Source: Neoarius graeffei (taxonomy: Eukaryota; Chordata; Actinopteri; Siluriformes; Ariidae). Taken from it: DNA of 64,000 bases. Each line of letters starts with the position of its first letter. The first letter of the stretch is position 1. The DNA lies in NCBI RefSeq assembly GCF_027579695.1, contig NC_083596.1, forward strand, positions 13,226,798 to 13,290,797. Reading direction: 5' to 3'. Both the position numbers and the translations under genes were made by a program. The notes under the pieces were generated by a model. That model was not told the origin of the DNA, made no database searches, and saw only the letters and a list, made by a program, of their open reading frames with translations. Below are positions 1-64,000 of this stretch, piece by piece.

Positions 1-8
1 TTAGGTTT

Positions 9-145
9 TGCACGGTGGTGCAGTGGTTAGCACTGTCCCCTCACAGCAAGAAGGTTTCGAGTTCGAACCTCACGGCCGACAGGGGCCTTTCTATGTTCTC
101 CCCGTGTCTGCATGGGTTTCCTCTGGGTGCTTTCCTGCAGTTGGG
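9..145 (+). mobile_element. V-SINE (HE1/DANA-like) 5' fragment
   Basis: This is the tRNA-like head of the commonest SINE in the window. It has the box A-like gtggtgcagtggttagcac, the box B-like gagttcgaacctc, and the start of the conserved body ending near tttcctctgggtgct. Similarity to the longer copies stops near 145, so the body and tail are missing. It is diverged and probably old. Confidence 0.8.
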
Positions 146-670
146 TAGAATACCCAGCTACTGGTTTTGTACAAGACGGTGCATTCTTAGTTCCAATCCC
201 AGGCCCAGTGTGAGATTAGTGTGAGCTAAAATGGTTATTAACCTTCTGAAAATAAAGTCTATACAAGTTTTATTTATGGCACAGGTTCCCGACCCTGGTC
301 CTGGAGAACGCCTCTGGACTGAATGGTTTACAGTGGTTTAGCCCCATCATTGAACTGAACTAAGTTTGATCATAATTTTGCCTTTTAAGACACCAATAAC
401 AGTAATTTATCGGTTTTTAGAGTTAAAGATCAAAGATTATTGCTTGTGTTTGTTTAACATTTGATATATGACACGACTGAACATACGAAATACAAGAGGA
501 AGTCAGAATCTCTTCAAATTATTACCGGCAATTAATTATTCACGTCAAACGGTACTAAAGATGAGAATTTGACATCATGCCAAATTATTACCGGTGAACC
601 AGAATATCGTTCTTAGAATGACGATTGCATCTTTAGAATGTGCTTTGAAACTGCTCTGTTGAGCTGCATA
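146..670. other. intergenic stretch, no feature seen
   Basis: AT-rich sequence between a SINE fragment and a Tc1 element. I see no long open frame, no repeat family I can name and no RNA gene. Confidence 0.5.
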
Positions 671-2144
671 TACTAGTGCATCTCAAAATTAGAATACCAT
701 GAAAAAGTTCTTTTTTTCATAATTTAATTCAAAAAGGTAAACTTTCATATATTCTATATTCATTACATGTAAAGTGAAATATTTAAAGCCTTTTTTGTTT
801 TAATTTTGATGATTATGGCTTATAGCTCATGAAAATCAGAAATCCAGTATCTCAAATTATTAGAATATTCCCTAAGATCAATCAAAAAAAGGATTTACAA
901 TACAGAAATGTCCAACTTCTGAAAAGTATATTCATTTATACACTCAATACTTGGTTGGGGCTCCTTTACCATGAATTACTGTATCAATGCGGTGTGGCAT
1001 GGAGGTGATCAGTCTGTGGCACTGCTGAGGTGTTATTGAAGCCCAGGTTGCTTTGATAGTGGCCTTCAGCGTATCTGTATTTTTGGGTCGGGTGTGTTTC
1101 ATCTTCCTCTTGACAATACCCCATAGATTCTGTATGGGGTTCAGGTCAGGCAAGTTGGCTGGCCAATCAAACACAGATATATCATGGTCAGCAAACCATT
1201 TGGTAGTAGTTTTGGCACTGTGTGTAGGTGCTAAGTCCTGCTGGAAAAAGAAATCAGCATCTCCAAAAAGCTCGTCAGCAGATGGAAGCATGAAGTGCTC
1301 TAAAATCTCCTGGTAGATGGCTGTGTTGACTTTGGACTTGATAAAATACAGCGGACCAACACCAGCAGATGACATGGCACCCCAAATCATCACAGACTGT
1401 GGAAACTTCACACTGGGCTTCAAACACCTTGGATTCTGTGCCTCTCCACTCTTCCTCCAGACTCTAGAACCGTGATTTCCAAATTAAATGCAAAATGTAC
1501 TTTCATCTGAAAAGAGGACTTTGGACCACTGAGCAACAGTCCATTTCTTTCTCTCCTTAGCCCAGATAAGACACTTCTGACATTTGTCTCTGGCTCAGCA
1601 GTAGCTTGATATTAGGAATGCGAAAGTTGTATCCCCTTTCTTGAAGATGTCTGTTCGTGATGGGTCTTGATACACTGACACCAGCCTCAGTCCACTCCTT
1701 GTGAAGCTCTCCCAAGTTCTTGAATCAACTTTTCTTGACAATCCTCTCAAAACTGCGGCCATCCCTGTTGCTTGTGCACCTTTTCCAGCCACCCTTTTCA
1801 GCAATGACCTTTTGTGGCTTACCCTCCTTGTGGAGGGCATCAGTGATCATCTTCTGGACAACAGTCAAGTCAGCAGTCTTCCCCATGATTGTGGTTGTGT
1901 GTACTGAACTAGACCGAGAGATACACTGTGTTCATACTGTTTTACTCAAACTCGAAATGAAATATTCTAATATTTTGAGATGTTTTTTTTTTTTTTGTAC
2001 TGTATGCCATACTGATTAAAATAGAAAAATGCTTGAAACATTGTGTAATGAGTCTATAATATATAACATTTTCACTTTCTTAAATAACTGATGGAAAATA
2101 TTGAACTTTTTCACAATATTCTAATTTTTTGAGATGCACTACTA
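671..2144 (-). mobile_element. Tc1-like transposon, copy A
   Basis: The ends are inverted copies of agtgcatctcaaaa(t/a)tta, read near 675 on + and near 2140 on -. TA dinucleotides lie at 671-672 and 2143-2144, as expected for a Tc1/mariner target duplication. The length (about 1.47 kb) is normal for the group, and one transposase gene is encoded on the minus strand. It lies upstream of the first cdca5 exon that I can place. Confidence 0.9.
944..1886 (-). pseudogene. Tc1-like transposase, copy A, broken
   Basis: The minus-strand start MGKTADLTVVQKMIT at 1886 is the usual N-terminus with a helix-turn-helix. The frame is lost through the middle. The last 159 codons (1423-944) are open and carry the catalytic core: a block with WGAMSSAGVGPLYF, then QQDLAPTHS, then PDLNPIQNLW. 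In Tc1 enzymes the last block is normally NPIE, with the third catalytic acid. Here it is Gln, so the copy would be inactive even without the frame breaks. Confidence 0.88.
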
Positions 2145-2641
2145 TTTCTACATGCAAACCCTTGATTTGATTCAGCGAGCTAGTTGGAGTTTCTTCAACT
2201 ACTTTTTAAATTAGCTTACATAAGTCAAATGAAAAATCCAGTCAGAAACTTCTTCAAACGTTCCGTCTTTAAAAAAAGCTCCATTCTCTTTAAATCTAGA
2301 ATGATCAATCATAGACACGTTTGATCAACTTTATTCACAAGATGGGGCGAATACACTGGGGGCAAAACCACCAGATACCAACTGGACATTTTGGTGCTTT
2401 CCCTGCTCCAACACGCACATTAACGCTTTAATTTTGCTCTGAACACGGAAACAATTACAGATCCAAACATTAATGGAAGCGCGTTGCTGGTTTGTACAGA
2501 TGAGGATCAAAGACAGAATGTTTGCACTGTTCTTCCATTATCAGTCCAATCCTTGAAATTATGCGTAGATGTGACATTGTCATCTCCAGATAGACACACA
2601 ACATATTCTCTTTCTCTCTTCAACTCAAGAAGAGCTGTGAT
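2145..2641. other. intergenic stretch, no feature seen
   Basis: Unique-looking sequence between two transposons. A short first exon of cdca5 could lie here or further upstream, but nothing could be chosen on sequence alone. Confidence 0.4.
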
Positions 2642-2980
2642 TGAGGGTGTTTTCACACCTGGTCCCCTTTAAAGGAACCAGACTCAGTCCTCTTTAAGTG
2701 GACCAAAAAGTGGACCAACAGAAAAAGAACTCGGTTCTTTTTGTGTTCACACTGAATTTATTACAAAGAGGACTGGGTTCTCCTTCTGGTCCAGTTAAGC
2801 TTTGATGGGGCCTCAGTCCTCTTTCTGTTCACACCAGGTCCTAGAGCCCTCAGACCCCCAGTGCACGGAATTCTGGGTAATTTTCTCTTGAATCAAAATG
2901 GCTGCTGCCATGCTTGTCCTGCTGTATTCTTTGATCAAAATAGTGCGGATTAAGGAAAAATAAAATAAATTTTTATATAT

Positions 2981-3809
2981 AAGTGCTGTCAAGCGATTAA
3001 AATATTTAATTGCGATTAATGTCACGACTGTCATAGTTAACTCGCGATTAATCGCAATTTAATTGCACATTTTTGTCACATGAAAAATCATTGTAATTCT
3101 CTTATCAGCATAAAGTGAATGGGCTTGCTTTGTATCAATGGCTTTTTTTTTTTTATTGCAGAGCATAACACGTCTTGTCACAGCCACTGACATCCATAAC
3201 TTCCATATTAGATGAGAAAACCAAGGGATGAAAAATAAAGTGCATATCACTGTGAAAATAAAGTTTTATTTTACTCTTCATTAGTTTCTTTTGAAGAGAA
3301 GTATTTGCCATAAAAGAAGAAAAAAACAGATAACAAAAATAACATTCATCATACGTTCAAAAACATTCATCATAGTGTGGCACTGTATTCTCTAATTCTC
3401 ACTGCTTATAACTCTACACCTACCCGGTGGAGATGAGCTGGGAAACTGAAGGAACAGTATTGAAAAGTATTTTTTCAGTCTCACCTGTGAAAGGTAATCC
3501 CATGTGATCTCGTTTGGACAGTAAACCTGTTGGTACAGTTAAATGCAGCACATGAATGAGGCATCTTTATTAGACGGGTGAAGAATCTCCACTTTGCCCC
3601 ATCCAATATGGCGGCGAGGATGTTTATATGTCTATGCCTTCCTCCATCACTCACACGTACTCTTATTGAAGCAGCGCGCGACAAGCCTCAACAGGAACTA
3701 CGGGTGACTCGCAGGGCCAAATTAGAATTTGCGTTAACGGCGCTATTTTTTTTTAATTGCGTTAAATTGAGATCGCATTAACACGTTATCGCGTTAACTT
3801 TGACAGCAC

Positions 3810-3810
<1 letters not shown>
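2981..3810. mobile_element. nested THAP-type element (AGTGCTGTCAA ends)
   Basis: The ends aagtgctgtcaagcgatta and ttaactttgacagcact are inverted. Flanks ttatatat (2973-2980) and ttatttat (3811-3818) form an 8-bp target duplication with one difference. Subterminal DNA is full of cgattaat/attgcg motifs. An 8-bp duplication together with a THAP-coding exon inside fits the P superfamily, or a hAT that carries a THAP domain. It sits inside the element at 2645-4301 and so is younger than it. Confidence 0.75.
3481..3564 (-). pseudogene. THAP zinc-finger N-terminal exon, transposon-derived
   Basis: The minus strand reads MPHSCAAFNCTNRFTVQTRS and then HGITFHR, ending in an AG|GTGAG splice donor. The C-x4-C pair and the FHR ending match the first exon of THAP DNA-binding domains. 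The other zinc ligands (C-x2-H) are not found nearby, so only the N-terminal half survives. It belongs to the surrounding 8-bp-TSD element rather than to a host THAP gene. Confidence 0.6.
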
Positions 3811-3814
<4 letters not shown>

Positions 3815-3873
<59 letters not shown>

Positions 3874-3881
3874 TTATTTTA

Positions 3882-3919
<38 letters not shown>

Positions 3920-3943
3920 TTATTTTATATTTATATTATTGTG
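3815..3943. repeat. (TA)n microsatellite
   Basis: Long run of alternating T and A, with two interruptions of ataaaaatattattttat that are copies of each other, so the tract also grew by local duplication. Confidence 0.9.
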
Positions 3944-4304
3944 GCCGACTCATCAATCAGTAAGTTCAGAGAACTGTAAAGCGGCTGTGGTAAGTTCCAA
4001 AAGGAAGTTGAGTTTCCCTGCTACAGTCACGTGACCAACTACGGCAAACGAAGAAGGTTAAACTACAGTGAAAAAGGCGAAGTGAACCCGGTGCGCTTTT
4101 TGTTCACAATGCGCAGATTAGGTGAACCGTACCGTTGATTTTTAGCGAACCGTACTGAGACCACCTCCTGAGGTGGTCTCAGTTCGGTTCGCTTTAAAGG
4201 GGTCTGGGTACGGTTGGAGTGTTCACATATGCGCAAAAAATGCTGAGTCCTCGATCTGAGTTCGGTTAGATGGCTGAAAGGGACCAAGTGTGAAAACACC
4301 CTGA

Positions 4305-5034
4305 CTAAATTAGGTGTGTTTGGAGGGGGACTCAAACATGCAGGACGGAGGCTTTATGAAGACTGGGATTTCCCAGCAAGAAAAGTTAAAACAGGCTCAA
4401 TGTCGAGCAGCTTTAAGGTGCGAGGAGACAGGAATCGGGGGAATCAGGAAAACCGCTATTTATATGACCTGAATTTACAGAACTATGATTTGAGAGTGAT
4501 CATTCAGACATGAATTCAGATGTGGATGCAAAGCACAACCAAAGAGTGGAAGAAAAATGACCATGAAAAAGAAAATGGAAAAAGATGATCTCAAAAATCC
4601 AAAACAAGCAAGAGAAGACCTGAAAAACTCCACATTTAGTTCTGGACGTTTCACTGTAACCATCTTTGCCCGTTTGTGATGATGAAGGAAAGTGTTCAGG
4701 ACCGAGGCTAATGCGTCTCTATGCACTTAACTGTATGTTGGTTTTGTATTTTGAAATAAACGAATTGTGTTCGAATCGTTTAAAACAAATGAAGTGCTTA
4801 AAACAAGGCAAGTGTAAGTTTTTAAAGAAAGTTGCTGATATCAGTCCAAAGTTTCTTAATGACTGTCTGAAGACTAAAATGTGAAACAGGCTCAGGGCGT
4901 AAAATACAAAAGGGACAGTTTTAAATAACGACTCTTTGTGAAATGTGAGTAGTTGGAGCTTGTTAATTTGACATGTGCTTTATCCTACCTCGACTCTCAT
5001 CCTTTCCTAATGAAGCCAATTTTTGTTTTCGTAG
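4305..5034. other. region just upstream of the first placed cdca5 exon
   Basis: No transposon that I can name. The missing first coding exon of cdca5 must end with one base of a split codon (phase 1) and be short. Several ATGs (for example near 4339 and 4399) were tried, but none gave a donor in the right phase. The stretch ends with the acceptor tttttgttttcgtag at 5034. Confidence 0.4.
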
Positions 5035-18986
<13,952 letters not shown>

Positions 18987-19205
18987 CACGCCAGAACAGC
19001 TACAGATACGGTTCATTCCCCAGGGACAAGTGAACAGAGACGCAATCCTGCTTCAGCATGAATTGCTTCTGTACAAGAGTTCATATCTGAGGACTGATTC
19101 AGCAAAGTTGTTGATTAAAGATCTGGAGAAATGGAATAAGCCGTGACGTTTGAGGGTAATTTTGCTCTGTAATATGTTGTAGTATTTCTCTTTCCTTTCC
19201 ATGTC

Positions 19206-19211
19206 AATAAA
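19206..19211 (+). terminator. cdca5: polyadenylation signal of cdca5
   Basis: AATAAA, 220 bases after the cdca5 stop codon, is the first such hexamer in the 3' UTR. It is followed by a T/G-rich stretch. Confidence 0.6.
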
Positions 19212-19229
19212 GCAGATCAGACTGTATGA

Positions 19230-19612
19230 TTATTTAACCTAAGGTTTAAATTTGTGCTTATTTTCCTCGTACCTTCTGATGTCAAAACAGATATAAGCAG
19301 TGCTACCTGTTCTATTTTCATGGTTTTTATTTTTCTCTGTCTAATTCTGTAGAAGTGTAGTTCCGTTCTTGTTCATCATTAGGACATGAAACATGGTCGC
19401 TTATTTTTAAAGATGTTCTAATGTTGTATTAATGCTTTGTATTAACTAAACCAAGCAAAAAAACCCAACTCATTTTGACTGATTTTTCTCCTTGTTTACT
19501 GTTGTCTTTATAATGCACGCTACATTCAGCTGTTCACTCTATTAGACTATCCTTTCAAAGCATCAAGGAAATTTATCGCTAGATTAGTTGTTCAACGTGT
19601 GGTTGATGGACT
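19230..19612. other. intergenic stretch, no feature seen
   Basis: AT-rich DNA after the cdca5 3' end with no open frame or repeat that I recognise. Confidence 0.4.
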
Positions 19613-20060
19613 TTTTAGCTCATCCGGCTGCAGGCCAGGCCAGATGAGCTTGTGTGATCACGCGTCGCCCATTATCGTCTGTCCACAATTTACAAAAATC
19701 GCTACTCGTCCTACAGGATTGATCGGATTTCGATCAAACTCATATACAGTGTTCCCCAGGTGGCTGTGCATAAACGTTGTCGACAGTGGCGCCACCTGTC
19801 ATATTTACGATTTTATAGGTGTCTGAAGTTTTTGGGTGACTCGTCACATTAAACGCTACTGTTCGTAAACTGCTAGGATGTTTTCACTGAATCACCCAGA
19901 AGACTCTAAAGACATGTTCCAACAAGAATTGTTCACCAGGTGGCGCCACCTGCCACGGATACAGCTACATAAGAATTGTATGCAATTTCATAAAAATTGC
20001 TACTTCTCCTATAGGATTGATTGATTGGATTTCAAACGCACACAACAACAGTGGCTGGTA
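19613..20060. repeat. hairpin-headed interspersed repeat, unclassified
   Basis: It starts with an imperfect hairpin, agctcatccggc...gccagatgagct (19617-19650), followed by non-coding sequence in which phrases recur: ctactcgtcctacaggattg at 19700 and ctacttctcctataggattg at 19998, and gtggcgccacctg at 19787 and 19942. Similar hairpin heads occur at 47138 and 53925. The class is unknown. Confidence 0.5.
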
Positions 20061-20394
20061 TGAGCTCCAGCGTCATTGAGGCTTTTTTTTTTTTAAATAT
20101 GAAGATGAGTCAAATGAAAACCTTAAAAGTGCAACATAAATTAGACACACAGACTGTTTGTTTTTTACTTGAGGGATCCAGACATTCATTAAGTACTGGA
20201 AATGTAGATTATAGAGGAGAAAAATGCTCTTTGATGACATCTATTTACAATTATCAATGCAAAATAAAAATGGTTTTCAATTAACTCATCCTCGTATGTG
20301 TATGAAGTTCAGATATACATTCATAGACCTCTTTTTTTTTTTTAATTAGGAACACTTGTATACCTACTTTCCATGTTGTGATCAACTCAACCAA

Positions 20395-20802
20395 TCACAT
20401 GGCTGAAAAAAGACTATGCTTTTCCAGTATGGGTGATCCTGCACCTACTGTAGCGTCAGATTCCTGTTCTTGGTTGACAGGAACTTGATGTGGTCTGCTG
20501 TTGTAGCTCCTCCGCCACAGGGTTTGACATGACATGCATTCTGAAATGCTTTTCTGTTCACCATGGCTGTAAAGAGTTATTAGTGTGACCATAGGCTTCC
20601 TGTCAGCTCGAACCAGTTCTCCGAACTCTTTCGCTCACAAGATGTTTCCACCCACAGATCTTCCTCTCACTGGATGTCATTTTGTGGAAAAAATTATAAG
20701 CTGTTTTATTGGAACAACTTTATTCACTGAGCTACTGCTGCATGATCAGCTGATTGGGTAATTGGATGAATTAGCAGGTATACAGATGTTCCTAATAAAG
20801 CT
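20395..20802 (-). mobile_element. Tc1-like remnant, family G
   Basis: The minus strand codes for GEQKSISECMSCQTLWRRSY and NSRPHQVPVNQEQES, a transposase middle part (second helix-turn-helix). Toward 20800 the terminal phrase gtatacagatgttcctaataa marks one end. It is heavily decayed and internally deleted. A second remnant of the same family lies at 36745-37130. Confidence 0.75.
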
Positions 20803-20814
20803 TGAAGGTAATAA

Positions 20815-21743
20815 GGCAACAACAAAAACCATCACAGTCATGTTACCGGAAAACTGGAAAGTGCAAAGTCCTCACTCCCATGGTAGAAAACTTGCTCTTA
20901 CAGTATAAACCAGTAACACTGGAAAGTCATTTCGTAATCATGAAATAAACATCTCCAGAAATAATAATAATAATAAATCTGTTGTGGTTTGTTATTGAAA
21001 TTACTACAACTGACATTTTGGTAAAGAAAATGATATATCAGAATACCGATATATTGCCCCTCACTCCAATTAAAAAATGATTTGAGCAAAAGTGAATTTT
21101 AAATAGAGACAAAGAAAAATTTCTAGTTAGGTTTCTTTTGTTAAAGTAAGTCTTTATATCGTGTCTCCAACAAAGCCGACAAAGAAATGTCCTCCTTACA
21201 GATTCATAATGGGAATAATAGGCAAATAACAGACATGAACATGTCCGTATGTTTTGTCCATATCTGCACTGACAGTTCATGGTGTAACTTTGTTGGTGTC
21301 CTTCCTTTCTCTTTGCTGGAGGGTAACATCACTGTTCTAGTGTCATTGATTATCCAGGAAGGATGTGCTGTATTACACAGCTGACCATTGATTGGTTTGT
21401 AGGGGACTAAAAGACAAATGGAAGCTGAGAAGCCGATATCAGAACAGCTCGCCTTAGTTGAAATGGGAACATTTGTGACAGATGTTGCTCTTATGCTGAT
21501 GCTGATTGTAATTTTTAGATTTAAATGAGTTTTAATCCAATCTGTGTGAACGGGTCACGTTTTCTTAAAAACATTCCTTATGTGCTGTATATTTTGGCTA
21601 CGGAAACCCTAAACCATAAAATATATCAGACTACAGTACTATGTTACTTATTAATAATGTGTTATTTTTGATTGAATAAAACACTCAAAAATATATTAAG
21701 ACTGGCATGTAATTCTTCTTCTGTATGCATTTTGCCCAAGTAA
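20815..21743. other. intergenic stretch, no feature seen
   Basis: AT-rich, with only short chance open frames. No named repeat found. Confidence 0.4.
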
Positions 21744-21925
21744 GCATGGTGGCTTCACAGCAAGAAGGTTCCAGGTTCGGACCTCATGGCTGACGGGGAC
21801 CTTTCTGTGTGGACTTTGCATGTTCTCACCGTGTCTGCGTGAGTTTCCTCCGGGTGCTCTGGTTTCCCCTACAGTCCAAAGATGTGCATCTAAATTGGTG
21901 TGAATGTGTGTGTGAGTGCGCAGAA
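21744..21925 (+). mobile_element. V-SINE, diverged
   Basis: gcatggtggcttcacagcaa, then ggttccaggttcggacctca and the body through ttcctccgggtgctctggtt to acagtccaaagatgtgcat. The box A region and the 3' tail are lost, and many substitutions make it one of the older copies. Confidence 0.8.
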
Positions 21926-22237
21926 AGGAACTGGCCACTCTACTGCTGCAATTCTGGCCAAGTCAACCAAACATGTTTCACCTCAAGCCCAGATCGGGTT
22001 CGGCAGTGATAACAATGACGAAGCGAGATGCTGCTTTAGTGGGATTTAGCTGATACGTTGTACAAATGTGTTCACTTATGGTATGTGTCAAATTCATATG
22101 GTCAAAATGGCCACCATGACCTTGATTTAATTCCATTAATTTAAGTGTTAGGAGTCAAAATAATATAAAGAAATGTCAGACTGTGTGATAACTTGAAAGT
22201 AATTAAGTGAAAATAAAGAAATAGCACTTAACATTTT

Positions 22238-22389
22238 TTTTTTAAAGATATTTTTGGGGCTTTTTCACCTTTATTGGATAGGACAGTGTAGAGACAGGAA
22301 ACGAGCGGGAGAGAGAGACGGGGAGGGATCAAACCCGGGTCCCCGGATTTATGGTATGGCGCCTTATCCACCTGAGCCACGACGCCCCC
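22238..22389 (-). mobile_element. second tRNA-derived SINE family, perfect target duplication
   Basis: On the minus strand, tggctcaggtggataaggcg and cccgggtttgatccctcccc form a tRNA-like head. It is followed by a body with ctctcccgctcgtttcctgt and cctatccaataaaggtgaaa. CACTTAACATTTT at 22225-22237 and 22390-22402 is a perfect 13-bp target duplication. Another copy, on +, is at 45970-46130. Confidence 0.9.
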
Positions 22390-22420
22390 CACTTAACATT
22401 TTGTTGACAAAGGGGTTCAG

Positions 22421-22767
22421 TGGTGTAGTGGTTAGCACTGTCGCCTCACAGCAAGAAGGTCCTGGGTTCAAGCCCAGTGGCTGACGGAGGCCTTTCTGTG
22501 TGGAGTTAACGTTCTCCCTGTGTCCGCGTGGGTTTCCTCCGGGTGCTCCGGTTTCCCCCACAGTCCAAAGACATGCAGGTTAGGTTAACTGGTGACTCTA
22601 AATTGACCGTAGGTGTGAATGTGAGTGTGAATGGTTGTTTGTGTCAATGTGTTAGCCCTGCGATGACCTGGTGACTTGTCCAGGGTGTACCCCGCCTCTC
22701 GCCCGTAGTCAGCTGGGATAGGCTCCAGCTTGCCTGCGACCCTATACAGGATAATGGATGGATGGAT
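22421..22767 (+). mobile_element. V-SINE, nearly complete
   Basis: Runs from tggtgtagtggttagcactg through ggcgagg-type body, ttaactggtgactctaaatt and gggataggctccagcttgcc to a (GGAT)n tail. GGGGTTCAG at 22412-22420 and 22768-22776 is a 9-bp target duplication. The first few bases of the head are missing. Confidence 0.9.
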
Positions 22768-22789
22768 GGGGTTCAGGGAGTCTGTACTT

Positions 22790-23131
22790 GGCATGACGCA
22801 AGTATCTTCTTCCTTGGCCAGCACTATTGCCAGGTCAGGGTCTATGTGGACCCGACTGATCCACATGTCATATTAATTGGAGCATAGTTTTATGCCAGAT
22901 GCCCTTCCTGCCACAAGCCTGCCTCCCATTTTTGGGCTTGGGAAACAACCATTCACATCCATGGACAATTTAGAGTAGCCAGTTAACCAGAGCACCCAAA
23001 GGAAACCCACACAGACACGGGGAGAACATGCAAACTCCATACAGAAAGGCCCCCATCGGCCACTGGGCTCAAACCCAGAACCTTCTTGCTGTGAGGCGAC
23101 AGTGTTAACCACTACACCACCGTGCCACCCT
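22790..23131 (-). mobile_element. V-SINE subfamily with tccacatgtcatatta tail
   Basis: Minus-oriented copy: the head is the inverse of gtgttaaccactacaccaccg (ends about 23129). The tail side reads ccagatgcccttcctgccac with tgatccacatgtcatattaa, which differs from the main family. The same tail occurs in the + copy at 53022-53337, so the two form a separate subfamily. Confidence 0.8.
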
Positions 23132-24239
23132 GTTGCCTTGCAAGTATATTTATGTAAAATTCAGTTTTTAATATTCACTTAATGTGAATTGTTTTTGGTG
23201 AGATTATGTTGCTGTTTCAATTTATTATCCTGGATGTCATACAGTAAAATATGTGGTGAAATGGATTAGCGTTAGGGTTAGGGTAGGTCATGGCCACAGA
23301 TGAATAAATATTTGTTGACGAAAATGCATTGTGTCATTGCTGTAATTCAAATTGATTCCCAATGATTCCATGTACAGTATAATTCAGCGACCTCTTGGCA
23401 TACAGCTTAGAGTCAATAATGACCAATACAAACCAGCTACAAACCAATTATTACAGTTCATTCGAATACCCACAACAAACCAGCGAGAATAAATACAAAT
23501 ACTCTAGATATTGTTACAGCTTTACAATTGGTGATATTTCATTTCACATATTATACATTCTTTTAATACACATAAATACCAAACAGGGAGTAAACTGATT
23601 CCATGATTTCAGTTGAAAGTCTGACACATGTAGTGTTGCTAAAGCTACTTGATTTTGCCAGGGGCAGTTGGTTAAGTTGAGTAGGAATTATTGACATTGG
23701 CGTGGAATTGTATTGGAAAATCACAGCCAGGAAAGTGGAGGGGTGTGGTCAGAGTTTAGGGCTGATAGAAAAGTTGTGATGATAGACGTATTTTCTCACT
23801 CATCATGAACCTCATAACTATGCTGCATTGTCAGGATTAGCTCACCGCGGCGGAACGAATTGGGATTCTTATATCTTGACATTTTTTAACGACTTTATTA
23901 CCATTTCATGGTTAAGGTAAGGCTATTGCTTTTTCTCAGCAGCATGATATTCTGGATGCAGTTTGTTGTTTTTTATTTATTAATAACAGTGAAATGAAAT
24001 ACAATATTCAAAATCTTATCTGTAATTGAGAATGTAAAAATACTTACTGATTGTTACAAAAAGCTGACGCTGGAGACTCATTCTATAAATGGGGCTTGTC
24101 ACCACAAAATGAATCCAATTGGTCAAAAAATGAAAAGTTGTTTTATTGGATATTCTAAATTTACAGTTAATTATCTTTTAAAACCTAATTTAATTTATCT
24201 AGAAGTTTTTCTAGATTTCTATTCTCTGTTTATCCTGTA
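23132..24239. other. intergenic stretch, little seen
   Basis: No gene found. It contains agctgacgctggagactcat and tataaatg near 24062, a motif shared with 14018 and 63917, so part of it may be an unrecognised repeat. Confidence 0.4.
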
Positions 24240-24367
24240 ATGATGCTACTGGAATTTTAATTTCCCTGAGGGAACCCACCCAAAGGGATCAATAAAGTTC
24301 TGTCTAATCTAATCTAATCTAATCTAATCTAATCTAATCTAATCTAATCTAATCTAATCTAATCTAA
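24240..24367 (+). repeat. retroposon-type 3' tail with (TCTAA)n
   Basis: ttaatttccctgagggaacc, then ggatcaataaagttctgt, then (tctaa)n at about 24300-24367. The ccctgagggatcaataaagt phrase is a usual 3' end of fish LINE/SINE copies, so this is probably the end of a truncated insertion. Confidence 0.6.
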
Positions 24368-24663
24368 AAACATTTGTTATTTGTTGAATTTACTGCAGCA
24401 AGTCCAGAGAAATTAGTGAAAATGTTTAAGGCATCATCATCTTAATAGAAAATCAAGTTTAGAGAAAATCAGCTGTAAACTTTGGGATGTGCAAATTGAT
24501 ATTAATACATAGCAAATTAATGCATTATTGTCATATTTAGTCATATTTATAAGTTGTTTTACATGTTGGTTGCGGATACATTATAGATTAAAAAATGTAT
24601 TTACAGCAAAATTACAAAAACAGTATGCGGGTCATTTTTTGACACTCTCCTTTCAAAGGGCCA

Positions 24664-25213
24664 CAGTACTGTGCAAAAGTCTTAGGCACCCTATTTTTTC
24701 CGTAAAAACTTTGTTATAGATTTCTGTTTTATGACTTGTACATTATCGAGTCAGTACAAAAACATTTTAGAGTCCAAATGTTCATTTTCCAACACAAAAT
24801 TAAATGTTACAGAAAAAAAAAACAGCTTGTACCTGAGCAGCATATTCCATAAGAGAGCACTTTTTAGATTAAAAAAGAAAACATAATGAAACCTACTGGG
24901 TTTTGGTGCAAAACTAAGAAGTGAGTGTGACAGTCAAAGTGTCCGGAAGAACTGGGACTGGTTCTGTAAGATGCTCAGTAAAACCTACAGCTCATTTCCG
25001 CATAAAACTGCACTCGTACCTCAGACTACTGTTTTTTTTTTAAAGCAAAGGGTCGTCTCACACCAAATATTGACTTTGTTTCATTTATTATGGTTTACTG
25101 CTTACTATTCATAGTACTTTTTTAATGTTGAAACATTTAATTTCATTATTTTTAAGGCATTTTTGGTCGACAGCATTTCTTTACATGTCCTAAGACTTTT
25201 GCACAGTACCGTA
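24664..25213. mobile_element. Tc1/mariner-type MITE
   Basis: The terminal repeat acagtactgtgcaaaagtct with taggcaccc at the left is inverted at the right as cctaagacttttgcacagta. It is 550 bp long, with no coding sequence. The ends match a known fish Tc1 type, so this is a short non-autonomous copy. Confidence 0.85.
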
Positions 25214-25859
25214 TATCTCGGAATGAACTTTTGCGACACTGGACTCATTTTGTAGTGACGCCCTGAATGCTAAGTAAACGTCTCTTTGCAGAGACTCCAC
25301 TATATTATATATTTTTCTTTGCTAAATGTTTTATCCGTTTATTATTAGCCTTAGATTATGTACATTGTCCACTATGCAAGTCCCTGTAAATTAGCTGTTA
25401 CTATAGAAATAACAACATATTAGAATGAGCACTAATATTAACCGATCATTTGAATTCCAGCCAGTACTAGAAAATTAAACACCACCTTCTGGCCAACTAG
25501 GCTGACTAAGACTTCGAGGTCTGACAGTTGGTGGAACTGTCAGAACATGAGACAGAGCATCACTCAGATAACAGAAAAGAACAATGGCCAATTTTCAAAC
25601 ACATCCTCATCATAAGTCAACTCATCACCACCAACACTGTCATGGATCCCACCTGACTGAGAGGTATGAAGATGTATGATTAGAAGCATATGATGTTTGT
25701 GATTAATGCTATTTAAAATTGGGGTGTGGTTTGAGCCTATATCACATAAATAAATGCGACAATTGTCACATAATCTTATAAACATAACAAATATGTACAA
25801 AGAGATGATTGGTATAATGGTGTAGCACGTAACGTTGGTGTCCTATAGTGTTGGTGTTT
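25214..25859. other. intergenic stretch, no feature seen
   Basis: No element or gene recognised. The upstream exon or exons of the His-rich gene starting at 26148 must lie here or further away, but none could be chosen. Confidence 0.35.
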
Positions 25860-26034
25860 CTGTCCAGAGTGTATTCTGGGATAGGCTCCAGATTCACACT
25901 GACCCTGGATAAGCATCCATCCATCCATCCATCCATCCATCCATTATCTGTAGTCGCTTATCCTGTTCTACAGGCTCGCAGGCAAGCTGGAGCCTATCCC
26001 AGCTGACTATGGGCAAAAGGCGGGGTACCCTGGA
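25860..26034 (-). mobile_element. SINE tail fragments
   Basis: A (CATC)n run at 25915-25945 is followed by attatctgtagtcgcttatc and caagctggagcctatcccag, the 3' third of a V-SINE on the minus strand. Just before it, gggataggctccagattcac on + is the tail of another SINE-like unit. Confidence 0.7.
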
Positions 26035-26147
26035 TAAGCAGTTTAGAACAGTTTATGATATAATAGGAAGATAAACATTAGTAGCCTAATAATATAAATA
26101 ATATGAAGGATATTTTTGAATAATTGATTGTTTTTGGCCATTTACAG

Positions 26148-29100
26148 CAATAATACATCAGATTGCAGCAACATTGACCATCACCTTCCTCGTAGTACCC
26201 ATAGTCATGATACCAGTGAGCATGCTGATATCCACTTTCGCTACAATTCCCACCATCATCACCATCATAAGCAACATAAGAAACAGCACAGAAGCAGTAA
26301 GACGTCCCATCAAAGAACATCACCTGTCTCATCAAACGCCTCCATGTCAGTTGCTGGTTCTTCCTTCTGCTCATCCTTCTCATCATCAGCATCATCCTCA
26401 TATTCTTCATCTTCAGGTTCACTGTCCTCCTCATTCTCAACCACTTCTGCTTCCCCTTCTTCTAATTCTTCAACTTCCTCCTCTTCCAGTTCTTCTTCTT
26501 TCTCACGTTCTTCATCTAGATCATCCTCTTGGTCTTCCGAAAGCAGTCTAGAAAATGCCAAATTTGCTTCTAAGTTCAAGAAAGGTGTTCGCCATCCACA
26601 GCATTCCCAGTCATGCACTGACATCTCCAGGCGAAGGAGAGCATTTGAGGAAGATGAAGAAGATATTGTGCCCTTGTTGAATGAGGATGGCCATGTCAAC
26701 AAGTCTGCAAATATAAAAAAGTACTTCTCTGTGAAGAAACAGTGTAAAGACACTACCAAGGAGCCAGAGTCAACTCATATTCCAACTAGAAAAAGCACCC
26801 TAAAAAAGGGGACAGGTCAGACTGAAATCTTTCGAAAGGCAAAGTCTATGGAGTTGCTGCCAATGCAGAAAAAACAGTCTGGTGAAGGAGAATTAGATGA
26901 AAAAGAAATCGAGAGGAGGAAAGCAGAAGCAAGAAAGAGCATTATGAAGGAAAAAATGAAGTTTTCTGCCTTTCTAAACGAGATCACCAGGCAGGTAATA
27001 AGTCCCTCCCGGCTACAGACTCTTGGCGTAACAGATGCCCACAGGGCTATAAGCCCTGCCAAGTCTCAAAGTTCAGAGGGCAAAGAACACAAGAAACCAA
27101 AACGTTCTTCCAATAGGTCTGGAAGTACAAATTCTGGGTCATATACTGCACCATCCCACACCAAAAAGCATTCCTCTGCAAATAAGAAGTCTAGTCAACC
27201 CTACCATCCAAACAAGACTTCCAGTTCAATCAAACACCACCATCATCGTCATCATCATCATCATCACCTGCACAAAACTGCACATAGGAATCCCAAGCAT
27301 CTTCACCATGGTGTAAACAGACACACTAGCAATAAAATTGGATCATCTAAAAGTCATAAGGCACGCAAAAAGCAACAATCTCACTCTAGTAATCATTTAC
27401 CAAATGAGACTGCCATGGATATAAAAAGGAATACACTGTGTACACACTCTCTCTCACCAATCACTCATGACCATTACAATCATGATCACTCCCATGGAGG
27501 TGATCACCATAATTCATCATCACGCTCTCGTTCTCCATCCCATCACCCCCATCGTAGAACCCACCGAAGCCCAGATCATCATTCTTTGTGTACTGATAAT
27601 CATCATTCACGTTCTCCATCACACCACCGTCACCGAAAAACACATCATCATGTCCCACATTCAGAAACTCACAATCGACACTATTCCCATTCAGAATCTC
27701 CAAACCACCATCATGATGATGACCGTAGCCCATCCTCACACAAACATTCTCCATGCTCTGAAACTGACCATCATCCTCATTTAGAATCTCACCACCATGT
27801 TCCATCTTCTCCATTGTACCATCACCATCATGGTGACCAAACACATTCGTCTCCAGGAAATAATTTTCCAAAAAGTCAAGTTTATTCCCATTCAGCACCA
27901 GATCATCATCATTTACCTTCTCCTTCATATCAACACCATCGTAGTGATGGTGATCACCGAAGCCCATCCCCACATCAGTATTCTTTGTACCCAAAAAATT
28001 ATGATCATTCCCATTCAGAATCCCCTCACCGTTCACTGTCTCCTTCACATCATGACAATCATAGTGATGGTGATCACAGAAGCTCATTCTCTTCTGCATC
28101 ACAACCCCACCATTGTGGAGATCAGAGAAGCCCATTCCCACAGCATCATTCCTCAGTCTTGAAAAGTCAAGACCATTTAGAATCTCACCAACATCGTTCA
28201 CCTTCTCCATTGCACCACCTTCATCAAGATCACAAAAATCCACCTCCACATTATTATAGTTTGAAATCAAAAACTCATGGTCACCATTCCCATTCAGAAC
28301 CTCATTACTGTGATTCTCATTCTGGATCACATCACTCATCCCTTCCAGATATTCAGTATCATTTGCCTCACACTGAATCCTATCATCCTCAGCATCATTC
28401 CACCAATAAAGATTCTCACCAGTACAACACTCCTCACCCTAATTCCCATTATTATGACAACTCACACCACTCTTCTTCTGAACTTGATCATCATGCCTTG
28501 CATCATGATTCCTCCCCTCATGAATTTCATGGCCAGCATCACTCCTCTTATCCTGATGTTCATCATAATCATTCCCATCAGCCTTCTGATAACCGTCATC
28601 ATCACTCTTATCCAGATGTTCACACCCATTCTGAAGGTGGTCTAAAGAGTCCCACTAATCATGAATCTGGTACACAATCTAACAGTGCTTACATAGACAG
28701 ACATCACCAACACCCTTCTAATTTAGGCCACCATCTTAACCATCACCACCAATCTCATTCTGGAGATCCAAAAACTCCAACACTCAACAGACATCATGAT
28801 AATCTCGATGGTCATTATTCTCATCACCACCCTCACAACCTACCCCATTCTGTAGGGCATCATCAGTATTCCCATCCAGATTCCCACAGTAGCACACACT
28901 CTGAATCCTATCACCACCATGATCATCTCCTATCTCCCCATTATCATTCTGAAGCCAAACTTCAACCCCACCAAGAGTCCAACCACCAGCATCACCATAA
29001 TAGTCCAGAGTCCCACAAAGATTCACACCACTCTAGTGAACATATTCATCAGCATTCTCACCAAAACCACAAACACCAAGAATTTCATAACCATTCCCAT

Positions 29101-32100
29101 TTAGAATCCCCCAATCATCATCATTTCCATACTGAATCCCTACATCATCCTGAACATTCCTTAACACACCAGCATTCACATTCTGAATTTCAGAAGTCTT
29201 CTCAATGTGAATGTCACAAAATGCCTTCCCACATGGAATCCCCTCATCAACATCATCACCACCAGAAACATCCAGAATCCCATCACCACTCTCATCCAAA
29301 ATCTTTCCATCATAGTTCTTATACTGAGATGTATCTTCAGGATGATGCTCCAAAATCCCACCGTCATCATGAGCATGGAGAATCCTATCCCCATTCACAT
29401 TCTAAACCTTACCACCATTCCCAAGTGGAAACCCAGCATTGTCCTGACGTTAAATCACATCATGATTGTCCAGAATCTCACCATAACCATTTTGCCACTA
29501 AGGAACATCACCATCATGGTGATGACCCCAGTTCTCTTCGCCACTCTCCAGTTGGCGAGAAAGCCACTTCCCCTTGTTCTAGCAAGTCAGATTCTTCGAG
29601 AAACTCAGGAAGTCCTATAAGCCATGATGACCAGTCAATGACCTACAAGGAAACAGCCTTGACTGCCAAAGTAAGAAGTTCAATATAACATTCAGTTCTG
29701 CAATGCAAATGCAAACTTGTTTTGTATTTGATATAGGAACTGAATAATTTAAATATAAAATGTTATCATATACTAAGCTCAAATGCACAACTATCAATAA
29801 AATACCCATTATACAATAATTAAATTATACAATTATGATTGTTCACTAATTCTCGAGTGGAGCTATTGAAATTGATTCCTTTGTAATTTTGCACAGGAAA
29901 AAGGCTCTGAATATGAGAGGATCATGTGAGTTGAATTATAAGCTGCATATACATGCGACTATATTATAATACTATAATACCACACAGCTCTCACTGAGAA
30001 AAATGCTTGGCAATACGCCCATCTTTCTTAAACATATTATTATATCCTTGTATCAAATGACGTTGTTCATCTAGCTACCCACAACCTCCCCATTTTCTAT
30101 TATCCTTCTCCATTTTCCATTATCTTTCACCACCCAGGATGCTACAGCAACAGAATGAAGACCTGCACAACACTTTGCGACAAACAGTGGTGCGTATGGA
30201 GTGCTTAGGAGCTGAATTTATTACTGAACATCATCAATTGGAATCAGCGCTACAGAGGACACGTGTGGAACTAAGCAGCATGATGGACAAGTTCACAAGG
30301 TTTTATAGCAAAATTAGCAAAATATCCTGAATTAATTTTATGCTCCAAAATGGTTAAAGCTAGACGGCCTTTTGATTTCATAAAATCGGTGAAATTTATA
30401 GCCCTTTTCCACTACCCTTTTTCAGCTCACTTCAGCTCGCTTCAGCTCACTTCAGCCCGACACGGCTCGCGTTTCGACTACCAAAAACCAGCACGACTCA
30501 GCTCGTTTCAGCCCTGCTTAGCCCCTAAAACTCGCACCGTTTTGGAGTGGGGCTGAAGCGAGCCAAACCGTGCCGACTGAGGTTGGGGGCGTGAGCAGAC
30601 ACTCCCCTGTGCACTGATTGGTGAGGAGGCGTGTCCTCACATGCCCACACACGCCTCGCGAGCGCGCTGGGATCTGTAAACACCGCAAACCCGGAAGAAG
30701 AATAATTACGAATTACGAGAATTTCTGAAGCCTTATGCGCCTCGCCTCATCAATACGCTCTTGCCAGTATCTGTCCGCGTTGTCGGTGACAACAAGCCAC
30801 AGCACCAAGACCAGCAACACTAACGACACCATGTCCTCCATGTTTATTGTTTACTACCGCTTAAAAGATCACTGAATCAGTGACATACAGAGCATCGTGG
30901 ACGAGTTCGCGGAGCGCAAGGCTCGTCATATGCCCTTCAAATAATGCGCGCAGTAGGCTATTGATGTTTTATTATGAGCCATGTACAGTATGTCGCCTAA
31001 TGTTTTTTTGTTTCTGAGTTACATGTTCGTCTGAAGGACTTGATGTACAAAATAACATAGTTGCACCCCGTAGTGTTGAAATTGGTAAACACAGTGCATT
31101 CAGTGAGGTTTGCACCGCCCTCCTTTTATTTCTGACTCTTCCTGTCACCACTCTGAGCGCTCATTCGTATGCCCTTCAAATAATGTGCGCAGTATAGGCT
31201 ATTGATGTTTTATTATGAGCCATGTACAGTATCCTAATGTTTTTTGTTTCTGAGTTACATGTTCGTTTGAAGGACTTGATGTACTAAATAACATAGTTGC
31301 ACCCGGTAGTGTTGAAATTGGTAAACACCGCAGTTGCGGACATTTTGTAGCCTAAAATGATGTTATGATAAGCTTTAATAAAGGGCCCGGTCATTTGCCC
31401 CGCCCCCGGCCCGGCTCTGACTTGTTCCGCCACTGTCACTGATGTCACTGTTTGCGCTGCTTAACGACATCACGTGACGTCCACCCACTTTCGCTAACTC
31501 CACCCAATGTGTCCACCCACTTCCAGCCAGCACGGTTCAGCGCGGTTGTAGTCGAAATGCAACTCCAACAGCCTCGCTCAGCTCGACTCAGCTCGACTCG
31601 GCACGGCACGGCTCAGCCGCGTTTGTAGTGGAAAAGCGGCATTAGTTCCCTCTGAAATTTGGTCATTGTGATATATGGTTATTTCTGTAATATCTCACAA
31701 AATATCAGGCCATTCTGTGGCTGGGAAGTTATTTAATTTGAAGAGATTCCCAAGCAAATAATGTGCATGAAATCGCGCGCAGTCAAACACAGAGGAAGTC
31801 CATGTGCGCATGCACAGGTTTACCTCCTTCTTCTTCTTTTGGGTTTTATGGCAGCTGGCATCCACAATTTTTGCATTACTGTCATCTACAAGTTTACCTT
31901 GACCGTGCACTGACAGTTACATCATTCTGTCACTAAACGAACAGCTGATCACACCGAGGTGCTCGCTGACCGCCGATATTTATTAGTTTGGTCCTGCATT
32001 TCCTTTCCTTCACAACATAACATTTTTTCTTCTCGCTTTCCATTACTGTAGTCAGTCTTTCACTTTTCATTCGCACACTCACGTCCTCCATTTTTCTCTC

Positions 32101-34059
32101 CTGTTTCAAATTTGTATCCCACAATGCCTTGCGCGAACAGGGAAACCCCACCACGTGATGCATGACGTAGTATCTTGAATTGGGTCATGGTGAAGCAGGA
32201 AAAAATGCTGGAGAATTTAGGGCCACATGGCCCTAAATTCATTAATTGTTCTATTAAAAAAAGGTAATAAAATTGGAAGTCTGTGATTTGAATTCAGTAG
32301 CTTTCGGTCCACTAAATAAAAATAATTGGGTGTCGGAAAATTCTTTTAATGACCTATGCTTGAAAAATCTGAAAGGCAGTCTGGCTTTAAATCTTAGTTA
32401 TGTGAAAAATATCTGCAGTCGTAGATTAAGAGGCAAAACAGACTTTTAAATGTAGTCTTAAATCTGTTCATCTTTTTTAGACTTCAGGCTAATTATTCCT
32501 CCATTTGTCAGACTGATGATTTCCGGGAGGATGAAGCACACTATATGGTAAACTTTTTTGTTTAAGTCTAAATGAACCGAATCAAATGTTGGGTTTGTCA
32601 TTTTCAAATATTTCAAGACTGTCTTTTTAATATCAGTTCATTTTTCTGAGGCCACAAGTTACCAGTCTATTGCAATAACCTTGGATGACCAAGTTAGGTT
32701 TTTTTTAAGTTTACTTAATTATAGGTCTTTTTTAAATCCTATATTCACTGGTTTTGTTCTTTTCACATTTCCCCTTGCCTTTTTTGAGGATGATGCCGAT
32801 CGTGAGAAACTGAACCAGCGGATCTCAGAACTGACAAAACAGCTGTCAGCTGCCAAGACAACCATTCAGAGCCTGGAGACAATTAATGTGAGAGCTTGAT
32901 GACAGGAAGATGTTAGATATTGTCTCAAACGTCACAGGCTGAATAGAAGGGGAAATTATGGAGGAGTATATAAACATAGCTTATTTCTTTATTCTAACTC
33001 ATTTATTTTTCCGCTCCCTGATTTTATAACTACCATACAGAGAGAAAGTTAAAAACTTCATAACAAGTTGCATGACTTTGGTCATATGTACAGTTACAAA
33101 TGTTAAGGTGAGGGGTCAGCTTTGCATTTGTGCCTTATTACCCATGTTCCTGTGTATGAATTTCTACAAAGTTATGAATTTGCAGCACATTTTATAATAT
33201 TGACTGATATGTTCTAGGGTGGGATTATCTTTCTTTCCTCTTACTTTTCCCACAGGTGACATCGATGCTCCAGGAAGCCCTTGTAAAACATTTTAAATCA
33301 GATGATCCCATCAAGCCATTCAAGCCAACCGTTGCACCTCCTCCATTTCAATTTATGGACAGTGACCATTATAACAAAGGCTCGGTAGCTGGAGATGAGC
33401 AATCATTGGGTCTTGTTCCAGAAGAGGATGAATCTGATTGGTCAGAAATGGGTGAGGAGGCAAAGCATTGTGCCTTGAGTCGCTTGGAGAGAGGTCAACA
33501 TGGTTGTACAGGCTTTTCTCGATGGCACCAGGAGCAGGGTCATTGGGTAAAGTCAGATCAGTATAGAAGAGGAGACGGAGATACTGAGAGTGAATCAGGA
33601 GGAGAAGAGATGACCCACACCCAAAGCCTAAAGATACCCCAGCTTCAGTTCAGCATACACCCTGAGACCTTAGTGCCTGTGGCCAGCCTGAAACAGAATA
33701 TGGATGGCCCGGTAGGAGAGGAATACCATATTCACACTGGACACCAACTAGGCTCTCCTATTTGCATCCTGTCTGCTAGCTTGGAGGACATCAACTGTAC
33801 CGACCTGCAGCAACTTGAGCATCATGGCCAGTTAAAGTGCACTACAGTTAAGATGGACCTCCACCATACACAGCAGGGCATTGCTGAAGATTGGACTGAA
33901 GATGAGCTTTCTTATAACTGGAAGATGGCAAACAAGCAACATACTGGAGATGGAAAGAAAGGGGCAGGAAGCAGTGGCTCAGAGCCAATGGCTAATCTGG
34001 AGTCAGCACAGAAGATGCTCAACCACTTCATACAGGAGGCAGAGAAGACAAAGCTATGA
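26148..34059 (+). CDS. His/Ser-rich protein with BEGAIN/TJAP1-like coiled coil, 5' end missing
   Basis: Exons seen: 26148-29670, 29897-29925, 30138-30299, 32481-32547, 32789-32887 and 33256-34059. All phases agree, giving 1560 residues to a TGA. The first exon (about 1174 residues) opens with His and then Ser runs (to about residue 145). A mixed-charge part follows with KAEARKSIMKEKMKFSAFLN. From about residue 360 it is His/Ser/Pro/Asn/Tyr-rich; in one 145-residue stretch that I counted, 42 residues are His. The next four exons match the start of BEGAIN and TJAP1: MLQQQNEDLHNTLRQTVVRM, ITEHHQLESALQRTRVEL, LQANY, then REKLNQRISELTKQLSAAKT. Those proteins are scaffolds at junctions or synapses. 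The last exon is acidic (EEDESDWSEMGEE) and unfamiliar. The assignment to that family is by hand comparison. The donor after 30299 (aag|gttttat) is weak. Upstream exons were not found. Confidence 0.75.
27238..29530 (+). repeat. low-complexity CAY-rich coding tract
   Basis: About 2.3 kb of the His-rich exon is built of cat/cac codons mixed with tca, cca, gaa and tct. A loose unit of 8-15 codons (His, Ser, Glu/Asp, Pro, Ser, His, His) recurs with many changes. It has no stop in the coding frame. The skewed composition also opens long false frames on the other strand. Confidence 0.85.
30399..31641. mobile_element. intronic DNA transposon, PIF/Harbinger-like, no transposase
   Basis: The ends tagcccttttccactac and gtagtggaaaagcggca are inverted. 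TTA at 30396-30398 and 31642-31644 gives the 3-bp duplication usual for PIF/Harbinger. The subterminal DNA repeats cagctcgactcagctc-like units on one side and cagctcacttcagctcgctt on the other. Inside, a segment of about 165 bp (30931-31095) recurs at 31168-31331. No long open frame. It lies in the intron after exon 30138-30299 of the His-rich gene. Confidence 0.8.
31645..32480. other. intron of the His-rich gene, unclassified
   Basis: No element boundary found. It contains cttcttcttttgggttttat with ggcagctggcatccac near 31830, a phrase common in fish repeats, and a 28-base palindrome centred at 32227 (gaatttagggcca, ca, and its inverse). Confidence 0.4.
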
Positions 34060-35828
34060 AACTTAAAGCTAATGTATTAACCTAATAATTAATGTCTTTA
34101 AACACTGAGCAATGTGAATTAGAATAGGAGTTATTTGGAAATGAACAGTAGATACAGTTATAAATGGTTTATATAGGGTCCCGTTATGATTTAAGTATCT
34201 TTTAAAGAAAGCCATGAAAGTCTGATCAAGGCAAATAACCTCAGTATAACCTAACCTGCTCTGTGAATGAAGTATTACTGCTACCTATAGCCAAAATATT
34301 TAATAATATAAACTACAGGTATGGATGGTGCAAGGAAATGGATGGTGTAAGTGCAGGTTCATTGACGTAATTGTGATCAGAGATCATAGTCAATGTAACA
34401 GTCTAGCTCAAAGTCACAAAAAGACATGAACACGGCAAAAAATCCAAAGGAGCAGGCCAAACACAGAGACACAATCCAAGACGCAATGATGGCAAGACTT
34501 CGCAAAAAGTATAAGTGGAAAGCTAGAGTCTTTATAGTGTCAGTGAATGAGGAAGCGATTGCAAGTAAAACCAGAAGTGGGATAGTATTCTGGTGATGGG
34601 ACCTCCAGGGATGTGGAGAGTGATGTCAGATGAAACCGTAACAGATACCGTATGTTGAACTGTGAAAGACTACAAATTTTAGGCCCCTGGATATGTTAAT
34701 GCACAAGATTCCCCTTGAACCAACACGTTTTCATTCTCTTAGACATTAGTTTTCTCCTTAGGGCCACCTTGGACCCCAAGGAAACCCTGTCTACTCAGAG
34801 TCCTTGAATTCCCTCTTGTCTGCTTTCAGCATTGTAATTATTCTGTTTTGACATTTCTGGAGAAATCCACATGCATAGGTTGTTGGGAGAAAAAATTTAG
34901 AGCCCTGGATAGGTGAAGTTACTTGGTCTCCCCTATCTGGCCAATTATTCTAGGGAATAATGAATTCCTTCAAATCTCTGTTGGATCCCCTGTGTACTGT
35001 AAGACTTTGGATCTCCTTGGGCAGAGGTATTCAACTTAAATTGGGTATTCAACTAACATTTTTGACAAGCTCCACAGAGAAATCTGCTTGGAGTTTGGTA
35101 CAAGGATAATAGATACATACTTCACTGTCCAATTGTCTTTAAACCTTCTGGTTTTGTTGTCAATTAAAAAAAAGTGATGTTATCAGTTCACTAGATAAGA
35201 CAGGGTACCTAAAATGAACCCTTTAGCTAGTGCATGGTCTGATGAGCTGCCTTCAGCTAAATAATTTACATAAAGGCATGTGATTGGATAACCCACAATA
35301 GCTAGATCTGCTACAGAAACTGAACTGGTTTATGCTTCGATAACTAGAGTTTCTGAACTACAGTCTCATATATATTTTTTTTTCATGTATTCCGTTTGGT
35401 CCTCTGATATACTTTTCTTGGTCCACATACCAGCTGACAACCCCTCCCCTCTTAAAACCAACCCCACCCATTACGTTTACCCCTAAAATCTGATCTAAGC
35501 ATACCCTTTAATGATCACACAATAAATAGTGCATAATTATATTTAAATGTTGAATAGTTACTGTGTTTAGGTTATTAAATAATGAGGCAGCTCTAAGCAC
35601 TTTGTCTGCTGCTCAGAACTTGTACCACACAAGTTTCGGGTTTGACGTCTGAATCAGAGTTGTGAGTTCGACTTCTCTCTTCACAGTCAAAGATATGTCT
35701 GCGGGTGACTGGTTGCCCCGCTGAGATAGATGCTTTTATAACTTCTAAAGGCAACATCAAACAGAAGTTTATCACTTTGATTCCACTTGGGTACTAGACA
35801 TGGCTGTTCTTCGAAAGCCCTCTTAACC
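34060..35828. other. 3' flank of the His-rich gene
   Basis: No gene found. The 3' UTR of the His-rich gene must end here, but no AATAAA lies close to the stop; candidates are near 35520 and 36113. Around 34420-34640 is a repeat-like passage (aaaatccaaaggagcaggcc) of unknown class. Confidence 0.4.
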
Positions 35829-35829
35829 A

Positions 35830-35861
<32 letters not shown>
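35829..35861. repeat. (CA)n microsatellite
   Basis: Run of cacaca followed by tatat. Confidence 0.9.
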
Positions 35862-35863
<2 letters not shown>

Positions 35864-36556
35864 GGTAGACTGAATGGAAATACCTAAAATAATCTTTGGC
35901 ATGAATCTCACACACTGTTTTTTGACTGAGAGATAAGTGTATAAGACAGAATCAGAAGCTGTTTAGGGCTTTAGAAACAGCTTAAAGCAGTGGACTTGAG
36001 CTACTTAGTATGAATTGTGATCCAATAATACGTAATATTTGTAGTTCTTAGGGTAATAATTTGTTCCCATTTGTCAACTCTTGGCACAATGAATGAGATG
36101 CAATTGGGAAATAAATATGTAACATTTGGTGTTCGTTCAGGTTATTACTTGATCTTGTGTAGAAGTTGAAGATAGATGTAGATGCCTCTACCCATCTAGT
36201 GTTTGTGTTTATGTTGTTGCATAAATCAATAGTATCTTTTTTAAATTCTTTTCTGTTTTAATATTAAAAACCATATAGCAAAAATAACGTAGTAGGTTTT
36301 GAACAGAAAAAAACCCACCAATTAATGCTTATTCATTTGTTTTCTTAACAAGCACTTTGATTTCTCTGGCATACCGTATGTACTGCATTCTCAAGTGTGT
36401 AATTTCGTTCAATGTTGAATTAACACTTTAAAGAATTCAAGTGTATGTTTGTACTTCAATGTAATTTCTCAGTCTGTGTTGAATCCACCTTCAAACTAGT
36501 GAAAATATTTGTATTATTCCTGTTCAGTAATGTATATTGTGAACCTGTGCCTACTA

Positions 36557-36735
36557 TAGCCACAGATTACATTCATGGCATTTAGCGTTATCTAGACCGA
36601 TGTACAACATACCCAGAGCAGCCTGGGGAGCAGTTGAGGGTTAGGTGTCATGCTCAAGGTCACTTCAGCCATTCCTGCAGGTCCAGGGAATCGAACCATC
36701 AACCTTTTGGTCCCAAAACTGCTTGTCTAACCATA
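36557..36735 (-). mobile_element. third tRNA-derived SINE type
   Basis: On the minus strand, tggttagacaagcagttttg, then gaccaaaaggttgatggttc and gattccctggacctgcagga form a tRNA-like head. The body ends in ttcatggcatttagcgttat. On + it reads cagattacattcatggcatt onward. This is a common fish repeat. Box B (ggttgatggttcgattcc) is near-canonical. Confidence 0.7.
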
Positions 36736-36744
36736 ACTTTCCCC

Positions 36745-37130
36745 AAATTCCTGTTCAGGAATGGAAGTTCTGCTGTTGTATCTCATTGACTTCAAGTTTT
36801 GATGTGCATTCTGAGATGCTTTTCTGTGCACCATGGTTGTAAAGAGTAGTTATTTAAGTGACTGCAGCTTTCCTATCACCTGGATCCAGTCTCACCATTC
36901 TCCTCAGACCATCTCTCATCAACAAGTAATTTCCACCTGCAAAACTGCCGCTCAGTGGATGTTTTTATTTTTTCGCACCACTCTATTTAAACTCTAGAGA
37001 CTGTCGTGTGTGGAAATCCTAGGAGGTCAACAATTTTCAGAAAGTCACTGAGATCACATTTTTTTCTCATTATGATGTTTGATGTGAATATTAACTGAAG
37101 CTCTTGTCCCGTATCTGCATGATATTTTAT
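36745..37130 (-). mobile_element. Tc1-like remnant, family G
   Basis: It is parallel to the remnant at 20395-20802 over attctgagatgcttttctgt, then gcaccatggttgtaaagag and ctcatcaacaagtaatttcc. Read on the minus strand it resembles the Tc1 transposase N-terminal half (helix-turn-helix part), without an open frame. It extends towards the terminus through gagatcacatttttttctca. Confidence 0.75.
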
Positions 37131-37210
37131 TACTGCAAAAAAAAAAACTTTGTGCACAATTCATGTTGTATATTTCATTTTCATGTATTCATTATAAAGG
37201 TAACATTTCA

Positions 37211-37587
37211 TCTCATCTCATCTCATTATCTCTAGCCGCTTTATCCTTCTACAGGGTCGCAGGCAAGCTGGAGCCTATCCCAGCTGACTACGGGCGAAAG
37301 GCGGGGTACACCCTGGACAAGTCGCCAGGTCATCACAGGGCTGGCACATAGACACAGACAACCATTCACACTCACATTCACACCTACGGTCAATTTAGAG
37401 TCACCAGTTAACCTAACCTGCATGTATTTGGACTGTTGGGGAAACCGGAGCACCCGGAGGAAACCCACACGGACACGGGGAGAACATGCAAACTCCACAC
37501 AGAAAGGCCCTTGCCGGCCACGGGGCTCGAACCCGGACCTTCTTGCTGTGAGGCGACAGCGCTAACCACTACACCACTGTGCTGCCC
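37211..37587 (-). mobile_element. V-SINE, complete, perfect target duplication
   Basis: Minus-oriented from the (CATCT)n tail at 37211 to the head ending ccactacaccactgtgctgc at 37587. GGTAACATTTCA at 37199-37210 and 37588-37599 is a perfect 12-bp target duplication. All parts of the family are present (tRNA head, body, ggcgaaaggcggggtacacc, tail). Confidence 0.93.
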
Positions 37588-37599
37588 GGTAACATTTCA

Positions 37600-38337
37600 G
37601 TTACAGTTAAACAGGCATGACTCAGTTAAAACTGGTTTACAGCAGGTTCCTGTTCTGCAATACATAAAAGACAAAAATCACATCACAATACAATCAAGAC
37701 AAAAATCACATTACAAACAAAGCAAAACATAATTAAGGACATCAACAGAAATAAAAGCGATACAGACAGCTACATACATTGACATTGAAAGGTGAGAGGA
37801 TTGAAGCAATATAATGTTACAAATGTGTTGCTCCGGCTCGAGAAATGTCCTGTTGCATACACATCTAGAGTAGGAAAGATGACAAAATATGTTATATATA
37901 AAGAGGATTTACATTCAGTGTAATTATGTTATTTATTTATTCAAAGTTACGCATTTATCCATGTATTATATAATTTATTCCTCCATATTGATTTCTCTTT
38001 TGTGTACAGCTTAACCCACAATAAACTGTAGCATGTCATCTAAATTAATTTTCCACTGTTAGTGTTGTCTTGTCTTCAGGAAAAAGCAGTGAGATAAATG
38101 TTAGAAGCAAAAATTGCACTTGAGACTCATTTTTTTACACCCAGTGATACAGTTATTTGTAACTATTATACTATGACTTATTCAGTAATTACAGTGACAA
38201 GGGTAGGAAATTATGTAGTTCTGAGATCAATCAATGAGATGGATCCATGGGGTTTTAACTGCATCACAATTTTTTTTTAAGGTTTAGAAAGTCTCTTTGT
38301 ATAAGAACATTTTTACTTATGGGATTATATTATATTA
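37600..38337. other. intergenic stretch, no feature seen
   Basis: AT-rich DNA between two SINE copies; nothing recognised. Confidence 0.4.
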
Positions 38338-38714
38338 TCTCATCTCATCTCATTATCTCTAGCCGCTTTATCCTTCTACAGGGTCGCAGGCAAGCTGGAG
38401 CCTATCCCAGCTGACTACGGGCGAAAGGCGGGGTACACCCTGGACAAGTCGCCAGGTCATCACAGGGCTGACACATAGACACAGACAACCATTCACACTC
38501 ACATTCACACCTACGGTCAATTTAGAGTCACCAGTTAACCTAACCTGCATGTCTTTGGACTGTGGGGGAAACCGGAGCACCCGGAGGAAACCCACGCGGA
38601 CACGGGGGGAACATGCAAACTCCACACAGAAAGGCCCTTGCCGGCCACGGGGCTCGAACCCAGGACCTTCTTGCTGTGAGGTGACAGCGCTAACCACTAC
38701 ACCACCGTGCCGCC
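38338..38714 (-). mobile_element. V-SINE, complete, in an ATATT microsatellite
   Basis: Minus-oriented, from (TCTCA)n at 38338 to gtgccgcc at 38714. Both flanks are atatt repeats, so the target duplication cannot be told from the microsatellite. It faces away from the + copy at 38778. Confidence 0.9.
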
Positions 38715-38777
38715 TATATTATATTATATTATATTATATTATATTATATTATATTATATTATATTATATTATATTAT
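38715..38777. repeat. (ATATT)n microsatellite
   Basis: About 12 copies of atatt between two SINEs of opposite orientation. Confidence 0.9.
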
Positions 38778-39133
38778 GGGGTGGCACAGTGGTTAGCACT
38801 GTCGCCTCACATCAAGAAGGTTCTGGGTTCGAGCCCAGCGGCCGGTGAAGGCCTTTCTGTGTGGAGTTTGCATGTTGTCCACGTGGGTTTCCTCCGGGTG
38901 CTCCGGTTTCCCCCACAGTCCAAAGACATGCAGGTTAGGCTAATTGGTGGCTCTAAATTGACCGTAGGTGTGAATGTGAGTGTGAATGGTTGCTTGTCTC
39001 TGTGTGTCAGCCCTGTGATGACCTGGCAACTTGTCCAGGGTGTATCCCGCCTCTCACCCATAGTCAGCTGGGATAGGCTCCAGCTTGCCTGCGACCCTGT
39101 AGAACAGGATAAGCGGCTACAGCTAATGGATGG
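38778..39133 (+). mobile_element. V-SINE, nearly complete, in an ATATT microsatellite
   Basis: Runs from ggggtggcacagtggttagc to gcggctacagctaatggatg. The head lacks the gtggtgta part of box A and the body has lost ccccgtgtctg. ATATT repeats stand on both sides. Confidence 0.9.
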
Positions 39134-39217
39134 ATATATTATATTATATTATATTATATTATATTATATTATATTATATTATATTATATTATATTATATT
39201 ATATTATATTATATTAC
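39134..39217. repeat. (ATATT)n microsatellite
   Basis: About 17 copies of atatt after the + SINE. It appears to continue the tract at 38715 that the SINEs entered. Confidence 0.9.
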
Positions 39218-40386
39218 TTCATCAAAGACACATTCCTCACCTCTTCTTTCGGTGAGACTTCTTGTGCCTAATGACACCAAGGGCAGATTCAAAAGAAGAT
39301 AAATACTGACTACATGTTAAGACCAACAATGAAAAAAATAAAAAAAATAAATTACAAGCACAAGTCAAGCCCAAGAATCTAATTCCAGCTATAAAAGGAG
39401 CATGGGCTAGCTTTACAAATTAAGCCATATAAGAACGTTAGCTTGTTTTAATTTGCAAAAGCAAGATTGAAATCATGTATAAATAATAAAAGGTATAATA
39501 ATGAAAACTGAAATTGCTCATGTCTGTACTATTTAGGCAAACAAACACTTTTACTGTAAATTTCTGCACATTAGTCAACATCCCATGAAACAGCTAAGCT
39601 GTTTTTTTTCTAAAATGTTGCCAAGATGGAACAATTATGATCTACTGATCACTAGTTATAAATGGATATATTTGACTATTACTAACGATCATGGCGAAAA
39701 CACAAAACACCACAGTTCTGTTGAAAATGCCAGAGGTTTTGAGTTTGTGTACCCTAGTTTATGTGTGCATGCAATACACTCAACAGCCATATATTTATTC
39801 AACAAAATCGGCATGGTCTATTCTTTTGCAGAATCATTATTAGATCAAAATTTTTAAAGTAATTGCCAAGTTATGGCTATATCACTGCATCTGTCCATGC
39901 CCAGTGGCAATCTGTCTCAATCTGTGCTGAGCAGACAGTTCTGTAGCCCATTGGAAAGAGCAGTCATAATAGGATAGGTAAAGGATTACAGGTAAGATGC
40001 CCCAGATGTCCAGCTTTAGGCATATCTAGTGTGTCTCTCACCCAAGCATGGGCTCAGAGGGGCAAATTTACCACTCTTTCAACTGAGTGGGTATCTGGAC
40101 TATCTTTAGCACCTCACCTGGGGGAGGGATCACCACATCAAAACTCAGGCCGACCACCACAGAAGAATTTACCACCCGGGACAACAAAAAGGCAGAACTG
40201 TTTTGACAAAATTCGTCTCAACATACTGAGACACGAGAGGATTTAACCTTGGATTTTGGATTACAATAGCATTTTTGGAAAGCTCTTCTAGAAAAATTAT
40301 TAAATCCATAAAGCCTTTCAGTTTCCATCTTCAGAACCAGAGCTCTTCTTTGCATTCTTGTATTGTAACATTTCTCTGCTGCCATC
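39218..40386. other. upstream region of the peripherin-2 gene
   Basis: No element recognised. GGATTA, the core of CRX/OTX photoreceptor sites, occurs at 39983-39988 and 40258-40263, the second 124 bases before the start codon. This six-base match is weak evidence on its own. Confidence 0.4.
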
Positions 40387-43097
40387 ATGGTGTGGGCTAA
40401 AATGAAATTCCCCTTTGAAAAAAGGGTGAAGCTAGCTCAGAGTTTGTGGCTGATCTCCTGGCTGGCCACTTTAGGTGGAGCGATCACCTTCTGTCTTGGA
40501 TGCTTCTTGAAGACAGAACTACGCAGGAGGGCAGAGGTATCTAAACTGACCATTTGAAATCATATTTCAATCCTGCACTTTATCGCACACCCTTTGAATC
40601 AAATTAAAACTATTTTGAGAAGGTTTCTTGACCAAGCCTGTGTATCCTCTTAGGCCAGAATGAGACTTCTGAACTACGACTGAAAATACAAGAGGAACTT
40701 TTTATAATTTCACATGAACATCTTAATAACCAATTCATTAATTGCATATTACTGATTTTTGAGACTGAGTATATGTTAGCTGAACATCATGCATGCATGA
40801 TAAAATGTAAACCTCAAAGGACACCAGGAGCATTGTGAAGTGGCTGAAATATCAGGATTAACCTATGCAAATATAAATATTACTTAAGCCAGTTAAAACA
40901 GGCTTAGGAAGCTGTCCTCTTCAATAAGCTGTCGAACGAACTGTATGGATCATAATCTAGGTCACAATAAAGACTCTGTCTCATTTATTAACCTACAAGA
41001 AACCCAAAATTTTAATTACTTGTGCTGCAGGTGAACAAAATGTAATACTGATCAAATTACTCTTGCATTTGTTGCATCAGAAACTCTTTGGAATAAAAGT
41101 CTTTCTTGGTGTATGCCAAGAAATGCCAAGAAGAAAGTTCCCAAATTCAAATTTAAAGAGATAGAAATTATTAGATTGGCAAACAAACCAGTCAGCAAAA
41201 TAAATTCTGCCAGGTAAAGGACTTTCTACTTAAAGTATAAATCCACGTAAATGAGACAGGAACCTCAATATCCCCATAATACAGGACAAGTTTATATCTA
41301 CGTAGAAACATGAGACAAACAGAATCCATTGAGAAGTTAGATGTGTAATAAGTAACTAATCATTTCAATAACATGGAATCAATTTCAAGATAACAGTTTA
41401 GTAAACCTAAATGTGCCCTGTAGGTGATGGACAACACGGAGATCCACATTGTTCCAAACACCCTCATTGTGGCTGGACTGGCCTCAATGGGAATCAATTG
41501 GTTTGCGGGTCGGATCTGCCAGGATGCACTGGATGCCAGCCGCTTCCCACGCTGGAAGACCTTCCTAAAGCCCTACTTCTGTTGTACCATCTTCTTCACC
41601 ACCCTGCTGCTGATTGTGGTCATCCTAAGTTATGCCATGAAGGGCAGCCTGGAGGGCTCACTGAAAGTTGGCCTCAAGAATGGTATCCGCTTCTACAAGG
41701 ACACGGACACCCCAGGGCGCTGCTTCCAGAAGCAAACCATCGACCGCTTACAGATGGAGTTCCAGTGCTGTGGTAACAACGACTACAAGGACTGGTTTGA
41801 GGTGCAGTGGATCAGTAACCGCTATCTTGACTTCAGCTCCAAGGAAGTTAAGGAGTAAGTGAAGGGAAAAGGGAAGGATTTACCTCAGCCATGAGAGATA
41901 CACAAGAAGCTACCATCTTGCACACTAAGGAGTTCTTCGATTTGTTGTTCTGGGGAAACTCTTCAAGGTTCTGTTTAGAACCTGACAGCAGATTCTGTTT
42001 CCCTTTTAGAAAATGTTTAGGAATTTTAGGAATGTTCAGGAATTTTAGGAAACTAGAACCTTTCAATGAACCCTTGAAGAGTTTCCTCAGAGGGACAAAT
42101 TGAAGAACTCTTTACTGTTCATGATGGAAGACTTGTGTCATGGTTGATCTAACACCCATTAACCATCCTGAGAATGCTTGAAGAATCTGGTTTTCCTAAG
42201 GCCACTGTCTTGCCTCCTAACCTCACTGGATATCAGAATAGACATGCGAGTAACATTACTGTGTCTGCTGCCTATAATTGTGGTCTAATCAAAATAAAAA
42301 AAAAGGTACCCTTGGATATTATTGTTGTCATTTAAAGATTCTCCATTCTCATTCATCTACCATCTACCCAATATCCCCCAACTCTGTCAAATTTCTATCC
42401 ATCTCATTTATCCAGTCGTATCAAGAGTAATGTGGATGGGCGTTACCTGGTGGATGGTGTGCCCTTCAGCTGCTGTAACCCAAGTTCCCCTAGACCCTGT
42501 ATCCAGTACAAATTGACCAACAACTCTGCCCACTACAACTATGAGCACCAAACTGAGGACCTCAACATCTTCATCCGTGGCTGCAGGGAAGCTCTGGTTG
42601 GCTACTACATGGGCCTGATGAACAGCATTGGCGCTGTAGTGCTGACTGTCTTTATCCTTCAGGTATCAGTAGATAGGAATGGAGGTTGGTGCTTATGTCA
42701 AATTTTTATTTAAGGTTTCAATGACCTATAGACTATCAAAATAAAATCTCTTTATGCACCAGTACACCACTGAGTGGTGTACCCCTATGTACTTTCAAAA
42801 TGTTTTAACATCATCTAGTCAAAATTCCAACATTGTTCCTTCCTCTTGATTGCTCCACAGAGTATAGTGGTTGCATGCCTGAGGTATCTGCAGACCTCCA
42901 TGGATGCTGTGGTTGGGCAGGAGAACATGGAGGTGGAAACAGAGGGCTACCTGCTGGAGAAGAGCGTGTCGGAGACCATTATGGAGTACCTGGACCCTGT
43001 GATGAAGCTCTTGTTTATAAACCAGGTGGAAGATGGGCAGGCAAAAGCAGAGGCGGGGGCTGCTGGGACATCAGGCACAACAACTCCTCCATCCTAA
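40387..43097 (+). CDS. prph2: peripherin-2, photoreceptor disc-rim tetraspanin
   Basis: Exons 40387-40536, 41424-41854, 42416-42662 and 42861-43097 join in phase to 354 residues; human PRPH2 has 346. Peripherin-2 shapes the rims of rod and cone outer-segment discs, paired with ROM1. Four membrane segments fit residues about 18-40, 62-80, 101-122 and 265-287. The large loop keeps all seven Cys: Cys150 (DTDTPGRCF, the intermolecular disulfide), Cys165-166 (FQCCGNN), FSCCNP, RPC and RGC. The stretch [20 protein letters not shown] is almost the human sequence. An N-glycosylation site, NNS, precedes [10 protein letters not shown]. The last two junctions (cDNA 581 and 828) match my memory of human exon borders. 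The first intron (40537-41423), after residue 50, would be additional to the three-exon human gene. Which teleost paralogue this is (prph2a, prph2b or a like-gene) cannot be told here. Confidence 0.95.
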
Positions 43098-43123
43098 ACA
43101 GCCACAACTATGTGGTTCAATGA

Positions 43124-43129
43124 AATAAA
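43124..43129 (+). terminator. prph2: polyadenylation signal of the peripherin-2 gene
   Basis: AATAAA, 27 bases after the stop codon; another, aaaataaattc, lies near 43226. Confidence 0.55.
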
Positions 43130-43954
43130 TGACCCAGTATGACTGGTACATGGCAAAAACATCTATTTTCATTTCTAGCAATGAATGTCATATGAAACTA
43201 CTGTAAATAATTTATCTAATTCTCCAAAATAAATTCTTGTCAGAACACTAACATCAAACCATGAAAAGTCTCAAATGTCAGTCATATCTGTTCATTGGTA
43301 ATGGACTGTGTATTATATTGATTGGCTCAACATGTGGAGATAAGGTCAGTCGGGGTTTATTTGTCTACTAAAGTGAAAAACATTTGTCAGAACATCTAAG
43401 TTTCTCGGAGCCATGATGCAAGGCTGTTGATAACATATCTGAAGGTACGAAAGGTTAAGGAATGTTTCCAAGCCGCAGTTTTTTTTTTCTGAAAAGTTTA
43501 TGTTGTTATTGGATTGGGCCCAGACTTTTTATTTTTATTACCCTTTTGCAAGCACATCTCAACATTTAGCATGTTGTTTATTAGTTAAATACGTATAAGA
43601 ATACAAGTACAACTTGTATCAGTTGATAACTGCTCAATTTATGGAAAACTGGAAAAGTTATAAACCTTATTTTACATTGCGCAAGCAGATAATAGGATTT
43701 TAAACGTACAAAGCTGTTGTAGTCAAACCATGCTCAGTACTAAGCAAATCCAAAAGCAAAAGCAAAAGCAGTTAAAGCAAAATCCAGAACTAGAGACTGA
43801 GAACAACAAAACAGTCAGACTTAATAAAGACCATGTTTTAATTGCTTTGTTGTGTAGTGCACTTTTCTGTGAATAGATGTGTGTTGAAATATCTCCTATT
43901 TGTCTGTGTCTTTGACTTTTGCCTGTGAAAGTAAATCATGCTCCTACAACCACC

Positions 43955-43961
<7 letters not shown>
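43130..43961. other. 3' flank of the peripherin-2 gene
   Basis: No gene or repeat family recognised, apart from a short caaaagcaaaagcaaaagca tract at about 43750. Confidence 0.4.

Positions 43962-44019
<58 letters not shown>
43962..44019. repeat. (CA)n microsatellite
   Basis: About 28 CA repeats after a cccacccacc stretch. Confidence 0.95.
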
Positions 44020-44455
44020 GCACAGACAAAACCAGCTTGCAGGCATACCAATACACATGGACTCATGCTCCAACACAGAGTTGCGTTGCACTTGAGCATG
44101 TAGGCGTGACCTGCACTTACTCTATCTCACTCACACATTCAGCACACACACATAATGTCAGTAGGTGGCTGGAATAGGATTATGGAGAATCATGAATAAT
44201 GTCAGTAATAATGACAGTCGGTAATAATGACAGCCTGCGTATTCTATGCCCTCCTATATGACATCTTACAAAGCAACTATAATCCAAGCTGTTAATACTC
44301 ACACTGCTATCCAAGCGCCTGTCCTGCCATATCCTCCCCCTCACTGTACCTGAGTAGCCCTTACCACATAAAACAACACAAGACAGGTGCAACTGTAACA
44401 TGAAATTAGCGATAAGTGAAACCCTCATTTTTGTAGTCTTACATTTAGTGCTTCT
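44020..44455. other. intergenic stretch, no feature seen
   Basis: Nothing recognised besides a small duplicated gtcagtaataatgacagtcg phrase at 44203-44230. Confidence 0.4.
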
Positions 44456-44766
44456 TTAAAGGTCCCATGGCATGAAATTTTCACTTTCTGAGGTTTTTTA
44501 ACGTTAAAATGAGTTCCTCTGACCTTCTTAAGTCACCCCAGTGGCTAGAAATTTCATAATGTGTAAACCAAACTATGCCCAACATTTGAGAATGGCGCGT
44601 CAAAACGGCGCGTTGATAAACTCTTCCCTTTACTACGTCAGCAAGGGAGATGATCCCCACGCCCCCCCTCTGGATTCCCACCCACTGTATGAATTGCCCG
44701 CCCAGTTGTAGTGAGGAGACCATAGAGGACACAACAACATGGCATCGCCTAAGCGAGCGAAAGAAT

Positions 44767-45051
44767 GGAAATTGCACTGTACATGGATGTGACAACACAG
44801 AAAAGAGTCTGTTTTTACTGCCGACGGGAGAGCCCCTGAAGACGCAGTGGCTTAATTTTATTTACTCCAATAATACGCCGTCGAGTCTACCTAAGACGGT
44901 GTATGTTTGTCGGAAGCATTTTCCTGATGAATGTTTCCACAACTTGGGACAGTACAGGGCAGGTTTTGCACATCAACTGTCACTGAAGCCTGGGTCCGTA
45001 CCAAGCATCCCTGCCGCATCAGCCACAAACACCGAACAAGTAAGTGTATAA
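44767..45051 (+). pseudogene. THAP-domain N-terminus of the Kolobok-like element
   Basis: The frame reads KNGNCTVHGCDNTEKSLFLL, then PTGEPLKTQWLNFIYSNNTP, then VYVCRKHFPDECF. It has C-x4-C, the conserved W, and C-x2-H with HF, so a full C2CH THAP finger. It ends TEQVSV, where a splice donor (caag|taagtg) overlaps. The likely start ATGGCATCGCCTAAGC at 44739 is in another frame, so one base has been gained or lost near 44760. The catalytic part is absent. Confidence 0.8.
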
Positions 45052-45681
45052 CTGTTAAGTCATTTTGCCGTGTTTTAAAATCGGTGCCACGTTAGCCTTG
45101 CAATGGCTACATTAGCTGTGCAGCTAACCGCTTCCTGCAGTTAGCCAGGTACTCTGCGCTACAAAACCAAAAAGCATGCAGCATGCTCTGTTATAATAGC
45201 CAATCAAAACAGTTTTTACAAAGACACCCACATTCTTTTTTTTAAGTCACTCGTTCATTTTATTTGTTTGTTTGTTCAGTAAAAACCCAAACATTTGTTG
45301 AATTTATTTTATTTCCTCGCGTCGCACCTTAATGACGTCAGCGCGCGGTATTTTTCCCTTCGCGGTTTGTTCCTTCTCTCTCGCCATAGTAAGACACCCA
45401 CATCCACTTGTTCTGACCCACTGGAGGTAGCGTCACAGTGCTGTTAGCCAATCAGAGGTAACACGTTTACATGTCATGAATATTAATGATAAGACCCGCC
45501 CCCACCCTCTACCCTTCCCCGCCTCCTGCTTCTCATTAGCAAAACGACGCACTGGGAAAAGTGCTGAAATGGGGCTTTCTCCCAGGAGGCTATATCTACG
45601 TGCCGAGGGTTCATTTCGAGAAAGGCTGCAGATATAACATCCGGAAACCTCCACGAGCCCGTTTAAAGCATCAACAAACCA

Positions 45682-46450
45682 CACTGTAAAAAATGTCCGT
45701 AGAATTAACAGGAAATTTATGTAAAATCATGACATAAAAAAACTGTAAATACAAAAACAATGAAGCAGTGTGTAATTTACATCAATATACTGTAAAACTC
45801 CTCACCAAATACCACTGTTAATTTAACAGTAAGAATATGTTGAATTGATCATATTTTTTTGTAGAATTTACAAATTGTTGTAGTTTAAACACAGACAAAC
45901 TGTAATACTAAAACAGAATGTGATAGTTAAAATTACATAATTGCCCTGTTAAAAAAAATACAAAAACGGCCACTGTCGTGGCTCAGTCGACTAAGGCGCC
46001 ATACCGTGAATCTAGGGACCCGGGTTCGATTCTGACCCAAGGTCATTTCCCAGTCTCTCTCTAGCTCATTTCCTGTCTCTACACTGTCCTATTCAATAAA
46101 GGTGAAAAAAGCCCCCCCCCAAAAAAATATCTGTCTAGTAGATCATTGAAACCAGCATACAAAAATCCCGTTGTTCTTACGGAAAAAAACTGGCAGCTGG
46201 AGTCACCAGAAAAAATCCGTAAAATATACAGCAAAACGGTAATTGCTTTTACGGTACAGCTTGTACATTTTACAGTTAAATCCAGCATATAAAACACTGG
46301 ACTTCTGTTATATTTGCTACTTTAAACTGTAAAATGTACATGCTGTGCTGTAAAAGCAATTACCGTTTTGCTGTATATTTTACGGATTTTTTCTGGTGAC
46401 TCCAGCTGCCAGTTTTTTTCCGTAAAAACAACGGGATTTTTTTTACAGTG
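45682..46450. mobile_element. MITE with CACTGTAAAAAA ends
   Basis: It starts cactgtaaaaaatgtccgta and ends ttttttttacagtg at 46450. Inside, 46161-46279 and 46322-46442 are inverted arms of about 119 bases (aaaaatcccgttgttcttac against its inverse), so the right half can form a long hairpin. A SINE of the second family is inserted at about 45970-46130. It lies in the Kolobok-like element. Confidence 0.75.
45970..46130 (+). mobile_element. second tRNA-derived SINE family, + copy
   Basis: ggctcagtcgactaaggcgc (box A-like), then ggacccgggttcgattctga (box B), then tcatttcctgtctctacact with caataaaggtgaaaaaagc at the end. It is the same family as 22238-22389 on the other strand. Confidence 0.88.
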
Positions 46451-46510
46451 CACCATGCCATGGGTCCTTTAAATAGACAGAATACATTTGGAAATATTAA
46501 TGTTATTCAT

Positions 46511-46903
46511 GGGTGGCACGGTGGTGTAGTGGTTAGCGCTGTCGCCTCACAGCAAGAAGGTCCGGGTTCGAGCCCCGTGGCCGGCGAGGGCCTTTCTGTG
46601 CGGAGTTTGCATGTTCTCCCCGTGTCTGCTTGGGTTTCCTCCGGGTGCTCCGGTTTCCCCCACAGTCCAAAGACATGCAGGTTAGGTTAACTGGTGACTC
46701 TAAATTGAGCGTAGGTGTGAATGTGAGTGTGAATGGTTGTCTGTGTCTATGTGTCAGCCCTGTGATGACCTGGCGACTTGTCCAGGGTGTACCCCGCCTT
46801 TCGCCCGTAGTCAGCTGGGATAGGCTCCAGCTTGCCTGCGACCCTGTAGAACAGGATAAAGCAGCTAGAGATAATGAGATGAGATGAGATGAGATGAGAT
46901 GAG
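46511..46903 (+). mobile_element. V-SINE, complete reference copy, perfect target duplication
   Basis: Full unit: gggtggcacggtggtgtagt, then ggtccgggttcgagccccgt, the HE1-like body, gtgaatgtgagtgtgaatgg, cgcctttcgcccgtagtcag, then a (GAGAT)n tail. AATGTTATTCAT at 46499-46510 and 46904-46915 is a perfect 12-bp target duplication. It has few differences from the copies at 17013 and 37211, so it is fairly young. Confidence 0.94.
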
Positions 46904-47137
46904 AATGTTATTCATTCTTTTTCTCAGTTCATTCATTCATTCATTTGTTCATTCATCCATCTTCAAACACTTGATCTAGGTCAGGGTGACAGTGGATCTT
47001 GGGAACACTGGGAATGAAGCAGGAATACAACCTGGATGGGTTAACAGTCCACTGAAGGGCCCCATGCACACACATTCACACGCTCACCCATGCTTTGGGG
47101 CAATGTGGCAAACTCAATCCACCTATTTGGGATTTTT

Positions 47138-47330
47138 ACCTCGCCCACTACGGAGTAAGCGGGGCGAGGTATTGTTTACAGTCGGGTTTCTTTGTTTTTT
47201 TGTTAGCAACATTACAGGAAAACGGCTGGGCCAATCTTCATGAGACTTTCAGGATAGATAGGCACTGGTCTCAAATAGAACCTCCAACATTTTGAAGGTC
47301 ATCCGGTCAAGGTGGCCAAAAATGTAAAAA
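47138..47330. repeat. hairpin-headed interspersed repeat, unclassified
   Basis: It opens with the hairpin acctcgccc...ggggcgaggt (47138-47170), followed by acaggaaaacggctgggcca with atcttcatgagactttcagg and a poly(A) near 47325. The layout resembles the repeats at 19613 and 53925. Confidence 0.5.
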
Positions 47331-47539
47331 AAAAAAAAAAAAAAGCTCTAAGCTCAGACTGCAGGAGTGCTGCCTTGGAAAGACTCCTCCCACAAACACA
47401 CTGATTGGATCACGACCTGCTTCATTTGCATATACTGTGCTGTCATTGGATGGTTTCTTGGTTTGTTTACATACGCAAAGGAAGAGGTTTTGGCCATGCC
47501 CACTTTTAAACCCCATTGATAAAAACTTCCCTGATCTGT

Positions 47540-47541
47540 TG

Positions 47542-47583
<42 letters not shown>
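47540..47583. repeat. (TTA)n microsatellite
   Basis: About 14 tta repeats. Confidence 0.9.
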
Positions 47584-48271
47584 CTCACCTACTACAGACT
47601 AGACTAAAGAAATCACTTTCAGACATGTTTATGCTTATTACAGAGGGAAAGTGCGTTCCACTGAGCTCTAGCGCCGGGCCATTTCCGGGAAATAAGAGTT
47701 TGGGTCATGGCGACAGCGTGTGTGTGTCAGCCTCGGTTCGGAGGTTTCAGTTTTGAAAACTGTAAGAGGTAAGAGTATAATCATATAAAGCACAGACACT
47801 TGGTATATTTTACTTCTGTGATTTTTAAATTGTTCATTTTCGGATTACGCTTCATTTTTGTGGCTACTGCCTCATAGAGTAAATATATATGCTATATTTA
47901 CTGTATGGACATGGTATCAGAAAACAGTTTTATTTATAAGCACATGTACCCATAGGGTACCTATTTTTTTTTTTCATGGTATCTTCCTTCATATTCATCA
48001 TAAGTGCTACCAGGCAAGGTTTGTTTTGCCTGGCAACACTTGTTTTTTTTTATGCGATAGGATGAAACCAGAGAACCTTGAGGAACCCCTGGCAAGGAGA
48101 ACATGTGGAAGTACTACAGCTGACAGTCACCTGAGCTCAGGATTGAACTGGGGACCCTGGAGCTGTGAAGCTGCAAAGCTGCAAATCTACCCAATGTTAT
48201 AATATAGATATTTAGGCAGTGCCTAAAAGTGCAGCTCCTGACAAGTGTATGAGCAAGATATTTACAAGGGC
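47584..48271. other. intergenic stretch, no feature seen
   Basis: No gene or named repeat before the Rex3 target duplication at 48272. Confidence 0.4.
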
Positions 48272-48284
48272 ACGAAATCAACCT

Positions 48285-51200
48285 CCCCTCCTAGAACTGC
48301 CACCTTATTGTGGTGGAGGGGTTTGTGTGCTTGAATGATCCTAGGAGCTATGTTGTCGGGGGCATTATGCCCCTGTTAGGGTTTCCCAAGGCAGACAGGT
48401 CCTAGGTGACAGGCCAGACCAAGAGCAGTTCACCAAAAACCCCCTATGGAGAAAAAATCCAGGACCGTGACGTCGCCCGGTAGGACGCAGCCAGGGCCCC
48501 ACCCTGGAGCCAGGCCTGGGGTTGGGGCTCGTATGCGAGCGCTTGGTGGCTGGGCCTTTGCCCATGGGGCCCGGCCGGGCTCAGCCCGAAAAGGTGACGT
48601 GGGCCCGACCTCCTGTGGGTTCACCACCCACAGAGGTAGCAGTAGGGGTTTGGTGCAGTGTGGATTGGGTGGCAGTCGAAGGCAGGGGCCTCGACGACCT
48701 GATCCCCGGACACAGCGGCTGGCTGTTGGGACATGGAATGTCACTTCGCTGGGGGGGAAAGAGCCTGAGCTTGTGCGGGAGGTTGAGAGGTACCGGCTAG
48801 GGATAGTCGGGCTCACCTCCACGCACAGCTTGGGCTCTGGAACCCAGCTCCTCGAGAGGGGCTGGACTTTCCACTTCTCTGGAGTCGCCCGTGGTGAGCG
48901 GCGGCGGGCTGGTGTGGGCTTGCTTATAGCTCCCCAGCTCAGCCGCCATGTGTTGGAGTTTACCCCAGTGAACGAGAGGGTCGCCTCTCTGCGCCTTCGG
49001 ATTGGGGAGAGGGCTCTTGCTGTTGTTTGTGCCTATGGGCCAAATAGCAGTATAGAGTATCCGGCCTTCTTGGAGTCCCTGGAAGAGGTACTGAGGGGTG
49101 CTCAGACTGGGGACTCCATTGTGCTACTGGGGGACTTCAATGCTCACGTGAGCAACAACAGTGACACCTGGAGGGGTGTGGTTGGGAGGAACGGCCTCCC
49201 CGATCTGAACCTGAGTGGTGTTTTGTTATTGGACTTCTGTGCTAGTCACGGTTTGTCCATAACGAACACCATGTTAGAGCATAGGGGTGTCCATAAGTGC
49301 ACGTGGCACCAGGACACCTTAGGTCGGAGGTCGATGATCGACTTTGTAGTCGTTTCATCTGATCTCCGGCCCTATGTCTTGGACACTCGGGTGAAGAGAG
49401 GGGCTGAGCTGTCAACTGATCACCACCTGGTGGTGAGTTGGATCCGCTGGCGGAGGAGGAAGCTGGACAGACCTGGCAGGCCCAAACGTATGGTGAGGGT
49501 CTGCTGGGAACGTCTGGCCGAGCACTCTGTTGGGGAGGTCTTTAACTCCCACCTCCGGGAGAGCTTTTCCCAGCTTCTGAGGGAGGTGGGGGACATTGAG
49601 TCTGAGTGGACCATGTTCTCTACCTCCATTGTGGACGCAGCTGTTCGGAGCTGTGGCCGCAAGGTCTCCGGTGCCTGTCGTCGCGGCAATCCCCGAACCC
49701 GGTGGTGGACACCGGAAGTAAGGGATGCCGTCAAGCTGAAGAAGGAGTCCTATCGGGCCATGTTGACCTCCAGGACTCTTGAGGCAGCCGACGGGTATCG
49801 GCAGGCCAGGCGTGCTGCAGCTCGGGCAGTTGCGGAGGCAAAAACTCGGAACTGGGAGGAGTTCGGGGAGGCCATGGAGAAGGACTATCGGTCGGCCTCG
49901 AAGAAATTCTGGCAAACTGTCCGGCGCCTCAGGAGGGGGAAGCAGTACTCTGCCAACACTGTTTACAGTGCAGGTGGGGAGCTGTTGACCTCGACTGGGG
50001 ACATTGTCGGGCGGTGGAAGGAATACTTTGAGGATCTCCTCAATCCCACCGTCATGTCTTCTACTGAGGAGACTGAGGCTGATGACTCAGAGGTGGACTC
50101 GTCCATTACCCAAGCCGAAGTCACTGAGGTGGTTTGCAAGCTCCTCGGTGGCAAGGCACCGGGGGTGGATGAGATCCGCCCTGAGTATCTCAAGTCTCTG
50201 GATGTTGTGGGTTGTGGGCAGACTGGGGTGGTGGTCCCTCTTTTTAAGAAAGGGGACCGGAGAGTGTGCTCCAATTATAGGGGAATCACACTTCTCAGCC
50301 TCCCAGGGAAAGTTTATTCCAGGGTACTGGAGAGGAGAATTCGACCAATAGTCGAACCTCGGATCCAGGAGGAACAATGCGGTTTTCGTCCTGGTCGTGG
50401 AACACTGGACCAGCTCTATACCCTTCATAGGGTGCTCGAGGGTTCATGGGAGTTTGCCCAACCAGTCCACATGTGCTTTGTGGATCTGGAGAAGGCATTC
50501 GACCGTGTCCCCCGTGGTATTCTGTGGGGGGTGCTTCGGGAGTATGGGGTTCGGGGCTCTTTGCTAAGGGCTGTCCGGTCCCTGTACGAACGGAGCAAGA
50601 GTCTGGTTTGCATTGCCGGCAGTAAGTCAAACCTGTTCCCAGTGCATGTTGGACTCCGGCAGGGCTGCCCTTTGTCACCGGTTCTGTTCATAATTTTTAT
50701 GGACAGAATTTCTAGGCGCAGCCAGGGGCCGGAAGGAATCCTGTTTGGGAACCACAGGATTTCATCTCTGCTTTTTGCGGATGATGTTGTCCTGTTGGCT
50801 TCTTCAAGCCAGGACCTTCAGCATGCACTGGGGCGGTTTGCAGTCGAGTGTGAAGCGGCTGGGATGAGAATCAGCACCTCCAAGTCCGAGGCCATGGTTC
50901 TCGACCAGAAAAGGGTGGCTTGCCCTCTCCAGGTTGGTGGAGAAGTCCTGCCTCAAGTGGAGGAGTTTAAGTATCTCGGGATCTTGTTCACGAGTGAGGG
51001 AAGGATGGAGCGTGAGATCGACAGGCAGATCGGTGCAGCCTCCGCAGTGATGTGGTCGCTTTACCGGTCCGTCGTGGTGAAGAAGGAGCTGAGCCAAAAG
51101 GCGAAGCTCTCAATTTACCGGTCGATCTACATTCCGACTCTCACCTATGGTCATGAGTTTTGGGTAATGACAGAAAGAACAAGATCGCGGATACAAGCGG

Positions 51201-51592
51201 CTGAAATGAGTTTCCTTCGCAGGGTGGCTGGGCGCTCCCTTAGAGATAGGGTGAGAAGCACAGTCACTCGGGAGGAGCTCGGAGTAGAGCCGCTGCTCCT
51301 CCACATCGAGAGGAACCAGCTGAGGTGGCTCGGGCATCTTTTTCGGATGCCTCCTGGACGCCTCCCTGGGGAGGTGTTCCAGGCATGTCCCCCCAGGAGG
51401 AGGCCCCGGGGAAGACCCAGGACACGCTGGAGGGACTATGTCTCTCGGCTGGCCTGGGAACGCCTCGGTGTTCTTCCCGAGGAGCTGGCCGAGGTGTCTG
51501 GGGAAAGGGAAGTTTGGGCTTCCATGCTTAGACTGCTGCCTCCGCGACCCGGTCCCGGATAAGTGGAAGAAGACGAGACGAGACGAGACGAG
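48285..51592 (+). mobile_element. Rex3 LINE, full length, perfect 13-bp target duplication
   Basis: The 5' end reads cccctcctagaactgccacc with ttattgtggtggaggggttt; the 3' end is cccggataagtggaagaag with (GACGA)n. ACGAAATCAACCT at 48272-48284 and 51593-51605 is a perfect 13-bp target duplication. The stretches gcagactggggtggtggt (about 50218) and cagggctgccctttgtcacc (about 50661) match the widely used Rex3 primers as I remember them. An intact frame, intact ends and an intact duplication point to a recent insertion. Confidence 0.93.
48446..51562 (+). CDS. Rex3 endonuclease/reverse transcriptase ORF
   Basis: An uninterrupted frame of 1038 codons. Endonuclease blocks: GTWNVTSL near residue 92, GDFNAHV near 229, [18 protein letters not shown] near 293 and STDHHLV near 324. 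Reverse transcriptase: [14 protein letters not shown] near 569, [20 protein letters not shown] near 594, [11 protein letters not shown] near 678, [13 protein letters not shown] near 739 and FADDVVLL near 778. The C-terminal tail is [20 protein letters not shown]. Between YLKSLDVVG and QTGVVVPLF about 20 residues usual in this family (the LSWLTRL...WQ segment) are missing without loss of frame (DNA near 50208). If so, the enzyme would lack part of the fingers region although the ORF reads through. The start at 48446 is the first ATG of the frame. Confidence 0.9.
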
Positions 51593-51605
51593 ACGAAATC
51601 AACCT

Positions 51606-52900
51606 GAATGGACTAATAATATAGTCTATTGAACTATTATAGCATATGAACCATCGAATTTCGATGTATTTCGAGTCAGTAAATTGCTGTATTGTCCTGT
51701 GACAGTGATACCAATAATGAGATACACATCACAGTTACGAATACATATTTTTTCCTTTCTTTGACACGGCATGCCATGCCATGCACCAGAAACAACACCA
51801 CGACATTTATTATGGTGTGACTCTGCTGGGTGCCTGGTGGACAGCAGTAAACCAGTGCTTTCACTTTACATCATTACTATATAGTTACGGTCGAATATCA
51901 AACTTGATATGTCAAACAGTTGTCTGGTTACATCTCTACATCCATATGCATTTGGGTGCGTGCGCAGTGCCATTAGGACGAATTACCCTGCACCTGTTCC
52001 TGATTAGAGCACAATCACAGCACATATATATAAGGACTCTCAGTAACACATAGACTTTGCGAAGTATACACTCTGTATCCTGCGTCTGACATGACCAAGC
52101 CTTGTACTTATTTTGTATCGCTTTTCTGGTTTTGACCCAATTTGTGTTTTTGGACTGTGAGTATTGTATTACCTTTGATATCCTGTCTGTGCCTCACTTG
52201 ATCACTTCCTGTTATTCGACTCTGCCTTTGTCTATGTTTTGGATCTGTTTGCTAGCGTGCTTTCAGTAAAACTCTTCCTGCACTTACATCCGTCTACTGC
52301 CCTTACATGACAGAAAGTGTCAACTGTCCAAGAAGTTAGTAGACTAATAAAACTGTTTTAACTAGTTTTATATGAAACTGCCATGAATATTTTCAGTAAA
52401 ATGTGTTAGTAAATATTCCCACGTTATTTAAAAAAAAAAAGCAAATTAAAAATAAGCACTGGATAAAACCCCATTTATCTTATGTAAATAAAGATACAAA
52501 TTTCATTGCCCAGTGGTCAAGTGTTTATGAGATACGTTGCCTTGCACTTATAGTACGATCAGGTTCCTTGTGGGGGTACACGTATATCGTATGTACGGAT
52601 GTCGTACGGTCAAAAGCCATCAAAAGTCAGGTTGATGCATTACCATATTCTCTTATGGGGCTCCACTCCATGTGCTTTTGTGCGCAGGGAGCTCTGCTAT
52701 GAATATTAGGATGGTTATTATTAATGGAAAAATATGTCTCAAGCAAAATACAATTTACAGATCTCAGTACCTGGAATTTGTTTTGAAAAAAACATGGACC
52801 ATGGAAAGCATTGAGATATCAAATATAACTGCTGGGGTGGGATGGTGGCTGACTGTGACTTGGGCCCCATGTGTGTAAATGTGTATGTTTACATGGTGCC
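51606..52900. other. intergenic stretch after Rex3
   Basis: No host gene recognised. A possible LTR-like fossil lies at 51910-52312. Confidence 0.4.
51910..52312 (+). mobile_element. possible solo LTR-like fossil
   Basis: The segment starts TGTCA and ends TGACA, has a TATA-like tatatataag near 52024 and lies alone, with no internal region next to it. No matching flanking duplication was seen. This is a weak call: a promoter-like repeat of another kind is possible. Confidence 0.3.
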
Positions 52901-52904
52901 CTAT

Positions 52905-53337
52905 GATGGACTGCCGTCCAATCTGGGATGTGTTCCCACCTTATACACAGCATTCCTGGGATAGGCTCCGGATCCACAGCGACCCTTAAGAGGACAAAGT
53001 GTTTACTTAGGATGAAGGAGCACTATTGCCTCACAGCAAGAAGATTTTGGGTTCGAGCCCAATGGCCGACGGGGGCCTTTCTTGTTCTCTCCGTGTCTGT
53101 GTGGGTTTCCTCCGGGTGCTCCGGTTTCCACCACAGTCCAATGCAGTTAGGTTAACTGGCTACTCTAAATTGTCTATAGGTGCAAATGGTTGTTTCCCAA
53201 GCCCAGAAATGGGAGGGTTGTGAGAGGGAGGACATCAGGTGTAAAACTATGTTCCAGTTAATATGACATGTGGATCAATAGGGTCCACATGGACCCTGAC
53301 CTGGCAAGCGTGCTGGACAAGGAAGATGATGAAGAAT
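52905..53337 (+). mobile_element. SINE tail followed by V-SINE of the tccacatgtcatatta subfamily
   Basis: From 52905, gatggactgccgtccaatct and gggataggctccggatccac form the tail of another SINE-like unit. From 53022 a V-SINE starts (tattgcctcacagcaagaag), with body, gtttcccaagcccagaaatg and the variant tail taatatgacatgtggatcaa ending about 53337. The tail pairs it with the minus copy at 22790-23131. Confidence 0.75.
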
Positions 53338-53488
53338 GTATGCTATGAATGTAAGCACTGCTGAAAATTCCAAGCTGATCAAACTGGTTATTTTCCAGCT
53401 ACTTTGATATATGCTTGAGATTTTATAATTGCCTGAGTGTTGTGTCATTTTCTTAAGGATAGCTTGCTTAAAAAAAAAAAGAAAAAAA

Positions 53489-53790
53489 GGGCAGCACAGT
53501 GGTGTAAGTGGTTAGCACTGTCACCTCACAGCAAGAAGGTTCTGGGTTTGAGCCCAGCGGCTGACAGGGGCCTTTCTGTGTGGAGCTTGTGTGTTCTCCC
53601 CGTGTCTGTGGGGGTTTCCTCCAGGTGATCTGGTTTCTCCAACAGTTCAAAGGCATGCAGTTAGGTTAACATGGGACGGCCTTGGGCTGAAGTTCCCAAG
53701 AGTGGCGGCGCGCACATCCACAGCGGCTTTGCTCTCCTATGATGAACTAAATTTCATTGTGCAGTGACAATAAAGCCATTCTTCTTTATC
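53489..53790 (+). mobile_element. V-SINE fragment joined to a retroposon tail
   Basis: gggcagcacagtggtgtaag, the tRNA-like head and the body run to caaaggcatgcagttaggtt (about 53670). Then the sequence changes to atgaactaaatttcattgtg with cagtgacaataaagccattc, a LINE-type 3' end. It is a composite or two adjoining insertions. Confidence 0.7.
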
Positions 53791-53924
53791 CAAACCAAGC
53801 TGGATTTTTTTCATTAGGAAGTGCTGCAGACTTTTTTTTTTTCTTGTTTTACCAGTTGTGGAAATCATAACCCAATATTACCACATTTGTAAAATGGTTA
53901 TTAACTCATTTGACTGGTTATTAT

Positions 53925-53993
53925 CCCACGCCCAAACAAAGTTTGGTGGGGAATATAAAAACGGGTTCCGCCTATCCGTCCATCCCTCCGTCC

Positions 53994-54036
<43 letters not shown>

Positions 54037-54712
54037 AGGCCACATTTTCATTTCCGGGTCATACCTTTAAAACTACTGAAAATATCTTCATGAAACTTTG
54101 TATGCATATCAAGCAACATATGAACTGGTGCCTTTTGCTATTTTGGATATTTGAAAAAAAGTATTTTTCAAATTTTTACATAAAAAATTGATTTTGACTT
54201 GGTTTCTAAGAGCAGTGTTCGTTTACGGAGCATATATCCAAAACTATTCAAGGTATGGATCTGAAACTTGGTATGCATGTTAAAAAGGTGATATAGATGT
54301 GCCTTTTCATCCTAATAAATTTGAGAAATTTTAATTTTTCATGTCTGCATGGAAACAATTTCAGACTTTGTCTCTCAGGTTAGTCTTAGGGGTAGGTTTT
54401 GTTTCCGGAGCAGAACTTGAAAACTATGAGTGGTATGGTCTTGAAAGTTGGTATATGTGTTGATTAAGTAATGTATATGTGCCTTTTGATACTAAGAAAT
54501 GTGAGAAATTTTAATTTTTAGCTCATCTGAACCAGCAGTCCAGTGGGCTTATGCCTTGGGCTGCTGAGGTCAGTGTAAAGAGGTAGGGTTGGTTTCCTGC
54601 AGCAGAACTTGAAAAAATGTGACAAATAATATCTTGAAACTTGATATATAGTTAGTATATAGGGCGGGGGATATAGATGACTCTGTCTGCTTGTTTGAAT
54701 TGAATCCAAACC
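53925..54712. repeat. hairpin-headed repeats and (GTCT)n, unclassified
   Basis: It opens cccacgcccaaac, aaa, gtttggtgggga (53925-53951), then (GTCT)n at 53994-54031. Three successive decayed passages follow, of the form ggagcagaacttgaaaacta, then cttgaaagttggtat and gtgccttttgatactaagaa. A second head, agctcatctgaaccagcagt, is at 54520. Same general layout as 19613 and 47138. Confidence 0.5.
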
Positions 54713-56505
54713 TCGGCACGGTGGTGTAGTGGTTAGCACTGTCGCCTCACAGCAAGAAGATCCTGGGTTCGAGCCCAGTGGCTGATGAGGGCCTTTCTGT
54801 GTGGAGTTTGCATGTTCTCCCCGTGTCTGCACGGGTTTCCTCCGGGTGCTCCGGTTTCCCCCACAGTCCAAAGACATGCAGGTTAGGCTAATCGGTGGCT
54901 CTAAATTGACCGTAGGTGTGAATGTGAGTGTGAATAGTTGTTTGTCTCTGCGATGACCTGGCGACTTGTCCCCGCCTTTCGCACATAGTCAGCTGCGACC
55001 CTGTAGAACAGGATAAGCGGCTACAGATAATGGATGGATGGTATATAGTTAGTATATAGGGTGGGAGATATAGATAACTCTGTCTGCTTGTTTGAATTGA
55101 ATCCAAACCTCGGCACGGTGGTGTAGTGGTTAGCGCTGCCGCCTCAGAGCAAGAAGGTCCTGGGTTTGAGCCCAGTGGCTGATGAGGGCCTTTCTGTGTG
55201 GAGTTTGCATGTTGTCTGCGTGGGTTTCCTCCGGGTGCTCCGGTTTCCCCTACAGTCCAAAGACATGCAGGTTAGGCTAATCGGTGGCTCTAAATTGACC
55301 GGAGGTGTGAATGTGAGTGTGAATGGTTGTTTGTCTCTGTGATAATCTGGCGAATTGTCCAGGGTGTACCCCGCCTTTTGCACATAGTCAGCTGGGATAG
55401 GCTCCAACTCGTTTGCGACCCTGTAGAACAGGATAAGCGGCTACAGATGATGGATGGATGGATATTATATTAGATCAATTTATTAAGGGGGTTGCACTGT
55501 CGCCTCACAGCAAGAAGGTTCTGGGTTTGAGCCTAGCAGCCGACGATGGCCTTTCTGTATGGAGTTTCCCCTACAGTCCAAAGACATGCAGGTTAGGCTA
55601 ATCGGTGGCTCTAAATTGACCGTAGGTGTGAATGTAAGTGTGAATGGTTGTTTGTCTCTGCGATGACCTGGCGACTTGTCCCCGCCTTTTGCACATAATC
55701 AGGTGCGACCCTGTAGAACAGGATAAGCGGCTACAGATAATGGATGGATGGATATTATATTAGATCAATTTATTAAGGGGGTTGCACTATCGCCTCACAG
55801 CAAGAAAGTTCTGGGTTCGAGCCTAGCAGCCAACGATGGCCTTTCTGTATGGAGTTTGCATGTTCTCCCCATGTCTGCATGGGTTTCCTCTGGGTGCTCC
55901 GGTTTCCCCGACAGTCCAAAGACATGCAGGTTAGGCTAATCGGTGGCTCTAAATTGACCGTAGGTGTGAATGTGAGTGTGAATGGTTGTTTGTCTCTGCG
56001 ATGACCTGGCGACTTGTCCCCGCCTTTCGCACATAATCAGCTGCGACCCTGTAGAACAGGATAAGCGGCTACAGATAATGGATGGATGGATGGATGGATG
56101 GTATATAGTTAGTATATAGGGTGGGAGATATAGATAACTCTGTTTGCTTGTTTGAATTATATCCAAACCTCGGCACGGTGGTGTAGTGGTTAGCGCTGCC
56201 ACCTCACAGCAAGAAGGTCCTGGGTTTGAGCCCAGTGGCTGATGAGGGCCTTTCTGTGTGGAGTTTGCATGTTGTCTGCGTGGGTTTCCTCTGGGTGCTC
56301 CGGTTTCCCCTACAGTCCAAAGACATGCAGGTTAGGCTAATCGGTGGCTCTAAATTGACCGTAGATGTGAATGTGAGTGTGAATGGTTGTTTGTCTCTGT
56401 GATAACCTGGCGACTTGTCCAGGGTGTACCCCGCCTTTTGCACATAGTCAGCTGCAACCCTGTAGAACAGGATAAGCGGCTACAGATAATGGATGGATGG
56501 ATGGA

Positions 56506-56690
56506 TAATCCAAACTTGAGTGACAGAAAAACAAGCCGGTCTACCTACAGATAATATGTCTGTAGAAAGAAAAGGTCTCTTTCACCAATGCACACACTGT
56601 ATTTTGTTGTATTATTAACCTAAATATCGTTGGATCCATAAAAATCAGTGTTGTCGGCTTTATATTTTAGAGCTAAATGTGTTCCTGAGA
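56506..56690 (+). repeat. array segment N, copy 1
   Basis: A non-SINE segment: ataatccaaacttgagtgac onward to ctaaatgtgttcctgagagc. It is followed directly by a SINE half (tctaaattgatcgtaggtg). Copies 2 and 3 are at 58567 and 59547. Confidence 0.85.
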
Positions 56691-58566
56691 GCTCTAAATT
56701 GATCGTAGGTGTGAATGTGAGTGTGAATGGTTGGTTGTCTCTGTGATAACCTGGCGACTTGTCCAGGGTGTACCCCACCTTTTGCACATAGTCAGCTGGG
56801 ATAGGCTCCAGCTCGCTTGCGACTCTGTAGAACAGGATAAGCGGCTGCAGATAATGGATGGATGGATATTATATTAGATCAATTTATTAAGGGGGTTGCA
56901 CTGTCGCCTCACAGCAAGAAGGTTCTGGGTTCGAGCCTAGCAGCCGACGATGGCCTTTCGGTATGGAGTTTCCCCTACAGTCCAAAGACATGCAGGTTAG
57001 GCTAATCGGTGGCTCTAAATTGACCGTAGGTGTGAATGTGAGTGTGAATGGTTGCTTGTCTCTGCAATGACCTGGCGACTTGTCCCCGCCTTTCGCACAT
57101 AATCAGCTGCGACCCTGTAGAACAGGATAAGCGGCTACAGATAATGGATGGATGGATGGTATATAGTTAGTATATAGAGTGGGAAATATAGATAACTCTG
57201 CCTGCTTGTTTGAATTGAATCCAAACCTCGGCATGGTGGTGTAGTGGTTAGCGCTGCCGCCTCACAGCAAGAAGGTCCTGGGTTTGAGCCCAGTGGCTGC
57301 TGAGGGCCTTTCTGTGTGGAGTTTGCATGTTGTCTGCGTGGGTTTCCTCCGGGCGCTCCGGTTTCCCTTACAGTCCAAAGACATGCAGGTTAGGCTAATC
57401 GGTGGCTCTAAATTGACCGTAGGTGTGAATGTGAGTGTGAATGGTTGCTTGTCTCTGTGATAACCTGGCGACTTGTCCAGGGTGTACCCCGCCTTTTGCA
57501 CATAGTCAACTGGGATAGGCTCCAACTCGCTTGCGACCCTGTAGAACAGGATAAGCGGCTACAGATAATGGATGGATGGATATTATATTAAATCAATTTA
57601 TTAAGGGGGTTGCACTGTCGCCTCACAGCAAGAAGGTTCTGGGTTCGAGCCTAGCAGCCGACGATGGCCTTTCTGTATGGAGTTTCCCCTACAGTCCAAA
57701 GACATGCAGGTTAGGCTAATCGGTGGCTCTAAATTGACCGTAAGTGTGAATGTGAGTGTGAATGGTTGCTTGTCTCTGTGATGACCTGGCGACTTGTCCC
57801 CGCCTTTCGCACATAATCAGCTGCGACCCTGTAGAACAGGATAAGCGGCTACAGATAATGGATGCATGGATATTATATTAGATCAATTTATTAAGGGGGT
57901 TGCACTATCGCCTCACAGCAAGAAGGTTCTGGGTTCGAGCCTAGCAGCCAACGATGGCCTTTCTGTATGGAGTTTGCATGTTCTCCCCATGTCTGCATGG
58001 GTTTCCTCTGGGTGCTCCGGTTTCCCTGACAGTCCAAAGACATGCAGGTTAGGCTAATTGGTGGCTCTAAATTGACCGTAGGTGTGAATATGAGTGTGAA
58101 TGGTTGTTTGTCTCTGCGATGACCTGGCGACTTGTCCCCGCCTTTCGCACATAGTCAACTGCGACCCTGTAGAACAGGATAAGTGGCTACAGATAATGGA
58201 TGGATGGATGGATGGTATATAGTTAGTATATAGGGTGGGAGATATAGATAACTCTGTTTGCTTGTTTGAATTGAATCCAAACCTCGGCACGGTGGTGTAG
58301 TGGTTAGCGCTGCCGCCTCACAGCAAGAAGGTCCTGGGTTTGAGCCCAGTGGCTGATGAGGGCCTTTCTGTGTGGAGTTTGCATGTTGTCTGCGTGGGTT
58401 TCCTCCGGGTGCTCCGGTTTCCCCTACAGTCCAAAGACATGCAGGTTAGGCTAATCGGTGGCTCTAAATTGACCGTAGGTGTGAATGTGAGTGTGAATGG
58501 TTGCTTGTCTCTGCGATGACCTGGCGACTTGTCCCCGCCTATAGATAATGGATGGATGGATGGATG

Positions 58567-58757
58567 GATGGATAATCCAAACTTGAGTGACAGAAAAACA
58601 AGCAGGTCTACCTACAGATAATATGTCTGTAGAAAGAAAAGGTCTCTTTCACCAATGCACACACTGTATTTTGTTGTATTATTAACCTAAATATCGTTGG
58701 ATCCATAAAAATCAGTGTTGTCTGCTTTATATTTTAGAGCTAAATGTGTTCCTGAGA
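58567..58757 (+). repeat. array segment N, copy 2
   Basis: Nearly identical to 56506-56690, with the same joint to a SINE half (gagagctctaaattgatcg), so copies 1 and 2 were made together after the joint formed. Confidence 0.85.
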
Positions 58758-59546
58758 GCTCTAAATTGATCGTAGGTGTGAATGTGAGTGCGAATGGTTG
58801 CTTGTCTCTGCGATGACCTGGCGACTTGTCCCCGCCTTTCGCACATAATCAGCTGCGACCCTGTAGAACAGGATAAGCGGCTACAGATAATGGATGGATG
58901 GATGGTATATAGTTAGTATATAGGGTGGGAGATATAGATAACTCTGTTTGCTTGTTTGAATTATATCCAAACCTCAGCACGGTGGTGTAGTGGTTAGCGC
59001 TGCCACCTCACAGCAAGAAGGTCCTGGGTTTGAGCCCAGTGGCTGATGAGGGCCTTTCTGTGTGGAGTTTGCATGTTGTCTGCGTGGGTTTCCTCCGGGT
59101 GCTCCGGTTTCCCCTACAGTCCAAAGACATGCAGGTTAGGCTAATCGGTGGCTCTAAATTGACCGTAGGTGTGAATGTGAGTGTGAATGGTTGTTTGTCT
59201 CTGCGATGACCTGGCGACTTGTCCCCGCCTTTCGCACATAGTCAGCTGCGACCCTGTAGAACAGGATAAGCGGCTACAGATAATGGATGGATGGATATTA
59301 TATTAGATCAATTTATTAAGGGGGTTGCACTGTCACCTCACAGCAAGAAGGTTCTGGGTTCGAGCCTAGCAACCGACGATGGCCTTTCTGTATGGAGTTT
59401 CCCCTACAGTCCAAAGACACGCAGGTTAGGCTAATCGGTGGCTCTAAATTGACCGTAGGTGTGAATGTTTGTGCGAATGGTTGCTTGTCTGCGATGACCT
59501 GGTGACTTGTCCCTGCCTATAGATAATGGATGGATGGATGGATGGA

Positions 59547-59735
59547 TAATCCAAACTTGAGTGACAGAAAAACAAGCAGGTCTACCTACAGATAATATGT
59601 CTGTAGAAAGAAAAGGTCTCTTTCACCAATGCACACACTGTATTTTGTTGCATTATTAAACTAAATATCGTTGGATCCATAAAAATCAGTGTTGTCTGCT
59701 TTATATTTTAGAGCTAAATGTGTTCCTGAGAGCTT
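59547..59735 (+). repeat. array segment N, copy 3, likely the original
   Basis: The same segment, but it continues into single-copy DNA (gagagcttctcagttatctc) instead of a SINE half. This makes it the best candidate for the ancestral location of segment N. Confidence 0.8.
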
Positions 59736-60786
59736 CTCAGTTATCTCCAGCACACAGCTTTTGAAAACAGCGCGGCTTCAGTTCAGGGCTCGGTCCAAAC
59801 ACACCACAGGATACTACAGTACCGGAAGTACCCCAGGTGCCACAGCTGGTATTTTGGCACACTATTGAGGACGGGAATTTGCGGTTTCGGACAGAACCCA
59901 GATCAGTCCAGCTCAGGAGTGAGGAACCGGTTCTGGGTGTGAACTTTACTGCTACAAGAACTTCCCTTTCCAACCTTCCAGACGCGCGTCTAAAAAACAT
60001 TTCGGCTTCCGTAGCTGAAGTAGCTCGTAGTGTAGTATTTCTTTTCCCTCCCTGTTGTAAATTAATAAACATTTTATTCATTTTCCTTTCGCGTTTTTTT
60101 TCTCCACACGAAAATAAGTTTTGACTCCGAGCGGCGTTTAAAACAAAACAGACAAGCGTCACGGAGTTTTAATGAACTGTCAAGACGAATAGAAAGCCTG
60201 TTAGCTTCCCTGTTAGCTCTTAGCCAGGCTACTACAGCACTTCTATTACTACTGTCTTTACTTCATGCTAACTCAGTAGGTCTGTTAATGTTCATGCTAA
60301 TGCTAATGCTAACAAATGTTGACGTTGTACTTAATTTAAAGTGCTGCGTGGATGAGAAGAAGTCGTAAAGAAGGCATGTCCGTGTGGCTGTTTTAAAACA
60401 TTTGGGTTTTTTTCCCCCTCGCTATATTTGTAAACACAGCGCTAGCTGAGAGCTCTGAAGTAGGAAATACGGTAATAGTGTCCACGTACTGGTCCTGGTG
60501 TGTTTATACTCCTCACGAAGACATGATTTAATGCACATGGTAGGACTTGCTTCCATTACAAACGCGATCAGTGTTAGTTTGTTTGTGGAAAGTCAGAGTG
60601 GACAGACATGTCATTGTCAGAAGGGTTTGTGATGATCAGGATGGTGAAGATGAAGCTGATGTTTGATGATCTTACACACTCTGTGCGCTTGTAAATAAGT
60701 GTGGTTCATATAGATGGTTGTACACCGGAAGAGAACTGTGTCCAAATCTGTGCGTTTGCGAGAAGATCCTGAATTTCAGCAGCAAC
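59736..60786. other. single-copy region with CpGs, possible promoter
   Basis: CpG-bearing DNA (for example agacgcgcgtctaaaa and ccgagcggcg) with no open frame of note, leading to the putative exon at 60787. It could hold the promoter of that gene; no TATA box is obvious. Confidence 0.35.
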
Positions 60787-60886
60787 ATGTCTGGAGAGAG
60801 CAGCAGCAGCAGCAGCAGTGGTGGAGAAGACTCGGATAGAGAGAGCCGAAGGAAAACCTGCACCGTGAAACACGAGATCACGAACG
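60787..60886 (+). CDS. putative first coding exon of an unidentified gene
   Basis: ATG in cagcaacATGtc, then 33 codons reading MSGESSSSSSSGG, EDSDRESRRK and TCTVKHEITN, ending at a good splice donor (cg|gtgggt). It is Ser-rich, then acidic and basic, as in many nuclear protein N-termini. I do not recognise the protein, and no following exon is seen before the window ends. The agc run (agcagcagc at 60799-60818) could also have arisen as a trinucleotide repeat. Confidence 0.35.
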
Positions 60887-60937
60887 GTGGGTGATCGCGT
60901 ACACCTACACCTGTTATCATGTTAATCTGTGACACTC

Positions 60938-61267
60938 ATCCATCCATCCATCCATCCATCTATTATCTGCAGCCGCTTATCCTGCTCTACAGGGTCGCAG
61001 GCGAGCTGGAGCCTATCCCAGCTGACTACGTGCGAAAGCTGGGGTACACCCTGGACAAGTCGCCAGATTATCGCAGAGACAAACAACCATTCACATTCAC
61101 ACCTACGGTCAATTTAGAGCCACTGTTTAGCCTAACCTGCCTGTCTTTGGACTGTCGGAGAACCCGACGCAGACACGGGGAGAACGTGCAAACTCCGCAC
61201 AGAAAGGCCCTCGTTGGCTGCTGGGTTTGAACCCAGAACCTTCTTGCTGTGAGGTGACAGTGCAACC
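60938..61267 (-). mobile_element. V-SINE, minus strand, with array-type junction
   Basis: From (CATC)n at 60938 through tatcccagctgactacgtgc to gaggtgacagtgcaacctcc. It ends ttaataaattgatctaatat (to 61290), the exact inverse of the ttagatcaatttattaaggg spacer of the array at 54.7-59.5 kb. Confidence 0.88.
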
Positions 61268-61290
61268 TCCTTAATAAATTGATCTAATAT

Positions 61291-61620
61291 CCATCCATCC
61301 ATCCATCCATCCATCCATTATCTGCAGCCGCTTATCCTGTTCTACAGGGTCGCAGGCGAGCTGGAGCCTATCCCAGCTGACTACGTGCGAAAGCTGGGGT
61401 ACACCCTGGACAAGTCGCCAGATTATCGCAGAGACAACCAACCATTCACACTCACATTCACACCTACGATCAATTTAGAGCCACTGTTTAGCCATGTCTT
61501 TGGACTGTCGGGGAGAACATGCTGACGCCATACAGAAAGGCCCTCATCAGCCACTGGGCTTGAACCCAGGACCTTCTTGCTGTGAGAAGACAGTGCTAAC
61601 CACTACACCACCGTGCCGCC
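61291..61620 (-). mobile_element. V-SINE, minus strand
   Basis: From (CATC)n at 61291 to ccactacaccaccgtgccgc at 61620. It has the same cgtgcgaaagctggggtaca variant as the copy at 60938, so the pair was duplicated together. The middle (ccggaggaaacc part) is lost. Confidence 0.88.
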
Positions 61621-61744
61621 TCATACTGACACTCTCAGAAGGAAAAGACTGCACATTTGCTTGTCTTGTCGCTGGGGTTCTGGTATCAGGTATATAAAAT
61701 GTGGAGGCTTTACTCAACAAAAATTCATTCATTCATTACTGAAA

Positions 61745-62225
61745 TCAAGACGCAATGTAGACTGGTGACAGGCATCATGCCCGCCTTTGGAGACGACGTG
61801 ACATCTCCTGACGCACCAAGGTACGGGTCTAAAACGCTGTGGTTTTGTCCACCCGTGTTCTCTGCTTCGAGATCTGTGCCCTCAGGACCATTGAGGTTGG
61901 TTGTACGACCGTGTCTCCAACGAGGAGCTCCGCCAGAGCCAACCAAATATCCTCTACAGTGCCGTGTTCGTTGGCCTGGACACGTCCTGTACTGCACAGA
62001 CGAGCACCCCACAAGAGCCATTTACGAGTTTGATCCGCCAGCAGTGGGATGGAGATGCTTTCGCGGCCGACCATGCACCTGTTCGATCGATATTGTTCGT
62101 CAAGACCTCCAGCAGATTAATTTGAGGCTGGAGGACATCCACTAAGACCGTGAGAGATGGCGGAGTTCAGTGGCACTGGTGGGATCAACACCATGCTGGC
62201 ATGAGGTTGAGGAGGAGGAGGATTC
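61745..62225 (+). mobile_element. LINE ORF2 3' remnant, decayed
   Basis: Translated pieces include YDRVSNEELRQSQPNILYSA, then RWPGHVLYCTDEHPTRAIYE with FDPPAVGW, then RQDLQQINLRLEDIH. After a frame change, RWRSSVALVGSTPCWHEVEE ends near 62220. These match the C-terminal part of LINE polyproteins (the RWLGHVLR-type block after the reverse transcriptase). At least two frame changes are present. The clade is not certain. Confidence 0.7.
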
Positions 62226-62479
62226 ATTCAGTACCTTCAGTATCTGCTTGATCCTGGTCAAGCTTGTGGTGGGATCACAGAGCACCATACACACTCCTTC
62301 ACACACTCATTCACACCGAGGGTTAATTCAGAGTTGTGGTGCATGACTCTGGAATTTTAGACAACACCAGAAAACCTAAGAATCAAACCATGAGATAACA
62401 ATTCTACCCACTGCTCCACCGCTCTGCCCAGGATCAGACGACACAAATTCACCAAGACTTCTTTTCACGATTTTCCAGC

Positions 62480-62912
62480 ATCGGGCCGAATATGACCATC
62501 AGGAACGGCGAACGCTGACAAAAAGACAGGAAGCTGAACTAGACGAAGCAGAGTTCAAGATATTGATGTTTTCACTGGGATTGCCAAAGTTGGACAGGAT
62601 TAGAAATGATTATATTTGAGGGACAGGACATGTAGGGACATGCGTATAGGACGTCTTGGAGACAAAGTGAGAGGTGAGATTGAGATGGTTTGGATGCATA
62701 CAGAGGAGAGATCCAGGGGATATTGGGAAAAGAATGCTGGAGATGGAGTTGGCAGGTAGAAGGAGAAGAAGAAGACTAAAGATGAGATTTATGGAGGATA
62801 TGAGGACGGTTGTGTGATAGAAGAAGATACGGAGGACAGGAGGAGATGGAGGGACATTAAATGTTATGGTGACCCCTCACGGGAACAGTCAAAAGAAGAA
62901 GAAGAAGAACGA
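62480..62912 (+). mobile_element. LINE 3' remnant with (GAA)n tail
   Basis: Pieces RWFGCIQRRDPGDIGKRMLE and MELAGRRRRRRLKMRFMED, then gtgacccctcacgggaacag with (gaa)n. These are the C-terminus and 3' end of an RTE/BovB-like LINE. The frame is broken. Confidence 0.65.
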
Positions 62913-64000
62913 CGGACAGGCCTTGTCGCGTGACCTAATCGAAGAACAGTGATGTGGTGTCGAGGGGACCCTACAACACTCTGACGAAAAGATGTAGCAC
63001 CTCAGGATTATTTGTACTGTATTTTCTCACCTTGACAACTACTACGACGTGTTCCTTGATAGCCATGATTGACAATTTCTTGACCCTCCTCCCTGATGAC
63101 ACGCAAGGACGTGAACAACGATTGGTTGGGGTTAAACTTGTAGTGTTGCCAGTCTCTGGATCAACACGTGGCAAAAATTTGTGCAGTCAGATCCCGGAAT
63201 AAGTGTGCACTATTTGTACATTTCAAAGTAAAACAGATAAAGAAAAATGAAACGCGTAAGATATACCCTTGAGGTACGCCGTCAGCAACAAGGCAAGTGT
63301 AGCACGCAAATGTGTCATAACACTGTAACACACGCTTTGCATCCATGCACAAACTGTCGACGGAAAAGGTTGTTTTTTTTTTTTTTTTAATTGAGGCTGA
63401 CGAGTGAAAAACCTACTTGCGTAGTTCATTTCTGTTCAGGAGTAAGTGTCTAAAGACGTGCATGGTAAAACAGGTTACTTTGCGTAACGCTGTAAACAGC
63501 ACAGTCGACAGTATAATATCTGAAACTAAAGTGAAAACTCAACTCAATACTGGTGATGTTTATGAACCACTGGACCTGCAACACTGGTTAGATTTTATTT
63601 TACACCCTGGGTTATGTGCGAGATGATGTTTGACTTGATACAGATTTTGCACAGGACAAAACTCCTAGCAGGCTGCCTTCATGTCTGTGATGTTTTGCAT
63701 AACTTGGCAACAGAGTTGGCTCGGTAGCTGAAGGATGTCGCTATCAGATTGGTTACTAACAAACAAGTTGGTTCCTCTTATCACCTATGGTATAACGGTC
63801 ATAAACACTCCCTCCCTCGCTAGCCTCTCTTTTTTCCCTTCTGTGATTAATAAAAGCAAAAAAACCAAAACGCAGTTTGCCTTGTTACTGAGAAACCAGA
63901 AAGAATAAAACTGAAAAACTTACTGACCCTGGAGTCTCCTTCCATAAATGTTACGGAAACGTGTACTTCTAGAAAGCTTCGCCATATCAGCGATCGGAAA
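62913..64000. other. unclassified end region
   Basis: No open frame of note and no named repeat. Near 63925 ctgaccctggagtctccttc with cataaatg repeats a motif seen at 14018 and 24062. A continuation of the gene started at 60787 was looked for and not found. Confidence 0.35.

What the first reader, a model, noticed from the sequence alone, without database searches (positions are those of the whole stretch)
26148..29670. A 3.5-kb His/Ser/Pro-rich exon spliced in phase to a BEGAIN/TJAP1-type coiled coil
Seen: one frame of 1174 codons without a stop, dominated by His codons, and five more exons whose phases add up exactly (1560 codons plus stop). The four exons after it resemble the N-terminal coiled coil of BEGAIN and TJAP1, which in those proteins stands near the start. 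A very long His-rich front part on such a scaffold is unlike the mammalian proteins as I know them. His-rich tracts suggest metal or pH-dependent binding, or phase separation (inference only).
Basis: partly seen in the sequence, partly recalled or inferred. Interest (0 to 1): 0.72.

Follow-up and report, generated by a model that had tools for sequence, protein, structure and literature searches.

The report
His-rich fish relative of TJAP1
This is a gene, predicted to have seven exons, in a likely catfish genome; it is an uncharacterised relative of the junction and Golgi protein TJAP1 in which one of two fish duplicates has stretched the arm before its coiled coil into a histidine-rich segment of nearly 900 residues that would likely act as a pH- or zinc-sensitive sticky tether.

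Summary
The 1174-codon frame and five further exons join in phase; I add a start exon (25584-25663), giving a predicted 1587-residue protein. A Silurus meridionalis protein labelled "filaggrin" matches it end to end, so the gene is catfish-like, an orthologue of zebrafish si:dkey-273o13.3. It is a paralogue of TJAP1: that gene in the same genome has matching exons (29/162/67 nt in both, then 108 against 99) and a long N-terminal exon with the same helix block. A long front part is therefore not new; gar, sturgeon, bichir, turtle, lizard and amphibian relatives have one. The histidine is: among 43 rows only clupeocephalan copies of one teleost duplicate have 473-878-aa linkers, 16-36% His in 12 of 17; the other 26 have 130-279 aa, at most 12.7%. 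A PDZ-ligand-like T-x-L end occurs in 15 of 17 of these and 9 of 9 tetrapods, but in none of 11 models of the other duplicate nor 4 of gar, sturgeon and bichir. AlphaFold orders mainly the helix block and coiled coil. Function (PDZ-docked scaffold with a pH/zinc-responsive tether) is inference; no transcript data were available.

The parts
25584..25663 (+). start exon, MANFQTHPHHKSTHHHQHCHGSHLTE plus two bases of a Ser codon
   Evidence: ATG, donor gtatga, in-phase junction; Silurus P0046 begins with the homologous stretch, 22/27 identical
26148..29670 (+). long second exon: Ser tract, conserved N-block, then His/Ser-rich linker
   Evidence: 1174 open codons; 759/1108 aligned residues identical to Silurus
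26644..27066 (+). N-block (protein residues about 193-333) with the conserved stretch EKMKFSAFLNEITRQVISPSRLQTLGV
   Evidence: profile match; helix in the AlphaFold model of relative P0055, residues 134-167
27067..29670 (+). coding stretch of the His/Ser-rich linker (868 codons here, 217 His; 878 aa to the coiled-coil profile)
29897..29925 (+). 29-nt exon, phase 0 to 2; same length in the genome's TJAP1
30138..30299 (+). first coiled-coil exon, 162 nt, same length in TJAP1; ends inside an Arg codon AG|A
32481..32547 (+). second coiled-coil exon, 67 nt, same length in TJAP1
32789..32887 (+). third coiled-coil exon, 99 nt; 108 nt in TJAP1 (three codons shorter here)
33256..34059 (+). last exon: end of the coiled-coil profile, C-terminal part, tail EKTKL and stop

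Best explanation
The finding is a gene with seven predicted exons, an orthologue of zebrafish si:dkey-273o13.3 and a paralogue of TJAP1, whose protein is predicted to be a coiled-coil scaffold likely anchored by its C-terminal T-x-L tail to PDZ-domain proteins, with a His/Ser-rich, predicted disordered arm that would respond to pH or zinc. Shown: the in-phase exon chain matched end to end by Silurus, orthology, TJAP1 paralogy, the His-rich long linker being confined, among 43 rows, to clupeocephalan copies of one teleost duplicate, and the T-x-L tail in most of these and in tetrapods. Predicted: the N-block helix and the long coiled-coil helix; disorder over most of the rest. Inferred: dimerisation as predicted for TJAP1; PDZ docking; the linker as a multivalent tether that is near neutral at cytosolic pH and becomes strongly positive, or cross-linked by zinc, in mildly acidic or zinc-rich places such as synaptic or Golgi-near membranes, tuning clustering of what the two ends hold.
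For: Structure and orthology. Family tree of 43 rows: window+Silurus 100/100, duplicate 'a' 19 rows 98/91, duplicate 'b' 11 rows 100/99. TJAP1 paralogy: coiled coil E 3e-27, N-block pairwise E 1.2e-8, exon lengths 29/162/67 in both; N-block profile 73.5 bits, E 2e-21 on the TJAP1 locus; that locus carries Pilt PF15453 at 538 bits. Linker: 12 of 17 clupeocephalan 'a' rows at 16-36% His, the other 26 rows at 1.0-12.7%. Between the two catfish linkers His (146/196) and Ser (120/161) are identical at 74.5% each against 61% of other residues (281/463) (control under evidence against). T-x-L tail: 15/17 clupeocephalan 'a', 9/9 tetrapod. Computed linker charge +4 at pH 7.6, +111 at 6.4, +156 at 6.0, with an assumed His pKa of 6.5. 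AlphaFold order and disorder of relative P0055. Kin: TJAP1 central coil predicted to form a homodimer, N-terminal peptide binds Mint1 PTB, Golgi and junction location (PMC10820826, passages); the 'b' duplicate is listed for a zebrafish tectal mature-neuron cluster (PMC8869500, one passage).
Against: No RNA, protein, localisation or binding data for this gene. T-x-L is absent from 4 of 4 gar, sturgeon and bichir models, 11 of 11 'b' models and 1 of 2 eel-like 'a' models, so its age is unsure, and a C-terminal T-x-L alone does not prove PDZ binding. With the Silurus linker shuffled 15 times the means are 51% for His, 38% for Ser and 18% for others: the gain over shuffles is smaller for His than for other residues, so this test does not single out His. 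Five of 17 'a' models are below 16% His as annotated. No Pfam match reached its cut-off in the two pieces scanned, residues 1-465 and 1191-1587; the middle was not scanned. Nothing tests metal binding or pH response. The structure model is a single chain of a relative without the His-rich expansion, mean pLDDT 52.8.
Confidence: 0.5

Rival explanations
1. The His-rich linker is a by-product of relaxed selection after the teleost genome duplication: CAC/CAT-rich slippage lengthened a tolerated disordered spacer, and the histidines have no specific job.
For: Expansion sits in one of two duplicates; relaxed selection after duplication is offered as a possible reason for low-complexity gain in zebrafish (PMC3523016, passage); two short imperfect tandem repeats lie in the exon; His is not singled out over shuffled controls.
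Against: His-rich in 12 of 17 clupeocephalan rows as different as catfish, minnow, grouper, sole and seahorse; few long pure His runs (longest 6 in the window linker).
Confidence: 0.35
2. The His/Ser-rich arm sends the protein to nuclear speckles or transcription condensates, as reported for other long His-rich stretches.
For: Long His-rich stretches matter for speckle localisation (PMC3523016, passage), and P-TEFb and DYRK1A join droplets through a His-rich domain (PMC7948595, passage); the linker has 26 SP pairs and 23 HHH starts.
Against: The relative TJAP1 is reported at Golgi and junctions; the T-x-L tail would fit membrane-cortex partners.
Confidence: 0.15
3. The His-rich exon is a separate or untranslated frame, and the working protein is the short form that starts at the coiled coil (as in P0001, 381 aa).
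For: Several database models start at the coiled coil (P0001, P0003, P0005, P0006).
Against: The Silurus model joins all exons, and identity runs through every junction; an N-block precedes the coiled coil in rows from amphibians to catfish; same phase-0 junction to a 29-nt exon in TJAP1. The search that gave the short models could only return 218-695 aa proteins.
Confidence: 0.05

Closest known systems
TJAP1 (PILT), including the copy in this genome (C7:35458064-35529068)
   Same: Coiled coil 38.7% identical over 119 aa; exons of 29, 162 and 67 nt with the same phases; long N-terminal exon with the same helix block
   Different: No Pilt match in the window protein's last 397 aa, no RKDSLTRAQ..-type tail, no KPYRKAPP-like Mint peptide on the + strand of the window; much longer, His-rich linker; T-x-L tail
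BEGAIN (C3 locus, tail matching the mouse peptide in PMC5066261; a second BEGAIN-like locus on C11)
   Same: Same coiled-coil type; three intron positions seen in the C3 copy, two in the C11 copy
   Different: No N-block in the BEGAIN stretches held, part of the C11 stretch reads N; different tail
si:ch211-276i12.4, the other teleost duplicate ('b'; C8 in this genome)
   Same: N-block, coiled coil, overall layout in 11 rows; in this genome only the 3' part was read, a stretch upstream reads N
   Different: Linker 165-232 aa with 4.8-12.7% His in 11 rows; keeps RGQSKSEE-, SLERS- and GILKN-type motifs that 'a' mostly lacks; no T-x-L tail
filaggrin, LIM domain protein A, mucin-2, knob-associated His-rich protein (database names given to relatives)
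   Same: Low-complexity composition only
   Different: Names written by sources; no Pfam match over its cut-off in the six relatives and two window pieces scanned

Membership tests
TJAP1/BEGAIN coiled-coil superfamily | homologous coiled coil | tested here: met
   38.7% over 119 aa to own-genome TJAP1, E 3e-27; own-genome hits on C7 (E 4.8e-6) and, weaker, C3 and C11, confirmed with a profile
TJAP1/BEGAIN coiled-coil superfamily | shared intron positions and phases in the coiled coil | tested here: met
   Arg-codon phase-2 intron and two phase-0 introns in TJAP1 and C3 BEGAIN; for the C11 copy only the first two were seen
TJAP1 proper | Pilt domain (PF15453) | tested here: not met
   Not among Pfam matches at E<=1 of the two window pieces scanned; genome search for PF15453 hits C7 and weakly C3, not C29
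TJAP1 proper | N-terminal Mint-binding peptide like KPYRKAPPEHRELR | tested here: not met
   No such pattern in the + frames of the window; present in own TJAP1; a similar RRKSYKKAQ start in reptile relatives. An exon upstream of the window is not excluded
si:dkey-273o13.3 orthologue group | falls in duplicate 'a' clade | tested here: met
   Tree, 17-row clade 100/99; P0001, P0022, P0034 and P0062 carry that name, of which P0062 is in the tree
class I PDZ ligands | C-terminal S/T-x-hydrophobic | tested here: met
   EKTKL in window; 15/17 clupeocephalan 'a', 9/9 tetrapod
class I PDZ ligands | binds a PDZ domain | not testable with these tools
   needs binding assay
metal- or pH-responsive His-rich proteins | demonstrated metal or pH response | not testable with these tools
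   only composition and computed charge
spliced transcript | reads across 29670/29897 | not testable with these tools
   no RNA data held

The most novel reading that the evidence does not exclude
After the teleost genome duplication one TJAP1-type scaffold was rebuilt into a His-switch: it kept the PDZ-docking tail, dropped the old basic/serine motifs of its N-terminal part, and grew a linker of hundreds of residues whose histidines let it condense or release partners as local pH or zinc changes, for instance at synapses or Golgi-near membranes of clupeocephalan fishes, while its duplicate kept the ancestral motifs and lost the tail.
Probability: 0.25. Interest if true: 0.72.

Novelty: new variant of a known kind. 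Interest (0 to 1): 0.45.

Why it matters
It places an uncharacterised vertebrate gene, found in databases under names such as filaggrin and mucin-2, beside TJAP1 and BEGAIN. It indicates that TJAP1 of this fish itself has a long N-terminal exon with a conserved helix block, and it offers a natural pair of duplicates (one His-expanded with a T-x-L tail, one not) in which the function of a long His-rich disordered arm could be tested directly in zebrafish.

Tried and rejected
Rejected: chance open frame; overlapping dual coding of the T/I-rich frame (15 stops in frame +1 and 84 in frame +2 of the window linker); filaggrin, mucin or LIM identity (no Pfam match over cut-off in the proteins scanned); that this is TJAP1 itself (Pilt is on C7). 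PF27583, precomputed on many relatives, did not appear in the Pfam scans made here, so its meaning was not learned. The solved-structure search gave nothing useful. ARAGORN found no tRNA in the window. The profile search returned 20 proteins; the 17 with a named organism hold no mammal or bird, three are unnamed, and only 7990 candidates were scored, limited by length and shared words, so absence from mammals and birds is not proven. Literature searches: no paper held dkey-273o13, one held ch211-276i12.4, none held both histidine-rich and BEGAIN. A first attempt at cutting domains by text patterns failed for several rows and was replaced by profiles. Tree rows: the window plus 42 of the 94 proteins then held; P0001-P0045 (fragments or models that mostly start at the coiled coil), P0056, P0087-P0091 and P0093 were left out, of which P0087, P0088 and P0090 do have both domains.
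Full report
What is there. The exon 26148-29670 is open for 1174 codons, 237 His and 237 Ser among them. Markov replicas of the stretch gave at most 341 open codons in 500 trials. Five further exons join in phase to a stop at 34059. Upstream, 25584-25663 carries an ATG and a donor that meets the acceptor of the long exon in phase; the whole predicted protein is 1587 aa.

Orthology. A search with the coiled-coil and C-terminal part gave 45 proteins and a search with the N-terminal block gave 34; those with a named organism are fish, save one lizard. Silurus meridionalis P0046, 1557 aa and named filaggrin, begins with the same start exon and aligns through every junction; per-exon identities are 81, 69, 100, 94, 77, 88 and 78%. 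Four relatives bear the zebrafish name si:dkey-273o13.3 (P0001, P0022, P0034, P0062). A profile search returned 20 proteins and added turtles, further lizards, an axolotl and a frog; 17 have a named organism, none mammalian or avian, and only 7990 candidates were scored.

Tree. On 549 columns of N-block, coiled coil and C-terminal part, 43 rows fall into tetrapods (9), sturgeon plus bichir (3), gar (1), and two teleost clades that both hold eel-like fishes: 'b' (si:ch211-276i12.4 type, 11 rows, 100/99) and 'a' (19 rows, 98/91) with the window and Silurus together at 100/100. This is the pattern expected of the teleost genome duplication; the root is only a midpoint, and frog, axolotl and bichir rows are long-branched.

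Where the histidine is. Between N-block and coiled coil the 17 clupeocephalan 'a' rows have 473-878 residues; 12 of them are 16-36% His. The remaining 26 rows (two eel-like 'a' rows included) have 130-279 residues and 1.0-12.7% His. Five 'a' rows fall below 16% as annotated: Danionella 8.6, Lampris 3.4, Brachyistius 13.9, Semicossyphus 2.9 and Alosa 1.6; each has at least 25% Ile plus Thr. The window linker read one base on has 21.5% Ile and 12.8% Thr, so I read these models as partly out of frame, without having seen their DNA. Rhinichthys looks partly shifted too but stays at 17.6%.

Is the histidine kept? Between the window and Silurus linkers His is identical at 146/196 aligned places and Ser at 120/161, against 281/463 for other residues. 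With the Silurus linker shuffled 15 times the means are 51, 38 and 18%. The linkers are thus alignable beyond composition, but His is not singled out by this test.

Relation to TJAP1 and BEGAIN. In the same genome a locus on C7 carries Pilt (PF15453, 538 bits) and begins MTSAAPARKPYRKAPPQHRE, close to the human TJAP1 peptide 9-22 that binds the Mint1 PTB domain (PMC10820826, passages). Its first coding exon, as I read it, runs 1437 nt to a phase-0 donor and contains the same N-block (profile E 2e-21). Then come exons of 29, 162, 67 and 108 nt; the window gene has 29, 162, 67 and 99. The coiled coils are 38.7% identical over 119 aa (E 3e-27) and the N-blocks 27.5% over 109 aa (E 1.2e-8). A locus on C3 ends in the tail RKDSLTKAQLYGTLLN, which matches the mouse BEGAIN peptide printed in PMC5066261 (passage), and shares the intron positions; no N-block was found in the C3 stretches held. 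So a long N-terminal part with this block is shared by TJAP1 of this fish and the present family, and the His-rich form is a later elaboration. The TJAP1 exon chain is joined by me from splice signals, without transcripts.

Reciprocal motif loss. By simple patterns, GILKN-type is found in 1/17 clupeocephalan 'a', 11/11 'b', 4/4 non-teleost ray-fins and 8/9 tetrapods; SLERS-type in 0/17, 10/11, 4/4, 6/9; RGQSKSEE-type in 0/17, 8/11, 4/4, 8/9; a T-x-L end in 15/17, 0/11, 0/4, 9/9. The two eel-like 'a' rows give 1, 2, 0 and 1 of 2. Some 'a' models begin after these motifs would lie (e.g. P0063, P0064), so part of the loss may be cut models. Of the 45 proteins, 37 end in S/T-x-L (the script counted 44 and left out P0045, which ends GTWR). 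Some models may be wrong at their ends.

Structure. AlphaFold on the eel-like 'a' relative P0055 (802 aa, 42 rows) gave confident helices at 134-167 (the N-block) and 391-512 (the coiled coil), weaker ones at 516-527 and 768-778, and pLDDT below 50 for 554 of 802 residues; mean 52.8.

How it may work (inference). TJAP1's central coil is predicted to form a homodimer and TJAP1 is reported at Golgi and junctions (PMC10820826, PMC13305319, passages). The 'b' duplicate is named in a table for a mature neuronal cluster of the larval zebrafish tectum (PMC8869500, one passage). I therefore favour a dimeric cytoplasmic scaffold whose tail docks on PDZ proteins and whose linker, near neutral at pH 7.6 (+4) and strongly positive at 6.0 (+156, assumed pKa 6.5), changes stickiness with pH or zinc. 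Neutral expansion is a serious rival.

Limits. No transcripts, no DNA of relatives outside this genome, and database hits limited by length. Function is untested.

Noticed in passing
L024, C7:35458064-35459500 of the window's genome: The genome's TJAP1 appears to have a 479-codon N-terminal exon with the same helix block (EEKLKFSQFLDEITYRILSPASLNLLG), unlike the mammalian protein as I recall it.
   Followed up: partly
relatives P0047, P0048, P0051, P0054, P0062, P0064: Annotated models have Thr/Ile-rich stretches that look like the His-rich linker read one base out of frame.
   Followed up: partly
window 30393-31647: A 1.25-kb stretch with imperfect 23-nt terminal inverted repeats lies in the intron between the first two coiled-coil exons; its copy number could not be searched.
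   Followed up: partly
window 48410-51562: Open 1050-codon frame with endonuclease and reverse transcriptase domains, a LINE-like element.
   Followed up: partly
window 13200-13748: Frame matching the middle region of sororin (PF09666, 56 bits).
   Followed up: no
window 6761-7366 (-) and 8074-8589 (+): Tc1-type transposase-like frames.
   Followed up: no
window 32789: The third coiled-coil exon is three codons shorter at its start than in Silurus and in TJAP1.
   Followed up: partly
L018 (C11) and L016 (C3): Two BEGAIN-like loci in the genome, possibly teleost duplicates of BEGAIN.
   Followed up: partly
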